Of a stretch of DNA of 64,000 nucleotides, positions 1 through 64,000 are shown piece after piece. The notes beneath the pieces are model-generated. The model searched no databases. It was not told where the DNA came from and was given only the letters and a program-made list of their open reading frames with translations. The position numbers and the translations under genes are program-made. This DNA comes from Denitrobaculum tricleocarpae. GTDB taxonomy: Bacteria; Pseudomonadota; Alphaproteobacteria; Kiloniellales; Kiloniellaceae. The stretch is taken from contig NZ_ML660061.1 in NCBI RefSeq assembly GCF_007004665.1, forward strand, positions 62,001 through 126,000. The letters are read 5' to 3'. Each line of letters opens with the position of its first letter. Position 1 is the stretch's first letter.

Positions 1-7
1 CGCTGTC

Positions 8-796
8 ATGGCGAGCCCGGGCGAGAAAGGCAAAGCCTGGGCCAAGGTCTATGAGCCTGAGCAGGGTGGCGAGGGCGCACCCTGTCTGATTTTTCTCCAC
101 GGAATCGGCATGGAGACGGACTTGTGGGGTGAACTTGCCGACCCGGTCAATGCGCTGACCAGGCAAGGATTTCGTGTCATTCGTCCTGAAGCACCCTGGC
201 ATGCGCATCGCCGGCTGCGCGGACGCTTTGGCGGTGAACCGGCGATCGCGCAGGGGCCTCTTGGTTTCATCGAACTCTTTCATGCCTGGGTCACGGAAGT
301 TGCGCAGTTGATCGAATGGGCGCGCAACAACGGCTCCAGTCAGGTCGCGGTCGGCGGCTTGAGCCTGGGAGCTTTGACGGCTCAACTTGTCGCGACTCAA
401 GCGCGCAACTGGCGCCCTGAGCAACGTCCAGATCATCTGCTTCTGATTACAACCAGTGAAGATCTGCTGGATATTGCACTGCACGGCAGCATGGCAAGCC
501 TCTTGGAGATGCCGAAACACTTCGCCGCCGCGGGGTGGGCTGAGGCCGACCTCGCCCGCTGGACGCCTTTATTGGAGCCACACGGTGATCCCGTCATGGA
601 GGCTGCGCGCATCGTCGTTCTGCTCGGGCGGGCGGATGATCTAACGCCGGTCAGGGGCGGCGAGAGCCTCCTGCGGCGTTGGAAAGTCCCGGAAAACAAT
701 ATCTTCAGGCCAAACCAGGGGCATTTCTCGGCTTCTCTCGGGCTCTATCGTGATAATGCGGTTTTGCAGCGGGTTGTGGCCAATATGACAGGCTGA
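8..796 (+). CDS. alpha/beta hydrolase family protein
   Basis: A 262-residue soluble protein with the serine alpha/beta-hydrolase layout. The oxyanion-loop motif LHGIG is near residue 30, the nucleophile elbow GGLSLGA near 115-121, an acidic residue in GRADDLTP near 210, and a late histidine in NQGHFSASLG near 240. No signal peptide is visible. The substrate cannot be deduced; the family covers esterases, lipases and dienelactone-type hydrolases. It lies upstream of mnmA on the same strand, but mnmA has its own promoter. The reading frame is open through the few bases left of the ATG, so the true start may lie outside the window. Confidence 0.8.
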   Translation: MASPGEKGKAWAKVYEPEQGGEGAPCLIFLHGIGMETDLWGELADPVNALTRQGFRVIRPEAPWHAHRRLRGRFGGEPAIAQGPLGFIELFHAWVTEVAQLIEWARNNGSSQVAVGGLSLGALTAQLVATQARNWRPEQRPDHLLLITTSEDLLDIALHGSMASLLEMPKHFAAAGWAEADLARWTPLLEPHGDPVMEAARIVVLLGRADDLTPVRGGESLLRRWKVPENNIFRPNQGHFSASLGLYRDNAVLQRVVANMTG

Positions 797-844
797 AAGC
801 CTCGAGCCCTGATCTCCTGTGTGATTTTTGAATGGGCTATGCCC

Positions 845-872
845 TTGCTTGTTGGACGCTTTCTCCTATATT
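845..872 (+). promoter_or_regulatory. sigma70-like promoter of mnmA
   Basis: TTGCTT at 845-850 and TATATT at 867-872 are separated by 16 bp. The expected transcription start, about 7 nt after the -10 box, falls on or next to the mnmA ATG at 880, so the mRNA may be leaderless. This is read from hexamer match and spacing only. Confidence 0.55.
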
Positions 873-879
873 CGCGCCT

Positions 880-2004
880 ATGAACTCACTCGGTTTCGAT
901 AAAGCGCCCGCGGATACCCGCGTGGTGGTCGCCATGTCAGGCGGCGTGGACAGCTCGGTTACAGCCGGTTTGCTGCACGCCGAAGGCTATGACGTGGTTG
1001 GTGTCACTCTTCAGCTTTACGACCACGGCGCCGCCATCGAACGCAAAGGCGCCTGCTGCGCGGGGCAGGATATCTACGATGCACGCAGGGTCGCGGAACG
1101 CCTTGATTTTCCGCACTATGTGCTGGACTACGAGTCCAAGTTCCGTCAGAGCGTGATGGACGACTTCGCCGACAGCTATCTGCGCGGCGACACACCGATC
1201 CCCTGCGTTCGCTGTAATCAGACCGTCAAGTTCCGGGATCTGCTGACCACTGCCCGTGATCTCGGGGCGGAAGCCCTGGCAACCGGGCACTACGTCCAGA
1301 GAGTCATGGGCGCTCATGGTGCGGAACTGCACCGGGCGGTCGATCCGAGCCGTGACCAGAGTTACTTCCTCTTTGCGACCACGGACGAACAGCTTGATTT
1401 TCTGCGCTTTCCGCTTGGCGGTATGCCGAAAACCGAGACCCGTGTTCTGGCCGAGAGGATGGGGCTGGAAGTCGCAGACAAGCCCGACAGTCAGGATATC
1501 TGCTTCGTGCCGAACGGTTCCTACGCCAGCGTGGTCGAAAAGCTGCGGCCCGGCGCCATTGAACCCGGCGAGATCGTGCACGTGGACGGGCGTGTGCTGG
1601 GCCGACACGAGGGCATCATCAAGTACACCATCGGACAACGCCGCGGCATCGGAATCGGCGGCACGGCGGAGCCTCTGTTTGTTGTGCGTCTGGAGCCCGA
1701 GGCGCACCGGGTCGTGGTCGGCCCAAAGGAGGCGCTCGCCCGAGACGTCGTGCGGATCGGCCAGGTAAATTGGCTGGGCGACCAGCCTCTGACGGCCGAG
1801 GGGATCGAGGTTCAGGTTAAGCTGCGGTCCGTTTCCGAGGCCGCGCCTGCACGCATTCAGCGCGCGGCCGACGGTGGCGCAGAGGTGCTTCTCCTTGAAC
1901 CTCAGTTTGGGATCTCGCCTGGACAGGCGGCTGTTTTCTACGACGGCCCGCGCGTTCTCGGTGGCGGCTGGATCGCCGAAACAGGCCTTAAACTCGCCGC
2001 TTGA
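880..2004 (+). CDS. mnmA: tRNA-specific 2-thiouridylase MnmA
   Basis: Cytoplasmic enzyme that installs the 2-thio group on wobble U34 of tRNA-Lys, -Glu and -Gln, using ATP and a persulfide relayed from IscS/Tus-type proteins. The N-terminus carries the PP-loop ATP-pyrophosphatase motif SGGVDSS. The two catalytic cysteines are in PCVRCNQ and QDICFVP, and ATGHY and DQSYFLF are the expected tRNA/ATP loops. The length of 374 residues is normal. I chose ATG 880 over an in-frame ATG at 832, because 832 lies before the promoter and would add 16 unconserved residues. No Shine-Dalgarno sequence precedes 880, which fits a leaderless transcript. Confidence 0.96.
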
Positions 2005-2010
2005 ACGGCG

Positions 2011-2133
2011 TTAAAGACCCAGCCAAAAGCGTATGCCGTAGCCGATCGCGGCGAGCGTGCCGACTCCCGCGATCCATAAACCAATAAACCACGCCAGTTT
2101 CGTAAATGTGCTGTTTTCAGAAGACTGCGGCAT
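2011..2133 (-). CDS. DUF2474-type small subunit of bd oxidase (CydX-like)
   Basis: A 40-codon gene. The polar N-terminus MPQSSENSTFTKLAW leads into a single membrane helix (IGLWIAGVGTLAAIGYGIR) and ends FWLGL. This matches the DUF2474 peptides encoded directly after cioAB in proteobacteria, which are analogous in place and size to CydX, a small stabilising subunit of cytochrome bd. Its ATG overlaps the cioB stop in a TGATG arrangement (2131-2135), so translation is probably coupled. The assignment rests on operon position, length and composition; no database search was run. Confidence 0.85.
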   Translation of the reverse strand: MPQSSENSTFTKLAWFIGLWIAGVGTLAAIGYGIRFWLGL

Positions 2134-3137
2134 CAGTGATAGCCTTCCGAAGGGTCCACCTTGCCCCGGAACACCCAATAGGCGTAGGTGGTATAGGCCA
2201 GGATCAGCGGGATCAGAACCGCCGCGCCCACGAGCAGGAAGAGCAGGCTCTCGTCTGGTGCCGCGGCTTCCCGGATGGTCACGGTGGGCGGCACGATGTA
2301 GGGGAAGAAGCTGATCCCCAGTCCAAGATAGGACAGGATAAAGAGCGCTTGTGCCGCTAGGAAAGGCTGGCTGTCATTGTTCTTCTTTAGCCCCCGGAAC
2401 AAAACGAAAGCGGCGGCAGCCACCAAAAGAGGTACCGGCACGACATAAAGGATCTGTGGAAAAACGAACCAGCGCGCCATGAAAATCGGATCGAGGAAGG
2501 GCGTCCAGAGACTGACGATGCCGATCAGCACCAGGGTGCCCGCGGCGGTCAGCCAGGCAAAGCGATGGGCGCGTTCGCGGACGGGGCCGTTGGTTTTCAT
2601 GACCAGCCAGGTTGCACCCAGCAGGGTGTATCCCACTACGACGGCAACGCCTGTCAGCAACGAGAAGGGGCTCAACCAGTGCCACCAACCGCCTGCATAG
2701 GCACGATCAGCAACTGGAATACCCTGGATCAGCGCCCCCAAAGCGATGCCTTGGCAGAACGCGGCCGTGATGGAGCCGACCGTAAAGGCCAGATCCCAGA
2801 GCCCCTGCGACGGGCCGCTGCGCCAGCGGTATTCGAAGGCTACCCCGCGGAAGATCAGACCGAGAAGCATCAGTGTTATGGGCGCGTAAAGCGCAGGCAG
2901 TACGACCGCGTAGGCCAGGGGAAAGACTGCGAAGAGACCGCCGCCGCCCATGACCAGCCAGGTTTCATTGCCATCCCAGACCGGCGCTACGGTATTCATG
3001 GCGTAGTCCCGTTCCTCGCCCTTGCGGAAGAAGGGGAAGAGGATACCGACCCCGAGATCGAAACCGTCGAGCAGGACATAGGTCAGAACCGCGAATGCGA
3101 TGATCGAAGCCCAGATCAGGGGAAGATCGAATTCCAT
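2133..3137 (-). CDS. cioB: cytochrome bd-type (cyanide-insensitive) quinol oxidase subunit II
   Basis: Integral membrane subunit of the bd/CIO quinol oxidase, which reduces O2 to water without pumping protons. It is 334 residues with about eight hydrophobic helices. Family features are GFDLGVGILFPFF near residue 25 and VWDGNETWLV near 53-62, whose acidic residues belong to the proton/haem environment. It lies 13 bp downstream of cioA and overlaps the DUF2474 peptide, so the three form one operon. The symbol cioB rather than cydB is preferred because the partner subunit lacks a long Q-loop. Confidence 0.94.
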   Translation of the reverse strand: MEFDLPLIWASIIAFAVLTYVLLDGFDLGVGILFPFFRKGEERDYAMNTVAPVWDGNETWLVMGGGGLFAVFPLAYAVVLPALYAPITLMLLGLIFRGVAFEYRWRSGPSQGLWDLAFTVGSITAAFCQGIALGALIQGIPVADRAYAGGWWHWLSPFSLLTGVAVVVGYTLLGATWLVMKTNGPVRERAHRFAWLTAAGTLVLIGIVSLWTPFLDPIFMARWFVFPQILYVVPVPLLVAAAAFVLFRGLKKNNDSQPFLAAQALFILSYLGLGISFFPYIVPPTVTIREAAAPDESLLFLLVGAAVLIPLILAYTTYAYWVFRGKVDPSEGYH

Positions 3138-3150
3138 GCTGTCTGTCCTC

Positions 3151-4551
3151 CTATTCCGCCGGTTGGTTTTGGGCTGGTCCGGGCGTTATGCCTGCCGCAC
3201 GGATTGGTTTATTCTCCGATGGCCCGCTCTCGCCCGGGTGCGGCGCGTGGCTCATGAGTTTGAGCACGTAATAGACACCGGCGCCGAAGACGGTGAAGTA
3301 GACCACGACAAAGGCCAGGAGTGACAGCGCGACCGCCGGGGCGTCAACGGGGGAGACTGAATCGGCGGTGCGCAGCAAGCCGTAAACCGTGTAGGGCTGC
3401 CGGCCGACCTCGGTTGTGACCCAGCCGGCGAGGATTGCGATGAAGCCGCTTGGTGCCATCACAATAGCCGCGCGCAGCAGGAGATCGTTTTCAAAGAGTT
3501 TCCTGCGATAGCGTTGGTAAAGGCTCCAGGCGCCCAACAGCATCATCAGAACGCCCAGTCCGACCATGATGCGGAAGGACCAGAAAACGATCGGGACATT
3601 CGGCCGGTCTTCCGGGGCCCATTCCTTTAAGCCCCTGATTTCGCCGTCCCAATCGTGAGTCAGAATAAAGCTGCCCAGCTTGGGGATCTGGATTGCAAAG
3701 CGCACTTCTTCCGCTTCCTGATCGGGAATACCGAATAGGATCAAAGGCGCGCCTTTCCGGGTTTCGAAGTGCCCTTCCATGGCGGCGACTTTGGCGGGCT
3801 GATATTCCAGTGTATTCAGGCCGTGCAGATCGCCCGCGAAAATCTGAATGGGAGCAACGATGGCGGCCATCCACATCGCCATGGAAAACATCACCCGTGC
3901 GGCTTCGTTGCCACGGTCACGCAGCAGATGCCAGGCCGCAACGCCGCCAACCACAAAGGCTGTGGTGAGATAAGCCGCCAGCAGCATATGGACCAGACGG
4001 TAAGGGAAGGAGGGATTGAAAACAGCCGCCCACCAGTCGACGGGGATAAATTGGCCAACCTCGTTAATGCCGTAGCCCGCGGGAGTCTGCATCCAGGAGT
4101 TCACCGAGAGGATCCAGAAGGCGGAAAAGAAGGTGCCGACGGCAACCATCACCGTGGCGAAGAAGTGCAGGCGCGGGCCGACTTTATTCATGCCAAAGAG
4201 CATGACGCCCAGGAACCCGGCTTCCAGGAAGAAGGCCGAGAGCACCTCGTAGGCCATCAGGGGCCCGAGGATCGGCCCGGTCTTGTCGGAGAAGACGCTC
4301 CAGTTCGTCCCGAACTGATAGCTCATGACAATCCCCGAGACGACGCCCATGCCGAAAACCACGGCGAAAATTTTCATCCAATAGCGAAAGGACTGAAGAT
4401 AAACGTCGCGTTTCGTGTAGAGCCAAAGGCCTTCGAGCACGGCCAGGTAACTTGCCAATCCGATGGAAAAAGCCGGAAAAACAATGTGAAATGAGATTGT
4501 AAAAGCGAACTGTATCCGTGCCAGAAGCACGGCATCAAAATAATCGGGCAT
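3151..4551 (-). CDS. cioA: cytochrome bd-type (cyanide-insensitive) quinol oxidase subunit I
   Basis: Catalytic subunit carrying the haems and the quinol site. It is 466 residues, clearly shorter than the approximately 520 of E. coli CydA, which indicates the short Q-loop typical of CIO oxidases. Conserved segments include the first-helix histidine in FTISFHIVFPAFS, the histidine in YRLVHMLLAAY, GVVSGIVMSYQFG, and EVGRQPYTVYGLLRT near 385-400, equivalent to the GRQPW motif. It is first in the cioA-cioB-DUF2474 operon. Such oxidases usually support respiration at low O2 or in the presence of inhibitors. Confidence 0.95.
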   Translation of the reverse strand: MPDYFDAVLLARIQFAFTISFHIVFPAFSIGLASYLAVLEGLWLYTKRDVYLQSFRYWMKIFAVVFGMGVVSGIVMSYQFGTNWSVFSDKTGPILGPLMAYEVLSAFFLEAGFLGVMLFGMNKVGPRLHFFATVMVAVGTFFSAFWILSVNSWMQTPAGYGINEVGQFIPVDWWAAVFNPSFPYRLVHMLLAAYLTTAFVVGGVAAWHLLRDRGNEAARVMFSMAMWMAAIVAPIQIFAGDLHGLNTLEYQPAKVAAMEGHFETRKGAPLILFGIPDQEAEEVRFAIQIPKLGSFILTHDWDGEIRGLKEWAPEDRPNVPIVFWSFRIMVGLGVLMMLLGAWSLYQRYRRKLFENDLLLRAAIVMAPSGFIAILAGWVTTEVGRQPYTVYGLLRTADSVSPVDAPAVALSLLAFVVVYFTVFGAGVYYVLKLMSHAPHPGESGPSENKPIRAAGITPGPAQNQPAE

Positions 4552-4688
4552 ATCGAGTGCATCGCCTAAGGCGATGTTCCTAAAACGTTATTCCCATGGA
4601 TCTACAATTGTTCTAAAAATGCTGCGGCGCAAGACAAGCTGTTGTTGCGAATTGTCGCAGGCGGATTCGGCTGCCGCAAACGGGTATC

Positions 4689-5057
4689 TTACAGGCCTGA
4701 ATTGCGGACGTCCGCCGGGCGTCCGACGCGCCACCAGGCCAGGAAAAAGAGGAGCAGAAATACGCCGAGCAGGGCCATGTTCCAAGCGGTCCAACCACTT
4801 TTGACGGCCTGCTCAATGGATGCGCCGAAGAGGTAACCCGCACCGACCATCAGTGCCATCCAGAGGTCAGCGGATGCTGCATTCAGGCCGGTAAAGCGGT
4901 GCCAGGTCATGTCCGTCAAGCCGACCGGCAGCGCGCCGGCCTGTGCCGCATAACCCGCGAAAAGCGGCAGAGTCCCGCTTTTCAGGGCGCAATAGGCAAA
5001 GAGCAGGAGATAGCTCAATGTGCCGCATTCACTTACTAGCTCCAGAACCTTCTCCAA
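4689..5057 (-). pseudogene. internally deleted DedA-family membrane protein
   Basis: A 122-residue reading frame from a TTG at 5057. The N-terminal part (LSYLLLFAYCALKSGTLPLF, then AGYAAQAGAL) resembles the first re-entrant segment of DedA/SNARE-associated flippase-like proteins. It runs straight into PVGLTDMTWHRFTGLNAAS, then a GYLFG segment and a last helix, which resemble the DedA C-terminal half. DedA proteins are about 200 residues, so roughly 75-80 central residues seem to be missing. The join falls at a repeated Gly-Ala-Leu. I infer a clean in-frame deletion, so the product is probably non-functional. A short but intact small membrane protein is the alternative. Confidence 0.55.
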
Positions 5058-5059
5058 AT

Positions 5060-5541
5060 TCCATTCGCCTTAAAATTTTGATTCCAAAGGTAAAACTGGA
5101 GCATCGGCCGGTCCGGCTCAGGATCAGCGCAGGGTAACGGACGCCGCTCACCAGATCATTGAGATTGCGGGGCGCTCGTGGTCTGCCACGGGGTCTATGA
5201 CCCGACCCTGAGGGCTGCTGCGATTTCGTTATGACAGAGTTTTGCCGCCGAATCAGGAGATTTGAAAACGTTATGACATACAAATGTCACAGTGAATGAC
5301 GCCAGCGTGCGTGGTTCCGTTTTCGGATTTTTTAAGCTTTGCGGTCAAGGTCGTGTCAGGCCGGCCGGCCCGATTGGCATGCGGTCAGTCAGCTGGAAAT
5401 CGCTCTGCCGGTCATTTCCGCGCGACAGGTTTTCGTATATCCGGAGCGTGCGGCATAGAGTTCGTAGCGGTCGGATTCGAGGGCCGGAACTTCCGCCTCC
5501 GGACCGTCCCGGTCGCCAGAAGCTTCAGGATCTGCAAGTTG
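5060..5541. other. intergenic stretch without a supported gene
   Basis: About 480 bp between the DedA remnant and the end of the PEP-CTERM gene. Short open frames on both strands lack ribosome sites and recognisable protein character. Nothing is annotated here beyond the hairpin at the right edge. Confidence 0.5.
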
Positions 5542-5559
5542 GTTCCGGCTTACCGGAAC
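5542..5559 (-). terminator. hairpin overlapping the PEP-CTERM gene stop
   Basis: GTTCCGG (5542-5548), loop CTTA, CCGGAAC (5553-5559). The 7-bp stem spans the stop codon of the leftward PEP-CTERM frame. No clear T-run follows, so this is only a possible terminator. Confidence 0.35.
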
Positions 5560-7274
5560 TTCCGGCGCGAAGCGAAACCCAAACCGGCCAGGCCAAACGT
5601 CAGGAGGGCGAGAGAAGCCGGTTCGTTCACCGCGGTAGGGCGGCCATCACGCAGCACGGTCAGCGCGAGGCTGTTACCTCCTGCGGTCACAATCTCCGAG
5701 GCCAGGCCGGCTCCAAGTCCGTCGACGATCATAGTGACCTGCGGCGAGATAAAGAGATCTGCAGTGATCAGAAATCCAAAGCTGTCACCGAACTAAGGTA
5801 CGAAGCCATCGATAAAGTCGAACAGAATGGTGCCGCCGATAAAGTTTGCCGCTCCGGAGACATTGAGGAGATCGAATTCACCCGGTCCAAGGCCCGCGAT
5901 TTCGATGACGAGCTCGCCGTCGGACAGGGTGAAGTCACCGTCGATCATAAGTTCACCCGGCGAGAGTCCCGGTGCGACAAGCCCACCCTCGACGCTTACG
6001 TTGGCATTGATTGTCCCGTTCCCGCTGAGGATGCCACCGGCCCCCACGAGGACTCTCGATGCCGAGAGCGTTGCCTGGTTGCTGACGATGACGCTCCCGG
6101 ACCCGGAGCCGCCGCCAAGGCTCGAGGGTGCGCCGATCAAGACAGAGTCGAGAACGGAAACCTGTGAGTCGGCTCCCGTGATCAGCAGAGACCCGGTCCC
6201 GCCGGCGGGACGGCCGAAATCGGCGAACGCAGCGCCTATCCCGATGTCGCCGTCGAGTTCTCCGGGTTTGCCGACAGTTATGGACGCGCCATTAGCGACC
6301 GTCAAAGCTCCTGAAGCGCCGACCTCCCGTCCGATCGATACAAAGGAGTCGCCGCCGCTGATCGTGACGTCGGCGCCGTTGGTCACTGTCGCAAGGCCCT
6401 GACCCGACCGGCCGATCGTAAATCCAGCCTCCGGACCGGTTATGGCGATCTTGGTTTCAATGCCGCTGGCCAAAAGACTGCCGGTGGTTTCCAGATCGTC
6501 ACGCCCCACGAACAGGCCTGCAAAATTATTTGCGGATTCGACCGCGATCCGCGAATCCACAACAGAGAGATTGCCGGAGCTGTTGCCATTGCGGCCAACC
6601 GTAATGTTCGCACCGTCTCCGCCCGCGCCGCCGCGGTCTTTCACCAGGATCGAACCACCGTTGACGACGCTGGCATTGCCGAGCCCTCCTTCGTCCCGGC
6701 CCATAAACATAAAGGCGCCGATACCGCTGATTCTTGCCGAGCCATTGTCGACGACGAAGGTGCCTATCCCTCCGTTGCGGCCCATCGTCAGTACATTTGA
6801 CCCGCCAATCTGATCGGCTCCGTCCGGCACGTCAGGCTCGGTAACGTTCAAGCTGCCGCCGTTGCGGATGGTGAGCGTTCCGTTGCCGCTGTCGCGCCCG
6901 ATGTCGACACTGGCGCCGTCGGCTATGGTATTGGCATTATCTCTGAGATTGATCGAGCTGCCGACACCCTCGACCAGCCCGGTTCCGATGCCCCCGGCGC
7001 GTCTGCCAAACGCCAAAAAGGCACCGTCCAATGAGCCGGCTCCCGAGTTCAGATTGAAACTGCTGCCGTCGGTCACCGTTAGCGATCCGGGAGCGGTGAG
7101 TCCGACCCGGGTTTCGCGCAGGTCGCCGCCAGGGTTCAGAGTCTGATCGAAGTCGCCGTCTAATATAACGGCTGCGCCGGCAGGGAGGGCGATGACGCTT
7201 TGGAGCATCGCAGCCAGCGCCATGACTATAGGTTTCTGAAATGTCTTTGCAGAGTATGGTGTGCTGAAAAACAT
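5550..7274 (-). pseudogene. PEP-CTERM surface protein with T5SS/PEP-CTERM repeats, interrupted by an in-frame TAG
   Basis: From ATG 7274, preceded by GGGGAGGG, the frame encodes a signal peptide ending near LPAGAA. It continues with many copies of a Gly/Asn-rich beta-helix repeat (patterns like VGRDSGNGTLTIRNGGSL), the T5SS/PEP-CTERM-associated repeat. A TAG at 5793-5795 stops the frame after DFIDGFVP. The same frame then continues FGDSFGFLITADLF to a perfect sorting tail, NEPASLALLTFGLAGLGFA plus SRRKFR, ending at 5550. The domain order therefore calls for one exported, exosortase-anchored protein of about 574 residues. As sequenced, the product loses its anchor and would be released. Readthrough or a sequencing error are alternatives. 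Confidence 0.8.
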
Positions 7275-7409
7275 AGCCCTCCCCGGTTCAACAGATCTGA
7301 ATATTCGGCCGAAAAAAAGGTAGAGCGACCTCAATGGCTCGACAGCCCCCGCCAAGCGTATTCCTCGCACCGATCGATTGAGGCCGCTCAAGAGTTTGGT
7401 CATGCCGAC

Positions 7410-8018
7410 CTATTTAAGATCGGCAATCCAATGGGATTCCAAGCCTCTTTTCTTGTGTCTCTTCTTAAATTTGATCGTGCGTTTCAGATCAGGTGAGACG
7501 TACCAGGTGCGGGTGTTCCACTCGTCTTTACAGACAACTTCGTAGGCCGGAATCTTCTGGGTTTCGACCGTAACGTGAACGGCGGCGTTGACCACGCACT
7601 CACGCGTGTCGGTCCAGTTGTATTTTTGATCCGAGCCTTTCACGTCGTAAGAAACAGTCTTACCGACGACCAGAGGCCAGATCTCTCCCGACTTGGTGAC
7701 CGTCTGGGAGCCAGTGGAACCATTGCGGCAGTTTTTCCAACTTACCGCGGGCGAGAACCACCCCTCACCGGTCCATTGACATCCGTCTACCGCTCCGCCG
7801 GAAACTTTCCAGGTTTCGAGAGCTCCTTCTTTCGATATCCGCTGTTCCATTTGCGGTTTTCCCTGGTTCGTCCCGTGACTTTCCGAAGGCTCGGAAACTT
7901 TCGCCATCGGCGCCAGCTCGACCGGGGTCTCGTAGTCGATAGACTCGTCGGTCGCGCAGCCCGAAAGAATCAGAAGAAAACTGCCCAGAGATATCAATAA
8001 GCCTTTGTGATTATTCAT
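7410..8018 (-). CDS. predicted outer-membrane lipoprotein, function unknown
   Basis: A 202-residue protein with a lipoprotein signal: Lys near the N-terminus, a hydrophobic stretch, then the lipobox LILSGC with Cys near residue 21. A strong ribosome site (AAGGAGG) precedes ATG 8018. The mature part has several Trp and Cys residues and patches such as CQWTGEGWFSPAVSWKNC, with a basic C-terminus rich in Lys/Arg. I do not recognise the family. It reads toward the PEP-CTERM gene on the same strand with a gap of about 135 bp. It could be an envelope partner of that protein, but there is no direct evidence. Confidence 0.75.
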   Translation of the reverse strand: MNNHKGLLISLGSFLLILSGCATDESIDYETPVELAPMAKVSEPSESHGTNQGKPQMEQRISKEGALETWKVSGGAVDGCQWTGEGWFSPAVSWKNCRNGSTGSQTVTKSGEIWPLVVGKTVSYDVKGSDQKYNWTDTRECVVNAAVHVTVETQKIPAYEVVCKDEWNTRTWYVSPDLKRTIKFKKRHKKRGLESHWIADLK

Positions 8019-8188
8019 AATTTTCCCCTCCTTACAAATTGTGTTCTATCTATAGATTCCCCAAAATCGGTTCTTCTCGTTTGAATGTTCGAGAGTATGA
8101 TTTCTATTCGACATCGCCGGTCGGAGGACAACGCATAGTGTTTGCCCATGTCAGAATGGGTCGTAGGATGAGGGGTGGGAGGGGAGAG

Positions 8189-8213
8189 GCCAACTCCCAT
8201 ATGGGAGGTTGGC
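8189..8213. repeat. near-perfect palindrome upstream of the lipoprotein gene
   Basis: GCCAA-CTCCCATATGGGAG-G-TTGGC is a 25-nt inverted repeat with a perfect 14-bp core, CTCCCATATGGGAG. It lies 20 bp after the LuxR-type gene and about 170 bp upstream of the lipoprotein start. It could be an operator for the lipoprotein gene or a transcript-end hairpin; there is no T-run. Confidence 0.6.
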
Positions 8214-8232
8214 TGCAAGAATCCCGATCTCT

Positions 8233-9375
8233 CTATCTATAGGTCAGCATCAACCGCAGTAATGCGCTTTGACTATGGGTATCGGTTTTGCGGAAGATGG
8301 ATTTCAGCCGTTGGCGAGCTGTGCCCTGGGTGATGGACAAAATGTCTGCCGCTTCAATCAGAGATTTGCCGTGGATCAGATGGCGGCAGAGCGCGGTCTC
8401 TGAAGGTTGAAGGCCGAAAAAAGCCGCGAGTCCTGTAAGACCGCGCGTACAGGATTTGTCGGGATCCAGAACATAGACGACGGCTGCAGCAAACTTTGAA
8501 AAGCAGTAACGGCTGCGGGGCAGAGGATGGACGGTCGCACTGTAAGGACGGCTTGAGTTTAACCTGGATATGTAGACCTGGCTCGAACGGGCTTCGTCGC
8601 CATTGAAAGCTCGGCCGACCCGTGTTGCGTTCCGGATCGCCTGCCGTAGCTTCTGTTGTTCATCATTGCGCCGGACCACAAGTTGTCCCCCAATGAGCGA
8701 GAGGCTTTCGCTCGTGGCCAGAAGGCGGTCTGCAACTGCATTGGTCTCAATAATGTTCCCGTACTCGTCAAGAAGTAAAACGGCATCAGTGAAACTGTCG
8801 AGGAGACCTTCGATGGTCCGATTTCGATTTTCCAGGGCAATGAAATTTCCGCGAAGCTGCAGACCGTTTTGTATATGAGGCACCAGGCGTTTGTAGGTTT
8901 CGCAGGCAATCTGGGAAAAGGGTTCGGACGAAACGCTGCCGTATATGCTCAAGTAAAAATCGGGATCACCCGAAGTTTTTCGACCTTTGTTGAAACCCGC
9001 TGTCATCAGATTCTTAATGTCCAGCGGGCGAAGGTAGTCGTTAAACCACTCGGTCTTCCTGAACGTAGTTTCATCGACCGTGTCCTGACCGGTCAACACC
9101 AATCCAGAGCGAAGCAAACCCTTCTTCCGGCCCTCAATTTCCCAAACATCCTGATCGCAGTAATAGTCTGTGTAGGGTAACAACTCGTCGTGAGAAATTG
9201 TTCTGGTCGCCCATAGACTCTCCGGTTCGTTCAGCTTGGTACCGGGCGTGAAGAAGAGAGACCGGCTTCCGTTCACGCATTGTCGCACCCCGTCAGCAAC
9301 CGCGCTCCAGAGTGTATCGTCGAGCGATGCCTCCAGAACCAACTCGACAATGTCCTGATGCCTGGTCCTATACAT
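8233..9375 (-). CDS. LuxR-family transcriptional regulator with PAS-like sensor region
   Basis: A 380-residue regulator. A putative ligand region fills the first 200 residues. A PAS-like segment (LLDSFTDAVLLLDEYGNIIE) follows near 205, and the end is a LuxR-type helix-turn-helix around GLQPSETALCRHLIHGKSL and ITQGTARQRLKSIFRKTDT. ATG 9375 has GGAG six bases upstream and is preferred to a TTG four codons earlier. It lies upstream of the lipoprotein and PEP-CTERM genes on the same strand, so surface-protein control is a plausible but unproven role. The signal sensed is unknown. Confidence 0.8.
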   Translation of the reverse strand: MYRTRHQDIVELVLEASLDDTLWSAVADGVRQCVNGSRSLFFTPGTKLNEPESLWATRTISHDELLPYTDYYCDQDVWEIEGRKKGLLRSGLVLTGQDTVDETTFRKTEWFNDYLRPLDIKNLMTAGFNKGRKTSGDPDFYLSIYGSVSSEPFSQIACETYKRLVPHIQNGLQLRGNFIALENRNRTIEGLLDSFTDAVLLLDEYGNIIETNAVADRLLATSESLSLIGGQLVVRRNDEQQKLRQAIRNATRVGRAFNGDEARSSQVYISRLNSSRPYSATVHPLPRSRYCFSKFAAAVVYVLDPDKSCTRGLTGLAAFFGLQPSETALCRHLIHGKSLIEAADILSITQGTARQRLKSIFRKTDTHSQSALLRLMLTYR

Positions 9376-9632
9376 TTGAATCTCCAAGTCAATGGAGCGG
9401 TGGTACCCAGCGCGTTGTCTCGCGGAATGAAGGGTTTAAAAATGCACGGTAAAATTATATCTATTTTATATTTTTCAGTTATAGATTGAAACAAAAAAAC
9501 ATGGGTTGTGTTATCACACTATATTTACTGTACCTGTTGGTTTCGCGGTTTCGTGAATTCCCACCCTTCGAATTCCCACTCCAAGACTGGCTGGCCTCTA
9601 AGGTCCGCCGCAAGGCAGGCCGTTCGATTCCA
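9376..9632. other. AT-rich intergenic region
   Basis: Between the LuxR-type gene start and the end of the XRE regulator gene. The section 9430-9530 is markedly AT-rich, with runs resembling -10 boxes, and likely holds the LuxR-gene promoter. No gene is supported. Confidence 0.45.
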
Positions 9633-11039
9633 TCAACTCTCGTAACGCGTATTGCCGCGCCGGTTCGGGTCGATGTGCAGCTCGACGAAGATGGGATGAT
9701 GCGCCCGTTGGGAACAGGCTTTACGGGGACACAAATGACAATTTATCCCGATCGGGTGCATTAGATTCGGGTCGCGCAGATTGAAGGATGAGGCGTAGCC
9801 GATGCGGTCGGCATATTGAAATTCGCAACCCAGGGCGACCGCCAGGCGATGGTTCTGGGTTTCCCGGCTGTAGACCGGCCGGTCGATGGTGCGGCTGATC
9901 GTGAAGTACTTTTCGCCGCCGGGCAGTTCGACGAATTGCGGCAGGACGACGCCCGGTGTGCGGAAGGCCGTGTGGATGTTCCAGACCGGGCAGGCGCCGC
10001 CATATTCAGCCAGATTGAACGAGGTTGCATTGAAGCGCTTGGTCACGTTTCCGGCCTTGTCGATGCGCAGGAAAAACAGCGGAACGCCGGTCGCACCGGG
10101 ACGCTGAAGCGTGGTCAGGCGGTGACAGACCTGCTCGAAGGAGACGCCGAAGGCCGCGGCAATCCGGTCGACGTCGTAGCGCGTGTTTTCGGCTTTTTCC
10201 AGAAAGGGGCCGTAGGGCATGAGGTAAGCCGCGGCGAAGTAATTGGCCAGTTCGACACGGCAGCGGGCGATCCCCGTCTCGCTGCGAATGCCGCTTCCCA
10301 CTGTCAGATCCTCCAGCAGATGGTCCATTTCGAGCAGGCCGATGACGTGGATCAGCTGAAAAACGCGGTTCTGATGATCGAGAGCTTCGGAGAGGACGAG
10401 CAGCGCATTCTCCTCGTCGTGGATCCTGAGCGTCTGGTTCAGGGTCTCGACGGATTTCGTCTGGATCGAGATGCCGTGTTTGCGTTTCAGGCGGGTTTTG
10501 AGGGTGACGTACACGTCATGCGGTTCACAGGGTTCCTCACGGCGCAAACGCTCCGCTGCCTCTTCAAGCGTGTGGAAGTAGTTCGAGTGGTTGCGGAAGA
10601 AGTCATGAAGCGTGGCCTCCGGGGACATTGCCACGAGGTCCGAGCGGTTTTGCGCTTCGCCCTGGCGCATGACCTTCTCCACGGTCGTGCGGTGGGTTTT
10701 GAAGAGCTGAACAAACGCACTGACCAGGCGCGGGGAATGCTCTACCGCTGCCCGCAGCTCCTGGAGATCGGCTGGCTCACTTCCAAAAATCGGATCCTGC
10801 ATGACGTTCCGCAGATCGGCGAGCAGATTGGGGGAGTCGTCTCTGACCCATTCCTTCCAATCCAGATCATAGGCGTCTGAGAGCGCCATCAGCATCTTGA
10901 CCGAGAGGCTGCGCTGATTGTTTTCCAGCATATTGATGTAGGCGGGGGTTACACCCAGCGTCTTCGCGACGTCGGTCTGGGTTTCATTCCGTGTGTGACG
11001 CAACTTTCGGAGCTGACGGCCGACAAAGGTTTTCTTCAT
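9633..11039 (-). CDS. XRE/M78-type regulator (short-chain acyl-CoA regulator family, DUF2083)
   Basis: From ATG 11039 the 468-residue protein begins with an XRE/Cro helix-turn-helix (QLRKLRHTRNETQTDVAKTL, GVTPAYINMLENNQRSLS). The middle resembles the IrrE/ImmA M78 metallopeptidase-like domain, with AAAYLMPYGPFLE and VSFEQVCHRLTTLQRPG. The end is the cysteine-containing DUF2083 tail with CHLCPRKACSQRA. Relatives such as RamB/PrpR/ScfR-type proteins sense short-chain acyl-CoA and control propionate, acetate or glyoxylate metabolism. The conserved Cys residues may bind metal or a cluster. Repeated TTAAC half-sites upstream suggest autoregulation. Confidence 0.85.
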   Translation of the reverse strand: MKKTFVGRQLRKLRHTRNETQTDVAKTLGVTPAYINMLENNQRSLSVKMLMALSDAYDLDWKEWVRDDSPNLLADLRNVMQDPIFGSEPADLQELRAAVEHSPRLVSAFVQLFKTHRTTVEKVMRQGEAQNRSDLVAMSPEATLHDFFRNHSNYFHTLEEAAERLRREEPCEPHDVYVTLKTRLKRKHGISIQTKSVETLNQTLRIHDEENALLVLSEALDHQNRVFQLIHVIGLLEMDHLLEDLTVGSGIRSETGIARCRVELANYFAAAYLMPYGPFLEKAENTRYDVDRIAAAFGVSFEQVCHRLTTLQRPGATGVPLFFLRIDKAGNVTKRFNATSFNLAEYGGACPVWNIHTAFRTPGVVLPQFVELPGGEKYFTISRTIDRPVYSRETQNHRLAVALGCEFQYADRIGYASSFNLRDPNLMHPIGINCHLCPRKACSQRAHHPIFVELHIDPNRRGNTRYES

Positions 11040-11090
11040 TTCCTGTCCGTTTTCCGGCGCGCGAGAATTGTAACATAATACTTTTAACAA

Positions 11091-11115
11091 ATTAACAAAA
11101 TATACGTATGTTAAT
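11091..11115. promoter_or_regulatory. candidate operator between the XRE regulator and the reductase gene
   Basis: ATTAACA (11091-11097), 11-nt spacer, TGTTAAT (11109-11115). Further TTAAC half-sites lie on both sides (near 11084 and 11130). The cluster is in the AT-rich region between a leftward gene starting at 11039 and a rightward gene starting near 11256, a typical place for regulator binding. Confidence 0.55.
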
Positions 11116-11255
11116 TTATGAGGTAACACATTAACACGAATTTTCGTGACCGCAATTTCTGATGAGGCTACGACTCCCCCCAAGCCTGTTTCGCCGGGAT
11201 TTTTGAGCTAGAACCCGGAGTTTTCAAGATAAAACAACCACCATACGGGGTGATC

Positions 11256-12308
11256 ATGACCTGCAAAATTCTGATCTTGGGCGCGTCTTACGGATCGCTT
11301 CTGGGCACAAAGCTGCTTATGGCGGGCCACGACGTCACGTTGGTGTGCCGCGCGGCAACGGCAGGCCTCATCAATAGCGAAGGCACGGAAGTCCGGATCA
11401 AGCTGAAGGATGAGGATACGCATCGCAGTTTCTTCTCGAAGGATCTCAAAGGCCGGCTTGACGCCAAGACGCCAGATGCAGTCGATCCCGCGGGGTACGA
11501 TTTTGTCGGGCTTGCCATGCAGGAGCCGCAGTATGCGGACCCATCCCTGCGTCAACTTCTTGACCGGGTCGCCGAAGCCCGCGTGCCCTGCATCTCGATC
11601 ATGAACATGCCGCCGCTGCCCTACCTCAAGCGGATTCCCGGCCTGGCTTGCGAGGGTCTCGAAGCCGCTTTCACGGATGCGAAGGTCTGGCAACGCTTTG
11701 ATCCCGGCTGCGTCACGTTGTGTTCGCCCGATCCTCAGGCCTTCCGCCCGCCGGAAGAAAAGCCGAACGTGCTGCACGTCGGCTTGCCGACGAACTTCAA
11801 GGTCGCCCAGTTCGGAGACGCGGAAACCGACCGGAAGCTGCGTGCGCTGGCCCAGGATATTGCCGATGTCCGTGTCGAAGGTAAGGACGTGCCTGTGAAG
11901 TTGCGCGTCCATGAGTCGCTCTTCGTGCCTTTCGCAAAGTGGAGCATGCTGGCAACCGGCAACTACCGTTGCGTGATGAACGATGCCGTGCGCCCGATCC
12001 GCGAAGCCGTCCACGAAGACCTGGAGCTCTCGCGCGAGATTTACGGTTTTGTAGACGCGCTTGTGGTCCGTCTTGGGGCTGACCCCGCGGACCTGGTGCC
12101 TTTCGAAAAATACGCCAAGGCCGCCGAAGGTCTCGTGAAACCTTCTTCGGCAGCGCGTGCTATCGCTGCCGGCGCCGCGACGATCGAACGGGTGGACCGT
12201 CTGGTCCAATTGATCGGCAAGGCGCTCGGCGTCAGCCATCCCGAGATCGACAAGACGGTTGCCATCGTTGATGCGCGCCTGGAAGCCAATACAGAGAAAG
12301 CCGCCTGA
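11256..12308 (+). CDS. ketopantoate reductase-like NAD(P)-binding protein
   Basis: About 350 residues. The Rossmann start ILILGASYGSLLGTKLL resembles the ApbA/PanE N-terminal domain, but the Gly motif GASYGS departs from the canonical GxGxxG. The remainder (KWSMLATGNYRCVMNDAVRP and the following helices) resembles the ketopantoate-reductase C-terminal helical domain. A true PanE is about 300 residues, so this is probably an unassigned member of the superfamily acting on another 2-oxo or 2-hydroxy acid. ATG 11256 is preferred; a GTG two codons earlier is possible. It is divergent from the XRE regulator and may be its target. Confidence 0.7.
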   Translation: MTCKILILGASYGSLLGTKLLMAGHDVTLVCRAATAGLINSEGTEVRIKLKDEDTHRSFFSKDLKGRLDAKTPDAVDPAGYDFVGLAMQEPQYADPSLRQLLDRVAEARVPCISIMNMPPLPYLKRIPGLACEGLEAAFTDAKVWQRFDPGCVTLCSPDPQAFRPPEEKPNVLHVGLPTNFKVAQFGDAETDRKLRALAQDIADVRVEGKDVPVKLRVHESLFVPFAKWSMLATGNYRCVMNDAVRPIREAVHEDLELSREIYGFVDALVVRLGADPADLVPFEKYAKAAEGLVKPSSAARAIAAGAATIERVDRLVQLIGKALGVSHPEIDKTVAIVDARLEANTEKAA

Positions 12309-12375
12309 GCCTTCCTTCCCGCTGACAGTCTGAGACTTATTTTACAGGGACCGGTGTGTCGGGCACCGGTGTCTT

Positions 12376-12444
12376 GCTAGAGTGGATCACTATGTTGTGT
12401 TGCGACCGCAGGGGGGCGGGCAGCAAAACATGGTCCGCTCTAGC
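12376..12444. repeat. palindromic intergenic repeat, diverged copy of family A
   Basis: Bounded by GCTAGAG and CTCTAGC. The right arm (AAAACATGGTCCGCTCTAGC) matches that of the identical elements at 21971 and 44773 apart from a small deletion. It folds into one long imperfect hairpin. Confidence 0.6.
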
Positions 12445-12963
12445 ACAGTTCCCAACCTTGCAGCGCGCGCGGGGCGTCTCTGTGCGCCTCTGTATTTAAC
12501 ATGTTGGACGAGGCTTGAGCCGGCTCTCCAGTGGACAGTTTTTTTTCGGCCGAGCCCTGCAAGAAAACGTGAAATACTCTCAGGTGAAACAGCTAACACG
12601 CGATCTGCTGTTCGGTTTCTTGACGTGCAGGACAATCGCGACCCGAGGCTGGAATGCGGGTGCCGGTCGGGAAACCGATCACAAGAGGGATAGATCCGGG
12701 TTTTTAGCCTCATAAACCTTGCGCCAGCCATAAATTAACCTTTAAACCCTATCTTACTTTATTGGCAGCCCGGGGACGCCTGGTTCCAGTCGGACGCAGT
12801 CTTTGAGCAGACTTCTGCTCTCATCATTTTTTGAAGAGGTTTGGCCAAGGGGGCGTGCTGGCAGCGGTATGTTGTTTTTCAAAATTTCAGCTCTGACGAC
12901 CCCGATCCTGCCCGCCTCTCAAGCTGGTGCGACCTCCCTCAATAACCGGGGCGCCAGCGTCTG
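12445..12963. other. intergenic region upstream of the SulP gene
   Basis: About 520 bp with no convincing gene. Open frames here are short and lack ribosome sites and protein-like composition. The SulP promoter presumably lies in the AT-richer part around 12730-12760. Confidence 0.45.
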
Positions 12964-14874
12964 ATGCCCAGGATCAAAAAAGAGCCGTTTTTCCAGCCCT
13001 TCGAAGCCAAGAATCTTCTGCCCTTCCGCTTGTGGGTCGGGCTTATCAACAGGGAAACGCTGCGCGGTGACGCAGCGGCGGCCTTCACCAATGCCGCCGT
13101 GGTTCTGCCGCAGGCTATCGCCTTTGCCGCGATTGCCGGTCTGCCGCCGCAGTACGGTCTCTACGCGGCCATGGTCACCCCGGTCATTGCCGCCATCTTC
13201 GGCAGTTCCTGGCATTTGATTTCAGGACCGACCACGGCGATCTCGGTGGTCGTCTTCGCGACCCTGAGCGGTATTCACGAACCGGGCAGCGCAGAATACA
13301 TTCAGGCGGCCCTGACCATCACCTTGCTGGCGGGGCTTTTCCAGCTGCTTATGGGGCTGGTCCGTCTGGGACAGCTGGTCAGTCTGGTTTCCCACTCGGT
13401 CATGGTGGGCTTTACGGCCGGTGCGGCGATCCTGATTGCGCTGAGCCAGGTTTCCGGGTTCCTGGGGCAGAAACTGCCCCGGCCCGAAGAGATCGATGCC
13501 TTTTTGGCGGCGATCTGGCATGCCTTGCCGAATGTGGATCCCTATGTCTTCTCGATCGCGATGGGCACCTTGCTTGTCACCGCGCTGAGCAAGAAATTCT
13601 GGCCGAGATGGCCGAACTACCTGATCGGCCTGGTGTTCGGTAGCGGGCTTGCTTATGTGCTGAATGCCGAGGAGCATGGGGTTCAATTCGTCCAGAGCGT
13701 GCCCACCGGAATTCCCCAGTTTGCCGCACCGAGTTTTTCCCTCGACGACCTGCGAACCTTGTCCTCCGGCGCCTTTGCGCTTGCGTTGATCGGCCTGCTG
13801 GAAGCGGTCTCAATCGCGCGGGCAATCGCACTCAAATCGAAGCAGCCGTTGGACAGTAACCAGGAGATCATCGGTCAGGGTCTCTCGAACATCGGCGGGT
13901 CGTTTTTCTCCGCCTATCTGGGGTCCGGCTCCTTTACGCGTTCGGCCTTAAACTATGAGTCTGGCGCCCGAACCCCCGTGGCGGCCCTGCTCTCGGCGTT
14001 GTTTCTCTTTATTATCCTGATTGCGATCTCGCCCTTTATCGAGCGGATCCCCATTCCCGCCATGGCGGGGCTGATCATGCTGGTCGCCTGGAAGCTGATC
14101 GATTTCCAGGAGATCAGGCATATCCTGACTTCGAGTGCGTCGGACACCGTGGTCCTGATCGCAACCTTCTTCGCGGTGGTCGCTATCGACCTGGAGTTCG
14201 CGATCTACGTCGGCGTGATCCTGTCGCTCTCGATCTTCCTGCGGCGCTCCATGCGGCCCGGCCTGCCCATCAACGTACCCAATGCCAAGGTCTCCGGGCG
14301 GCCCTTCATGAGCCCGATCCTCTGGAACCTGCCGGAGTGCCCCCAGGCCGTCTTTGCCCGGCTCCAGGGCTCGCTCTATTTCGGCGCGGTGGAGTTCGTT
14401 GAGAAGGAATTCCGGCGGATAGAGCAAGAGCGCCCGGGACAAAAGCACTTCGGCCTGATGCTTGACGGCGCGGTTGGTGTCGATCTGGCCGGTGCGGATC
14501 TGTTGATCCAGGAGGCGAAACGGCGCGAGGCCCGTGGCGGGCATCTTTACATCGGTGTGCGTTATCCCCCGATCCGGCGCCAGCTCGCGCGCTTCCATGT
14601 ACCCCGGGAAATCGGCCGCAAGCACATTTTCCGCCGCAAGACCGAGATGGTGCCCAAGCTGGTGGCCAACCTGGACCCGGATATCTGTGCCACCTGCACG
14701 ACCCGCGTCTTCCGTGAATGTCCGCCGGTGCCCGACTTTATCGGGGAAGAGGATGGGAAGGGTGAGGCCGGGCAAGGTGAGGGCGGGCAGAAAGACGTTG
14801 CCGCCGGTGACAAGGGGGCGCCCATTGAGACGCCCGTGCCTGCTAACGCCCGGGAAGCAGCACCAAAGCCATAG
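12964..14874 (+). CDS. SulP-family anion transporter with STAS domain
   Basis: A 636-residue inner-membrane transporter of the SLC26/SulP family, which moves sulfate, bicarbonate or other anions. The N-terminal half shows the family signatures AAVVLPQAIAFAAIAGLPPQ and YGLYAAMVTPVIAAIFG. The middle has the EAVSIARAIA motif and the segment LGSGSFTRSALNYESGARTP. About 10-14 helices end near residue 430. A cytoplasmic STAS domain (ARLQGSLYFGAVEFVEKEF, LMLDGAVGVDLAGADLL) follows. After STAS comes a Cys-containing tail (CATCTTRVFRECPP) and a disordered Gly/Lys-rich end. The substrate cannot be chosen from sequence. No strong ribosome site precedes the ATG. Confidence 0.9.
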   Translation: MPRIKKEPFFQPFEAKNLLPFRLWVGLINRETLRGDAAAAFTNAAVVLPQAIAFAAIAGLPPQYGLYAAMVTPVIAAIFGSSWHLISGPTTAISVVVFATLSGIHEPGSAEYIQAALTITLLAGLFQLLMGLVRLGQLVSLVSHSVMVGFTAGAAILIALSQVSGFLGQKLPRPEEIDAFLAAIWHALPNVDPYVFSIAMGTLLVTALSKKFWPRWPNYLIGLVFGSGLAYVLNAEEHGVQFVQSVPTGIPQFAAPSFSLDDLRTLSSGAFALALIGLLEAVSIARAIALKSKQPLDSNQEIIGQGLSNIGGSFFSAYLGSGSFTRSALNYESGARTPVAALLSALFLFIILIAISPFIERIPIPAMAGLIMLVAWKLIDFQEIRHILTSSASDTVVLIATFFAVVAIDLEFAIYVGVILSLSIFLRRSMRPGLPINVPNAKVSGRPFMSPILWNLPECPQAVFARLQGSLYFGAVEFVEKEFRRIEQERPGQKHFGLMLDGAVGVDLAGADLLIQEAKRREARGGHLYIGVRYPPIRRQLARFHVPREIGRKHIFRRKTEMVPKLVANLDPDICATCTTRVFRECPPVPDFIGEEDGKGEAGQGEGGQKDVAAGDKGAPIETPVPANAREAAPKP

Positions 14875-15062
14875 AATCGATGCGTTTTTCCCCCGTCACC
14901 TTGGCGACGGGCGGGGTTTCCGCGCGCGCTTTATCCCGATCGCTGGCCCTAAACCCTGAGGAGAAAAAGTAAGCGATTGATACTATCCAAGAACAGCTAC
15001 CCAAGGTAGTGTATCCGCAGAGGTGGAATTCTGCTGATACAACACTGGGGATGGTATCGAAC

Positions 15063-15704
15063 ATGAGACTTAAAATACTTTTTACGGTTATCGCAATCGG
15101 GTTGAGCACTGTGAGTTGGAGCCGAAGCGCCAGTGCAACAGTAATGACTTATGATATGTCCTGGACCGGCGATGGCGGCTACTCCATGACGGGCATGTTC
15201 TCGTTTGATGATTCGACGCTGGCTGCGTCGCCGCTCGTTCAATTTCCAGACCTTCTCTCATTCGAAGCGACAGCGTTCAAACCTGACGGTACAGCGCTCG
15301 AGACCTATGCTTTTTCAACAAGCGATTACTCGATTTTCAGCACCAAGAATTTTATCATTAACTTCAACTTCGAAGCTGATACAGGGCTTCTCCGGCAAGA
15401 CGGTTCGGGCGGACTCCTCTCTCCCTTCAATTTGTTTTTTGGCGCATTCACGGCGGGTGAAATTCAGCCAACCGGGTGGTTTTTATACGAAGGGGCCAGC
15501 TGCAACTTTTTTTTCAAAACTGTGCTCGATGCGACTTCACCTGAATGCAGCACACGCTGGGATGCCTCTGACGAGAGCCTCGTTCAGGTTCGCTTGCGAG
15601 GTGGGCTGCAAAATGAGGTTCAAGTGCCTGAGCCTGGAACCTTGGCGGTCTTTGGCCTTGGCCTTACCGGTCTTGGCTTTGCTGCGCGCAGAAAGCGCCG
15701 CTGA
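15063..15704 (+). CDS. PEP-CTERM sorting-domain protein
   Basis: From ATG 15063 a 213-residue secreted protein begins MRLKILFTVIAIGLSTVSW, with likely cleavage near SASA. It ends with a textbook exosortase tail: VPEPGTLAVFGLGLTGLGFA, then ARRKRR. The middle is a beta-rich, Ser/Phe-rich region of unknown function with two Cys near the end (SCNFFF, SPECST). The family is exported, processed by an exosortase encoded elsewhere, and often found in biofilm-forming aquatic bacteria. The upstream in-frame ATG at 15009 is rejected because the signal peptide would then be internal. A hairpin terminator follows. Confidence 0.85.
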   Translation: MRLKILFTVIAIGLSTVSWSRSASATVMTYDMSWTGDGGYSMTGMFSFDDSTLAASPLVQFPDLLSFEATAFKPDGTALETYAFSTSDYSIFSTKNFIINFNFEADTGLLRQDGSGGLLSPFNLFFGAFTAGEIQPTGWFLYEGASCNFFFKTVLDATSPECSTRWDASDESLVQVRLRGGLQNEVQVPEPGTLAVFGLGLTGLGFAARRKRR

Positions 15705-15734
15705 CGCAGTTTCGTGCAGTTGCAGTGAAACAGA

Positions 15735-15760
15735 AACGGCGGCCTGGAAAAGCCGCCGTT
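15735..15760 (+). terminator. rho-independent terminator after the PEP-CTERM gene
   Basis: AACGGCGGC (15735-15743), loop CTGGAAAA, GCCGCCGTT (15752-15760), followed by TCTCATT. A 9-bp GC-rich stem 30 bp after the stop codon. Confidence 0.75.
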
Positions 15761-15845
15761 CTCATTAAGACTCATACAGGCCACTCGAAGTCGCGCCCGA
15801 AACCGGTCGCCTGTAGCCAGTCTCCGGGCGTTTGTGAGGCCGGAC

Positions 15846-16694
15846 TCAAACCGGCACTGTGCTGGCCTGGGCCTCGACCTGAGCCTCCAGATGTGCGACC
15901 AGCTCCTTGGGCAGGTTGAGCCTGCTGGCCAGAGCCTCCAGGTAGGCCTGCTCCATGGGGTGGTCCGGGTCGATCGCGAGGCGCGAGACCAGGTAGAGCT
16001 CGGCGGCCTGTTCCGGACCCTTGGCGAGACCGGCAATGTCCTGCAGGCTCGGCGGGCTGCTCAGGGCATCGAAGACGAAGGCTTTGTCCTCGGCATCGAG
16101 CGGCAGTTTGCCGACCTGATCGAAAATGTGGCGTTGTTCGTCCGGGCCAATGTGGCCGTCCGCGTTCGCCGCGCCGATCATGGCGAGCACCATGGCGAGC
16201 TCGAAAGGGCGGCCGTCCTGCGCCGGTGCCGCGGCGGGCAGAAATTTCGAGTCCATAGGAAGCTCTTGCGGAGGGGGCAGATGGGCCTGCGGCGCTGAGC
16301 GTGGAATTTGCGTGTTGGCCTGCTGGCCCATGGAGTGGCCGGCGGCTTGTCCTGCGCCCTGGCCCGCCGTTTGGCCCGATTGCCAGTTCTGGTAGGCCCG
16401 AAACGCAAGTGCGCCCAGGGCCGCGGCACCACCATAGGCTGCCACACCACCGGCAACCTTGCCGACTGATTTACGGGCTTTCTTGTTGCCGAGCAAAAGA
16501 CCCATCAAACCACCCGCGGCCAACCCGCCGGCAATGCCGCCCACGCCGCTGCCGGCCAGCTTGTCTTTTGCATTCGAGAGTGCGCCGCCCATGCCCTGGG
16601 CGAGATGACCGCCTTGACCGGCGTCATTACCCTGGCCTGCGCCCTGGCCCGCGCCGGTTCCAAGAAACTGTTCAAGAAGGCTCTGCGGATTCAT
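15846..16694 (-). CDS. TerB/DUF533-family membrane-associated protein
   Basis: A 282-residue protein. It has a Gln/Gly-rich N-terminus (AGQGAGQGNDAGQGG), a Gly/Ala-rich hydrophobic segment near 50-110 (GGIAGGLAAGGLMGLLLGN), a second Gln/Gly linker, and a helical C-terminal domain. That domain contains ELAMVLAMIGAANADGHIGP and the acidic turn typical of TerB-like folds. This matches the DUF533/YebE family of inner-membrane proteins of unknown function. A GAGGGAAC ribosome site precedes ATG 16694. It stands alone, convergent with the PEP-CTERM gene. Confidence 0.8.
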   Translation of the reverse strand: MNPQSLLEQFLGTGAGQGAGQGNDAGQGGHLAQGMGGALSNAKDKLAGSGVGGIAGGLAAGGLMGLLLGNKKARKSVGKVAGGVAAYGGAAALGALAFRAYQNWQSGQTAGQGAGQAAGHSMGQQANTQIPRSAPQAHLPPPQELPMDSKFLPAAAPAQDGRPFELAMVLAMIGAANADGHIGPDEQRHIFDQVGKLPLDAEDKAFVFDALSSPPSLQDIAGLAKGPEQAAELYLVSRLAIDPDHPMEQAYLEALASRLNLPKELVAHLEAQVEAQASTVPV

Positions 16695-16924
16695 ATGTTC
16701 CCTCGTTCAATTCTTAACTGCCGATTCTTGACGGCTAAAATTCATCTGCGCAGTCTTGTTCCCGCTCTCACGGGGGCCGCGGGCGGTAAACACACTCTGC
16801 GTCAGGGAGTCAGATGGGGAGGAAAACGCAAACCACAATCAATCGCGGGTGCTTTCTATCAAGCTGATTGGGGCTTCCTATCTTGGGTGACGCTCCGCGC
16901 GGCGCTCGCGGCGCAGCATGCGCT

Positions 16925-17383
16925 TCACGCGCCTTCGCGCTTTCGAAACCAGGCTTGGATCCGGGGCCGCAACCTGAGAAAGCCGTTGTAAGCATGGTTC
17001 AGCACCCAGGCGGCCGGGGCCGTCTGGCCTATCCGGCCGAGCAGCCGAAATCCGGGGAGGGCCTGCCAGAGCTGCGCGAAGGCCGCGCCGCCGGAGTGCA
17101 GCTGTCCTTCAGGGGCGAGCACATGAAAGCGTGCCAGCGCCTGATCCTTCGAGAGGCCGGGTATGATTTCGCTGTCTTCGACGGCACTGACGTCCAGCCA
17201 AGTCACCGCCTCTGCGCCCGCGCGCTCGCGGTAAAAGCCGATCTCACGGGCACAGAGCGGGCAGGCGCCATCGTAGAACACCGTGACCTTGCCGTTGTCT
17301 GCGTCGGATATAGATGCGTTCGAGATCTTGAGAGCCTCCAGGTTGGGGACTGTTTTCCCGCGGTCTCGGCGGGTTTCCATCAT
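16925..17383 (-). CDS. DCC-family thiol-disulfide oxidoreductase-like protein (DUF393)
   Basis: A 152-residue protein with the DCC signature VTVFYDGACPLCAREIGFY (CPLC is a CxxC thioredoxin-like active site), then WLDVSA and an ending rich in aromatic and basic residues. DUF393 proteins are small redox-fold proteins of undefined substrate. The first 30 residues are poorly conserved-looking and no ribosome site stands out, so the real start may be downstream of 17383. Confidence 0.8.
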   Translation of the reverse strand: MMETRRDRGKTVPNLEALKISNASISDADNGKVTVFYDGACPLCAREIGFYRERAGAEAVTWLDVSAVEDSEIIPGLSKDQALARFHVLAPEGQLHSGGAAFAQLWQALPGFRLLGRIGQTAPAAWVLNHAYNGFLRLRPRIQAWFRKREGA

Positions 17384-17485
17384 AACTCGCGAGTCTATAC
17401 GCGGACTGAGCGTCTTTGGATCGCCCGCCGTTGTCCGACGAGGGCGCGCAGTGATCCATTTGCGACCAATGAGCGTAGATAATAT

Positions 17486-17611
17486 ATGATTAAAATACTT
17501 TTTCCTTTAGCGCTTGTGGCGCTTTTCATCATCCTGTCAACGCGAGGCAACGGAAAAGCGCGCTTCAAACGCCTTGCACCGGCCCGCCGGAAAGCGCGCG
17601 CTTCCGGCTGA
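17486..17611 (+). CDS. possible small single-helix membrane peptide
   Basis: A 41-codon frame starting MIKILFPLALVALFIILSTR, then a strongly basic tail. The helix is plausible, but no Shine-Dalgarno sequence precedes the ATG and the tail runs through GC-rich DNA. It may be chance. It lies between the divergent DCC gene and the glutathione peroxidase gene. Confidence 0.25.
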   Translation: MIKILFPLALVALFIILSTRGNGKARFKRLAPARRKARASG

Positions 17612-17688
17612 AAGCCGGGATAGAGCGCAAGACCGCGGCGCCGCGAAGAAGCCTGTGGCGTGATGCAACCTGGATTGAGAGTTCGGTC

Positions 17689-18261
17689 ATGAAGATGAAA
17701 AGCTTACTTATCGCCGCCATCGCCTTCCTGCCCTCAATGGCGGCCGCGGAAACGCTTTCGCCGGTAAATGCCCACGGTTTTGACTTCATCTCCATCGAGG
17801 GTGAAGCGCTGCCCCTGGAACAGTTCCGCGGGAAAGCGGTCCTGGTGGTCAACACGGCGTCGCGCTGCGGCTTTACCCATCAATACGATGCGCTCCAAGC
17901 CCTCTGGTCCGATTACCGCGATCAGGGCCTCGTGGTTCTTGGGGTTCCCTCCAACGACTTCGGCAGTCAGGAGCGCGGCACGGAAGCCGAGATCAAAGAA
18001 TTCTGCGAGGTGAACTTCGCCATTGATTTTCCCATGACGTCAAAGGTGAAAGTCAAGGGCGCCGATGCGCATCCCTTTTACCGCTGGGCGGCAAAAGAGC
18101 TCGGTGCGAAGGCAAAGCCGCGCTGGAACTTTCACAAGTATCTGATCGCCCCCGACGGCGCGCTTGTCGGCTGGTTCCCTTCATCGACCGCGCCGAATGC
18201 GAAGCAGGTCGTCACGCAGGTCGAGGCACATCTGCCGGGACAGATGGAAAGCGGAAGCTGA
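17689..18261 (+). CDS. glutathione peroxidase family protein, exported
   Basis: A 190-residue peroxidase with an N-terminal signal peptide (MKMKSLLIAAIAFLPSMAAA), so it probably acts in the periplasm. The peroxidatic Cys is in NTASRCGFTHQYDALQALW. The second family block is GVPSNDFGSQERGTEAEIKE, followed by FC, and the third is RWNFHKYLIAPDG with the conserved Trp and Asn. Cys replaces selenocysteine, so a thioredoxin-type reductant is likely rather than glutathione. It would reduce H2O2 or lipid hydroperoxides. It is monocistronic as far as can be seen. Confidence 0.9.
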   Translation: MKMKSLLIAAIAFLPSMAAAETLSPVNAHGFDFISIEGEALPLEQFRGKAVLVVNTASRCGFTHQYDALQALWSDYRDQGLVVLGVPSNDFGSQERGTEAEIKEFCEVNFAIDFPMTSKVKVKGADAHPFYRWAAKELGAKAKPRWNFHKYLIAPDGALVGWFPSSTAPNAKQVVTQVEAHLPGQMESGS

Positions 18262-18319
18262 CCGCTTCACTCCGCCCGGGAGTGAAGCCATCAGACTTCG
18301 CCCATGACGCCTTATAAAA

Positions 18320-19447
18320 TCAGGTAATGTGCGCGCCCTTTGTCTCAACGAAGACCGAGTAGAGCGATTGGCTTGCGGTCATGAAGAGCTGGTTGCGCTT
18401 GGTGCCGCCGAAACAGACGTTCGAGCAGATTTCCGGTAAGCGGATCTGGCCGATGCGGTCGCCGTTGGGTGCGAAGATGTGGACGCCGTCATAGCCGTCG
18501 CCGACCCAGCCCGCGGACGACCAGATGTTGCCGTCTTCGTCACAGCGGATGCCGTCGGCGAAGCCGGTCTTGCCTTCCCAGGTCATCGAGGCAAACTGGC
18601 GCGGGTTTTTCAGGGTCGCGCCGTCAATATCGAAGGCCCAGATCTGGCTTTCCGCATCCGGATAGTGGGAGACGCCGGTATCCGCGACGTAGAGGATCTT
18701 GTAATCCTGGCTGAAACAAAGACCGTTGGGTTTGAAGGGCGCGTCGGTGACTTTGGTGAGTCCGCCGTTCTGACCGTCGATCCTGTACACCGCTTCCTTC
18801 TGCAGGGGCTGGACCGAGCCGGTGTTCAGGCGCTCGCCTTCGTAGTTCATCAGGCCGCCGTAACCGGGATCGGTAAACCAGATGGAGCCATCGTCCGGGT
18901 GGACCACCGCGTCGTTGGGGGCGTTAAAGCCCTTGCCCTCGAAACCATCGGCCAGGACGGTCAGGGTCCCGTCGTATTCATAGCGGACAACGCGTCGGTT
19001 GCCGTGTTCGCAGGAGATCTGGCGGCCGCTGAAGTCAAAGGTGTTGCCGTTGGAATTGCCCGAGGGCGCGCGGAAGCGGCGTGAGACGTGGCCGTCTTCC
19101 TCGATATACCGCAACTGTTCGTTGTTGGGAATGTCGCTCCAGATCAGGTAGCGCCCGACGCCATTCCAGGCCGGGCCTTCCGCCCAGAGCGTGCCGGTGT
19201 AGTGACGGCGGATCGGTGTGTTGCCCAGTTTGGCGGTAAAGCGCGGATCCAGCCCGATGATATCCGGATCCGGGTAGCGCACAGGTTCTGCGCCCTCGCC
19301 GAAATTGCGGGCAAAGGCCTCAGGAGCCATGGCGGAGACGCCCGCCACGCCTGCGGCCGCAGCCAGAAACGTCCGCCGGTCAAAGGCGGTCTGTTTTGAG
19401 GCCGGGGTTTTCGGCTCGGCGGTTTCCTTGAACTCTTCCGTCGTCAT
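18320..19447 (-). CDS. Tat-exported SMP-30/gluconolactonase-like protein
   Basis: From ATG 19447, preceded by GGAGGAAG, a 375-residue protein. A twin-arginine signal DRRTFLAAAAG ends near EAFA, then a six-bladed SMP-30/LRE beta-propeller follows. Conserved elements include WAEGPAWNGVGRYLIWSDIP, FNAPNDAVVHPDDGSIWFTD, FKPNGLCFSQDYKILYVADT and FADGIRCDEDGNIWSSAGW, which supply the metal-binding Glu, Asn and Asp. The family hydrolyses sugar lactones in a Ca2+/Zn2+-dependent way. It is a paralogue of the cytoplasmic protein at 45322. It is divergent from nothing obvious and faces a LysR gene on the same strand. Confidence 0.87.
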   Translation of the reverse strand: MTTEEFKETAEPKTPASKQTAFDRRTFLAAAAGVAGVSAMAPEAFARNFGEGAEPVRYPDPDIIGLDPRFTAKLGNTPIRRHYTGTLWAEGPAWNGVGRYLIWSDIPNNEQLRYIEEDGHVSRRFRAPSGNSNGNTFDFSGRQISCEHGNRRVVRYEYDGTLTVLADGFEGKGFNAPNDAVVHPDDGSIWFTDPGYGGLMNYEGERLNTGSVQPLQKEAVYRIDGQNGGLTKVTDAPFKPNGLCFSQDYKILYVADTGVSHYPDAESQIWAFDIDGATLKNPRQFASMTWEGKTGFADGIRCDEDGNIWSSAGWVGDGYDGVHIFAPNGDRIGQIRLPEICSNVCFGGTKRNQLFMTASQSLYSVFVETKGAHIT

Positions 19448-19631
19448 TTTCTTCCTCCCGAGTGTTCTGTTGTTTTGATTCTGGAATGCAAACCGACTTG
19501 GTTTTGCGAACATGCGACAGCCGTGTTGCGCAATGCTTCTCCTGCGGTGATTTAAAGTCAGGGCGCGCGATACCGCACCCGTCATGAGACACATGAGTTT
19601 AGCTCATGAATCCGTGAAAAGCGATTGGACT

Positions 19632-20525
19632 CTAGGCGGAGGAGATGCTCGCCCGGAAGGCCTCGCGGATGGCGTCGGCCATAGCAAGAACGGCCTCGCG
19701 GGATTCGTTGCGGCGCAAGTACATCACCACATTGGAGGAATCGATGTCGCCGAAACCCTCGGCTTCGGTGAGTTCGCGGCAGCCTTCCGGGATGTTGCTG
19801 CGTGAGAGGGGCGCGATCGCGAGGCCGGACGAGACCGCAAGTTTGAGGCCGCCGTTGGTGTCACTGCGGTAGGTGATGCGATAGCTGTGTCCATGGTTCT
19901 CAAGAGACTGAAGGCCTGCTGCTTCCAGGGACCGCAGGGCGAATTCCATGCACCAGCCGGAATTCTCGTAGAGGGCGACCGGGATCGGTGACTGCTCATG
20001 GACCCGGTGCTGATCCGAGGTAACCCAAACGGTCGGATCGACCATCAGAACCTCGCCGCGCGGAGTCCCCTGCCACTCGAAGACCACTGTGAGATCCTGT
20101 TCGCCGCGCTCGAGCATCTCCTTATTCACGGAAGAGCAGCCGTAGCGGACCATAATTTCGACGTTGCTGTGCAGCTTGCCGAAATTCCCCAGCGCGCGTG
20201 ACAGGACCAGGGCGCCATATTCCTCAGGGATCCCGATCCGCACCTGCCCATCCAGTGCCGGCGCGGTGAGGGAGGCGGCCGTCTCGTCGAGCAGATCGAC
20301 GATCCGCCGCGCGTTTACCAGCAGGTCGTTGCCCCGGCGGGTCAGGGTGACGCCGCGCGGGCCGCGCTCGAACAGCGGATCGCCAACCAGTTCCTCCAGG
20401 CGCTTCATCTGCATGCTGACCGCGGATTGGGTGCGGCCGAGACTGTCTGCGGCCCGCGTGAAGTTCCGTGATTCAGCGACGGCGACAAAACTGCGCAAAA
20501 GGTCGCTCTCAAGTTGAAGGCTCAT
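19632..20525 (-). CDS. LysR-family transcriptional regulator
   Basis: A 297-residue LysR regulator from ATG 20525. The winged helix-turn-helix is LLRSFVAVAESRNFTRAADS, GRTQSAVSMQMKRLEELVG, DPLFERGPRGVTLTRRG. A substrate-binding domain begins at VRIGIPEEYGALVLSRALG. Earlier in-frame starts (20558 or further) add unconserved residues. It is divergent from the small DUF1127-like gene at 20661 with a 135-bp gap and upstream of the exported lactonase, either of which could be its target. The ligand is unknown. Confidence 0.88.
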   Translation of the reverse strand: MSLQLESDLLRSFVAVAESRNFTRAADSLGRTQSAVSMQMKRLEELVGDPLFERGPRGVTLTRRGNDLLVNARRIVDLLDETAASLTAPALDGQVRIGIPEEYGALVLSRALGNFGKLHSNVEIMVRYGCSSVNKEMLERGEQDLTVVFEWQGTPRGEVLMVDPTVWVTSDQHRVHEQSPIPVALYENSGWCMEFALRSLEAAGLQSLENHGHSYRITYRSDTNGGLKLAVSSGLAIAPLSRSNIPEGCRELTEAEGFGDIDSSNVVMYLRRNESREAVLAMADAIREAFRASISSA

Positions 20526-20660
20526 GAGAAAGGCATTCCATTTGTTTATGTCAGTCATCATGGATATTCGTTTCACAAATGTCAAAGGCGATCCTATTTT
20601 GAGTTGAAGGGGCCGGACGTCAGGCCCGACACAAGGGACCGATGAGGAGCGGAGGGTGTC

Positions 20661-20951
20661 ATGACGATGGTCAGCGATTGGTTCGGCCCTGCCGAGCGGG
20701 ACGAATACGAGACGGAGCAGACTGAGCGGGATCATTCCGCGCGGACGCCTGTATCGGACGAAGCGAACTCCGGAAGACAAGCCAAAGCACCCACGGTCCT
20801 GCGGCCCCTCGACCCGGCACTCAAAAAGCTGCTGGAGCGGGGAGATGACCGCCTGCTGCGCGATGTCGGGCTCTCTTCGGACAGTGCCTTCGCGGAAGTC
20901 GCGAAATTCTGGGCGGATTGGTCGCGGCGGCGTGGTCCCTGGGGACTCTGA
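20661..20951 (+). CDS. small DUF1127-like protein
   Basis: A 96-residue protein with a charged, disordered first half. The C-terminal helix pair LLERGDDRLLRDVGLSSDSA and FAEVAKFWADWSRRRGP resembles the DUF1127 (YjiS-like) element, whose core is L-x-DRLLRDIGL. In alphaproteobacteria such proteins are small RNA-binding or stress/phosphate-related factors. A GGAGGGTG ribosome site precedes the ATG. It may be controlled by the divergent LysR gene. Confidence 0.65.
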   Translation: MTMVSDWFGPAERDEYETEQTERDHSARTPVSDEANSGRQAKAPTVLRPLDPALKKLLERGDDRLLRDVGLSSDSAFAEVAKFWADWSRRRGPWGL

Positions 20952-21061
20952 GCTTTCGCCACAGGGCTAACTCGTTGCAAGGCCATCAAGGAATATGAGT
21001 TCCCAACCTAGGGACACAATGAAAAATTGACGATACGCCGGCCAAGGGCTAGTCTTCTCCA

Positions 21062-21745
21062 ATGGCAAGACTAGCAAGAGTCGTCGCACCGGGGATGCCG
21101 CATCTGGTAACCCAGCGGGGCAATCGTGGACAGGACGTCTTCTTTGGCAAGCAGGATTACGCGGATTACTGCGAGCTGTTGGCGGAAGGCTGCAATGCGG
21201 CAAAGACAAAGGTCTGGGCTTATTGCCTGCTGCCCACTCATGTGCACCTGATCCTGGTGCCGTCGAACCCGGACGGTTTGCGGGCCGCGCTCGGGGAAGC
21301 GCACCGGCGCTATACCTGGCATGTGAACCAGCGCGAAGGATGGCGGGGATACCTCTGGCAGGGGCGCTTCGCGTCCTTCCCGATGGATGAAGACCATTTG
21401 CTCGCTTGCGCACGCTACGTCGAGACGGCTCCGGTCCGAGAGGGACTGGTCCGCCGGGCGCGCGACTGGAAATGGTCCAGCCTGCGGGCGCATCTTGCAG
21501 GCCAAGATGATGACGTGGTGAAGGTCGATCCCCTGATCACACGGGTTTCCGAACCCGGCGAGAACGCGTGGCGGGACTTTATGCGCCAGGGACTCTATCA
21601 GGATGAACTCGATGTGATCGAGGCGGCTGAACGTACCGGCCGCCCGCTGGGCTCCGACCGCTTCACCAAGCGTCTTGAAAAACGCTTGAAGCGGCCGCTT
21701 ATGCGTCAAAAACCCGGTCCCAAGCCGAAGCAGCCGGGCGACTGA
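21062..21745 (+). CDS. REP-associated tyrosine transposase (RAYT)
   Basis: A 227-residue Y1 (IS200-like) HUH nuclease domain protein. It begins MARLARVVAPGMPHLVTQRG. The metal-binding HUH is in LLPTHVHLILVPS and the catalytic Tyr in CARYVETAPVREGLV. The end is the RAYT-type tail ERTGRPLGSDRFTKRLEKRL. RAYTs are single-copy domesticated transposases thought to mobilise REP palindromes by single-strand cut and paste. No IS ends flank the gene, but two palindromic repeats begin 225 bp downstream (21971 and 22046), as expected for a RAYT/REP locus. Confidence 0.9.
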   Translation: MARLARVVAPGMPHLVTQRGNRGQDVFFGKQDYADYCELLAEGCNAAKTKVWAYCLLPTHVHLILVPSNPDGLRAALGEAHRRYTWHVNQREGWRGYLWQGRFASFPMDEDHLLACARYVETAPVREGLVRRARDWKWSSLRAHLAGQDDDVVKVDPLITRVSEPGENAWRDFMRQGLYQDELDVIEAAERTGRPLGSDRFTKRLEKRLKRPLMRQKPGPKPKQPGD

Positions 21746-21970
21746 TTTTCTCTGCGGCTTTTTGTCTGGAAAGTCATTGAAATGGCCGACCTGGAGAGGC
21801 TCTCGGGCATGATCCGCTGGCCCTGTCGGCGTTGGCTGTTACGCCATTCCATGCAAGACGCTGAAACCTTCCTCCCTTAAGAACCGGTGCTTTCCAGAGA
21901 ACGCATTCCTCGTAAAGGAGCGCGAAGGCAGGTATTCCCTCTGCGGCAGGAGCCGGTTACGGGTCTTTCT

Positions 21971-22032
21971 AGAGCGCGTCATGTTTTAACGGAAACACTC
22001 TGTGTTTTCGCTAAAACATGTGAACCCGCTCT
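21971..22032. repeat. palindromic intergenic repeat, family A copy 1
   Basis: A 62-nt hairpin from AGAGCGCGTC to GAACCCGCTCT with inner arms ATGTTTTAACGGAAACAC and TGTGTTTTCGCTAAAACAT. It is identical base for base to the element at 44773-44834. It lies downstream of the RAYT gene and adjoins a family B element. Confidence 0.9.
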
Positions 22033-22045
22033 ACATCTTATAATA

Positions 22046-22107
22046 AGAGCAGATTCACCGGTACGACGGATCGCCGAAGGCGATTCCATCTGAACCGGAT
22101 CTGCTCT
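22046..22107. repeat. palindromic intergenic repeat, family B copy 1
   Basis: A 62-nt hairpin with ends AGAGCAGATTCACCGG and CCGGATCTGCTCT and centre GGATCGCCGAAGGCGATTCC. A diverged inverted copy lies at 42638-42699. Together with copy A1 it forms a back-to-back pair bounded by TCTAGAG and CTCTAGA. Confidence 0.85.
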
Positions 22108-22291
22108 AGAGGTACCGATTCGCGAAAAGGAGTGCCGATCAGGCTCGTTGCGGACTCCCGGCGCCGTTCGGTAAATTTTCGTTAAGTATGTTGAAAATAA
22201 ACGGATATTTAGCCTTCTCGCCATAGTATCCATCTCAGGTTCACTCAATTCCATCCTGGATTGAGCTCGTCGAGAGGTTTCTGGAGGGTGA
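22108..22291. other. intergenic region upstream of the MNIO operon
   Basis: Probably holds the promoter of the DUF692/DUF2063 genes; the section 22170-22210 is AT-rich. No canonical precursor gene (BufA/DUF2282-like, Cys-rich with signal peptide) is present here. Confidence 0.4.
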
Positions 22292-22411
22292 GTGGTCTCG
22301 TGCGACGGCATGGCGACGCCCAGCGAAACCGCCGGCAAGGACTGGCGCAGCAACAAACCGCTGGCAGGGCACTTTGATGCAGGCGTTACGCACCGCCGTT
22401 TAGGGAGTTGA
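22292..22411 (+). CDS. possible short peptide upstream of the MNIO enzyme
   Basis: A 39-codon frame from GTG with GGAGG five bases upstream, reading (M)VSCDGMATPSETAGKDWRS, then NKPLAGHFDAGVTHRRLGS. It ends 6 bp before the DUF692 start. It has one Cys and no signal peptide. The close spacing and ribosome site make it worth considering as a leader or substrate peptide, but it may be chance. Confidence 0.3.
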   Translation: MVSCDGMATPSETAGKDWRSNKPLAGHFDAGVTHRRLGS

Positions 22412-22417
22412 TTAGGC

Positions 22418-23287
22418 ATGAAAAGCATGAGTTTTCCGGATCCCGCGGTTGGGGTCAGCCTAAAGTCCCAGCACTACGACGAGATTCTAAAACGGGACCT
22501 GCCGATCGGCTGGTTTGAACTGCACCCCGAAAACTACATGAACGCGGGTGGAGAGAACCATCGGGCGCTATCCCAGATTGCCGAGCGCTATCCTCTCTCG
22601 TTTCACTCCGTCGGACTATCGCTGGGCCGCGCGGAAGGCCCGGATCTGGCGTATCTGGAGCGACTTGCGCAACTGGTGAAGCGCTATGAGCCCTTTCAGG
22701 TCTCCGACCATGTTGCCTGGACCAGCAGTGGGGGCATTTTTTTCAACGACCTGCTGCCGCTGCCTTACACCTCGGCCAGCCTGAACAGCTTTTGCAACTC
22801 GGTCGATCTGGTGCAGAACCGGTTGGGGCGGCGCATTTTGATCGAAAACCCCACCCAATACTCTCCGCTGGGAGAGAGCGACCGGGATGAGACGGAATTC
22901 CTGAACGAGCTGGCACGGCGCAGCGGCTGTGGTCTGCTGCTCGATCTCAACAACATTTACATCTGCGCCAACAACCTGGACTTCGATGCAAAGAGCTATC
23001 TCGAGGCGATCGATCTGTCGCGGGTCGATGAAGTTCATCTCGCCGGCCATACGGAAAGCGAATGGAATGGCAGCCGGGTCCTGATTGACGATCATGGCAG
23101 TGAAGTCTGTTCAGAGGTTTGGGCTTTGTATGCCGACCTGCTGTCTTGCAGCGGTCCGGTGCCGACCCTGATCGAATGGGATACCGATGTCCCCGCGCTG
23201 GACCGCTTGCTGGACGAGGCGGCAAAGGCGCAGGCTTGTATCGATGCAATTGAACCAAAGGCGGCCAAGCATGCTATCGCTGTCTGA
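22418..23287 (+). CDS. MNIO-family (DUF692) multinuclear iron oxidase-like enzyme
   Basis: A 289-residue TIM-barrel protein of the DUF692/MbnB/BufB/TglH family. These non-haem di- or tri-iron oxygenases modify Cys residues in peptides. Metal-ligand-bearing blocks are present: FELHPENYM, LSFHSVGLSLG, QVSDHVAW, ILIENPTQYSPLGES, LLLDLNNIYICA, EVHLAGHTES, LIDDHGSEV and LIEWDTD. It overlaps the DUF2063 gene by 17 bp, the standard enzyme/partner pairing. The usual third member, a signal-peptide-bearing Cys-rich precursor, is not found next to it, so the substrate is open. Confidence 0.92.
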   Translation: MKSMSFPDPAVGVSLKSQHYDEILKRDLPIGWFELHPENYMNAGGENHRALSQIAERYPLSFHSVGLSLGRAEGPDLAYLERLAQLVKRYEPFQVSDHVAWTSSGGIFFNDLLPLPYTSASLNSFCNSVDLVQNRLGRRILIENPTQYSPLGESDRDETEFLNELARRSGCGLLLDLNNIYICANNLDFDAKSYLEAIDLSRVDEVHLAGHTESEWNGSRVLIDDHGSEVCSEVWALYADLLSCSGPVPTLIEWDTDVPALDRLLDEAAKAQACIDAIEPKAAKHAIAV

Positions 23288-24026
23288 ACTTCAGGTGCAG
23301 TGGCGCGAGGCCCTGCTCGCGCCGCCGGGGCTGGAACCCGTCATGGAGGCCATGTCGGAGCATCCCGCGCTGGCTATTCATCGCAATAACTTTTTCAATG
23401 CGACCCGCAGAGCACTGATGGATGTCTATCCGACGGTCGAGGCCCTTGTCGGCGCGGAGTTCTTTGCTGTCATGGCACGGGATTTTATCCTTGCCGAACC
23501 ACCCGGTTCACCCGTGATCATGGATTACGGTGACGCCTTTCCCGGTTTCATCGCCCGTTATCCGGCAGTGCGGGATCTGCCGTATCTCGCCGATATGGCG
23601 GCATTCGAATGGGACATGCATCAGGTCCGTCATGCGGCGGAGGTGCCGGCAATGACACAGGATGACTTCACCGGACTGTCGGAGGAGGCCCTGATCCGAT
23701 TAGAGCTCTCCCTGGTTCCCGCCGCGCGGGTTTTTGTATCCGACTATGCGGTCGCGCAACTCTGGCATGCCCACTGGATCGAACCCTTAAAACTCTCCAG
23801 CCTTGGTTCGATCAACGACGCAACCTGCGTGCTCATGGTGCGCCGCGACTTCGAGGTTTCGGTCATCAGTCTTACCTGGGGGCAGGCGGTTTTGCTGGAG
23901 AGCGTCGAGGGCGGGGCCGGTCTGGGGGTTGCGACGGCGATGGCGCTGGAAGAAGACGAAGCCCACGATATCAGTCGCTCCAACGCCAAACTCGCGCTGG
24001 CACAGTGTCTCATGCGTCGCGCGTGA
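23271..24026 (+). CDS. DUF2063 partner protein of the MNIO enzyme
   Basis: A 251-residue protein from ATG 23271. The DUF2063 opening is LSELQVQWREALLAPPGLEP. It continues with FFNATRRALMDVYPTVEALVG and PYLADMAAFEWDMHQVRHA, then a C-terminal domain as in MbnC/BufC/TglI-type partners. In characterised systems this protein carries the peptide recognition element that brings the precursor to the DUF692 enzyme. Its start lies inside the 3' end of the DUF692 gene, so production is coupled. Confidence 0.87.
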   Translation: MLSLSELQVQWREALLAPPGLEPVMEAMSEHPALAIHRNNFFNATRRALMDVYPTVEALVGAEFFAVMARDFILAEPPGSPVIMDYGDAFPGFIARYPAVRDLPYLADMAAFEWDMHQVRHAAEVPAMTQDDFTGLSEEALIRLELSLVPAARVFVSDYAVAQLWHAHWIEPLKLSSLGSINDATCVLMVRRDFEVSVISLTWGQAVLLESVEGGAGLGVATAMALEEDEAHDISRSNAKLALAQCLMRRA

Positions 24027-24159
24027 GCCTGGGGCAAGGCCGAGAAACCAATTTTCCAGGTGTTTCTGGATCTGTCTTCGAAACCATCCCGTTGATTGAA
24101 GGTGACACGCGCTTATTGACATGAGGGTCGGCAAAACCCGCTCCGTCCGAGAGTTGTGC

Positions 24160-25365
24160 TTATGCCACAGGTGCAAAGACCTTTTGCGGCTCGGCTACAC
24201 CGCGCAAGCTGTGTTCGCCCATCGGCTTGAATGCCTGTTCCGGCAGCCGTTCCGCGAAGTCCGACGAGACGAGGATATGCTTGTCGAGATTGCCTGCGAG
24301 GTCGGCAAGGCGGCTCGCAAGATTCACGCTGCCACCCACGACCGTGTAGTCCAAACGCGCGCCGGAACCGATATTACCGTAAGCAACCGCACCGAAATGG
24401 AGCGCGATCTTGATATCGAAACGCGCTGAGGGGTCGGCTTGGGCCCTGTCCTTTTCGACGCGCTCCAGAATTTCCCGTGCCGCGGCGAGGGCCTTGGTGC
24501 AGGCGCTCTTGCCGTCTTCCTCGGCACGGAATATCGCCAGCACGCCGTCGCCCATGTATTTCAGAACATCGCCCTCGGTTTCCTCGATGGGCGGGACGAC
24601 GCAGTCGAAGTAGCGGTTGAGCAAGGCGACGGTATCCTCACCGCTCATCTGACCCGACAGGGCGGTAAAGCCGCGCATATCGGCAAAGACGATGGCGGAG
24701 CGGATATGCACCACGTCGCCGCGCCGAACCTGACCCGAGAGAATACGTGCTTGCGGCTCGTCACCGACGTACATACGCAGCGTCTCGCGCAGCAGAATCC
24801 AGACCCGGTTCAGGTCGAGAAGAAGCGCCATGGCGTCCTCGATGGCGTGCAGCAGAGCCATGTCCGCATCCGAGAAGCCGGCCGGGCTGCGCGTCGCAAA
24901 GGTCAAACCACCCTCGGTGCCATCCCGAAAAAAGACCGGCATGCAGATGTAATCGGTAAAGCCGGCACTGCGCAGTTCGGACACGATGCCGAACGCGCTA
25001 TCGTCGATTTCATCAAGACGGAAACTGACCCAGGCCCGGGTCTGATGCGCCTTGTAGAAGGGACTGTCCTGATAAATCTCTTCACTGTCCCAGGGGAATT
25101 CCTGGGTTGTCACGCCGTCTTCCCGGTTCCAGTTCCGGCCCAGGCCGCTGCGCACGGCATAGAGCGTCGGGATCGCACTCGACATTCGGTCCAGTGGCAG
25201 GCCGCTGTCGATCAGGCGTTGTACAAAACCCTCGACAACCAGGTCCGGATCGTCAATGAAACGGGCATCGCCAACCAGCCAGGCATGCAGATTTCGCGCG
25301 CGTTCCGCCACTTGCGCGGCGACTTGCGGCGGGAGACTCTTTATCGGTTCGATCCGGGTGCTCAT
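24160..25365 (-). CDS. class III adenylate/guanylate cyclase
   Basis: A 401-residue protein. A GAF-like sensory region fills residues 1-205 (GGLTFATRSPAGFSDADMAL) and a class III cyclase domain the rest. Metal aspartates are in IVFADMRGFTALS and KYMGDGVLAIF. The Lys before MGDG fits adenine recognition, and DYTVVGGSVNLASRLADLAG carries the Asp, Asn and Arg of the substrate/transition-state site. It therefore probably makes cAMP in response to a cytoplasmic signal. It has no membrane segment. It is convergent with the DUF2063 gene. Confidence 0.88.
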   Translation of the reverse strand: MSTRIEPIKSLPPQVAAQVAERARNLHAWLVGDARFIDDPDLVVEGFVQRLIDSGLPLDRMSSAIPTLYAVRSGLGRNWNREDGVTTQEFPWDSEEIYQDSPFYKAHQTRAWVSFRLDEIDDSAFGIVSELRSAGFTDYICMPVFFRDGTEGGLTFATRSPAGFSDADMALLHAIEDAMALLLDLNRVWILLRETLRMYVGDEPQARILSGQVRRGDVVHIRSAIVFADMRGFTALSGQMSGEDTVALLNRYFDCVVPPIEETEGDVLKYMGDGVLAIFRAEEDGKSACTKALAAAREILERVEKDRAQADPSARFDIKIALHFGAVAYGNIGSGARLDYTVVGGSVNLASRLADLAGNLDKHILVSSDFAERLPEQAFKPMGEHSLRGVAEPQKVFAPVA

Positions 25366-25591
25366 TCAACTCACTGCCGATTAGCGTGTCCCTTCCGATG
25401 TGTTGCGCGCAGTGCGCGAAATCAATGATTTTCAAGGCCGTTTCTGAAAAATCTGCATCGGTTGCCCGCTCGTTGATCTAAACGCTGCCTCCGGCGGAGC
25501 GGAAGAATTTGTGCTATGGATTTCGGATCAATGCGGCAGAGTAGGGGGGCGCAATGAGCGAGGGGTCGGTGATCGAGGGGCGGGTGAGCGT

Positions 25592-26869
25592 ATGATGGGC
25601 CGTCAGGCGCTGGCGCAGTCTGTGAACCGGCGGGTCTTCTATGGCTGGATCATGGTGTTCGTCGCCGGTTTCAGTATCTTCGCCAGCGGACCTGGACAGT
25701 CCCATACCTTCAGCGCCTTCAACGCGCTGATCGCCGCCGATCTCGGCATCACCAACACTGAACTGGCTTTTGCCTATTCCCTGGCCACAGTGGGCGCGGC
25801 CTCTTTGCTGCCGCTGTTCGGGCGGCAGGTCGAGCGCTTTGGGTCGCGGCGCAGTCTGATGGGGGTCTCGCTTGCGCTCGGGCTTGCCTGTCTCTTCTTT
25901 GGCGCGGCCGCCAACTTCCTTTGGCTGGTGGCCGGCTTCGGACTGCTGCGGTTTTTCGGCCAGGGATCGATGATGCTGGGGGCAGCGAACCTGGTGGCCC
26001 AATGGTTTTCGCTCAAGCGCGGCTTTGCCATGGGTCTGATGGCCTTGGGATTTGCAGCCTCCATGGCGATCCATCCCACCCTGGCAAGAGTCCTGATCGA
26101 AGCCTTCGGCTGGCGGGAGGCCTGGATCGGCTTGGGTGTCATGACCTGGGTAATGATGCTGCCGCTGCTGTTTCTGCTGGTGGAGGACAAACCTGAGGAT
26201 CTAGGGCTTCGCCCGGATAATACGCAGGAACCGGAAGCGGCGGGAGGCCACGTGCCGGCCCTTGGCGGCGCCACTCTGGCCGAAGCGTTGCATCACCCGA
26301 GCTTTTACATCGTTGCGACGGGCCTTTTCATGATTTCCGGCCTGGTCACGACCCTGCATTTTCATCAATACAATATTCTGGCCTCCCAAGGACTAGAAGC
26401 CAAATGGGCGACCCTGGGGTTTTGGTTCACCGCGATCTCCATGGTCCTGGCCATGCCGCTGGTCGGACGCGGATTCGACCGCTTCCGCACACGCTATATG
26501 TTTGCGGCGGCACTCTGTGTTCAGGCAACGACGCTGACCGCTGTGACCTTTGTCACGTCAGTCCCGACGCTGCTGGCCTATTCCCTTGCGTTCGGGTTGA
26601 ACAACGCGTTCTCGATGACCTTGTTCGGATATATCTTCCCTCGCTACTTCGGACGTTTGAACCTGGGACGCATTCAGGGAACCGGGCAAATGGTGGCGGT
26701 GGTCGGCGCGTCCGTCGGGCCGGTTCCCGTGTCTTACGCCCTCGATTTCTGGGGTGATCCGGTCATGACCCTGCGCTTGCTGTCGCTCCTGCCACTGGCG
26801 GCCGCCCTGATCGCTGTTGTATTCTTGCGCACGGCGCCTCAGGTGAAAGGGTACGAGCATCTAGAGTAG
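25592..26869 (+). CDS. MFS transporter (oxalate/formate-antiporter-like)
   Basis: A 425-residue 12-helix major facilitator. It starts NRRVFYGWIMVFVAGFSIFA and has the loop-2 motif GRQVERFGSRRSLMG and a central cytoplasmic loop near 195-225. The topology and the YGW-type N-terminus are typical of the monocarboxylate/oxalate-formate group. The substrate is not predictable. ATG 25592 follows a G-rich stretch; a longer frame from 25511 would add a hydrophilic leader of low complexity and is rejected. Confidence 0.85.
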   Translation: MMGRQALAQSVNRRVFYGWIMVFVAGFSIFASGPGQSHTFSAFNALIAADLGITNTELAFAYSLATVGAASLLPLFGRQVERFGSRRSLMGVSLALGLACLFFGAAANFLWLVAGFGLLRFFGQGSMMLGAANLVAQWFSLKRGFAMGLMALGFAASMAIHPTLARVLIEAFGWREAWIGLGVMTWVMMLPLLFLLVEDKPEDLGLRPDNTQEPEAAGGHVPALGGATLAEALHHPSFYIVATGLFMISGLVTTLHFHQYNILASQGLEAKWATLGFWFTAISMVLAMPLVGRGFDRFRTRYMFAAALCVQATTLTAVTFVTSVPTLLAYSLAFGLNNAFSMTLFGYIFPRYFGRLNLGRIQGTGQMVAVVGASVGPVPVSYALDFWGDPVMTLRLLSLLPLAAALIAVVFLRTAPQVKGYEHLE

Positions 26870-26880
26870 GCACCGATAGG

Positions 26881-26940
26881 TCCCGGCGCCAACTCAAGCG
26901 CCACATGTTTAAGCCCCGGCGCCAGCTTAAGTGCCACATG
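26881..26940. repeat. 33-bp tandem duplication upstream of the PAQR gene
   Basis: CCCGGCGCCAACTCAAGCGCC, followed by ACATG, recurs 33 bp later as CCCGGCGCCAGCTTAAGTGCC plus ACATG. The period is a multiple of three. It lies in the short gap between the MFS stop and the PAQR start. Confidence 0.85.
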
Positions 26941-26982
26941 GACGTCAAGATATCTTCACACTTCGCGGATAGACTCTCCAAG

Positions 26983-27645
26983 ATGTACATCGAAACCTTC
27001 TCACGCGAAGAAGAACGTCTGAACGCCGCGACCCATGGTCTCGGCGCGCTGCTCAGCGTGACCGGCATGATCTTTCTGATGATGCAGGCCGAGAGTGTCG
27101 GGCGTGACGGCAGCTTCGCCGCCGCAGCGGTTTACGGAGCGGCGCTGATTTTTCTCTTTCTCTTCTCGACCCTGCACCACGCCGTCCTGCGCCCCCGATT
27201 GAAACAATTTCTGCTCGCGCTGGATCATTGCGGGATCTACCTGCTGATTGCGGGCACCTATACACCCTTTTGTCTGTTGATGCCCGACGGCGAAGGGTGG
27301 GAGCTTCTGGCGCTGATCTGGTCTCTGGCATTTGCCGGCATCACCGTTCAGATGGCCGCCTTCGTGATCGGTCACAGCGAGCGCTACGAGAGGTTCGCCT
27401 ATGTCTTCTACCTCGCGATGGGATGGTTGCCCGTATTTTACATCAGCGAAGTGATCTTCGGGCTCCTGGCTCCGACGGGGCTTGCACTGCTTGTCGCGGG
27501 CGGCCTGGCCTACTCCATCGGCGTGATCTTCTATCTTTGGAAGTCACTGCGTTTTGGTCACGCGATCTGGCATCTTTTCGTGGTTGCCGCCGCCGGTTTC
27601 CACTTCTTCTCGATCTACCACTACGTCGTGCCGAAAGTCATCTGA
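26983..27645 (+). CDS. PAQR/hemolysin III family membrane protein
   Basis: A 220-residue seven-helix protein. It begins MYIETFSREEERLNAATHG and carries the family's metal-site blocks: LFSTLHHAVLRP, LDHCGIYLLIAGTYTPF and the C-terminal HAIWHLFVVAAAGFHFF. Bacterial members (Trh/YqfA type) are related to adiponectin receptors and affect membrane lipid/fatty-acid homeostasis. The haemolysin name is historical. The open frame begins at 26905 inside a tandem repeat, but ATG 26983 fits the family N-terminus. Confidence 0.88.
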   Translation: MYIETFSREEERLNAATHGLGALLSVTGMIFLMMQAESVGRDGSFAAAAVYGAALIFLFLFSTLHHAVLRPRLKQFLLALDHCGIYLLIAGTYTPFCLLMPDGEGWELLALIWSLAFAGITVQMAAFVIGHSERYERFAYVFYLAMGWLPVFYISEVIFGLLAPTGLALLVAGGLAYSIGVIFYLWKSLRFGHAIWHLFVVAAAGFHFFSIYHYVVPKVI

Positions 27646-27667
27646 CGGCGTGCTCTGATCCGATCCT

Positions 27668-27763
27668 CTCCGCCAGACCCGTTCCGCCAGACCCGTTCCG
27701 CCGAATCCGGCCCGTCAGATCCGGCCCCATCCCGGGTTAGGCACTGGCGTCAGGCACTGGCGT
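27668..27763. repeat. short tandem duplications at the 3' end of the hybrid kinase gene
   Basis: A 14-bp unit (CCGCCAGACCCGTT) is repeated twice near 27668-27695. A 13-bp unit (GCACTGGCGTCAG) is duplicated near 27739-27763, so the last codons of the kinase gene (Ala-Ser-Ala stop) recur just after the stop. Confidence 0.7.
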
Positions 27764-30230
27764 CTTTGCGCGGCGTCTGATGCAAATCTTCGTCCTCATC
27801 CATCGAGGGACAGGGCGTATCGCGCGCACTTTCGGTCCAGTAGGCAATCTTTTCGATCAGTTCCACCCGGTTGATCGGCTTGGTCATATAATCGTTCATG
27901 CCGACCTGCATGACCCGTTCGCGGTCCCCCCTCAGAGCGCGGGCGGTGACGCCGATGATCGGCAGGCATGCGGCATTTTTCCCGAGCTGGCGGATTCTGC
28001 GCGTCGCCTCCATGCCGTCCATTTCCGGCATCTGAACATCCATGAGGACCACGTCGAAGGGCAGATCCCGGACGGCCTGAATGGCCTCTGCGCCATTGGC
28101 GACGACCGTCACGCTGTAACCCTCGCCATACAGCATTTCGCGCACGACCTTCTGATTGACGTGATTGTCTTCGGCCAGAAGGATGCGGGCCCTGGCGTTT
28201 TGCACTTCTTGCGGTCCGCAACCAGCGTCGCTTTCCGGTTTCTCTCTCGATTTCGGCTGCGCCTGGTCCAGCTGTTGGCCTGGGAGTCCCAGGTTGAGTT
28301 GCTGGCTCTCGGCTGCCTCGGCGCCTGCAGGTTCTTCGGCGTCTGCGGGTTGGGTCTTCCCTGGACTGACCGGGGCGGCCTCGTGACTGAAGACGTCGCG
28401 GACGCAGCGCAGCAGCGCGCCTGGACGCAGCGGCTTCGGAAGAGCGGCATGGAAGCCCTGCGCGCGGGCGAGGGCGTTGGAGTTATACTGCCCGGAGGAG
28501 GAAGAGAAGATCAGGCGCATGGTCTCCAGCTCAGGAACAGCGCGGATCATACTGCAAAGATCCAAGCCGTCGGTCACGGGCATGAAGTGATCGATAATTG
28601 CAATATCAAAGGCTTTGCCGTGGGCTTGCGCATCACGCAACTTCGCAAGGGCGGTCTCCGCATTGATGGCCAGGGTCACATCGGCACCCAGGGCGAGCAA
28701 TTGCTTTTCAAAGACCGCCCGGTTGACGTGATTGTCGTCGACCACCAGGAACTTTTGGCCCTGTATCAGGTCTTTGACATCTTCGGCCCAGCTGGACGAC
28801 CTCTCCTGGCGCTTGATGCCGACCGTGAACCAAAAAAGGCTGCCGCCGCCTTCGCGCGGCTCGAAGCCGATCTCGCCATCCAGGAGCCCGACAAGGCGTT
28901 TACAGATAGCGAGCCCCAGACCGGTGCCTTCGTGCGCGCGCTTGTCCGTACCATCGGCCTGAGAGAATTCCTGGAAGAGTTTTTCCTGCATATCGGCCGG
29001 CACACCGATGCCGGTATCGGCGACCTCGAAACGTAACACGACACTGTCGTCCTGAACCGGGTCGAACGAGCCGTTCTTTGAGGGCGCGGTTTCCAGGCGC
29101 ACAGCGGTCTCGATGGAGACGCCGCCGTCATCAGTGAACTTCACCGCGTTGCTGATGAGGTTGAGCAGAACCTGGCGAATACGGCCTTCGTCTCCGATAA
29201 AGGCGCTGGGAACGTCCGCCGCGACAAAAGTCGGGATCTCCAGGCCCTTGCCGTGGGCCTGGGGCGAGAGCAGTTCGACGGCGCTGTCGAGCATGGGGAG
29301 CAGTTCGAACTCGGTATCCTCCAGTTCGAGTTTCCCCGCTTCGATCTTCGAGAAGTCCAGAATGTCATTGAGGATCGTCAGCAGCGATTCGCCCGAGTAG
29401 AGGATGGTGTTGGCCTGGTGGCGCTGATTGTCGTCGAGCTTTGTATCCAGGAGCAGGCTTGCCATCCCGAGCACGCCATTGAGCGGTGTGCGGATCTCAT
29501 GGCTCATGTTCGCAACGAAAGCTGACTTGGCACGCTCCGCACTGAGGGCCTTGTTGCGTTCTTCCGCCAGAAGACTGTTTTGATGCCGCTGTTTGCGGAG
29601 CAGGATGCCCAGTGCCGCAAAGGGTAGAAGGAAGGCGGCAAGGGTCAAACCCACGAGCTGGAGGCCGAGTTCCCAAAACTCCGCAGTCAGAGTGGCCGCC
29701 TGCGTGGACTGATCGACGTAGACCTCTGCAATGGCAACGGTGTTCCCGTCCCGGACAATTGGAATATAGCTCTCGACGTAAACATCGGGCCGGTCGGGCT
29801 TTTCCAGACCGCTGGCGACCTCGGTGTAGGGGCGGCCGCTGGCGAGCACTGACGCGGCCTTCTTGTTGTGGGTGCCCAGATCACCCGCGCTGGGCGCCGT
29901 GGTGCCCAGGTGATCCGATATCAGGCTCAGTTGTCCTTCCCTGTCGAAAATCTTAAAGCGGAAGACGTCACCGAAGCGGCTCACGCCCAGGAGGAAGCTT
30001 CTTTCGTCCCCGGTAAGTTCCGCGCCTGCGGCGATCGCGTCGATCCGCGTAAGCTCGGAACTGATGTAAGCTCCCCACGCCAGGGATGTTCTCTCCGCCT
30101 GGGCCGCGATAATCTGGTTTGCCGTGATGTTGGCGGTAAAGATGCCACCGGCCACCAGCAGCGCCAGCACCGCACCGAAGAGGCCGGAGAAGATCACCTT
30201 GTTTTGTACGCCCTGGTTGTCCTGTGTCAT
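27750..30230 (-). CDS. hybrid sensor histidine kinase with two receiver domains
   Basis: An 826-residue inner-membrane kinase. A helix near 13-35 and another near 185-210 bracket a periplasmic sensor domain of about 150 residues. Next come HisKA with [19 protein letters not shown] (phospho-His) and HATPase with [27 protein letters not shown] and [16 protein letters not shown]. Receiver 1 is [19 protein letters not shown] with Asp in [12 protein letters not shown]. An Ala/Gln-rich linker leads to receiver 2, [18 protein letters not shown] with [19 protein letters not shown]. There is no HPt domain, so a separate phosphotransfer protein is needed. ATG 30230 is preferred over an adjoining TTG. 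No response regulator gene lies nearby. Confidence 0.93.
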
Positions 30231-30233
30231 CAA

Positions 30234-30624
30234 ATTCCGTCCGCCGAGGTCTCTAACGTTCCCAGAGCCGGTTCAAGCGCGTCGCGGCTGTCGTCGCCGG
30301 AAACGCCCCGGGGTTTGGGTAAACGCATGTGTTCGGTTATGAGTAAGTGCCCAGAAGATTACTTGAAGGCTAACAATCGGCTGAATTCCGGGCTTCTCGG
30401 CAAATTTCCCGACAAAAAAGCTTTTGGCGCAAACTCTGAATTGAAGAAGCCTGCAACTTCCAATCGGCACGGCCGTCAGAGCGCTGGTGCCCGGGTCCTT
30501 TGAGCAACAGATGCGTGATCTGCCTGAAAGCCTTTGACAAAGTCTCTGCGAAGCTTGAAGACCATGACTTGATGCAAAAGATCGTGCGATCTCACGGCGC
30601 GGCAGTGCAGAACGGAGTGCCTCG
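30234..30624. other. intergenic region between the divergent kinase and HAD genes
   Basis: About 390 bp expected to hold both promoters. No gene, RNA or repeat is supported. Confidence 0.4.
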
Positions 30625-31479
30625 TTGAAGTTGTTTGTTTCCGATCTGGACTTCACGCTCTTGGGGGCGGACGGAACGCTGTCTTCCCGTGCCACCCGGC
30701 GCCTGAACGACCTGATTGCCGACGGCCTGATTTTCACAGTTGCGACCGCCCGGTCCGCACCCTCGATCAGGCATTTGCTCAGCGGCGTTGCGCTCGAGTT
30801 GCCCGTGATCGAGTTAAACGGTGCCATCCTTCGCGACCTGCAAAGCGGCCATATTCTTGAGCACTATGGTCTGGGCATGGCGGCCGCCCGAAGCATCAAC
30901 GACTGTTTCGCGGAGCAGGGATTTGCGCCTTATGTTTCCGGTCTGATCGGCGATCAAAACCCGCTCTTTGTCCCGCCGCTGCAGAACACGGGAATGCAGT
31001 GGTTTTACGATGAGAAAGTCCATTATGGCGACCCCCGGCTTAAGGACGCGCCAGAGGATCCCATCGCCGCCAATCCGGATATGGAAGATGTCTTTTGCTT
31101 CGTTTATCTCGGCACGAAAACCGAGATTGACCAGATTGCCTCGACCGTTGCCGACCGCATCCCGGACGTTCTGATTGTGACCTATGCCAATCACTATGCC
31201 GGCGGCTGGGAGATCGTAATTGCGGCTCCCAGGGCGAACAAAGGCCATGCCGTGCAGCGGCTCCTCAGCCATCTTCGCGAGGAGCGGGCCGTCAACATAC
31301 GTGAAACCACGGCCTTTGGTGACAGCTCCAATGATCTGGAGATGCTGATGGCTGCCGACAACGCCGTCGCGGTCGCCAATGCCACGGCCGCGGTCAAGGC
31401 AGAAGCAAGCGCGGTCATCGGGCATCATAAAGATGACGCGGTTCTGGATTATCTTGAAAAGATCCACTGCGGCCGGTGA
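30625..31479 (+). CDS. HAD-superfamily (Cof-type) sugar-phosphatase-like hydrolase
   Basis: A 284-residue protein of the HAD IIB/Cof group. Motif I is FVSDLDFTLLG (two aspartates, Phe where Gly is usual). FTVATARSAPSIRHLL is the motif II region, with Thr/Ala in place of the more usual Thr/Gly. APRANKGHAVQRLLSHL carries the motif III Lys, and TTAFGDSSNDLEMLMAADNA carries motif IV. The members dephosphorylate sugar phosphates, FMN or similar. The start is a TTG with GGAG eight bases upstream. The family N-terminus begins exactly here and no upstream ATG is in frame. Confidence 0.85.
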   Translation: MKLFVSDLDFTLLGADGTLSSRATRRLNDLIADGLIFTVATARSAPSIRHLLSGVALELPVIELNGAILRDLQSGHILEHYGLGMAAARSINDCFAEQGFAPYVSGLIGDQNPLFVPPLQNTGMQWFYDEKVHYGDPRLKDAPEDPIAANPDMEDVFCFVYLGTKTEIDQIASTVADRIPDVLIVTYANHYAGGWEIVIAAPRANKGHAVQRLLSHLREERAVNIRETTAFGDSSNDLEMLMAADNAVAVANATAAVKAEASAVIGHHKDDAVLDYLEKIHCGR

Positions 31480-31618
31480 TGGTTTCCCGAACGCTTTCGG
31501 GCCGCCCCAGGAGGTGAAAAGGAGCTTGCATGAACGGCTCTGCTCGCCAAATATTGCGGTGCACAATTGATTTGGCGCGGGGCCGTGTGGCACGACCCCC
31601 AGGCAAGAGGAAACGAAT

Positions 31619-32401
31619 ATGCTGACCGGAAAGAATGCCGTCGTCACCGGATCAACCAGCGGGATCGGACTTGGGATTGCCGAAGCCTTTGCGGCTGCGG
31701 GCGCGAACGTCATGCTCAACGGCCTGGGCGACGCCGCCGAGATCGAAAAGATTCGCGCCGGACTGGAGGAAAAGTACGCGGTCAAGGTTGCTTACTCGCC
31801 CGCCAATATGCTCAAGCCCGACGAGATCGAGGCCATGGTCAAGGGCTGTGAAAGCACCTTCGGTTCAGCTGACATTCTGGTCAATAACGCCGGCATTCAG
31901 CATGTCGCGCCGATCGATGAGTTCCCGATCGAGAAGTGGGACGCGATTATTGCGATCAACCTCACCTCGGCCTTTCATTCCATCCGGGCTGCTCTGCCGG
32001 GCATGAAGGAAAAGGGCTGGGGCCGGGTGATCAACATCGCTTCCGCGCATGCCCTGGTGGCTTCGCCCTACAAGTCGGCATACGTGGCGGCCAAGCATGG
32101 CATTGCCGGCCTGACCAAGACCGTGGCCCTCGAGGTGGCGCAGCAGAACATCACCGTCAATGCGATCGCGCCGGGTTACGTTCTGACGCCCCTGGTCGAG
32201 GCCCAGATTCCCGATACCGCCAAGGCGCGGGGCATCAGCGAGGAAGAGGTCAAGCGCGACGTCATGCTGGCCGGCCAGCCGACTAAAAAATTCGTCGAGG
32301 TCGAGAACCTGGGTGCACTCGCCGTTTTCCTCTGCCAGGAGAGCGCTGCCTCGATCACCGGTGCCACTCTGCCGGTCGATGGCGGCTGGACGGCGCAGTA
32401 A
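31619..32401 (+). CDS. bdhA: 3-hydroxybutyrate dehydrogenase
   Basis: A 260-residue SDR that interconverts (R)-3-hydroxybutyrate and acetoacetate with NAD, used in PHB and ketone-body turnover. NAD motif VTGSTSGIGLGIAEAFA, LVNNAGIQHVAPID, catalytic Ser in NIASAHALVASPYKSAY, then Tyr-x3-Lys in SAYVAAKHG. The Gln/His-bearing substrate loop and the ending ITGATLPVDGGWTAQ match BdhA closely. An AGAGGAAACG ribosome site precedes the ATG. It is 140 bp after the HAD gene on the same strand. Confidence 0.93.
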   Translation: MLTGKNAVVTGSTSGIGLGIAEAFAAAGANVMLNGLGDAAEIEKIRAGLEEKYAVKVAYSPANMLKPDEIEAMVKGCESTFGSADILVNNAGIQHVAPIDEFPIEKWDAIIAINLTSAFHSIRAALPGMKEKGWGRVINIASAHALVASPYKSAYVAAKHGIAGLTKTVALEVAQQNITVNAIAPGYVLTPLVEAQIPDTAKARGISEEEVKRDVMLAGQPTKKFVEVENLGALAVFLCQESAASITGATLPVDGGWTAQ

Positions 32402-32428
32402 GCCTGTGCAAATCAGAGTCTTTGAGGC

Positions 32429-32671
32429 TCAGTGGTCGGGCGTGAACTCGTTCTCGAAGAGTTCCGCTTCCATGTAGCCTGTCGTGCCGTTTGCCAGCAC
32501 GAGATAATACCCGCCATCAACCGGGCTGTTGTGATCGAACCATTGTTCGGAAACATAGATCGGGAGCAGCGACGTCTCGTCCGGAACGAGACATCCAGTC
32601 GCGCTGACCACCCGCGCGATCTTTACGGCGCGCACACTGAAAGGCCCTTTGTAACTGGGGTAACGCTTCAT
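32429..32671 (-). CDS. small conserved-looking hypothetical protein
   Basis: An 80-residue protein from ATG 32671, preceded by AAAGGA. The sequence (RYPSYKGPFSVRAVKIARVV, then a Tyr/Gly-rich end with YYLVLANGTTGYMEAELFEN) looks like a small beta-rich fold. I do not recognise the family. It lies tail-to-tail with bdhA. Confidence 0.6.
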   Translation of the reverse strand: MKRYPSYKGPFSVRAVKIARVVSATGCLVPDETSLLPIYVSEQWFDHNSPVDGGYYLVLANGTTGYMEAELFENEFTPDH

Positions 32672-32960
32672 CTCGGGTCCTTTCATTTTTGTTTGAGCCG
32701 GAGTGGATTGAGCCTTCTAAAAAGTGAAAATTGAAGGGCAATTGCTGAAATTGTCCAGAATGAGCACAATTTTGTCCGGAACAGAGCAAGATCGGGCGAA
32801 TGCAAACCTGACGAGGCAGAATTGAGCTATGCCTATGCGGCAGTGAAATTGCAGAATTACAGGCTATAGCTGTTCGCCGTTTTTACGAGCGCCGGCGCGA
32901 GCCTGCTGTTCGACAGAAGCCGGACGCTGCGATCGGGCGGCTTCTTGCTGCCGATGTCCG

Positions 32961-33893
32961 TTACAGCAGTTTTTTCAGACAGGATTCTGTCAAGTTGCGA
33001 AACCAAATCACGGCGGGATCCTGTTCGGCGCGCAAATGCCAGAGAATGGAGACGCTGAAGCGTGGGCTGGAGAAAGGCAATGCCGAGGTGGCGAGCCCAT
33101 AGAGTTTGGCGTAATGACTCGCTGATTTGCTTGGCATGTTCACCAGAGACGAGCGTGATTTCAGGATAAAGGGGATCGTCGAGAATCTCGGCACGCTGGC
33201 CAGGACCTGCCGTGTTCGACCGAACGTGGCGAGCGCGTCGTCGATCGGTCCACGCCAGTCTCCTCTGGTTGATAACAGGATCTGAGGCACCTCTATGTAT
33301 TGTTCAAGCGTAACAGGCGATGTGATTGCTGTTTGCGCCGGATCGTAGAGTGCTGTGAACGTATCTTCATAGATCACGCGGTAGCGATGGCGTTTCTCAA
33401 GCTGGGGTGGCGTCGCTGTCAGTGCAACATCGACCTCGCCATCGTCGAGCAGATCAGGGACGTTACGGAAATCCGCTGAGCGTACCACCAGCTTCACACC
33501 GGGCGCGCAGTCGGCCATTGCCTCAAGAATCGCGGGAACCAGCACGACCTCAAGGTCGTCGGGGGAAGCGAAGCGGATTGTTCTGGATGATGTAGCAGGA
33601 TCGAAGCCGCTATGACTTCTGATGACATCGCTGATTTCTCCAAGCGCGGGTCCGATACGGGCGAAAAGTCGCTCTGCGCGCGATGTTGGCTCCATCGCCT
33701 TTCCTGCGCGCACAAACAAAGGGTCGTCGAAGAGCTCGCGAAGTCTGGCGAGCGTCATGCTGACGGCAGGAGGACCCACCAGCAGCCGCTTTGCCGCCTT
33801 GGTTACCGAGCGCTCATGCATTAACGCCGTGAAGACCAGCAATGCGTTGAGGTCATATTTTTTAAGTTCAATTTCAGTGAATTTTTCATTCAT
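32961..33893 (-). CDS. LysR-family transcriptional regulator
   Basis: A 310-residue LysR protein from ATG 33893. DLNALLVFTALMHERSVTKA, then KRLLVGPPAVSMTLARLREL, is the helix-turn-helix, and the ligand-binding domain starts at IRFASPDDLEVVLVPAILE. The PPAVSMTLARLRELF helix resembles the NodD/LinR-like branch. It is divergent from the NADP-dependent oxidoreductase gene, whose promoter it probably controls. The next gene but one on that side encodes an LMW-PTP-like protein. Confidence 0.88.
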   Translation of the reverse strand: MNEKFTEIELKKYDLNALLVFTALMHERSVTKAAKRLLVGPPAVSMTLARLRELFDDPLFVRAGKAMEPTSRAERLFARIGPALGEISDVIRSHSGFDPATSSRTIRFASPDDLEVVLVPAILEAMADCAPGVKLVVRSADFRNVPDLLDDGEVDVALTATPPQLEKRHRYRVIYEDTFTALYDPAQTAITSPVTLEQYIEVPQILLSTRGDWRGPIDDALATFGRTRQVLASVPRFSTIPFILKSRSSLVNMPSKSASHYAKLYGLATSALPFSSPRFSVSILWHLRAEQDPAVIWFRNLTESCLKKLL

Positions 33894-33936
33894 AATATTC
33901 ACTGTGGAAGAATTTATTGTCGGGCGCAAGTTAGAT

Positions 33937-33956
33937 CCATCGCAACAACTCGATGG
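33937..33956. promoter_or_regulatory. inverted repeat overlapping the ribosome site of the oxidoreductase gene
   Basis: CCATCG, loop CAACAACT, CGATGG. The right arm runs into the GGAG ribosome site (33954-33957) of the gene starting at 33965. It could be a LysR operator or an RNA hairpin that hides the ribosome site. Confidence 0.4.
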
Positions 33957-33964
33957 AGATTCTG

Positions 33965-34654
33965 ATGAAACGCATAGCTGTTATTGGATCGGGGAATATG
34001 GGCCGCGCTCTTGGTGTCCGGCTTGCCCAGCTTGGGCATTCCGTGATGTTTGGTGCACGGCGGTCGCAACAGGCCGAGGCCGCGGCCACTCGGGCGGGGG
34101 CAAATGCCCGCGCCGGAACGAATGACGAGGCGTCGGCTCATGGCGATATTCTGATCTGGACGATACGCGAAGAAGATCCGTCGAAGGTTCTTGAAAATCC
34201 CGACCTGTTAAAAGGCAAGATCGTGATCGACTTGAATAATCGCGATTATAGCCAGGAAGTGCGCAACGGCGCCTGGTTTGATCATGCTATTGCCGAAGGC
34301 CTGCAGGTCAATGCGCCGAACGCTCTTGTGGTGAAAGCCTGGAACACCATCGCCATGGAAAGCTTCGATACCGATCCGGCCAGCCTCGAAGCTTCCAATG
34401 CCCAGACCTTCATCGCAGGCGACAGCGCAAGCGCCAAATCGCAGGTCGCGGAACTTTCGAAAGATCTTGGTTTTAAGGCGGTTGACCTCGGGTCCGGACC
34501 TGCTGCTTTTCGGGCCGCGGAAGCGCTGGGCGATGTGATCCGGCTTCTCATGATCGACGGTGGCATGGGCGGGCGGGCACACCTGACTCTTTCCCAGCTG
34601 CCTGAAGCAAAACTCGGTACGATTGGACGCCGTGCTGGCTCGGAATACAAGTGA
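33965..34654 (+). CDS. F420/NADP-dependent oxidoreductase-like (NPD family) protein
   Basis: A 229-residue Rossmann protein. It starts MKRIAVIGSGNMGRALGVRL and has the GARRS patch for the NADP 2'-phosphate, followed by DLNNRDYS and ALVVKAWNTIAMESF. It matches the small coenzyme-F420-dependent NADP oxidoreductase-like family (dinucleotide-binding, YrpB-like); most bacterial members have no assigned substrate. GGAG precedes ATG 33965. It is divergent from a LysR gene, with the LMW-PTP-like gene 46 bp downstream, probably in one transcript. Confidence 0.82.
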   Translation: MKRIAVIGSGNMGRALGVRLAQLGHSVMFGARRSQQAEAAATRAGANARAGTNDEASAHGDILIWTIREEDPSKVLENPDLLKGKIVIDLNNRDYSQEVRNGAWFDHAIAEGLQVNAPNALVVKAWNTIAMESFDTDPASLEASNAQTFIAGDSASAKSQVAELSKDLGFKAVDLGSGPAAFRAAEALGDVIRLLMIDGGMGGRAHLTLSQLPEAKLGTIGRRAGSEYK

Positions 34655-34700
34655 TGCCGCAACCGGGTGTAACGACAAACTCCAGAGGATTACAGCATCC

Positions 34701-35039
34701 ATGAATGCTCTTTTCGTTTGCAGCCGCAATCAGTGGCGGAGTCCGACAGGCGAAGAGGTTTGGCGTAAAACGCCTGGCGTCGAAGTCCGCTCGACCGGTA
34801 CGAGCCGCAACGCGCGGCGCCGAATGACCCTCGTCGACATTCGCTGGGCCGACCTGATACTGGTGATGGAAGAGAAACACAAATCCAGGATCAGAGCCGA
34901 GTTTCGTGACGAGGTGAGGTTCAAGGCTCTTCACGTTCTCGACATCCCAGACGACTACGCTTTCATGGATCCTGAACTGGTCGAAATCATTCGCGAGAAG
35001 ACCGCCCCGATGATCCTTGGTGATGCGTGCATGGGGTAG
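34701..35039 (+). CDS. low-molecular-weight protein-tyrosine-phosphatase-like protein
   Basis: A 112-residue protein beginning MNALFVCSRNQWRSPTGEEV. CSRNQWRSP fits the phosphatase loop C-x5-R-S. The acidic loop is DIPDDYAFMDPEL near the C-terminus. It is shorter than classical LMW-PTPs (about 150) but matches a recognised short subfamily in proteobacteria. The target is unknown. The start at 34701 is set by the conserved FVCS opening. It is convergent with the ureohydrolase gene 4 bp away. Confidence 0.8.
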   Translation: MNALFVCSRNQWRSPTGEEVWRKTPGVEVRSTGTSRNARRRMTLVDIRWADLILVMEEKHKSRIRAEFRDEVRFKALHVLDIPDDYAFMDPELVEIIREKTAPMILGDACMG

Positions 35040-35043
35040 CGCA

Positions 35044-35964
35044 TCACTCTGCCTGACTTTTTGATGCTGCGAGCAAGCCCATGTAAAAGGCCATCACCGA
35101 GGCGCCGTTCAGGGCGGTGATCTCACCCACGTCGTAGGCCGGGGCGACCTCGACCACGTCCATGCCGATAAAGTTGATCCCGCCCAGGCGGGTCAGGATC
35201 GAGCGGGCCTGCCAGGCTAAAAGACCGCCGGTTTCCGGCGTGCCGGTGCCGGGCGCGCAGGAGGGATCGAGGCAATCGATGTCGAAGGTCAGGTAGGTTT
35301 TGTCCTGGTTCCCGACGACCTGGTGAATGCGGGCGGCGACATCGGCGGGATTGCCCATATGCACCTCTTCGGCTGTGATGATGGTCACGCCCTGATCCAG
35401 GGTCCACTGCCAGACTTCTGGCTCGACGCGGCAACGAATGCCGATCTGGATCATGCGTTTGGGGTCGACGAGGCCTTCGTTGATGGCGATGCGAAAGTTG
35501 GTCCCGTGGGTAACGGGTACCCCGTAGTTCTCGTCCCAGGTATCCACATGCGCGTCGAAGTGAACCAGGCCGAGCGGCGCACCATGTTTTTTTGCCGCGG
35601 CGCGCAGCAGGGGCAGGGTGACGAGATGGTCACCGCCCACGGAGATCAGGTGGTCATGCTCGAGGGCCTGCCGTTCGATCAGCGCCAGGGACTCCTCCAG
35701 CTTGCCCATCATGAGCGAGAAGTTGCCGACATCGGCGAAGTCGAGACTGTAAAGATCGGGCCAGAGATCCGGATAGGTCCCGCCGGCCATGCGGCTCGCG
35801 CGTCTGACCGCCGCGGGCCCGTCCCGCGCCCCGGCGCGATTTGTGGTCGCGATGTCCATCGGTACGCCCGCTATGGATATTGCGGCGTCCCCGGTCTTGT
35901 CGGTTCCGAAGAAGGTTTCTCTGGCTGAAAAGGTGGGCAAAGGACGGTCGGGCGATTGGCTCAT
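35044..35964 (-). CDS. agmatinase/ureohydrolase family protein
   Basis: A 306-residue manganese ureohydrolase. Metal ligands are visible in SVGGDHLVTLP (His), VHFDAHVDTWDENYG (Asp, His, Asp) and LTFDIDCLDPSCAPGTGTPE (two Asp). The SCAPGTGTPE block and overall length are those of agmatinase-type enzymes, which split guanidino compounds to urea. Arginase, guanidinobutyrase or guanidinopropionase activity cannot be excluded. AAGGTG precedes ATG 35964. The neighbour upstream on this strand is a GNAT gene. Confidence 0.88.
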   Translation of the reverse strand: MSQSPDRPLPTFSARETFFGTDKTGDAAISIAGVPMDIATTNRAGARDGPAAVRRASRMAGGTYPDLWPDLYSLDFADVGNFSLMMGKLEESLALIERQALEHDHLISVGGDHLVTLPLLRAAAKKHGAPLGLVHFDAHVDTWDENYGVPVTHGTNFRIAINEGLVDPKRMIQIGIRCRVEPEVWQWTLDQGVTIITAEEVHMGNPADVAARIHQVVGNQDKTYLTFDIDCLDPSCAPGTGTPETGGLLAWQARSILTRLGGINFIGMDVVEVAPAYDVGEITALNGASVMAFYMGLLAASKSQAE

Positions 35965-35996
35965 AGGGCACCTTGTTGCGAGACTTCTCTGTTCTT

Positions 35997-36851
35997 TCAG
36001 ACCTTGAGCGACAAGGCAATCTGTCGTGTCGAGGCAACTCCCTGACATCTATCGACAAAGGCGGCAAAACCGGAATCAGAGGCCTCGGCATTGATGATCT
36101 GGACACTATCAGTATCAAGCCGCAGCGACAGGGCTGCAAGAATGCTGGTCCCAATGGTCTGCCTTCGATGTTCCGGGTGGACGGCCAACTGCGCGAGCGT
36201 GGCGGTCGGGCGGATGACAATTCCGTAACCTGCTAATTTCTCCGCAACGTAAACGCCCTGGATCTCGATGTGGTCTCTGATCCGGCCAAGCGCATCAAGA
36301 CTGTTCTGCCAGGTAGGCTGCCAGTCCCATGCTATAGGGCCAGCACGTTGTATCGTCTCAAACGGGATTGGTCGGGCCGTCACCTGGATGTGGGCCGAAG
36401 AGCCGGGTTCCGGCAGAGGCAGCTTGAAGCAAACCACCTCTCTCCAGGCAGTGAATCCGAGTTTTTCATATGCCTTTCGCGCGGCAGTGTTTTGATCGAT
36501 GACTTCCAGCTCAAGAGTTTCGATGCCTTGAGTGGCGAGGTTTCCTGACACTGATTCGAAAATCCGCGTTGCTATCCCCTGACCCCGATGCTCGGGGAGG
36601 CTACCGGTTGCGATCACGTAAGCGGCCTCTCGCTCTGTCTCGCCGTTTGAGCCGATTAGCCAGAATCCAACGACCCTGCCCTGCGATTTCGCCAGCCAGG
36701 AGAGATCCTCGTCGTAGCCGCGCTGGCGCAACATGAGACGAAACCGATCCGGCGTGAGGGCCATGGGTACCAGATAATCGCTGAAAGCTGCGTTCATAGC
36801 CGCGTGAAGTGCGCCGAATTCAATGCCGGTGCAAGGGACGATTTCCAACAT
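35997..36851 (-). CDS. GNAT-family N-acetyltransferase, two-domain
   Basis: A 284-residue protein with an N-terminal GNAT domain (AAYVIATGSLPEHRGQGIAT carries the acetyl-CoA pyrophosphate loop; LELEVIDQNTAARKAYEKLG). A second, weaker GNAT-like half has LAQLAVHPEHRRQTIGTSIL. The substrate is unknown. The chosen ATG 36851 drops a Cys/Phe-rich leader; no strong ribosome site supports either choice. It is 32 bp upstream of the ureohydrolase gene on the same strand and divergent from an MFS gene. Confidence 0.82.
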   Translation of the reverse strand: MLEIVPCTGIEFGALHAAMNAAFSDYLVPMALTPDRFRLMLRQRGYDEDLSWLAKSQGRVVGFWLIGSNGETEREAAYVIATGSLPEHRGQGIATRIFESVSGNLATQGIETLELEVIDQNTAARKAYEKLGFTAWREVVCFKLPLPEPGSSAHIQVTARPIPFETIQRAGPIAWDWQPTWQNSLDALGRIRDHIEIQGVYVAEKLAGYGIVIRPTATLAQLAVHPEHRRQTIGTSILAALSLRLDTDSVQIINAEASDSGFAAFVDRCQGVASTRQIALSLKV

Positions 36852-37008
36852 ATCAGAGAATCTGAAGCAGAAATCACGAGGCGTAAAGACGCAGAAGCGC
36901 ATGACGCCATTGAGACGATATGGGCAGACGGCCATTGCCGCTTTGCCAGACTCGGGCGGATGTGGCTCAATGCGCGCTCTCTGTTCACATCAAAGCTCCT
37001 TAACATTA

Positions 37009-38295
37009 ATGCCAGGTCAGGCCGGGTTCGGCGGGGTTCTTCGCACCCTGCAACACAGGAATTTCCGTATCTACATCTCGGGCGCCTCGATCTCGCTGAT
37101 CGGCACCTGGATGCAGCGCGTTGCCGTGGGCTGGCTGACCTGGGAGTTGACGGAATCCGGCTTCTGGCTGGGGCTTGTCGCCTGTGCAGACCTCCTGCCG
37201 GCAGTATTCGTCGGTCCCTTCGGCGGTGTGGTGGCGGACCGCTATAACCGGATCAAGATCATGTTGACCGCGCAGTCTGTTTCGCTCTGCCAGGCGATCG
37301 CGCTCTTTGCGCTGACCGCAACGGGGAATGCGACGGTCGAGTTGCTGGCGCTACTGGTGCTGATCAATGGGATTGCAATGGGCTTCAATCAGCCTTCGCG
37401 TCTGGCACTGATGCCCAGTCTGGTGCCGCGCGAGGATCTCTCGACCGGGATCGCGATCAACTCCATCATCTTCAACCTGGCGCGCTTTATCGGGCCTGCG
37501 GTTGCGGGCCTTCTGATCGTGACCGTGGGCGTCCAGGGGGCTTTTGGCGCCAATGCGCTCACCTTTTCGGCCTTTCTGATCGCGTTGCTGCGCATCAGGG
37601 TGCCGCGCCGCCCGGACCGGGGCAAAGGCAAGGTGCCGCCCTCGATCTGGGTGCAGCTCGGCGAGGGTTTCAGCTATGCCGCGCGTCACCCGGGCATCGG
37701 GCCGATGTTGCTGCTGCTCGCCACGGCATCGCTCTCTGTGCGGCCTTTCGTCGAGTTGATGCCGGGTTTCGCCGACAGGGTTTTCGGCGGCGGGGCGGAT
37801 ACGCTTGCTCTCCTGACCTCTACGGTCGGCATAGGTGCGGTGATGAGCGGTTTGTGGGTTGCCCGGCGCGGCGGTGGTGGTCTGACCCGGTTGGTGCTGC
37901 TCAATACCCTGCTCTTGTCGTTTTCTATGCTCGCCTTTGTTGCGAGTGACTGGATCTGGCTGGGACTGGCGAGTGCAGCAATCGCCGGGATGGCGATGGT
38001 GGCGACGGGGGTCAGCATGCAGACTCTGCTGCAGATGGCGGTCGACGGCGATCTGCGCGGGCGTGTGCTCAGTCTCTACGGCATCATCTTCATCGGCGGA
38101 CCGGCCGCAGGCGCGCTGATCATGGGCGCGCTTTCCGAATACATCGGACTTCGGCTGCCGCTCGCCTTCGGGGCGATCCTGGTGATGCTGATGTGGATAC
38201 GGACCTGGCGGAGGCGCGTGGCGATCACCGCAGCGCTGGAGCCGTCGCATAGCGAGGTGAGGCCCGGACCCGACCAGACCGAGAGTAAAGCCTGA
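37009..38295 (+). CDS. MFS transporter (EntS/MFS_3-like)
   Basis: A 428-residue 12-helix transporter of the MFS_3/enterobactin-exporter group. HRNFRIYISGASISLIGTWM, then QRVAVGWL, is the characteristic first helix. GVVADRYNRIKIM is loop 2. SRLALMPSLVPREDLSTGIA lies between helices 4 and 5. Most members are drug or siderophore exporters. ATG 37009 fits the family start; the frame is open further upstream, but that part overlaps the divergent GNAT gene. Confidence 0.85.
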   Translation: MPGQAGFGGVLRTLQHRNFRIYISGASISLIGTWMQRVAVGWLTWELTESGFWLGLVACADLLPAVFVGPFGGVVADRYNRIKIMLTAQSVSLCQAIALFALTATGNATVELLALLVLINGIAMGFNQPSRLALMPSLVPREDLSTGIAINSIIFNLARFIGPAVAGLLIVTVGVQGAFGANALTFSAFLIALLRIRVPRRPDRGKGKVPPSIWVQLGEGFSYAARHPGIGPMLLLLATASLSVRPFVELMPGFADRVFGGGADTLALLTSTVGIGAVMSGLWVARRGGGGLTRLVLLNTLLLSFSMLAFVASDWIWLGLASAAIAGMAMVATGVSMQTLLQMAVDGDLRGRVLSLYGIIFIGGPAAGALIMGALSEYIGLRLPLAFGAILVMLMWIRTWRRRVAITAALEPSHSEVRPGPDQTESKA

Positions 38296-38296
38296 T

Positions 38297-38323
38297 CGTT
38301 TTTCACTGAAAAAGTGAAAAACG
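38297..38323. terminator. perfect palindromic hairpin after the MFS gene
   Basis: CGTTTTTCACT, loop GAAAA, AGTGAAAAACG: 11-bp perfect stem, 2 bp after the stop. It lies between convergent genes (MFS and sulfatase), so it may act in both directions. Confidence 0.65.
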
Positions 38324-38404
38324 TGAATCAGCCTCTAAGTCTTGTAATCGGAGGGCGATTCACGCTCTTGACGAAAGGCGTCAAAAGCGACCGCACGCAC
38401 CCCG

Positions 38405-39979
38405 TTACCAGACCCCGAAATAGATTCCGCGGGACTTGGCGCCCCCGGTGCGCCGTTCCAGCTCCGCGTCACTGACGGTCGTGCGCAGCTTTCGTTTGCG
38501 CATCCAGTCGAACAGCAGGCCGTCCATTTCGGCGCGCACCCCGGCATGGGCGTTGGAACCGCCCAGATCCTTGAGCTCCTTCGGATCATTCTGCAGGTCG
38601 TAAAGCACGGGCGGCTGATTCTCGAAGCGCATGTACTTCCAATGGCTGGTGCGGACCATGAAGGCGCGGGCGCCGTCCGGCTCCAGACCCAGATCTTTGC
38701 GGGCATCGCGCAAGGCGAAACAGCTGTCGGCAAAGACGGCGCTGCGCCAGTCGTCCGGCTTCCTGTCCTGCAACAGAGGCGCTATGGAGCGGCCCTCCAG
38801 GCGGTGCGGTTGCGCTTCGCCGCCGGACCAGTCCAGGAAGCTGGGGGCCAGATCAATGGCTTCTACGAAATCATCGATCGTGCGGCCCCGCGTCTCGTTG
38901 GCCTGGGGGCGGGGATCGTAAACGATCATAGGCACCTGCATGATCTCGTCGTGAAAGAGGTCCTTTTCGCCAAGCCAGTGATCACCCAGGTAGTCGCCGT
39001 GGTCGCTGGTGTAAAGGATGATGGTGTTCTCCGCCTGTCCGATCTCCTCCAGGAATCGGCGCATCCGTCCCAGGTGATGATCGAGCTGACTGATCAGGCC
39101 CATGTAGGTCGGGATGACTGTCTTACGCACCTCCTCCTTGGAGAAGTTGAGGCTTTCCTCATGCTGCATGAAGGCGGCGAGCACCGGATTGCAGTCGGCC
39201 TTTTCATCATGGGTCCGGTTGGCCTCAAGGATGTCCTCCGGTCCGTACATGCTGTGATACGGCGCCGGCGCCATGTAGGGCCAGTGGGGTTTGATGTAGG
39301 AAAGATGCAGACACCAGGGCCGGTCCGGTGTTTCCCGGATGAAGTCCATGGCCCGGTCGGTCATGTAGGCGGTTTCCGAGTGCTCTTCCTTCACCCGTGC
39401 GGGCCGGCGGGCGTTGCGCAGGAACCATCCCGAGAGCAATTCGCCGTTCTCGCCCTCGGCGGCGTTGGCGTATTCGTGCCAGGGGTTATCGCCTTCGTAG
39501 CCCTGTTCCTTGAGGTAGCGGTTATATGCCAGGTTCGGATCGACCAGCTGATCCGGATGCAGACCGTCGTCCCGCTCGACCGGTTCGAAACCGCACTGGC
39601 GCATGAGCACGCCGTCCGCGCTTTCGGGATCGAGACCGAGCCGTTCGCAGGTCTCCATATCGGGCCGCATGTGGGTCTTGCCGACCAGTGCGACCCGATA
39701 GCCCTCCGGGCGCAGGTAGTCGCCGATGGTTTTTTCATCGATGCGCAGGGGGTAGTTGTTGTAGTAAGCGCCATGCGAAAAGGCGTAGCGCCCGGTATAG
39801 CTGCACATGCGCGACCCGCCGCAGACAGGGGCCTGCACGTAGGCTTGCGAAAAGCGCACGCCCTGCGCCGCCAGGCGATCCAGGTTCGGTGTTTTGAGGG
39901 TCGGGTGTCCAGCACAGGCGAGGTAATCCGCCCGATGCTGGTCCGCCATAATATAGAGGATGTTGGGCTTTTTCGTCAT
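38405..39979 (-). CDS. sulfatase/phosphonate-monoester-hydrolase-like protein
   Basis: A 524-residue member of the alkaline-phosphatase-fold sulfatase family. Metal site NILYIMADQHRADYL (Asp) and ILYTSDHGDYLGDHW (Asp, His). The formylglycine loop is APVCGGSRMCSYTGRY. Its Cys would be oxidised by a formylglycine-generating enzyme, but the third position is Gly rather than Pro/Ala/Ser. LVGKTHM and IKPHWPY complete the site. There is no signal peptide, so it is cytoplasmic and may hydrolyse phosphonate or phosphate diesters or choline sulfate-like esters. A strong AAGGAGC ribosome site precedes the ATG. A LysR gene lies just upstream on the same strand. Confidence 0.88.
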   Translation of the reverse strand: MTKKPNILYIMADQHRADYLACAGHPTLKTPNLDRLAAQGVRFSQAYVQAPVCGGSRMCSYTGRYAFSHGAYYNNYPLRIDEKTIGDYLRPEGYRVALVGKTHMRPDMETCERLGLDPESADGVLMRQCGFEPVERDDGLHPDQLVDPNLAYNRYLKEQGYEGDNPWHEYANAAEGENGELLSGWFLRNARRPARVKEEHSETAYMTDRAMDFIRETPDRPWCLHLSYIKPHWPYMAPAPYHSMYGPEDILEANRTHDEKADCNPVLAAFMQHEESLNFSKEEVRKTVIPTYMGLISQLDHHLGRMRRFLEEIGQAENTIILYTSDHGDYLGDHWLGEKDLFHDEIMQVPMIVYDPRPQANETRGRTIDDFVEAIDLAPSFLDWSGGEAQPHRLEGRSIAPLLQDRKPDDWRSAVFADSCFALRDARKDLGLEPDGARAFMVRTSHWKYMRFENQPPVLYDLQNDPKELKDLGGSNAHAGVRAEMDGLLFDWMRKRKLRTTVSDAELERRTGGAKSRGIYFGVW

Positions 39980-40040
39980 GTCGCTCCTTACCGCGGCTTG
40001 CAGAGGGAAGATCGTGGCAGGCGGCTGTAGTTTGCTATCC

Positions 40041-40059
40041 CTTCAAACACTATTTGAAG
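40041..40059. promoter_or_regulatory. inverted repeat with LysR-type spacing upstream of the sulfatase gene
   Basis: CTTCAAA, CACTA, TTTGAAG: a 19-bp dyad with the T-N11-A geometry of LysR boxes. It overlaps the stop codon of the LysR gene and lies about 65 bp before the sulfatase start. It could be an operator or a weak terminator. Confidence 0.45.
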
Positions 40060-40883
40060 AGTTTGTCCAACCAATCGATGACCGCCTGAATACGCGGTAG
40101 TTGCCGGACCTCCGGATGGACCAACAGCCAGACTTCGCGGGAGAGAACCGCCGGACCCTCGGTCATGCGCACCAGAGACCGGTCACTGGCAGCAAGTATT
40201 TCGGGCAGAAGCGACAGGCCGAGGCCTGCCTGTACTGCGGCGAGCGCGCTCTCGGCATCGTTGACGCGCAGCTGTCCGTTGCCGCCCCGTTCCGCCTGCC
40301 GGGACATCCAACGGGCCTGGGGAAGATGGGCGTGAGTTTCTTCGTAAGTGATCAGGGCGTCGGACCGGCGTCCTCCCGCCGCCACGCCATAGAGCGCATA
40401 GGACACATCGGCCAGGTGTCGACAAAGGCCGGCGTCCTTTTGCGGCCGGGCGAAGCGCAAGGCGAGATCGGTCTCCCGCCGGTTCAGACTCAGGTTCCCG
40501 GTTTCGGCGATGGTCTCGAGCTGGAGTCTCGGGTGTTTTGCCAGGAGAGGTTCCAGATTGGGGATCAAAAGACGGTTCATCAGGATCGGGACGGCGGTGA
40601 GGCGGACGCTGCCCTCGCAGCTTTGCAGAGCGCCGGAGAGACGTTCCTGGAGCTTCCCGGCAGAGGACTCCATGCTCTCGGCTGCGGCAATCGCGCGTTC
40701 ACCGGCCTGGGTCGGAATCAGGCAGCCGTCGATCCGGCTGAAAAGTGCGGTGCCGAGATCGGCCTCAAGCGCCTTCAAACGCCGCGAGACGGTGGTCTGA
40801 TCGACCGAAAGGCGTCGCGCGGCAGCGGAGAGCGTTCCGGCCCGTGCAACCGCGAGCATGAGTTGAAGAGCATTCCAGTCCAT
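40050..40883 (-). CDS. LysR-family transcriptional regulator
   Basis: A 277-residue LysR protein from ATG 40883. MDWNALQLMLAVARAGTLSA, then ARRLSVDQTTVSRRLKALEA, gives the helix-turn-helix, and the effector domain starts near VRLTAVPILMNRLL. It belongs to the GcvA/AaeR-like branch by the WN-L-MLAVAR start. It is encoded between gntK and the sulfatase, with a perfect 16-bp dyad just upstream of its start. The sulfatase is the most likely target. Confidence 0.87.
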   Translation of the reverse strand: MDWNALQLMLAVARAGTLSAAARRLSVDQTTVSRRLKALEADLGTALFSRIDGCLIPTQAGERAIAAAESMESSAGKLQERLSGALQSCEGSVRLTAVPILMNRLLIPNLEPLLAKHPRLQLETIAETGNLSLNRRETDLALRFARPQKDAGLCRHLADVSYALYGVAAGGRRSDALITYEETHAHLPQARWMSRQAERGGNGQLRVNDAESALAAVQAGLGLSLLPEILAASDRSLVRMTEGPAVLSREVWLLVHPEVRQLPRIQAVIDWLDKLFK

Positions 40884-40894
40884 CATATCGAATC

Positions 40895-40910
40895 TCTGCA
40901 AATTTGCAGA
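40895..40910. promoter_or_regulatory. perfect 16-bp palindrome upstream of the LysR gene
   Basis: TCTGCAAATTTGCAGA lies 12 bp upstream of the LysR ATG. A perfect dyad with an AT core at this position fits an autoregulatory operator. Confidence 0.6.
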
Positions 40911-41017
40911 AAAAACTAACAATGCCGCCGCGAAGAGTCACGGAAATGCAGGGTAATGCCCGCGCAACTCCTGGCCGGTTGTCCAGCGCTCCAGATCAGA
41001 TTTCTTGAGCGCAAAGT

Positions 41018-41578
41018 CTACGGAGACTGGCGATCCTTGATCTCCGGAGCCTTCAGGATCTCCTCGATCATTTTCTTGACTGGTTGGGAGATGTTTACGG
41101 TAAAGGCGCGCTCGTCCTGATCCGGCCGTTCCAGGGTTGCCAGTTGGCTGTCGAGCAGCGTGGCGGGCATGAAGTGGCTTGTGCGCCGCCCGACCCGGCG
41201 CTGGAGAACGGCCTTTGAGCCATCCAGCAGGATGAAGAAGAGATCCAGGCCGGACGCCCGCTTAAGCCGCTCCCGGTAGGTTCGGCGCAGGGCGGAACAG
41301 GCGAGAACCGCGATGCCGCGATCCTGTGCTTCCCTTGCGAGCCTTGCGCCGACATCGTCGAGCCAGGGCTCTCTGTCTGAATCGGTGAGGGGCGTTCCGC
41401 TGCTCATCTTCTCAATGTTTGACGCAGGATGAAATTTGTCTGCGTCCAGAAACTTGACGCGCAGGCTGCGCGCCAGCGACCGGGCGATGGTGGTTTTACC
41501 GCATCCCGACACGCCCATGATGACGATGCCGAGCGGTAAGCCGTTATCAGAGGGTTGCTGTGACACCGCCGTCAACAT
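41018..41578 (-). CDS. gntK: gluconokinase
   Basis: A kinase of about 170-186 residues that phosphorylates D-gluconate to 6-phosphogluconate. P-loop GVSGCGKTT, FLDADKFHPASNIEKM, GTPLTDSDREPWL, CSALRRTYRERLR-like block and LATLERPDQDERAF are all diagnostic of GntK. The 5' end overlaps idnO by about 31 bp; the exact start is uncertain (ATG 41578 or a slightly later codon before LPLGIVIMG). It is second in the idnO-gntK unit and presumably shares control by the operators at 42507 and 42620. Confidence 0.94.
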   Translation of the reverse strand: MLTAVSQQPSDNGLPLGIVIMGVSGCGKTTIARSLARSLRVKFLDADKFHPASNIEKMSSGTPLTDSDREPWLDDVGARLAREAQDRGIAVLACSALRRTYRERLKRASGLDLFFILLDGSKAVLQRRVGRRTSHFMPATLLDSQLATLERPDQDERAFTVNISQPVKKMIEEILKAPEIKDRQSP

Positions 41579-42314
41579 AGAGCACATGGCCATTCACGAA
41601 GCTGGAAGCGGGAGAAGCGAGGAAGACGGCAGCGCCGATCAGTTCTTCGACGTTGCCCCAGCGGCCGGAAGGGGTCCGGCCGACCAGCCAGGCCGTAAAG
41701 GCCTCGTCCTTGACCAGCGCTTCTGTCAGTTCGGTCTTGAAGTATCCCGGACCCAGGCCATTGACCTGGATGTTGTGCTTGCCCCAGTCGATCGCCATGC
41801 CCTTGGTCAGCATTTTCACCGCGCCCTTGGAGGCGGTGTAAGGGGCGATGGAGGGACGTCCGAGCTCGCTTTGAACCGAGCAGATGTTGATGATCTTACC
41901 GCTTTCTCTCGGAATCATGCGGCGTGCCACGGCCTGACCGACAAAAAATACGCTGTCCAGGTTGGTGCGCATCAGCTCATCCCAGGTCTGGGCGGGGAAG
42001 TCCTCAAGCGGCATACGCCGCTGGATGCCCGCGTTGTTCACCAGAATGTCGATCGGGCCAACCGAGGTCTCGATGGCTTCGATCCCTGCGGTGACGGCCT
42101 TCTGGTCGGTGACGTCGAAGGCGTTGGTGTGGACCGTTGCACCTTCGGCACGCAGACGCTCGGCTGCGGCCTCAAGCTTTTCACTGTTGCGGGCGTTGAG
42201 AATGATGGTCGCGCCGGCGCCTGCCAGTCCCTTGGCCAGGGTGTACCCGATGCCCTGGCTTGAGCCGGTAATCAGCGCGATGCGGTCGGAGAGGTCGAAC
42301 AGGGCTGCGCTCAT
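41547..42314 (-). CDS. idnO: gluconate 5-dehydrogenase (5-keto-D-gluconate reductase)
   Basis: A 255-residue SDR closely like E. coli IdnO. ALITGSSQGIGYTLAKGLAG, DILVNNAGIQRRMPLEDFP, catalytic KIINICSVQSELGRPSIAPY with TASK, and the hallmark NIQVNGLGPGYFKTELTEAL followed by FTAWLVGRTPSGRWG. It reduces 5-ketogluconate from L-idonate to D-gluconate with NADPH. GGAG precedes ATG 42314. It forms an operon with gntK. Upstream lie two 14-bp palindromes for the LacI-type regulator. Confidence 0.94.
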   Translation of the reverse strand: MSAALFDLSDRIALITGSSQGIGYTLAKGLAGAGATIILNARNSEKLEAAAERLRAEGATVHTNAFDVTDQKAVTAGIEAIETSVGPIDILVNNAGIQRRMPLEDFPAQTWDELMRTNLDSVFFVGQAVARRMIPRESGKIINICSVQSELGRPSIAPYTASKGAVKMLTKGMAIDWGKHNIQVNGLGPGYFKTELTEALVKDEAFTAWLVGRTPSGRWGNVEELIGAAVFLASPASSFVNGHVLYVDGGVTATL

Positions 42315-42506
42315 GCGGGCTCCAAGTGACAAGATGTTGAACAAGCCGATGACTCGGAACTCAAAGGCGGTGACTGCGTTGTTTTCGCTCTTGTTTCTTA
42401 TTCTTCTAGCACGGGTCTTCCGAACTGTCCGTTCACTTTACGTCATTGTGTGATGCTTTTCCCGGACCCGTTTGCATGCAGCAGCAACGTTGAAAATCAG
42501 TGATAA

Positions 42507-42520
42507 TGTTATCGATAACA
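42507..42520. promoter_or_regulatory. LacI-type operator 1 (TGTTATCGATAACA)
   Basis: A perfect 14-bp palindrome between the divergent idnO and 2-hydroxyacid dehydrogenase genes. It matches the GntR/IdnR-like operator form (ATGTTA-N4-TAACA) and the sites at 42620 and 47505. Confidence 0.85.
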
Positions 42521-42619
42521 ATAATGCGCTGTCAAGTTGGCGGAGATCAAAAGTCAGTGACAGTGAAGATAGGCGGAGGAGGGCGAGCGGCCTTGTCAAA
42601 GCGAGGTTTTACCCTACAA

Positions 42620-42633
42620 TGTTATCGATAACG
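42620..42633. promoter_or_regulatory. LacI-type operator 2 (TGTTATCGATAACG)
   Basis: Differs from operator 1 in the last base only. The centre-to-centre distance from operator 1 is 113 bp, about 108 bp before the 2-hydroxyacid dehydrogenase ATG. Looping between the two sites is possible. Confidence 0.83.
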
Positions 42634-42637
42634 TTCT

Positions 42638-42699
42638 GGAGCAGATCCGGTTTGATGGAATCGCCATTGGCAGTTCGGCGGGTCGGTGAATCTTCTCCC
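42638..42699. repeat. palindromic intergenic repeat, family B copy 2 (diverged)
   Basis: GGAGCAGATCCGG, then TTTGATGGAATCGCC, to GGTCGGTGAATCTTCTCCC. This is the reverse-orientation, mutated counterpart of the 22046 element. It sits directly between operator 2 and the dehydrogenase ribosome site. Confidence 0.7.
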
Positions 42700-42740
42700 A
42701 TTATTTGAGTTTGATCCGATCGAGTGTGCGGGAGCTTTTC

Positions 42741-43685
42741 ATGTCGAAGCCTGATGTTCTGGTGATGGGGGCCTTGCCTCAATGGGATATGGCGGCTCTG
42801 GAGGAACGCTTCACTCTGCACCGCTATTGGGAAGCCGCGGATCCCGACGCCCTGATATCGGCGCAGGCCGGTAACATCCGGGCCATTGCGACCCGGGGAG
42901 ACCTGGGCGCCGATGCGGCGCTCATGAAGCGCCTGCCGGAGCTGGAGATGATTTCCTGTTTCGGCGTGGGGGTTGACGGGATCGACCTGGACCATGCGCG
43001 TGCCAACTCCATCCGGGTAGCGAATACACCGGATGTGCTGACCGATGATGTGGCCGACATGGGTGTCGCGCTGATCCTGGCCGCCGCCCGCCGCATTCCA
43101 CAGGGCGATGCTCATGTGCGGTCGGGAAAATGGCTGGACGAGGGTGCGATGGGGCTGACCAGCCGGGTGACCGGCAAGCGCCTCGGTATTCTGGGCATGG
43201 GCCGGATCGGTGCAGCCCTGGCCAGGCGCATGCGTGGCTTCGACATGTCGGTTGCCTATCACAACCGCACGCCGCGCGAGGGCATTGATGCCACATACAT
43301 GGAAACGCCGCAGGCCCTTGCGGCGGCTTCGGATTTCCTGGTGATCTCGAGCGCGGGCGGCGAGGGGACCAGAAACATCGTTGACGCCTCCGTCCTGGAG
43401 GCCTTGGGTCCCCAGGGGGTTCTTGTTAACATCTCCCGTGGTTCCACGGTGGATGAGGCGGCGCTGATCGACGCCCTGGCCCAAAAGCGCATCGGCGGCG
43501 CCGGGCTGGACGTTTTTGCATCCGAGCCGGATATGGACCGGCGGCTCCTCGAATTCGAGAACGTTGTGGTCCAGCCGCATCACGCCAGCGGGACCGTGGA
43601 GACCCGCAAAGCCATGGGCAAACTGGTTCTCGATAACCTGGTCGCGCACTTCGAGGGCGCGGAGCTTTTGACGCCGGTCGTCTGA
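42741..43685 (+). CDS. D-isomer 2-hydroxyacid dehydrogenase (2-ketoaldonate/glyoxylate reductase-like)
   Basis: A 314-residue NAD(P)-dependent enzyme. NAD motif LGILGMGRIGAALARRM; catalytic Arg in LVNISRGSTVDE; Glu in FASEPDMD; His in VVQPHHASGTVE. The YHNRTP patch after the second strand favours NADP. Relatives reduce glyoxylate, hydroxypyruvate or 2-ketogluconate. In this cluster, interconversion of 2-ketoaldonates with aldonates is the likely job. GGGAG precedes ATG 42741. idnD follows after 54 bp. Confidence 0.9.
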   Translation: MSKPDVLVMGALPQWDMAALEERFTLHRYWEAADPDALISAQAGNIRAIATRGDLGADAALMKRLPELEMISCFGVGVDGIDLDHARANSIRVANTPDVLTDDVADMGVALILAAARRIPQGDAHVRSGKWLDEGAMGLTSRVTGKRLGILGMGRIGAALARRMRGFDMSVAYHNRTPREGIDATYMETPQALAAASDFLVISSAGGEGTRNIVDASVLEALGPQGVLVNISRGSTVDEAALIDALAQKRIGGAGLDVFASEPDMDRRLLEFENVVVQPHHASGTVETRKAMGKLVLDNLVAHFEGAELLTPVV

Positions 43686-43739
43686 TCCACAATAGCGCGC
43701 TCGCGGTTTGCGGCGCGAAGCTGAAAGGAATTTTCTGTC

Positions 43740-44774
43740 ATGCGTGCGGTTACGATACATGCGCCGAACGACCTGCGGGTTGACGATGTTGCCACCGGTG
43801 AGATCGGCGCCACGGACGTGAAGGTCCGCATCGGTGTCGGCGGTATCTGCGGATCGGATCTGCACTATTACCAGCACGGCGGCTTCGGCGCGGTGCGCAT
43901 TCGCGAGCCGATGATCCTGGGTCACGAGATCTCCGGCACCGTGGACGCGATTGGCGCCGATGTTTCCGCTGTTGCGGTCGGCGATAAGATCGCGGTCAAT
44001 CCCAGTGTGCCTTGCGGTGAATGCGGCTATTGCCTGGACGGGAAGCCCAATCACTGTCTCGACATGCGCTTCTACGGCAGCGCCATGCGCTTTCCCCATG
44101 TTCAGGGCGCTTTCCGGGAGATGCTGGTCGCCAAGGAATCGCAGTGTTTTCCAGTGCCGGCGAACGTCGATCTGACCACGGCTGCCTTTGCGGAACCGCT
44201 CTCGGTGTGCCTGCATGCGGTGAAACGCGCCGGGTCGGTCATCGGAAAGAAGGTCCTGGTGACCGGGACCGGGCCCATTGGGGCGCTGGCCGTGGCGGCC
44301 GTGCGCCGGGCAGGGGCCAAGGATATCGTTGCGACCGACGTGATGGACGAACCGCTGGCCGCCGCGAAGAAAGTCGGTGCCGACGAGGTTATCAACGTGG
44401 CCAAGAATCCGGAGCGTCTGGAGTCCTACGCGGCAAACAAAGGCACCTTCGACATCCAGATCGAGGCCAGCGGCAACGACCGGGCAATCGTGGCCGGGCT
44501 TGGCGCTCTAAAACCCCGCGGTATCCTGGTGCAGCTCGGTGTTGGCGGCGATGTCAGCCTGCCGCTGGGGCTCATCGTCTCCAAGGAAATCGACATTCGC
44601 GGCACCTTCCGCTTTCACGAGGAGTTCGCCTGGGCGGTCGACTTTCTGTCACGCGGCCTGATTGATGCCTCGCCCTTGCTGACCGATGTGATTTCCATCG
44701 ATAACGCGCAACAGGCCTTTGATCTCGCTGGTGACCGCTCGAAGGCGATGAAGGTGCAGCTATCGTTTGACTAG
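43740..44774 (+). CDS. idnD: L-idonate 5-dehydrogenase
   Basis: A 344-residue zinc alcohol dehydrogenase closely like E. coli IdnD. Catalytic zinc: GGICGSDLHYYQHGG (Cys) and PMILGHEISG (His-Glu). Structural zinc: PCGECGYCLDGKPNHC. The IdnD hallmark DMRFYGSAMRFPHVQGAF, NAD motif TGTGPIGALAVAAV and IRGTFRFHEEFAWAV near the end are all present. It oxidises L-idonate to 5-keto-D-gluconate. AGGA precedes the ATG. Its stop codon lies within the first bases of a palindromic repeat (44773-44834). Confidence 0.94.
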   Translation: MRAVTIHAPNDLRVDDVATGEIGATDVKVRIGVGGICGSDLHYYQHGGFGAVRIREPMILGHEISGTVDAIGADVSAVAVGDKIAVNPSVPCGECGYCLDGKPNHCLDMRFYGSAMRFPHVQGAFREMLVAKESQCFPVPANVDLTTAAFAEPLSVCLHAVKRAGSVIGKKVLVTGTGPIGALAVAAVRRAGAKDIVATDVMDEPLAAAKKVGADEVINVAKNPERLESYAANKGTFDIQIEASGNDRAIVAGLGALKPRGILVQLGVGGDVSLPLGLIVSKEIDIRGTFRFHEEFAWAVDFLSRGLIDASPLLTDVISIDNAQQAFDLAGDRSKAMKVQLSFD

Positions 44775-44834
44775 AGCGCGTCATGTTTTAACGGAAACAC
44801 TCTGTGTTTTCGCTAAAACATGTGAACCCGCTCT
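44773..44834. repeat. palindromic intergenic repeat, family A copy 2
   Basis: 62 nt identical to the element at 21971-22032. Its first bases include the last two bases of the idnD stop codon. It separates the convergent idnD and GlcG-like genes and, as a long hairpin, may end transcription from either side. Confidence 0.9.
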
Positions 44835-44890
44835 AGCGGATCTTACACCTCAGCGGCAGTGGCCCACGCCGGTCTGACACAGGTTCTACG

Positions 44891-45325
44891 TCAGATATCC
44901 AGATCTGCGCCGATTGCTTCGAGTGCGGCCTCAGCGACCGCGCGGTCCTGATCGCCACTGCCTGAACCCACGCCGATGCCGCCAAGGGGTTCGCCCTCGT
45001 AACGGATCGGCAGGCCACCGGGCAGGGGCGTCATGCCGCCTTCCGTCGCGGCTCCAAGCGCCAGTCCAATCGTCATGTCGAGGTTGCCGGTCGCTGCGTT
45101 CGTGGAGGCCGCCGTTCGGGCTTTTGCGGTTGCGCTGCGCAGGCTGAGGAACTTGGCTCCGTCCATGCGCAGAGAAGCCATCACCTCGCCGCTGCGGTCC
45201 ACGATTGCGATGCACTGGGGAACCTGCAGCTGAGCTGCGTGATCAGCCGCCGCGGCGAGCATGGCGAGTGCGCCACGATGCGTCAGCATCCGGGAGGACA
45301 CCACATAGGGTTCGTTTTCGCTCAT
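44891..45325 (-). CDS. GlcG/HbpS-like heme-binding-family protein
   Basis: A 144-residue protein with the GlcG/HbpS fold signatures. AMLAAAADHAAQLQVPQCIA opens, followed by IVDRSGEVMASLRMDGAKFL, then KARTAASTNAATG and IRYEGEPLGGIGVGSGSGDQ near the end. The family is often found beside glycolate, aldonate or aldehyde catabolic genes with unknown biochemical role. It overlaps the SMP-30 gene by ATGA (45322-45325), so it is co-translated. Confidence 0.88.
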   Translation of the reverse strand: MSENEPYVVSSRMLTHRGALAMLAAAADHAAQLQVPQCIAIVDRSGEVMASLRMDGAKFLSLRSATAKARTAASTNAATGNLDMTIGLALGAATEGGMTPLPGGLPIRYEGEPLGGIGVGSGSGDQDRAVAEAALEAIGADLDI

Positions 45326-46233
45326 GGCTGCTGAACTCCGCGGGTGTTAAGAGTGATCGAATAAAGCGACGAGGAGGCGACAATGAAAAGCCGGTTTTTC
45401 TCCGGGCCGCCGAAGGTGCAGTTGGCAATCTTTTCCGGCACCAGGATCTTGCCGATGCGATCGCCGGCCGCGGTATAGACCTGTATGGAGTCCTCCGAAC
45501 TGGTATAGAGATTGCCATGGGTGTCGAGGCGGAAGCCGTCCGCCAGTCCCGGATCGACCACCGCGAAGACCCGGCCGTTTGCGAGTGACTTGCCGTTGAT
45601 CACATCGAAAACCCGGATGTGGTGCGCGCCCTCCGGATCGTGCGACGCCCCGGTGTCCGAGATGTAAAGCAGGCTCTCGTCCGGTGAGAAGGCGAGACCG
45701 TTGGGCTTGTCGAAGTCGTCGGCGACCACGCTCAAGTCTTCCTTCGCCGGATCGAAGCGATAGACGTAATTCGCGCCGATTTCGCTCTCGGCCTGATAGC
45801 CTTCCTCGTTGCTCATGATGCCGTAGGGCGGATCGGTGAACCAGATCGTGCCGTCCGACTTCACCACCACGTCGTTGGGCGAGTTGAGCTTCTTGCCTTG
45901 ATAGTTGTCGACGACGCAGACAACGCTGCCGTCGGGTTCGGTCCGGCTGATCCGCCGACCGCCGTGTTCGCAGCTGACCAGGCGTCCTTCCCGGTCGCGG
46001 GTGTGACCGTTGGTAAAGTTCGAGGGTTCGCGGTACACGCTCATACCCTCGACCTGAGACCACCTGAGCATGCGATTGTTGGGGATGTCGCTCCAGAGAA
46101 TATAATCGCCCTCGGAGAAGTAAACCGGGCCTTCGCTCCAGACCGCGCCGGTGCAATGGCGTTCAAGGCGCGAGTCCGGCAACAGCAGATCCTTCATCCT
46201 TGGGTCGAGGATCTCAATGTTCTCCCAGGACAT
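45322..46233 (-). CDS. SMP-30/gluconolactonase family protein
   Basis: A 303-residue cytoplasmic lactonase. The beta-propeller blocks are GAVWSEGPVYFSEGDYILWS (metal Glu), LNSPNDVVVKSDGTIWFTDP (Asn), KPNGLAFSPDESLLYISDT and LADGFRLDTHGNLYTSS (Asp). It would open gluconolactone or a related aldonolactone to feed the gluconate/idonate pathway. AAGGAG precedes the ATG. It is 34 bp downstream of the LacI gene, so lacI-lactonase-glcG form one unit. It is a paralogue of the Tat-exported protein at 18320. Confidence 0.9.
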   Translation of the reverse strand: MSWENIEILDPRMKDLLLPDSRLERHCTGAVWSEGPVYFSEGDYILWSDIPNNRMLRWSQVEGMSVYREPSNFTNGHTRDREGRLVSCEHGGRRISRTEPDGSVVCVVDNYQGKKLNSPNDVVVKSDGTIWFTDPPYGIMSNEEGYQAESEIGANYVYRFDPAKEDLSVVADDFDKPNGLAFSPDESLLYISDTGASHDPEGAHHIRVFDVINGKSLANGRVFAVVDPGLADGFRLDTHGNLYTSSEDSIQVYTAAGDRIGKILVPEKIANCTFGGPEKNRLFIVASSSLYSITLNTRGVQQP

Positions 46234-46267
46234 GTCTTCTCCTTTTCTGGTTTCAGAGAACGCCGGT

Positions 46268-47335
46268 TTACGTGCTTTCCCTGGCGACGACTTTGAAGTC
46301 GATCTTTTGTGTGGCGGCTTGGATCTCAGCGCCCGAGCGGATTTTGTCGAGGGTCGAAAGCAGCAGCTCGCCTGCCTGTTTACCGATATCGTAACTGTTC
46401 ACCGTGACCGTTGTGATGGAGGGCCAGCAGCATCGCGAAACCTCGAAATCTCCAAAGCCCGCAACCGCGATCCGGCCAGGCACCGCCCAGCCCCGCCGAT
46501 GGCACTCCATAATCGCGCCGAAAGCCGAGAGATCGGACACGCAGATCACTGCGTCGACTTCGGGCCACTGCCCGATCATCTGCACGATGGCCTGTCCGCC
46601 CTGTTCCATGGAGATCGGGGGCGTGCCGAAGGTGATGACATGGCCTTCGCCCAGGCCCAGCTCGACCATGGCGGCCTCGTAACCTGCGCGCCGGTCGGCC
46701 CCGCGGGTATCGCGCTTGCTGGACCCGCCGATAAAACCGATGTTGCGATAGCCGCGCGCGGTGAGGTCGCGCACCATCGCGCCGGTTGCTTCCGCATTCG
46801 AGAAGCCGACAACCTGATCGATCGGGTTGTCAGGCAGATCCCAGGTTTCAATGATCGGGATCGCGGCGGATTCGAGCAGATGCCGGGCGCGCGGCGTGTG
46901 AAAGCCCCCGGTGAGGATCATGCCCTCGGGGCGCCGGCGTAACATGGCCGCAACCAGTTCTTCCTCGCGGGCCGCGGAGTAATCGGTGTAGCCGAGCAGC
47001 AATTGAAGCCCGCGTTTCGACAGTGCATCGGTCAGGCCGCAGGCGGTGTCGGAAAAGTTCGAATTGTTGATGGTGGGGACCAGGGCGGTCACGAAGCCCG
47101 AGCGCTTGGAGGAGAGGCCGCCCGCGCTCAAATCCGGCACATAGCCAATCTCCTCAATGACCTCGAGTATCCGTTCGCGGGTTTTCGCGGAAACTGAGGC
47201 ACCGTCTTTAAGCGCGCGCGAAACGGTCATAGCTGAGAAGCCCGAGAGGCGGGCGACGTCGGCCATGGTGGGACGCGAAATGATCGAGCGTTGTAATCTG
47301 GAGCTGCTGTCTTGCTCCACCACGTCGTCGGCCAT
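46268..47335 (-). CDS. LacI-family transcriptional regulator of the idonate/gluconate cluster
   Basis: A 355-residue repressor. The helix-turn-helix MADVARLSGFSAMTVSRALK and hinge helix YVPDLSAGGLSSKRSG are followed by a periplasmic-binding-like domain with AGFGDFEVSRCCWPSITTVT, typical of the GntR/IdnR/KdgR branch. A perfect TGTTACCGGTAACA lies 170 bp upstream of its start, and two sister sites lie between idnO and the dehydrogenase. I infer that it represses the whole 41-47.5 kb cluster and itself, and is released by an aldonate or its phosphate. Confidence 0.92.
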   Translation of the reverse strand: MADDVVEQDSSSRLQRSIISRPTMADVARLSGFSAMTVSRALKDGASVSAKTRERILEVIEEIGYVPDLSAGGLSSKRSGFVTALVPTINNSNFSDTACGLTDALSKRGLQLLLGYTDYSAAREEELVAAMLRRRPEGMILTGGFHTPRARHLLESAAIPIIETWDLPDNPIDQVVGFSNAEATGAMVRDLTARGYRNIGFIGGSSKRDTRGADRRAGYEAAMVELGLGEGHVITFGTPPISMEQGGQAIVQMIGQWPEVDAVICVSDLSAFGAIMECHRRGWAVPGRIAVAGFGDFEVSRCCWPSITTVTVNSYDIGKQAGELLLSTLDKIRSGAEIQAATQKIDFKVVAREST

Positions 47336-47504
47336 TGCTCGTTCCGTTTCGTCGTCGGTTTCACCAGTTGCGGCCAGGTGCCGATTCCTTGGGCGAGAGG
47401 TGACCTGCCAGGTCCAGAAAGGACAAACCCGGTCTAACTTCCGGGTGCGGGGATGAACGTTGTGCAGTCCATGATCCGGCAGTCAAGTATCGGCTTCCGC
47501 ATTA

Positions 47505-47518
47505 TGTTACCGGTAACA
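47505..47518. promoter_or_regulatory. LacI-type operator 3 (TGTTACCGGTAACA)
   Basis: A perfect 14-bp palindrome upstream of the lacI-lactonase-glcG unit. It has the same outer halves (TGTTA/TAACA) as operators 1 and 2 and a CCGG in place of the TCGA centre. Confidence 0.82.
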
Positions 47519-47679
47519 AATGTCGCAGCCGCGATCAAGCAGATGCATCGTGGCGTTTTATTGCTTTCCTCAATCCGGCGTCACCAGAGCGGTGTCTTGC
47601 CTTTGGATGACCACTCAGAAGCCCAGATCAAGTTTAGGTGGAACCTCCGAAGGCGATTTATCGTAATTGTGAGTCCGGT

Positions 47680-49128
47680 CTAGGATTTCTTGCCGCTGTC
47701 GTGTGCCGACTTTCGAATGCGCCTGACCATCAGCCAGATCGAGAGAATAATGAAGGGCGCCGCCACGGTTGTAATCACCGCTGGATCGATTGGCATGAAG
47801 GCTTTGGGGATGCCTTTCAGCAGCCAGGAGAGAATGCCGATACAGTAGTAACTTACCGCCGCAACCGAGAGCCCCTCCACTGTCTGCTGTAGCCGCAACT
47901 GCAGTTGCGACCGGCGATCCATGGAGGCAAGCAGATCCTGATTCTGTCGTTCCAGTTCGACGTCGACTCTTGTTCTCAGGAGCGAGGACGCACGGGCGAT
48001 CCGCTCGGAGGTCGAATTCTGGCGATCCAAAATCGCCTGGAAACTCCGGATCGCCGGACCAAGCCGGCGTTCGATAAAGCTCGAGATCCGCTGATAACCC
48101 TCGATTCTCTCCTCGCGCAATTCCCCGAGACGCGATGTGACGATAGAGTAATAGGCCTTGGCCGCACTGAAGCGGAAGTTGGTCTCGGCGCCGACTGTTT
48201 CGGCGCGGGCGGCCAGAGCGGTCAGCTCGGAGAGGAGGCGGGCCTGGTCTTCCGGACCGTCGCTCCCCTCGCTGCCGATCTCCTGGATCAACCTGCGCAA
48301 TTCGCCGTCAATGTGGCCGATATCCTGGCCTGCTGATTTTGCCAACGGCCAGGTGATAAGCGCCAGAGTGCGGTAGGTTTCAATGTCGATCAGACGCTGA
48401 ATCACGCGTCCCAGCCGATTGACATTGCCGGACGTGTCCTGCACCAGAAATCGCGAATAACCGTCTGCGTGAAAACGAAAGTCGGTCATGATTTTCGTTT
48501 TCCCGCCATTGGCTGTCACCGCGACAATGCGGGTGTCCGTCAGCAGGTCTGTCTCGCCCGTCGCGGACCAGCGCGGATTTTGCGGTGTATCCACGTAGAA
48601 GCGGAGTGCGACAACCGGTTTGCCGCTTTGCTTAATGGCGGGCGTTTGAATCGGGTTGCCGGGTGACTCCGCGTCCTGCCGCGCCGGTGCGGCCGCATGG
48701 CTGCCGGTGATGAGGTCAATGTTGATGACCCTGCCGAACACACTGTCCTCGCCGCCGGGTGGATTTCTGCGGACGGCGGTGTAAGAGCAGAACTCCGTGT
48801 GACGTTCCCATTTGAAGATGACGCTGTCGTTCTCGAGAACCAGCTGCTGTTCGGCCTCGTCGCCCAGTGTTTTGCCAAGTTGTTGCGCGACTCGGCGGAC
48901 ATTTTCCCAATCCTTTTGCGCATCAAGCTCCCCGGACAGGAAGACCAGGTGTTCGCAGATGCAGGGCGATGCCGCCGGCAGGGCCGGCCGGGCGTTGGTC
49001 TCGGCCATGACTTCGTGGCGCAAAGGATGGATCGCGGTCCCCCCGCCGGGCAGCGTGGTTTGGTTTTCCAGGGTTTGCCCGGTCGAAGACGATGGACTCT
49101 CGTCGGCCCCATATTCTTGTTTACGCAT
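47680..49128 (-). CDS. DUF3422 family membrane protein
   Basis: A 482-residue protein. The N-terminal signature HPLRHEVMAETNARP is that of the DUF3422 family. A soluble region of about 390 residues contains a coiled-coil-prone stretch near 330-420. Two hydrophobic helices near the C-terminus (LSVAAVSYYCIGILSWLLKG and ITTVAAPFIILSIWLMVRR) anchor it to the inner membrane. The function is unknown; members are often called egg-lysin-like by fold annotation only. The start may be somewhat later than 49128, as the first 30 residues are low-complexity. Confidence 0.85.
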   Translation of the reverse strand: MRKQEYGADESPSSSTGQTLENQTTLPGGGTAIHPLRHEVMAETNARPALPAASPCICEHLVFLSGELDAQKDWENVRRVAQQLGKTLGDEAEQQLVLENDSVIFKWERHTEFCSYTAVRRNPPGGEDSVFGRVINIDLITGSHAAAPARQDAESPGNPIQTPAIKQSGKPVVALRFYVDTPQNPRWSATGETDLLTDTRIVAVTANGGKTKIMTDFRFHADGYSRFLVQDTSGNVNRLGRVIQRLIDIETYRTLALITWPLAKSAGQDIGHIDGELRRLIQEIGSEGSDGPEDQARLLSELTALAARAETVGAETNFRFSAAKAYYSIVTSRLGELREERIEGYQRISSFIERRLGPAIRSFQAILDRQNSTSERIARASSLLRTRVDVELERQNQDLLASMDRRSQLQLRLQQTVEGLSVAAVSYYCIGILSWLLKGIPKAFMPIDPAVITTVAAPFIILSIWLMVRRIRKSAHDSGKKS

Positions 49129-49511
49129 ACGCCATACCCAGATTTCCCCCAGAGTCAGCTGAAAGAGGCTAACCCGCTCTGTTCGATCGCCACAAACAGG
49201 ACGAGATGTTCTTCAAGCTCTAAGTCCTCGGCATTTTGCAGTTTTCGTCCGGTGAATAACATCTAAATCAGCGGGACGTTTCGTCACGCGGATATGAGCA
49301 CGGCCGTGGGGTCAAGATCCGGCTTGAGGCTAATTCACTTCCGTGACGGGTCCGCCCTTCAGGCCGCCTCGGAATCCCTTGAGGCGAATAATACTCCTCC
49401 GGTCAGCGACTCCTCTTCGAGAGACGCCGGGGTAGCAATACCTCAAGGGCAAAACAACCCCGGGGGTGTTCATGAAATTTTCCGGCGACTTGGGGGCCTA
49501 ACCAACCAGGT
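49129..49511. other. intergenic region upstream of a hairpin, possible small-RNA locus
   Basis: No protein gene is supported. It contains a near-palindrome around a CCCCGGGGG core (49453-49470) and ends at a strong hairpin. A small RNA transcript is possible but not shown. Confidence 0.3.
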
Positions 49512-49548
49512 AAAACAACCGCCATGAGGCACGATTCGCGGTTGTTTT
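49512..49548. terminator. strong bidirectional terminator-like hairpin without a nearby gene end
   Basis: AAAACAACCGC (49512-49522), 15-nt loop, GCGGTTGTTTT (49538-49548). An 11-bp perfect stem with A- and T-tracts on the outer sides, as in bidirectional terminators. No coding region ends close to it on either strand. Confidence 0.65.
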
Positions 49549-49877
49549 CCAAGTGCCGTTCCAGACCTTTGTGCAAATCTCAATGCGACGGATTCGAAAA
49601 AAAAGTGTGTTCCGGCGCGGGGTGAACTGTCGGGCGCGCACTGAAAAACCAATGACGCATTGCGCGAGTATCGCTTTGTAATTCCAGCATAAATAGAGGT
49701 ATTCTGGCTGTTTCTTAAGCATAGAACTCTTTGATTTGAAGACGTTTTCTTTTGTCCACCTGGTTGATTTTTTTTCAAACGAGATATTTAAAATTTGAAT
49801 AAGAACGTGTTACGCTTGTTTCAATCAGAGATTCGCCAACGATAAATAGATAGCGGATCCGTTTGAGGGAATTGAGG
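49549..49877. other. AT-rich intergenic region upstream of a small membrane protein
   Basis: AT-rich near 49740-49850, probably with the promoter of the gene at 49878. No other gene is supported. Confidence 0.4.
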
Positions 49878-50027
49878 ATGGACAAGATGGATCATCAGGA
49901 TCTCCGCAACTATGCGGGATCGGGTGAAAACGGCAAATGGCCGGCGCTGCGCTCGACGGCATTTATCCTGCTTATAAGTGTAGTGATCTGGTTGGCCTTC
50001 GTAATGGCCATCGCCAATCTGAGCTGA
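49878..50027 (+). CDS. small single-helix membrane protein, unknown function
   Basis: A 49-residue protein with a hydrophilic start (MDKMDHQDLRNYAGSGENGK) and one clear membrane helix (STAFILLISVVIWLAFVMAI). The ATG follows a GAGG ribosome site and an AT-rich likely promoter. The amphipathic start plus a single helix fits a small regulatory subunit or stress peptide. No family is recognised. Confidence 0.65.
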   Translation: MDKMDHQDLRNYAGSGENGKWPALRSTAFILLISVVIWLAFVMAIANLS

Positions 50028-50169
50028 CGAGATCAGGATTGCGTCAAGCCGGCGGGACTATTCGCCGGTTGTTTATTCAGCTTTCCGCTGCGGGCGTGTT
50101 TTGCATGATGAGCGGGGAGAAAGCTGCGCGACGTGAGTGCGCTGAAACCGACGCTCTGTCGCGGTATAA

Positions 50170-50179
50170 CCCCCCCCCC
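50170..50179. repeat. run of ten cytosines
   Basis: A C10 homopolymer just downstream of the small hypothetical gene at 50188 (leftward). Such tracts are slippage-prone, both in the cell and in sequencing. It is not inside a supported gene. Confidence 0.8.
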
Positions 50180-50187
50180 AGCCTGGT

Positions 50188-50394
50188 TTAGCTGCGTTCC
50201 ATGCTCGCGAGCATCTGGCGGAGGACTTCGCAGGTAAATTCCTTGTCCTGCAGCGTTCCAAATCCCCGAACGTCGTAGCCGCCGCTTCCGTCGTCTTTCA
50301 ACCCGATTGCGATCAGATGCTCGGCACCGAATTCCTGCATCTCACGCACCAGATCGTCGAATTTCGCCGTGGCGGCGGAAGGCTTACTGTTCAT
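50188..50394 (-). CDS. small hypothetical protein
   Basis: A 68-residue soluble protein from ATG 50394: MNSKPSAATAKFDDLVREMQ, then EFGAEHLIAIGLKDDGSGGY, and a C-terminal helix. The composition looks like a real compact alpha/beta protein. The family is not recognised. A longer frame from 50454 is open but has no better start. It stands alone upstream of tRNA-Met on the opposite strand. Confidence 0.55.
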   Translation of the reverse strand: MNSKPSAATAKFDDLVREMQEFGAEHLIAIGLKDDGSGGYDVRGFGTLQDKEFTCEVLRQMLASMERS

Positions 50395-50705
50395 TCCAGA
50401 GGTCCCTGTACCAATTAACGCCCGATAGCTAACATGGCCTTCCCGATAATCCAATGGCGCAAATGTCCGCTTTGCGCCTTTGGCGGAACGATGGGCGCCG
50501 CGACCTGTGAATTCGACCGAGCGGGATAGAGGCGCTTATGCATATCTGGCCGGGCCAGTGGGCATTTGCGGCAATTCCGTCAAAACCCGGTTGCCTGTCG
50601 GGCGGTGTGGCATTCCGTGAGGTCACAAAACTCTCTGAAGACCCTTGACAGAGGGGCATCCGACGCCCTATACGCCTGCCTCTGACGACATCATCCGATG
50701 TTTGT

Positions 50706-50782
50706 GGCGGAGTAGCTCAGCTGGTTAGAGCAGCGGAATCATAATCCGCGTGTCGGGGGTTCAAGTCCCTCCTCCGCTACCA
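50706..50782 (+). tRNA. tRNA-Met (CAT)
   Basis: A 77-nt cloverleaf: acceptor GGCGGAG/CTCCGCT, D-arm AGCTCAGCTGGTTAGAGC, anticodon stem GCGGA/TCCGC around loop ATCATAA (anticodon CAT), TpsiC arm with GGTTCAAGTCC, and encoded CCA. The first acceptor pair is a G-T wobble. It looks like elongator tRNA-Met. The same anticodon is used by lysidine-modified tRNA-Ile2, which should be checked. Confidence 0.95.
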
Positions 50783-51026
50783 TTATTTTCCTCTTAAAAT
50801 CAATTGATTAGGCCATAGGTTCTCGGTCGGGTCGACCGATTTCCGCTTTGGCGCGGTTTCCGCGAAAAACTCCTGAAATCCGCGGTTTCCTGACGTGCCG
50901 CGAACAGAAAGCAGTACGGCGTTGGTGAGGGAGTGCCGAACCTGATGCCATCGAGCGATTGCGGGGCGACTTCCCGTCGGCTCCTACGACACGGCTTTCG
51001 CCCCGGTGCGGCTCACGTGCCCGGGT
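50783..51026. other. intergenic region after tRNA-Met
   Basis: No integrase, attachment-site duplication or gene is seen next to the tRNA. It ends at the stop codon of the leftward ABC transporter operon. Confidence 0.4.
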
Positions 51027-52058
51027 TTAGGTGTCGAAGCCTTTGAAATCACGCGACCCCTGCTCGACCAGGCTCTCCGAAAAATGACAGGCCGCGAAGC
51101 GCCGTTCCTGAACTTCGCGCAGTTCCGGCGCTTCCCTGCGGCAACGCTCTTGCACAAACGCGCAGCGCGGGGAGAAATGGCAGCCGGGCGGCGGGGAGAG
51201 AGGAGACGGAATTTCGCCCTCAATGGGTTCGAAGTGGACAATAGCCTCGTCGTCGAGCGTCAACTTGGGGACCGAGGCCAATAAAGCTTTGGTGTAGGGA
51301 TGGGCAGGCGTTTCAAAGAGCTGCGCGGTCTCGCCCTGCTCGACGACGCGTCCGAGATACATGACCGCCATGCGGTCGCTGACGTGCCGCACCACGGAAA
51401 GGTCGTGACTGATGAAAAGGCAGGTCAGATTCAGTTCGCGGCGCAGATGTAAAAAGAGATTGAGAATTTGGGCCTGGATCGAGACGTCGAGGGAGGCGAC
51501 AGGCTCATCGCAGATCAGGAGATCGGGCTTCATCGCCAGGGCGCGGGCGATGGCGATACGCTGGCGCTGGCCGCCGGAGAACTGATGTGGGTAGCGGCCG
51601 GCGAAGGCGGGGTCCAGTCCAACGCGCGCAAACCATTCCGAGACATAGTCTCCGGCCTTCGCGCGTGAAACCAGGCCGTGGGCGACCGGCCCTTCGGCGA
51701 CGGTTTCACCAACCTTCATCCTTGGGTCGAGCGAGGCGAAGGGATCCTGAAAGACCGTCTGTATTCGGGTTGTCGCCTTGTGTCCGTTCAGCAGGACCGG
51801 CTTGCCCTCCAGCGCGACTGTGCCGGAACTGGGCGGCAGAATACCGGCGGCGACCCGGCCCAGCGTAGACTTACCGCAACCGGACTCCCCAACCAGGCCC
51901 AGTGTCTCCCCCTTGGCCAGTTCGAGTGTTACCGCATTGACCGCCTGAAGCGAACGGGTTTCGACATTTGCGCCAAGCTTCGCGGCGATCCGGTCACCCA
52001 AGGTGATTTCAGGTGCGAAAGCGCGCGAGACTTGGTCTATCCGAAAGAACGCTGTCAT
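51027..52058 (-). CDS. peptide-type ABC transporter ATP-binding protein (DppF/OppF-like)
   Basis: A 343-residue ATPase, last gene of the importer operon. Walker A GLVGESGCGKSTLGR, Q-loop TVFQDPFASLDPRM, signature HQFSGGQRQRIAIARAL, Walker B LLICDEPVASLDVSIQ and the switch His in LFISHDLSVVRHVSDR. The C-terminal oligopeptide/dipeptide extension has SPLSPPPGCHFSPRCAF, which in some relatives binds an iron-sulfur cluster. It starts within the stop of the preceding gene (ATGA, 52055-52058). It partners the gene at 52055 in one heterodimer. Confidence 0.93.
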   Translation of the reverse strand: MTAFFRIDQVSRAFAPEITLGDRIAAKLGANVETRSLQAVNAVTLELAKGETLGLVGESGCGKSTLGRVAAGILPPSSGTVALEGKPVLLNGHKATTRIQTVFQDPFASLDPRMKVGETVAEGPVAHGLVSRAKAGDYVSEWFARVGLDPAFAGRYPHQFSGGQRQRIAIARALAMKPDLLICDEPVASLDVSIQAQILNLFLHLRRELNLTCLFISHDLSVVRHVSDRMAVMYLGRVVEQGETAQLFETPAHPYTKALLASVPKLTLDDEAIVHFEPIEGEIPSPLSPPPGCHFSPRCAFVQERCRREAPELREVQERRFAACHFSESLVEQGSRDFKGFDT

Positions 52059-53047
52059 TGCTGGGCTCCGCGCACGTCTGTCCCGCGCCGGCCCAGAGGG
52101 TGATGACAACGCCACATACGCTCATCATCCCAGGTGATCTCCGGCATCTTTTCGCAGCTCGCTTCAGCGGAATCGCAGCGTGGCGCAAAAGGGCAACCCG
52201 GCGGCAACGAGAGAAACGACGGTGTCGTTCCGGGGATCTGCAGGAGGTCCTCGCCCGGCTTGGCGATGGCCGGAAGAGAAGTAATCAGGCCGCGGGTATA
52301 GGGATGACGCGGGTCGCGCAACACCGTTCCCGTAGCACCTTCTTCGACCACTTTACCCGCATACATGACCAGCAAACGTTTTGCCAGGCTTGAGACGGTG
52401 GCCAGGTCGTGGCTGATCCAGATCATCGCCGTGCCGGTTTCTGCCGCGAGACTGCGCATTTCATGCAGGATCTGAGCCTGGATGGAGACGTCAAGCGCGG
52501 TGGTGGGTTCGTCGGCGACGATCACGGCCGGATCGTGCAGCAGGGCAATGGCTATGGCGACACGCTGACGCATACCGCCCGAAAACTCATGGGGATAGGC
52601 TTTGATCCGTGCCGCGGGATCAGGGATGCCAACGCGCTGCAGCACTTCGATACAGCGTGTCTCGGCGGCTTTCGTGGTCATGTTCTGGTGGGCTTCGAGC
52701 GCCATCATCATCTGTTTGCGGATGGTCAGAAGCGGGTTCAGGGTCGCGATCGGATCCTGAAAGATCATCGCAATCTCTTTTCCCCTCCGGGCGCGCAGTT
52801 CGCTCTCCGGAAGGCCCACCAAGTCAGTGCCGTTCAGCTGTATAGATCCTCCAGTGATACGGCCTGGCGGATCGACCAGACCCAGCAGGGAAAACCCGGT
52901 TACGCTCTTGCCGGAGCCCGACTCACCGACCAGTCCCAGAATCTCGCCCCGCTTCAAGGTGAAGCTGACGCCATCGACGGCACGGATCACACCTGCCCGG
53001 GTGTTGAATTCCGTGCGCAGATCCCGCACCTCCAGGACAACGGTCAT
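52055..53047 (-). CDS. peptide-type ABC transporter ATP-binding protein (DppD/OppD-like)
   Basis: A 330-residue ATPase. Walker A GLVGESGSGKSVTGF, Q-loop MIFQDPIATLNPLLT, signature HEFSGGMRQRVAIAIAL, Walker B VIVADEPTTALDVSIQ, switch IWISHDLATVSSLAKR. The C-terminal domain has PSFLSLPPGCPFAPRC. It overlaps the permease gene upstream by 4 bp. The substrate range is set by the binding protein at 55039. Confidence 0.93.
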   Translation of the reverse strand: MTVVLEVRDLRTEFNTRAGVIRAVDGVSFTLKRGEILGLVGESGSGKSVTGFSLLGLVDPPGRITGGSIQLNGTDLVGLPESELRARRGKEIAMIFQDPIATLNPLLTIRKQMMMALEAHQNMTTKAAETRCIEVLQRVGIPDPAARIKAYPHEFSGGMRQRVAIAIALLHDPAVIVADEPTTALDVSIQAQILHEMRSLAAETGTAMIWISHDLATVSSLAKRLLVMYAGKVVEEGATGTVLRDPRHPYTRGLITSLPAIAKPGEDLLQIPGTTPSFLSLPPGCPFAPRCDSAEASCEKMPEITWDDERMWRCHHPLGRRGTDVRGAQQ

Positions 53048-53925
53048 TTGCGGAGCCTCGGATTGAACTGATCACGGATCTGATCGCCGACCATGTTGAT
53101 GGCGACGATCAGAATAATCAGGGCAATGCCGGGATAGACGGATATCCAATAGCGGCCGCTCATCATGTAGGGGAAGCCGTTGGAGATCAGCATTCCGAGG
53201 CTTGGTTCGGTGACCGGCAGACCCAAGCCGAGAAAACTCAGGGTGGCTTCCAGGGAAATCGCGTTGGCAATCTGGACCGTCGCCACCACGATCAGCGGCG
53301 GCAGGCAGTTCGGCAGCAAATGACGGAAAGCGACCTGCCGGCCCGAGAGGGGCGTCGCCAGAGCCGCTTCGATGTAGTCCTTGCGTCTTTCGCCTTTGGC
53401 TGCCCCGTACGCGGTTCGTGCGAAATAGGCGTACTGCGCCGCCACGAGTGCGGTGATGAGTTGTCCCTTGCCTTGGCCCAGGAGAGCGACCAGGACCAGC
53501 GCCAGGAGGATGGCGGGAAATGACAGCTGAAGATCGACGATCCGCATCAGGACCGTTTCAAGACGTCCGCCCACATAGGCCGCGGCAATCCCGACGGTCG
53601 TGCCGAGTGCCAGGGCGACAACGCCCGCCGCCAGCCCGATCAGGATAGAAATGCGCAGACCGTATAGGATGGCCGAGAGCAAATCGCGTCCCTGTGGGTC
53701 GGTCCCGAGCAGGTGGCTATAGCCACCCGAGCCGACAAACCCGGGCGGCCGGCGTGCATCGAGCAGCGACAGGTTTTCCAGGTCGTAAGGATCTTGCGGC
53801 ACGACGTAAGGTGCGAAGAAAGCGAGAAGCGCCATGACGACAACGACGACAAGTGCCACAACCGCGAAGCGGTTTTCCTGAAATTCCACCCAGAAGCGGC
53901 GGAGAGGAGACTGCTGCCCGGTCAC
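53044..53925 (-). CDS. peptide-type ABC transporter permease (DppC/OppC-like)
   Basis: A 293-residue inner-membrane permease. The OppC-type N-terminus FWVEFQENRFAVVALVVVVV precedes GTDPQGRDLLSAILYGLRIS and the EAA loop with EAALATPLSGRQVAFRHLLP. About six helices. GTG start overlapping the stop of the upstream permease gene by one base (TAGTG). Confidence 0.92.
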   Translation of the reverse strand: MTGQQSPLRRFWVEFQENRFAVVALVVVVVMALLAFFAPYVVPQDPYDLENLSLLDARRPPGFVGSGGYSHLLGTDPQGRDLLSAILYGLRISILIGLAAGVVALALGTTVGIAAAYVGGRLETVLMRIVDLQLSFPAILLALVLVALLGQGKGQLITALVAAQYAYFARTAYGAAKGERRKDYIEAALATPLSGRQVAFRHLLPNCLPPLIVVATVQIANAISLEATLSFLGLGLPVTEPSLGMLISNGFPYMMSGRYWISVYPGIALIILIVAINMVGDQIRDQFNPRLRK

Positions 53926-54896
53926 TATGCGCCTCTCGCACGGATGCGTGGGTCGATCAGAGCAAAGACCAGGTCCACAGTGAGATTGATCAGAACGAAA
54001 AGCAGCGCCGTCAGTATCAGATAGGCCACCATTACCGGCCGATCGAGCACCGTGATGCTGTCGATGATGAGTTTACCGACCCCCGGCCAGGAAAAAATCG
54101 TTTCGGTCACGACGGCAAAGGCCAGCGTCGACCCCAGCTCCAGGCCGAAGACCGTAATGATCGGGATCGAAATCAGCTTGAGAAGATGTTGCGTCAGGAT
54201 CTGACGCTCTGGAATTCCGGCGGCGCGGGCGAATTTGATCGTGTCGGTCAGCATGATCTCCCGCGTTCCCGCCCGGGCAAGACGGATCATCATCGCCAGC
54301 TTGAAAAAAGCGAGATTCAGGGCCGGCAGGAAGATGTGGGAGAGGCCGTCAGGGGTGAGGAAACTCCAGTCCACTCCCAGGAAGCTCACCACCTCGCCCC
54401 GGCCGCCGGCCGGCAGCCATCCCAGGTTGACGGCAAAAATCAGAATGAGAATCAGACCCACCCAGAAACTGGGCACTGAAAACCCCAGCACCGAAACCGC
54501 CATAATCCCGCGCGCGATCAAGCTCTCCGGCCGATAGCCCGCGTAGACGCCCAGACCGACCCCGAGCAGGGTCGCCGTGACGACCGAGATCAGCACCAGT
54601 TCCAGGGTCGCGGGGAGACGTCCTGCAATCAGCTCCAACACAGGCACGTTGTAAATGAAGGAGCGTCCGAAGTCGCCCTGCAGGAGGTTTGTGACGAAAA
54701 TGAAGTACTGTTCCCAAAGCGGCAGGTCGAGGCCGAAGCGCTTGATGGTGGCTTCACGGATTTCCTGGGTCGCCTCGGGCGGGATAATGATTTCGATCGG
54801 ATTGCCGATGGCATAGACGCCAACGAAGACGACCGCCGACATGACGGCCATGACGACCGCCGCCTGAAGTAGGCGTTGAATCACAAAACCCAGCAT
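53925..54896 (-). CDS. peptide-type ABC transporter permease (DppB/OppB-like)
   Basis: A 323-residue permease. The N-terminal helix is FVIQRLLQAAVVMAVMSAVV, the periplasmic segment is LGLDLPLWEQYFIFVTNLLQ-like followed by GDFGRSFIYN, and the EAA loop (IKFARAAGIPERQILTQHLL) precedes the last helices. It is first of the four membrane/ATPase genes and lies about 140 bp after the binding-protein gene, with an 18-bp tandem repeat between them. Confidence 0.92.
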   Translation of the reverse strand: MLGFVIQRLLQAAVVMAVMSAVVFVGVYAIGNPIEIIIPPEATQEIREATIKRFGLDLPLWEQYFIFVTNLLQGDFGRSFIYNVPVLELIAGRLPATLELVLISVVTATLLGVGLGVYAGYRPESLIARGIMAVSVLGFSVPSFWVGLILILIFAVNLGWLPAGGRGEVVSFLGVDWSFLTPDGLSHIFLPALNLAFFKLAMMIRLARAGTREIMLTDTIKFARAAGIPERQILTQHLLKLISIPIITVFGLELGSTLAFAVVTETIFSWPGVGKLIIDSITVLDRPVMVAYLILTALLFVLINLTVDLVFALIDPRIRARGA

Positions 54897-54981
54897 TCAA
54901 TCTGTTACCCGCCCAATACCTACTTGGCACATTACCCGCTCAGAGGAGGGGCGAGCCGGAGAAGAGACCTCCAGCCCGCCC

Positions 54982-55053
54982 GTCTCAGTTCTTCGCGCCG
55001 TCTCTGTTCTTCGCGCCGTCTCTGTTCTTAGCGCCGTCTCAGTTCTTGGCCTT
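54982..55053. repeat. 18-bp tandem repeat at the 3' end of the binding-protein gene
   Basis: Four consecutive 18-bp units (GTCTCAGTTCTTCGCGCC and close variants; the last is GTCTCAGTTCTTGGCCTT). The rightmost unit contains the stop codon and last codons of the binding-protein gene; the other three are degenerate copies beyond the stop. Confidence 0.9.
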
Positions 55054-56640
55054 AATGAAGAATGCCAGAGTATCTTCATCGAAGCGGGGTGCAAAGATCA
55101 CGCTGTTGGCCTTTGCAGCCCAGACAGTCTGCAGCTGCACGACCGGGATGTACACGCGATCGGCCATGGTCGCGATCATGGCTTGCTCGTAGAGCTTGCG
55201 GCGGGCGTCAGGATCGAGGGTCGTCGCGCCTTCCTGCATCAGGCGGTCAACCTCGTCATTCTTGTACGCGACGCGGTTGAAGGCACCCATTTTGACTTCC
55301 GGGTCATTGGAATGCGCCAAGGATCCAAGGGTGTAGGAGGCCTCACCCGTGAGCGTTCCCCAGCCGTTCATGAAGACTGAATACTCCAGGCGGGATTGCG
55401 CGGGAAAGTAAACGGTTTTCGAAATGGCATTGACGTTGGTCTTGATGCCGATCTGGCTGAACATCTGGCCCAGCCCCTGACAGATCGCGCCGTCGCCCGG
55501 GAGCCGGTCAGAGGTGCAGTAGAGATCGAACTCAAATCCATCAGGATAGCCCGCCTCTGCGAGCAGTGCGCGGGCCTGAGCAGAATCATGTTTGCGCGCC
55601 GGAATCTCTTCGCTGGAGCCGAAGAAGCCCGGTGGCATCATCTGATTGGCCGGTTTGCCGAGGCCTTCGAGGACGATACTCACCATGGCGTCGCGGTCGA
55701 TGGCCAGATCGATCGCCTCGCGCACCAGCGGGTCGCGGAGCGGGTTCTTGTCGAGCTTGGAACCGTCCTTGGCGCGAACCAGCGGCGTGTCCTCGCGCTG
55801 ATCGAGCTGCAGGTTCATGATGTAAACACTGTCACCAATGACCGCCTCGACGCTGGAATCCCGCTGCAGGGCCAGATAATCGATCGAGGACACGTAATTG
55901 ATGACGTCGACCTGGCCGGATTTCAGGGCCGCCAGACGTGAACTGTCGTTCGGCATTTCCTTGCGGATGACCCTGGCCCAGGGACCTTTTCCGCGCCAGT
56001 AGTCGTCAAAGCGTTCGAGAACCAGATCGCCTTTCGGCTCCCAGCTGACCAGCTTGTAGGGCCCGGTGCCGACTGCCGCGGGACCGCCGTTGAAGCCTTC
56101 CGCGGCCGTTTCCGGCGTGGAATAATCCTTGGCCGCGTCTGAACTTACGACAAAGAGGCGCACGAAGTCGTAGGGCAGGGTGGCCGCCGGACCGTTGGTT
56201 TTGATGTGAAGCGTGTAGGGATCGACAATTTCGACTCCTGCGACACGGCGGACGTAGATCGTCGTTGTGGTCGGCCCGCTGACGACCGGGATGCGCTCGA
56301 TCGAAAACTTGACGTCCTCTGCATCGAAGTCGGAGCCGTCGTGGAACTTGACCCCTTCGCGGAGTTTGAACTCCCAGGTCGTCTCGTCGAGGGCTTTCCA
56401 GGATGTCGCCAGGCCAGGTTCAATCTGTAGATCGTCGCCCGACCAGACGAGCGTGTCATAGATGTGCTTCGCCGCTTCGGCATGACTGCCCAGCGCCGAG
56501 AAGTGCGGATCCAGAGACTCCGGGCCGCCGCGCACACCCATGGTGAGTGTCTGGGCCTGTGCCGAGGCAAGAAAGGACCCGGCTGCAAAGGTTAAACCCA
56601 GTGCCAATGCCGCGGATGCAAATAGTCGTTTCGTTTTCAT
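55039..56640 (-). CDS. ABC transporter substrate-binding protein, family 5
   Basis: A 533-residue periplasmic protein from ATG 56640, preceded by AGGGGG. Signal peptide KRLFASAALALGLTFAAGSF with cleavage near AQAQ. Family-5 signatures are GGPESLDPHFSALGSHAEAA, LATSWKALDETTWEFKLREG plus VKFHDG, and GTGPYKLVSWEPKGDLVLER. It delivers the substrate to the permeases downstream. Family 5 covers peptides but also nickel, opines, sugars and heme. A palindromic operator lies 39 bp upstream of the start, facing a divergent MarR gene. Confidence 0.93.
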   Translation of the reverse strand: MKTKRLFASAALALGLTFAAGSFLASAQAQTLTMGVRGGPESLDPHFSALGSHAEAAKHIYDTLVWSGDDLQIEPGLATSWKALDETTWEFKLREGVKFHDGSDFDAEDVKFSIERIPVVSGPTTTTIYVRRVAGVEIVDPYTLHIKTNGPAATLPYDFVRLFVVSSDAAKDYSTPETAAEGFNGGPAAVGTGPYKLVSWEPKGDLVLERFDDYWRGKGPWARVIRKEMPNDSSRLAALKSGQVDVINYVSSIDYLALQRDSSVEAVIGDSVYIMNLQLDQREDTPLVRAKDGSKLDKNPLRDPLVREAIDLAIDRDAMVSIVLEGLGKPANQMMPPGFFGSSEEIPARKHDSAQARALLAEAGYPDGFEFDLYCTSDRLPGDGAICQGLGQMFSQIGIKTNVNAISKTVYFPAQSRLEYSVFMNGWGTLTGEASYTLGSLAHSNDPEVKMGAFNRVAYKNDEVDRLMQEGATTLDPDARRKLYEQAMIATMADRVYIPVVQLQTVWAAKANSVIFAPRFDEDTLAFFIKAKN

Positions 56641-56679
56641 GGTTCCCCCTGTTACGGAATGTGGAAACATTATTTTTAA

Positions 56680-56691
56680 TTCCATATGGAA
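56680..56691. promoter_or_regulatory. MarR-type operator 1 (TTCCATATGGAA)
   Basis: A perfect 12-bp palindrome upstream of the binding-protein gene. It shares the right half ATATGGAACT with the second site, centre-to-centre distance about 54 bp. Confidence 0.75.
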
Positions 56692-56731
56692 CTTGTAATC
56701 CTGACGATGTTCAGGAATAGTCCGTCTGTCA

Positions 56732-56747
56732 AGTTCTATATGGAACT
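56732..56747. promoter_or_regulatory. MarR-type operator 2 (AGTTCTATATGGAACT)
   Basis: A 16-bp palindrome with one mismatch, 31 bp upstream of the MarR ATG. With operator 1 it flanks the divergent promoter region of the importer and the enzyme operons. Confidence 0.75.
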
Positions 56748-56778
56748 AATGAAACTCTAAAAAAAGCAATCGGGCGCA

Positions 56779-57330
56779 ATGTCAATTCAGTCTCCACCGC
56801 CTTCACCGTCGCGGCCAGTGTGTGTGTCGGGCATGGATCTCATGACCGAAGCCAAGCTCTGGCGGAACCCTTGTCCCTTTTCCTTTCGGCTGAACTATCT
56901 GGCTCTCCGCTACAACAGTGCCTGCTATGACTGGGTTCAGAAAACCGAAGGCCTGAGCCGGATCGAATACATGGTCGTCTATTCCCTGGCGCTCTGCGAG
57001 GGCGGTCAGGCCCGTGACATTGCCCGCTCCTCCGGCTTCCCGAAAAACAGCCTGTCGCGCGCGATCGCGAAACTCGAAGAGTCCGGACTGATCACCCGGC
57101 GCCGCGGCACCGGCGACGGAAGGGGGCAGGCTTTGTTTTTGAGTGAAGAAGGCCGAGCGCTTTTCCGGCGAACCCTGCCGGCCTTCGAGCGGCGCGAGCA
57201 AGAGATGCTGACCGGTCTCAGCGACGATGAACAGCGGACTCTGTCTCATCTGCTTGCCAAGGTCGTGCTGAACTGCGCGCCGCTTTCGGATGAGTTTCCC
57301 AAAGACTTCAACCCCTCCGCGACGGAATAA
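56779..57330 (+). CDS. MarR-family transcriptional regulator
   Basis: A 183-residue regulator. The winged helix is LSRIEYMVVYSLALCEGGQA, RDIARSSGFPKNSLSRAIAK, LEESGLITRRRGTGDGRGQA, with flanking dimer helices. MarR proteins usually bind 16-20-bp palindromes as dimers, matching the two sites just upstream. The first 20 residues are Ser/Pro-rich and an alternative ATG lies at 56833. It is first gene of a tightly packed operon with a creatininase-family enzyme (6 bp gap) and is divergent from the importer. Confidence 0.88.
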   Translation: MSIQSPPPSPSRPVCVSGMDLMTEAKLWRNPCPFSFRLNYLALRYNSACYDWVQKTEGLSRIEYMVVYSLALCEGGQARDIARSSGFPKNSLSRAIAKLEESGLITRRRGTGDGRGQALFLSEEGRALFRRTLPAFERREQEMLTGLSDDEQRTLSHLLAKVVLNCAPLSDEFPKDFNPSATE

Positions 57331-57336
57331 GTAGCT

Positions 57337-58053
57337 ATGATGATTTCGGACATGAACTGGATGGATGTCGAACGTCAGGTCGCGCGGGACACGCGCTGTG
57401 TCCTGCCGATCGGTTCGGTCGAACAGCACGCGCAGCTCTCCCTCTGCGTCGATGTCATCAATTCGGAGCGCGTGGCGCGTGAAGCAGCAGAACCGCTTGG
57501 TGTTCCCGTCTATCCGGTGATTCCCTACGGCATGACCCCGTATTTTACCGCCTATCCCGGCACGGTGACCTTGCGGATCGAGACCCTGATGGCCCTGATG
57601 CGCGACATTATTGCTTCCCTGCGCCGGACCGGCTTCAACCGTATTCTGATCGTCAATGGTCACGGTGGAAACTCCGCAGTCGGTGCGCTCGGTCAGGAAC
57701 TGATGGCCGATTATGGTGATATTTCGATCCGGCTGCACAACTGGTGGAATGCGCCTTTGACAGCGGCCAAGACGAGAGAGATCCATCCTATCGGCACCCA
57801 TGCCAACTGGATGGAGAACTTTCCCTGGACGCGCCTGGCGCATGCTCCGGCACCCGAGGGTGAAAAGCCGGCACCCGATATGGCCGCAATCCGTGCCGCG
57901 ACACCTCAAAAGGCGCGGGAGATCCTGGGAGACGGCAACTTCGGCGGTCCCTGGCAGGTTGACGACGAGGCGGCGCTGGAGCTCTGGAAGACCGGCGTCG
58001 AAGAAACCCGCGCCGCAATCGAGGGGCCCTGGCCGGAGCTGGAGCGGAGCTGA
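57337..58053 (+). CDS. creatininase-family amidohydrolase
   Basis: A 238-residue metalloenzyme. The metal motif LPIGSVEQHAQLSLCVD provides Glu29, His31 and Asp39. ILIVNGHGGNSAVGALGQEL provides the conserved His, and GTHANWMENFPW the second Glu. The usual GPHLP after EQH is AQLSL here. Known members hydrolyse creatinine, cyclic amides or formamide-type intermediates (ArfB/MftE-like). In this context a cyclic-amide or lactam bond in the imported compound is a plausible target. It overlaps the next gene by one base (TGATG). Confidence 0.88.
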   Translation: MMISDMNWMDVERQVARDTRCVLPIGSVEQHAQLSLCVDVINSERVAREAAEPLGVPVYPVIPYGMTPYFTAYPGTVTLRIETLMALMRDIIASLRRTGFNRILIVNGHGGNSAVGALGQELMADYGDISIRLHNWWNAPLTAAKTREIHPIGTHANWMENFPWTRLAHAPAPEGEKPAPDMAAIRAATPQKAREILGDGNFGGPWQVDDEAALELWKTGVEETRAAIEGPWPELERS

Positions 58054-59090
58054 TGTCCCGCGATCCGGTCCTGATATGGGGCGCCGGCGCCATCGGCGGG
58101 ATCCTCGGGGCCTACTGGGCGCGGGCCGGTGTTCCGGTGATGATGGCCGACATCGACGCCGACCATGCCGTTGCCTGTTCGACGGAAGGGGTGTTGATTG
58201 AAGGTCCGGTCGAGGGATTCCGCCAGATCGTAAACTGCGTTACGCCGGATGCTGTGGAGGGCCGCTATCGCTGTGTCGTGCTCGCGGTCAAGGCACAGGC
58301 AACGGAAGACGCCATGCGCATGCTGCTTCCTCATCTGGCGGAGGACGGTTTTGTCCTCTCCGCCCAAAACGGACTAAATGAGCGTTTGATTGCCGAGATG
58401 GCGGGGCGCGAGCGGGTCATGGGCGCCTTCGTGAACTACGGCAGTGACTGGCAGGCACCGGGCCGGATTCTCTTCGGCAACCGTGGTGCCGTTGTCGTCG
58501 GTGAAATCGATGGTGCGGTGAGGCCGCGTACCCGGGAGATGCACCGGCTGCTGCAGATTTTCGAGCCTGACGCGGTTCTGACGGAGGAGATCTGGAGTTA
58601 TCTCTGGGGCAAACTGGGGTACGGCGCCATGCTGTTCGCGACGGCACTGACCCCTGATAGTATGTCAGCCAACTTTGCCGACCCGGCGCGCGTGCCCGCG
58701 TTGATCGCGCTGGGACGCGAGGTGATGGCCGTCGCCCGGGCCGAAGGCGTGAAGCCGCGCGGGTTCAACGGCTTCGATCCGAGTGCTTTTGCGCCTGGTG
58801 CGCCGGACCAGGCCGCCTGGCAGTCGATTGCGGCACTGGCCGATTTCACCTCCAAAACCGCCAAGACTCACTCGGGAATCTGGCGCGATCTGGCCGTTCG
58901 CCGTCGCCGGACGGAAGTCGATCCGCAGATCGGGGTGATCACTGAAATCGCCGCATCGCATGCAATCGAGGTACCGCTTCTGTCCCGGCTGGTTGCCCTG
59001 ATCCACGATATCGAGGAGGGCCGCCGGCCCCAGTCAGCAGAAACCTTCGCCGAGCTCACGTCGGTTCTTTCCGCCGAGCAGGCCTCATGA
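58053..59090 (+). CDS. ketopantoate reductase-like dehydrogenase (ApbA/PanE superfamily)
   Basis: A 345-residue protein. The Rossmann motif VLIWGAGAIGGILGAYWARA is followed by LAVKAQATED, FVLSAQNGLNE, then a helical C-terminal domain with the Lys/Asn-type active-site region SYLWGKLGYGAML. PanE is about 300 residues and sits with pan genes; here it sits between a creatininase-family and an SDR gene. It probably acts on another 2-oxo/2-hydroxy acid. It overlaps both neighbours, so the enzymes are made together. Confidence 0.87.
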   Translation: MSRDPVLIWGAGAIGGILGAYWARAGVPVMMADIDADHAVACSTEGVLIEGPVEGFRQIVNCVTPDAVEGRYRCVVLAVKAQATEDAMRMLLPHLAEDGFVLSAQNGLNERLIAEMAGRERVMGAFVNYGSDWQAPGRILFGNRGAVVVGEIDGAVRPRTREMHRLLQIFEPDAVLTEEIWSYLWGKLGYGAMLFATALTPDSMSANFADPARVPALIALGREVMAVARAEGVKPRGFNGFDPSAFAPGAPDQAAWQSIAALADFTSKTAKTHSGIWRDLAVRRRRTEVDPQIGVITEIAASHAIEVPLLSRLVALIHDIEEGRRPQSAETFAELTSVLSAEQAS

Positions 59091-59824
59091 GCGTTGCGCT
59101 GGTTTCGGGAATCTGCGGCGGCATCGGCGCGGCTATCGCCAGGCGGCTCGCAGAGGATGGTTTTCTGGTGGTTGTCACCGACCGGCCCGGCGAAGCCTTT
59201 GAGCGCGCCGCAACCGGACTCGGCTTCCCGGCTTTTGCCGCCGATCTGGGTGATAAAGCCGAGGTTATGCGGCTTGCGGAAAAGGTCGCGGCCGAGCAGG
59301 GAGCGCCGGAGGTTCTGGTCAATGCGGCGGGGGGCGTTTGCGGTCAGATCCGCCAGCCGGTCGACGAGGTGCCCGAGGAAGACTGGCGCAACGTCTTTGC
59401 CGCCAACATCGACAGCGCCTTCTTCCTGGCCCAGGCTCTGGTGCCGGAAATGCGCGCTTCAGGGAAAGGCAGGATCATCACCATCAGTTCGGGGGCGGGC
59501 TTGCGGCCCAGCCTGACGGGTATACAGGCTTACACCGCAGCCAAACATGCCCTGGTCGGCCTGACGCGTCAGCTGGCGCTTGAGCTTGGTCCACAGGGCA
59601 TTACCGTCAATTCCGTCGCTCCGGGTTTCGTATTGTCCAACGAAGCCACCCGCCGGCAATGGGAGAGCTACGGTGATGAAGGCCAGAAAGCCCTGATCGA
59701 GCGCATTCATCTGCGCCGTCTGGGCAGGCCTGAAGACATCGCGAATGCGGTTTCCTTCCTGGCCGGGGACGAAGCTGCGTGGATCACGGGGCAGGTGCTT
59801 TGCGTGGATGGCGGACAGTCCTGA
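59087..59824 (+). CDS. short-chain dehydrogenase/reductase
   Basis: A 245-residue classical SDR. VSGICGGIGAAIARRLAEDG is the nucleotide motif; the Asp after the second strand (VVTDRPGE) indicates NAD(H). LVNAAGGVCGQ, active-site Ser in IITISSGAGLRPS and YTAAK follow, then ITVNSVAPGFVLSNEA and ITGQVLCVDGGQS. The substrate is unknown. It is the last gene of the MarR-creatininase-reductase-SDR operon, with an ATGA overlap at 59087-59090. Confidence 0.9.
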   Translation: MSVALVSGICGGIGAAIARRLAEDGFLVVVTDRPGEAFERAATGLGFPAFAADLGDKAEVMRLAEKVAAEQGAPEVLVNAAGGVCGQIRQPVDEVPEEDWRNVFAANIDSAFFLAQALVPEMRASGKGRIITISSGAGLRPSLTGIQAYTAAKHALVGLTRQLALELGPQGITVNSVAPGFVLSNEATRRQWESYGDEGQKALIERIHLRRLGRPEDIANAVSFLAGDEAAWITGQVLCVDGGQS

Positions 59825-60023
59825 GCAACTGAAATCCGGAAAATGCTTAAACCCTTTGATACAAAAACGGCCCCACCCGTCCCGATAGAGTGAGGCTCCG
59901 ACGCTGCGGTTTCGAACAAGACACAGACTTCGAAAGTCCAGGCCCATCCGCAGCTCGTTGGGGGGACCCTCTCTTCTTGAGCATCATATGAACCGGTGAG
60001 GCATTCTCGAATAAAACTCCGTC
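59825..60023. other. intergenic region after the SDR gene
   Basis: No gene is supported. It contains a palindrome-free stretch leading to the 18-bp tandem repeat. Confidence 0.35.
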
Positions 60024-60095
60024 GCCGTGCTCAACCCCGTTGCCCTGCTCGACCCCGTTGCCCTGCTCGACCCCCTTGCCCTGCTCGACAAGGGG
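60024..60095. repeat. 18-bp tandem repeat, four units
   Basis: Units: GCCGTGCTCAACCCCGTT, GCCCTGCTCGACCCCGTT, GCCCTGCTCGACCCCCTT and GCCCTGCTCGACAAGGGG. It is intergenic and has the same unit length and copy number as the repeat at 54982, but unrelated sequence. Confidence 0.9.
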
Positions 60096-60207
60096 TGGTA
60101 ATTGCGCCTAAAGCTTGTCGGCGGGCTTTCGGGCGTTTCAATCGCGTTTCGTCTGATAGTCTTGATGCCAGTCAAGCCCGCGAACTGATAAAGAAGGCAA
60201 AGAGCGA

Positions 60208-60384
60208 ATGGAACAGGGCCGCTATCTCTACATTCTTGTTCTTGCGGTTTTCGTGATAGCAGGTCGTAAGTTCCTTGATGCCTGGCGCGATGAGGCGCCG
60301 GGCGGGACCACGCGACGCGTCCTTTTTGGCGGCCTTTGCCTTGCCTGCTTTCTCATCGTAGCGTTTTTCGAAATTCAGCTTTAG
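60208..60384 (+). CDS. small two-helix membrane protein, unknown function
   Basis: A 58-residue protein. Helix 1 is YLYILVLAVFVIAGRKFLD, a charged turn DAWRDEAPGGTTRR follows, and helix 2 is GGLCLACFLIVAFFEIQL. The ATG lies after a purine-rich AAGGCAAAGAGCG. It is convergent with nqrM. No family is recognised. Confidence 0.6.
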   Translation: MEQGRYLYILVLAVFVIAGRKFLDAWRDEAPGGTTRRVLFGGLCLACFLIVAFFEIQL

Positions 60385-60449
60385 GGCAGATCGCGGCTGA
60401 ATAGAATCGCGTCAGTTCTGCCTATATCCAGGCGATTCCGCGCGCGCGG

Positions 60450-60478
60450 CTTGAAATAAAAGCGGCCTGTTTCAGACC
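60450..60478 (-). terminator. possible terminator overlapping the nqrM stop
   Basis: On the minus strand GGTCTG-AAA-CAGGCC, then GCTTTTATTT. A short stem with one wobble followed by T-rich sequence at the end of the nqr operon. Confidence 0.4.
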
Positions 60479-60672
60479 TTTTTTCCGCAATCGCTCTGGG
60501 CCGCGTCGCTGACATCCCGTCCGCAGAGGTCGCAACGGTCCACGCCATCGATGGCGCTGAGACCACCACAGCTTCCGGCAATTCGGCGGCCCGACAGAAT
60601 GACACCGACCGCCATCCCGGCGACCACCAGCAGCAACACAACGAAAGCAGCGGCAATAGTCTCTAAAAGCAT
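60472..60672 (-). CDS. nqrM: Na+-NQR maturation protein NqrM
   Basis: A 66-residue protein with one N-terminal helix (LETIAAAFVVLLLVVAGMAV, then GVILSGRR) and a Cys motif SCGGLSAIDGVDRCDLCGRD. NqrM is needed to insert the iron centre between NqrD and NqrE in Na+-translocating NADH:quinone oxidoreductase; the conserved cysteines are thought to bind iron. It lies 28 bp after nqrF, the usual site. Confidence 0.92.
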   Translation of the reverse strand: MLLETIAAAFVVLLLVVAGMAVGVILSGRRIAGSCGGLSAIDGVDRCDLCGRDVSDAAQSDCGKKV

Positions 60673-60700
60673 TGTCTGCAACCCTTTCCCGGCGTCTCGT

Positions 60701-61927
60701 CTAGCCGCCGAAGTCGTCGAGCATAATGTCCTCACGCTCGACCCCAAGGTCAAGCAGCATGTTGATCACCGAGATATTCATGATGGGCGGTCCGCAGAGG
60801 TAGTACTCGCAGTCTTCCGGAGCCGGGTGATCTTTCAGATAGTTTTCAAACAGCACGTTGTGGATGAAACCGGTATCGCCGTCCCAGTCGTCGTTTGGTT
60901 GAGGATCCGAGAGCGCCACGTGCCACTCGAAGTTTTCGTGTTCCGCCTGCAGTTTGTCGAAATCCTCGACAAAGAACATCTCGCGGCGGCTGCGCGCGCC
61001 GTACCAGAAGGTGATTTTCCGCTCGGTGTCGATCCGCATCAACTGGTCGAAGATATGCGAGCGCATCGGCGCCATGCCGGCGCCGCCGCCGATGAAGACC
61101 ATTTCCTTTTTCGTGTCGCGCGCAAAGAAGTCACCGAACGGACCGGAGATGGTCACCTCGTCGCCCGGCTTCAGATTGAAGACGTAGGACGACATGAGAC
61201 CGGGCGGAACGGATTTAGGGTCGGCGTGAGGCGGCGGTGTGGCGATGCGCACGTTGAGCATGATCACGCCCTTCTCCTCCGGGTAGTTGGCCATGGAGTA
61301 GGCGCGCATCACCTCCTCCTGGTTGTCGACCTTGAGGTCCCAGAGGTGAAACTTGTCCCAATCCTCGCGATACTCCTCTTCGACATCGAATTGCTTAAAG
61401 TCGAGCTTGTAGGGCGGGCATTCGATCTGAATGTAGCCACCAGCGCGGAAGTCCACGTTCTCGCCTTCGGGAAGCTCCAGCACGAGACATTTGATAAAGG
61501 TTGCCACATTGTCGTTGGAGCGCACGCGGCAGCGCCACTTCTTGACGCCGAAGACCTCGTCCGGAATCCGGATTTTCATCGGCTGTTTCACCGAGACCTG
61601 GCAGGACAGCCGGTCTCCCTCGCGTGCTTCGCGCTTGGTGATATGGGACAGCTCGGTGGGCAGGATCGATCCGCCGCCTTCGTCGATCTTGACCCGGCAC
61701 TGCGCGCAGGTGCCGCCGCCGCCGCAGGCTGAGGCCACGAAGAGGTTCTCGGCCGCCAGGGCACCCAGGAGCTTGCCGCCGGCCGGCACGTGGATCGTGC
61801 GTTCGTCGTTGATCAGGATCTCGACCTCGCCGCTGGCCACCAGCTTCGAGCGGGCGAAGAGGATAACCGCGACCAGCGCCAGGATAACGGCTGTGAAGAG
61901 GGTGACACCGAAAATGAAGTTTTCCAT
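60701..61927 (-). CDS. nqrF: Na+-NQR subunit F (NADH-oxidising)
   Basis: A 408-residue subunit, the electron entry point of Na+-NQR. An N-terminal helix ([20 protein letters not shown]) is followed by a 2Fe-2S ferredoxin domain (Cys in [15 protein letters not shown] and later LSCQVSV). The FAD site is [11 protein letters not shown] and the NADH domain has [20 protein letters not shown]. The end [10 protein letters not shown] is that of NqrF. It is 11 bp downstream of nqrE. Confidence 0.96.
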
Positions 61928-61938
61928 GGCTGGGTCCG

Positions 61939-62546
<608 letters not shown>

Positions 62547-62547
<1 letters not shown>

Positions 62548-63206
62548 CAGGCGTGTTCCTTGACCTGCACGTCCATGATCTGGAAGGAGATCTTCTCCCG
62601 CTGCTGGCTTTTAACCGTGCGCAGAACCCAGATAAAACAGCCGATGATGAAGAACGCGCTCGGCGGCAGCAGGAGCAGCCCGTTGGGCTCGTACCAGCCG
62701 CCGTTCTTGACCAGAGGCAGGATTTCCAGGCCGAGCAATGTGCCGGCGCCGAAAAGCTCGCGGATCACGGCGACGCCAATCAGGATCACGCTGTAGCCAA
62801 GCCCGTTCCCGATCCCGTCCAGGAAGCTCGCCATCGGCGGGTTCTGCATGGCATAGGCCTCGGCGCGGCCCATGACGATGCAGTTGGTGATGATCAGGCC
62901 GACGAAAACGGAGAGGGTTTTGGAGATCTCATAGGCATAGGCCTTGAGGATCTGGTCCACCACGATCACCAGCGAGGCGATGATCACCATCTGCACGATA
63001 ATGCGGATGCTCCCTGGGACCTGGTGACGGATCAGGCTGATCGAAAGGTTCGAAAAGGCGCAGACGCTGGTGAGCGCGATGCACATGATCAGCGAGACTT
63101 CGAGCGAGGAGGTCACCGCCAGCGCTGAGCAGATACCGAGGGTTTGCAGGATGATCGGATTGTTTTCGATCAACGGGTCTGTCACCAGTTTCCGGGTTTC
63201 AGCCAT
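62547..63206 (-). CDS. nqrD: Na+-NQR subunit D
   Basis: A 219-residue membrane subunit with [20 protein letters not shown] near the start (conserved Cys) and [20 protein letters not shown] (second iron-ligand Cys and the AEA motif), both typical of NqrD/RnfE proteins. It overlaps nqrC by 8 bp. Confidence 0.96.
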
Positions 63207-64000
63207 TGTCGCCCAACTCCTCTTGCAGATTGTTCAAAAAGGGGCCGAAGCCGTTTTCATCTGCCCAAAACCGTACGAGGTTGCTGACCCCACGGGAGGT
63301 CAGGGTCGCACCTGCCAGGCCGTCCACCTGATGAATGCCGTCCGGCCCGCTGGCCGCGGCGCCCTTGACCACCTCGATGCGCAGGGTCCCGTCGTCGTCG
63401 AACAGCTGCTTGCCCGGCCATTGACCTCGCCAGGAAGGATTATCGACCTCGCCGCCCAGTCCGGGCGTTTCCGCATGCTCGTAAAATTGCAGCCCGATGA
63501 CTTCGCGGCCATCGGGTTTGACCGCGAGATAGCCATAGAGTGTCGACCAGAGCCCATAGCCGTGGACCGGCAGGATGACCGTGTTGACGCTGCCTTCGCC
63601 ATCTTTGACCAGATAGACCTTTGCGTAATGGGCCTTCCGGCGTATCGACGCGATATCCTGATCGGAGGAAAGCGCGACGCTCATCGCGGGGTCACGCGCC
63701 GCATCCCGCTGAACGTAATCCTCGTAATCAACGGCGTCGGTGAAAGAGCCTGTGCGGAGGTCGACGATGCGCGGCTCAACCTGTTTGAAGAGCTCATCGA
63801 TATCGGCGTCCGGGCGCATCAGCCCCGAGACCTCGAGGATGTTCCGGCGAACCTCTTCGCGTTTGTTGGCTTCCTGCAGATCGCGCAGGCCCACGGCTGT
63901 CGCCGAGACGACAACGGAACAGACTAAACAAAGCACCACCGCCACGCCCACGATTTTCCATGGGTTATCGTTCGGTACGGCGAGGATTCTCTGTATCCAG
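63199..64000 (-). CDS. nqrC: Na+-NQR subunit C, 5' end outside the window
   Basis: The frame is open to the right edge; the visible N-terminal part reads [20 protein letters not shown], which is the conserved NqrC beginning, so the GTG at 63951 is not the start. One membrane helix ([18 protein letters not shown]) is followed by a periplasmic domain. FMN is attached covalently to a Thr in the motif [10 protein letters not shown] near the C-terminus. nqrA and nqrB would lie beyond the right edge. Confidence 0.95.

Follow-up and report, generated by a model that had tools for sequence, protein, structure and literature searches.

The nine genes at positions 51027-59824 of the window (the whole stretch of 64,000 nucleotides that was analysed) form a real and undescribed module of an ordinary kind, in which an Opp/Dpp-type importer is divergent from genes for a MarR-family regulator, a creatininase-fold hydrolase (Crn), a ketopantoate-reductase-like dehydrogenase (KPR) and a short-chain dehydrogenase (SDR), as delimited by open reading frames and Pfam domains. 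On balance, the module reads as a substrate-induced unit for uptake and degradation of a small peptide-like, amide-bearing compound with at least one oxidisable hydroxyl group. Because distantly related bacteria have a similar set of genes, it is probably a true nutrient pathway, as yet undescribed, rather than a chance neighbourhood. The features are as follows.

51027..52058, minus strand: importer ATPase 2 (OppF/DppF-like), ABC_tran and oligo_HPY; alternative GTG start at 52115
52055..53047, minus strand: importer ATPase 1 (OppD/DppD-like), ABC_tran and oligo_HPY
53044..53925, minus strand: importer permease (OppC-like), OppC_N and BPD_transp_1
53925..54896, minus strand: importer permease (OppB-like), BPD_transp_1_N and BPD_transp_1
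55039..56640, minus strand: periplasmic binding protein, SBP family 5, SBP_bac_5 at 288 bits
56678..56693, no strand: predicted operator 1, AATTCCATATGGAACT, kept across MarR-bearing loci
56732..56747, no strand: predicted operator 2, AGTTCTATATGGAACT, kept across MarR-bearing loci
56779..57330, plus strand: MarR-family regulator, MarR_2 at 37.0 bits (cutoff 27)
57337..58053, plus strand: creatininase-fold hydrolase (Crn), Creatininase PF02633 at 150.8 bits (cutoff 31.3)
58053..59090, plus strand: ketopantoate-reductase-like dehydrogenase (KPR), ApbA and ApbA_C
59087..59824, plus strand: short-chain dehydrogenase (SDR), adh_short_C2 at 190 bits

The sequence-only reading had described a family-5 importer divergent from MarR, hydrolase, reductase and SDR genes, with enzyme genes overlapping by 1-4 bp and two palindromes with a common half between the arms. 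Reading frames, strands, coordinates and Pfam domains agree with this description: the overlaps are 1 bp for Crn/KPR and 4 bp for KPR/SDR, and both palindromes contain ATATGGAACT; the gene count of eight given there has to be raised to nine. The importer comprises an SBP_bac_5 protein, two permeases and two ATPases with oligo_HPY, as expected for the Opp/Dpp family. Its genes overlap by 1-4 bp if ATPase 2 starts at the ATG at 52058, preferred because of the resulting 4-bp overlap with the upstream gene, and not at the upstream GTG; the OppB-like permease gene and the binding-protein gene have no overlap. For the binding protein the more probable start is 56640, where the sequence begins MKTKRLF... 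and by eye resembles a signal peptide, and not the ATG at 56685, which lies within the first palindrome. None of the nine proteins reached an NCBIfam cutoff among the matches listed, and no sigma-70 promoter was found in a scan of 56600-56860.

Neighbourhood conservation, which had been put forward as a check, bears the cluster out. Crn is present in six of the 23 genomes of the family, its own included, and the other five carriers have all nine genes in the same order; at the thresholds used, no Crn was found in 17 of the 23 family genomes or in 367 of 385 class genomes (up to seven candidates scored per genome). Locus counts, taken from tblastn tables, concern the best 80 of at least 540 relatives and therefore describe the nearest part of the Crn family. 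In the stricter subset of 51 out of the 80 named loci, those whose flanks exceed 9 kb on both sides, KPR adjoins Crn in 48, SDR is present in 46, and an importer and an M20 dipeptidase are nearby in 47 and 38, respectively. When all loci with sufficient sequence are taken, KPR adjoins Crn in 64/76 (12 loci lack this arrangement), SDR is found in 60/71, M20 in 49/69 and the importer in 61/70, the last figure being biased in favour of the importer, as short loci were counted only with both permeases visible; 4, 9, 11 and 10 of the 80 loci, respectively, were set aside for too little sequence. Among the nine importer misses, L038, L053 and L057 end at contig ends and L067 leaves the fetched stretch. 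Three loci (L016, L034 and L044) stem from the records that also gave the genome relatives L011, L014 and L010, and are counted in both tallies. As a control, 20 stretches of 20 kb from the own genome gave three importers, one SDR and neither M20 nor KPR. Automated ORF calls placed M20 in 51 of 81 stretches, with some frames wrong in GC-rich loci. Crn genes also occur without the rest of the module, in verrucomicrobial, chloroflexal and acetobacteral bins.

Gene overlaps recur among relatives as well, in 57 of 65 Crn-KPR pairs and 45 of 52 KPR-SDR pairs (starts picked by script). Distances among the enzymes are correlated, with r = 0.80 for Crn-KPR, 0.68 for Crn-SDR and 0.63 for KPR-SDR (permutation p = 0.0005), values that are inflated by relatedness; before alignment, a length and score filter retained 86 Crn, 64 KPR and 75 SDR sequences from 90 loci. 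Synteny is conserved, gene orders are rearranged with much of the content retained, genes overlap and the divergence of the enzymes is correlated; together these features uphold the proposal that the nine genes are one functional unit, gene content and linkage being computed here.

The two palindromes are a conserved, predicted MarR operator pair. The start codon of the binding-protein gene is 37 bp away from operator 1 and that of MarR 31 bp from operator 2, and the pair occupies the promoter region shared by the divergent arms. Both sites, at a spacing of 53-54 bp, are found in 21 of 31 MarR loci, and one site in nine of 31; operator-like sites number 51 in MarR upstream regions against one elsewhere in those 562 kb of locus sequence. 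Shuffled versions of the palindrome, about 200 in all, gave a mean of 0.035 sites in the MarR upstream regions, with a maximum of 3, compared with 49 for the unshuffled one. MarR orthologues in the five family relatives are 52-96% identical, and the 6.4-Mb genome has no operator match at two or fewer mismatches beyond operators 1 and 2. The pair accompanies the MarR gene and has no other such genomic match, which supports the suggestion, already made at first reading, that both arms are under MarR control. We infer that MarR would repress both arms through the two operators, and that the compound or an early product would act as inducer and release it.

The hydrolase belongs to the creatininase superfamily, with a Pfam score of 150.8 against a cutoff of 31.3 and 26 fold matches at E <= 0.001 (TM by query length 0.67-0.85) for an AlphaFold model of pLDDT 93.2; its closest folds are 3no4, at a TM of up to 0.85, and the creatininase 1j2t, at 0.77. 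The best match, 3no4 from Nostoc punctiforme, deposited as 'creatinine amidohydrolase', shares the NGHGGN motif with Crn, but the C-terminal part aligns poorly. Residues E29, H31, D39, H109, H155 and E160 are invariant in 49 of 49 sequences (48 of the 86 retained Crn, from loci open to structure prediction, plus the window), and the enzyme is presumably metal-dependent. Its score against the MftE mycofactocin peptidase model TIGR03964 is 54.3, below the cutoff of 172.

An unlikely alternative is that Crn cleaves a ring C-C bond in the manner of IolN, the dehydrogenases first making a cyclic 1,3-diketone that Crn then opens; on this view a cyclitol, or amino acids conjugated to a cyclohexenone, would be the substrate. 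The logic of the Thermotoga IolN pathway, in which two dehydrogenases are presumably paired with a creatininase-family hydrolase, is similar to that of the window unit with its two NAD-type dehydrogenases. The published account describes IolN as a 3-dehydro-scyllo-inosose hydrolase that cleaves a ring C-C bond in the Thermotoga inositol pathway (PMC5931981). Crn does match the IolN model NF041098, at 52.1 bits; however, this is far under the cutoff of 245 and also under its score for the creatininase model, the importer and accessory genes differ from those of the Thermotoga pathway, and neither the importer type nor the peptidases of the relatives point to a sugar.

The amide-bearing compound of the preferred reading finds indirect support in the genes that accompany the module elsewhere. 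The five-part importer resembles the Dpp/Gsi peptide importers (GsiB 1uqw, DppA), and the best PDB sequence matches of the binding protein are 5u4o and 1uqw; the latter, which we take to be YliB, i.e., GsiB, has a GW-x-x-x-TGEA stretch in common with the window protein, a suggestive hint to the substrate, although not a specific one. In contrast, the window protein scores under the DppA and GsiB equivalog cutoffs: all 11 dipeptide, glutathione, nickel and opine models listed stay below threshold, the best being GsiB (168.9, cutoff 594). Its PDB matches include haem- and nickel-binding proteins, and against a peptide reading, binding proteins of family 5 serve for haem, metal chelates and sugars as well. 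A DMT/EamA transporter of ambiguous direction is found near 21 of the 80 loci; the window has none.

The accessory genes vary among relatives and comprise M20, M32, RraA, PuuE-like, amidase, aspartoacylase-like, beta-aspartyl peptidase and gamma-glutamyltransferase genes. Those other than M20 are uncommon: the 80 loci include M32 in eight, RraA, PuuE-like and amidase genes in six each, and more rarely aspartoacylase-like (three) and beta-aspartyl peptidase (two) genes, in combinations such as PuuE-like with beta-aspartyl peptidase or M32 with RraA. The M20 enzyme is of the CNDP/carnosinase type: that of one relative scores 446.6 against the PRK08201 dipeptidase model (cutoff 441), and its PDB matches include CNDP and beta-Ala-His dipeptidase. 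No such gene adjoins the cluster in the window. This variety points to amide bonds, not to one compound. The amide chemistry first proposed has indirect support from peptidase and amidase genes found with the module in relatives, and not from the window itself, which has no adjoining dipeptidase, PuuE-like or beta-aspartyl peptidase gene; the nearest homologues in its own genome are weak (M20 28%, PuuE-like 37% over about 120 residues, M32 35%), and a search without positive control gave no own-genome match for beta-aspartyl peptidase. For these reasons the peptide reading rests on the relatives.

Crn was also found on 33 plasmid records; 16 of these were read, and peptidase or amide-hydrolase genes are annotated in 15. 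The plasmid location, together with the frequent response of MarR regulators to toxic compounds, would suit a unit that clears or inactivates a peptide-like antibiotic or signal and does not serve growth; we regard this as quite improbable, as nutrition is the better fit for a full importer in place of an exporter, for dehydrogenases of the NAD type and for the peptidases seen in relatives.

The KPR model (pLDDT 95.9) has as nearest folds ketopantoate reductase 5hws and D-mandelate dehydrogenase 5x20. Superfamily membership is indicated by ApbA and ApbA_C and by catalytic K187 and E288, both conserved in 46 of 46 sequences (45 of the 64 retained KPR, again from loci open to structure prediction, plus the window). 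The D-mandelate dehydrogenases of this superfamily (5x20, 8wl1) have a similar fold (their best chains reach TM 0.73-0.80) and the Asp-x-x-x-x-His-Val cofactor loop that is seen in the family consensus, the window protein having His-Ala; they differ in that fold alignments give 16-20% identity. The second dehydrogenase is a classical SDR with a Rossmann domain and intact S135-Y149-K153, each in 63/63. An NAD-type Asp is present in both enzymes (KPR D33, 46/46; SDR D32, 61/63), NAD preference from a single Asp being a rule of thumb.

The degradation of pantothenate or pantoate, with KPR running backwards on pantoate, is very unlikely. Pantothenate is an amide, and with TIGR00745, the model for 2-dehydropantoate 2-reductase, KPR obtains a score of 127.0, but this is under the cutoff of 141.35, and the cofactor Asp would favour NAD over NADP. 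The Asn pair after the catalytic Lys has a functional role in ketopantoate reductase; in an alignment with the 2-oxopantoate complex 5ayv, KPR has in its place G191 (46/46) and F195 (44/46). Ketopantoate is an unlikely substrate.

Creatinine utilisation by a true creatininase is highly improbable: Crn shares with creatininase (1j2t, 1q3k) the fold, at TM 0.76-0.82 by query length, and aligned E, H, D and H residues that we take to be metal ligands in creatininase, but identity in fold alignments is 21-23%, the equivalog TIGR04448 (EC 3.5.2.10) gives 82.7 bits against a cutoff of 235 and over residues 5-138 only, E122 of the creatininase NGHYEN motif aligns with Crn G111 (G in 49/49), Crn carries a distinct conserved block H155-A-S/N-W-M-E160-N, and the partner enzyme creatinase is missing from the unit. 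In 20 of the 64 permease-bearing loci the permeases are just 33-43% identical to those of the window and KPR adjoins Crn in 17 of these 20: the importer has been swapped for another Opp-type with the enzymes kept, which counts for the favoured reading. Such swaps would also suit two operons that are neighbours but independent, one encoding a generic dipeptide importer and the other unrelated oxidoreductases, a view that synteny and the operators largely refute and that is scarcely credible.

For the uptake and degradation unit that we favour, the binding protein and OppBCDF-type importer would take the compound in. In the redox direction and order of steps that we infer, the KPR-like and SDR enzymes would oxidise hydroxyl groups with NAD+, Crn would hydrolyse a cyclic or strained amide, and a peptidase or amidase, for which most relatives examined have a gene within or next to the cluster, would then free amino acids; in the window lineage this last activity would have to come from elsewhere or be dispensable. 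The substrate classes first named (lactam, hydantoin, opine, modified peptide) fall below the level at which they were stated and amount to a guess, with no conserved opine or hydantoin signature seen in the neighbourhoods. HyuA-like genes near just four of the 80 loci, and two N-carbamoylase-like nitrilase-family genes recognised by eye (L067, L069), are too few for a hydantoin substrate. More tentatively, the pathway could possibly serve hydroxylated cyclic or lactam-bearing dipeptides, e.g., modified diketopiperazines, through Crn, two NAD dehydrogenases and interchangeable peptidases, and have spread partly on large plasmids, in Alphaproteobacteria and Deinococcota and sporadically elsewhere. 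The earlier statement that no characterised pathway with this gene set is known agrees with the literature searched: the titles and abstract beginnings listed contain no description of the cluster, a weak absence since they cover open-licence papers only.

Curated functions exist for few branches of the creatininase superfamily (four models among the matches listed), and the Crn branch sits in a compact, conserved and self-contained unit that has an importer and a regulator of its own. Since the operator pair is conserved, the inducer can be tested by a reporter. Assignment of the substrate would name a nutrient of marine and soil Alphaproteobacteria and of Deinococcus, would yield a ready-made MarR sensor, and would provide a function for hundreds of genes, in at least 540 relatives, that at present bear labels such as 'creatininase family' or '2-dehydropantoate 2-reductase'.

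The window lies on contig C10 of the 6.44 Mb source genome; ORF and Pfam reading of it confirmed the genes and overlaps claimed by the sequence-only reading, with a count of nine. The features are:

50706-50782, tRNA-Met (CAT) gene, separated by about 245 bp from where the importer arm ends
51027-59824, both strands, nine-gene cluster: importer arm (-) with two ATPases, two permeases and an SBP family 5 binding protein; enzyme arm (+) with MarR and the three enzymes below
56678-56693 and 56732-56747, between the arms, palindromic operators 1 and 2
57337-58053, + strand, creatininase-fold hydrolase (Crn)
58053-59090, + strand, ketopantoate-reductase-like dehydrogenase (KPR)
59087-59824, + strand, short-chain dehydrogenase (SDR)

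The tRNA gene lies in an interval of some 1.9 kb (49128-51027) whose ORFs are at most 102 aa long, barring those entering from either side; one of them (49880-50027) resembles by eye a small single-span membrane protein. At 60701-62547 are genes that, judged by eye, would encode NqrF and an adjoining Nqr subunit of a sodium-pumping NADH:quinone reductase.

The hydrolase is found in six of 23 family genomes, own included (E <= 1e-30), and the other five carriers have the nine genes in identical order; the genome search placed one genome (G001) in the same genus as the source. It is sparse in the class, being detected in 18/385 drawn genomes, own included (E <= 1e-60; at most seven candidates scored per genome). 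Locus counts refer to the 80 named loci that ranked best among at least 540 relatives, and in each test to those with enough sequence; the nearest named hydrolases among them are from uncultured Kiloniellaceae (L044, 98% identical; L016, 97%), and they include Pelagibius sp. Alg239-R121 (L034), a genus placed by NCBI in the Rhodovibrionaceae, class Alphaproteobacteria. Within these best 80, KPR adjoins Crn in 64/76 loci, SDR lies downstream in 60/71, an M20 dipeptidase is present in 49/69 and an Opp-type importer in 61/70, short loci being counted for the latter only if both permeases were seen. Restricting the count to the 51 loci that have over 9 kb of sequence to either side gave KPR 48, SDR 46, M20 38 and importer 47; 20 control stretches of 20 kb from one genome, that of the window, gave importer 3, SDR 1, KPR 0 and M20 0. 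With starts picked by script, genes overlap in 57/65 Crn-KPR and 45/52 KPR-SDR pairs; the pairwise distances of the three enzymes correlate, partly from shared ancestry. A beta-proteobacterial bin (L093) has the three enzymes, binding protein, both permeases and one ATPase in a different order, with a beta-aspartyl-peptidase-like gene amid them; no MarR match was found on its contig, which stops after the first ATPase.

The palindrome was searched, with up to three mismatches, in 330 bp upstream of the MarR gene in 31 loci that carry it. A pair of sites spaced 53 or 54 bp is present in 21/31 and a single site in 9/31, the remaining locus (L027), where just 27 bp was available, having none. These upstream regions hold 51 sites, versus one elsewhere in 562 kb and a mean of 0.035 for shuffled palindromes, and the 49 loci lacking this MarR gene gave four matches in 807 kb. 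In the own genome, at up to two mismatches, the two window sites are the sole matches (reversed control pattern, one match per strand). The conserved operator pair, its absence elsewhere and the presence of one operator before each arm indicate that both arms, and little else, are very probably under MarR control; from the behaviour of the MarR family, we infer that the protein would act as a ligand-released repressor.

Regulator, importer and accessory genes vary among the best 80 loci. The upstream regulator gene is of MarR type in 29/77 and of GntR type in 13/77; in 20 of the 64 permease-bearing loci the permeases are just 33-43% identical to those of the window, and these 20 have no MarR gene (0/20) and KPR next to Crn in 17. 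Apart from M20, accessory genes are infrequent (M32 8, RraA 6, PuuE-like 6, amidase 6, aspartoacylase-like 3, beta-aspartyl peptidase 2 of the 80). Single examples were scored with NCBIfam: the M20 enzyme of one relative passes the PRK08201 dipeptidase model, while the polysaccharide deacetylase (89 vs 424.6 for allantoinase PuuE) and the beta-aspartyl peptidase (303 vs 567) are below cutoff, and thus relatives rather than equivalogs. Many MarR-type loci (L017-L026, others) have an EamA/DMT-type transporter gene after M20, and such a gene is nearby in 21/80.

Plasmids also carry the hydrolase, in 33 records, 16 neighbourhoods of which were read. Crn, KPR and SDR are annotated consecutively or within a few genes in 12/16; in L096 the annotated KPR is just the N-terminal domain, and L098, L101, L102 and L134 have no annotated KPR. 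By annotation, dipeptidase, carboxypeptidase M32 and isoaspartyl peptidase/asparaginase each occur in 8/16, polysaccharide deacetylase in 6/16 and RraA in 4/16. The Klebsiella pneumoniae IncFIB plasmid (L098) has importer, GntR and hydrolase between insertion sequences, SDR too being unannotated. In two Chloroflexi bins (L063, L064) the hydrolase has as neighbours a gene for a glycine-betaine-type importer and M20 hydrolases, with KPR and SDR absent (Pfam on L063 only) and, in L063, an FAD-dependent oxidoreductase (DAO) gene; this may represent a simpler use of the same hydrolase. In three verrucomicrobial bins (L075, L080, L082) it is near a gene that by eye resembles one for a B12/siderophore-type binding protein, the rest of the module not being seen there.

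In the NCBIfam matches listed (for three proteins, the best 25 of 186-224), all nine proteins stay below the curated cutoffs. The hydrolase is a creatininase superfamily member by Pfam and by fold, its AlphaFold model (pLDDT 93.2) being closest to 3no4 (TM up to 0.85; creatininase 1j2t, TM 0.77), and it is below the NCBIfam creatininase, IolN, MftE and ArfB models. E29, H31, D39 and H109 align with creatininase residues that bind the metal and, like the C-terminal block H155...W158-M-E160-N, are invariant in 49/49 sequences; G111 stands where the creatininase NGHYEN motif has its Glu. The KPR-like protein (model pLDDT 95.9) resembles KPR and D-mandelate dehydrogenase in fold, and conserves K187, E288 and the QNG motif in 46/46 sequences; unlike the 2-oxopantoate complex 5ayv, which has two Asn after the catalytic Lys, it aligns there G191 (46/46) and F195 (44/46, Tyr in two). 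The second strand ends in D33 (46/46), and an Asp in this position favours NAD over NADP by the usual rule. The catalytic triad of the SDR is complete, and 61/63 sequences have a corresponding Asp, so both enzymes look NAD-linked and, by inference, oxidising.

In the best-supported reading, the importer would take up a peptide-like compound, hydroxyl groups would be oxidised with NAD, the creatininase-fold enzyme would hydrolyse a cyclic or hindered amide, and a peptidase differing among lineages would free the amino acids. In the window lineage the adjacent peptidase is missing, and its nearest homologues in the genome are weak or were not found (one empty search had no positive control). In the main rival reading, a ring would be opened by carbon-carbon cleavage on the model of the IolN pathway, with which the cluster has its enzyme logic in common.

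A regulator, an importer and a small enzyme set are a common kind of system; in the open-licence papers searched, the titles and abstract openings listed gave no description of the cluster, and the enzyme combination appears undescribed. That it represents a conserved, unassigned unit is well supported; the principle behind it is not unusual.
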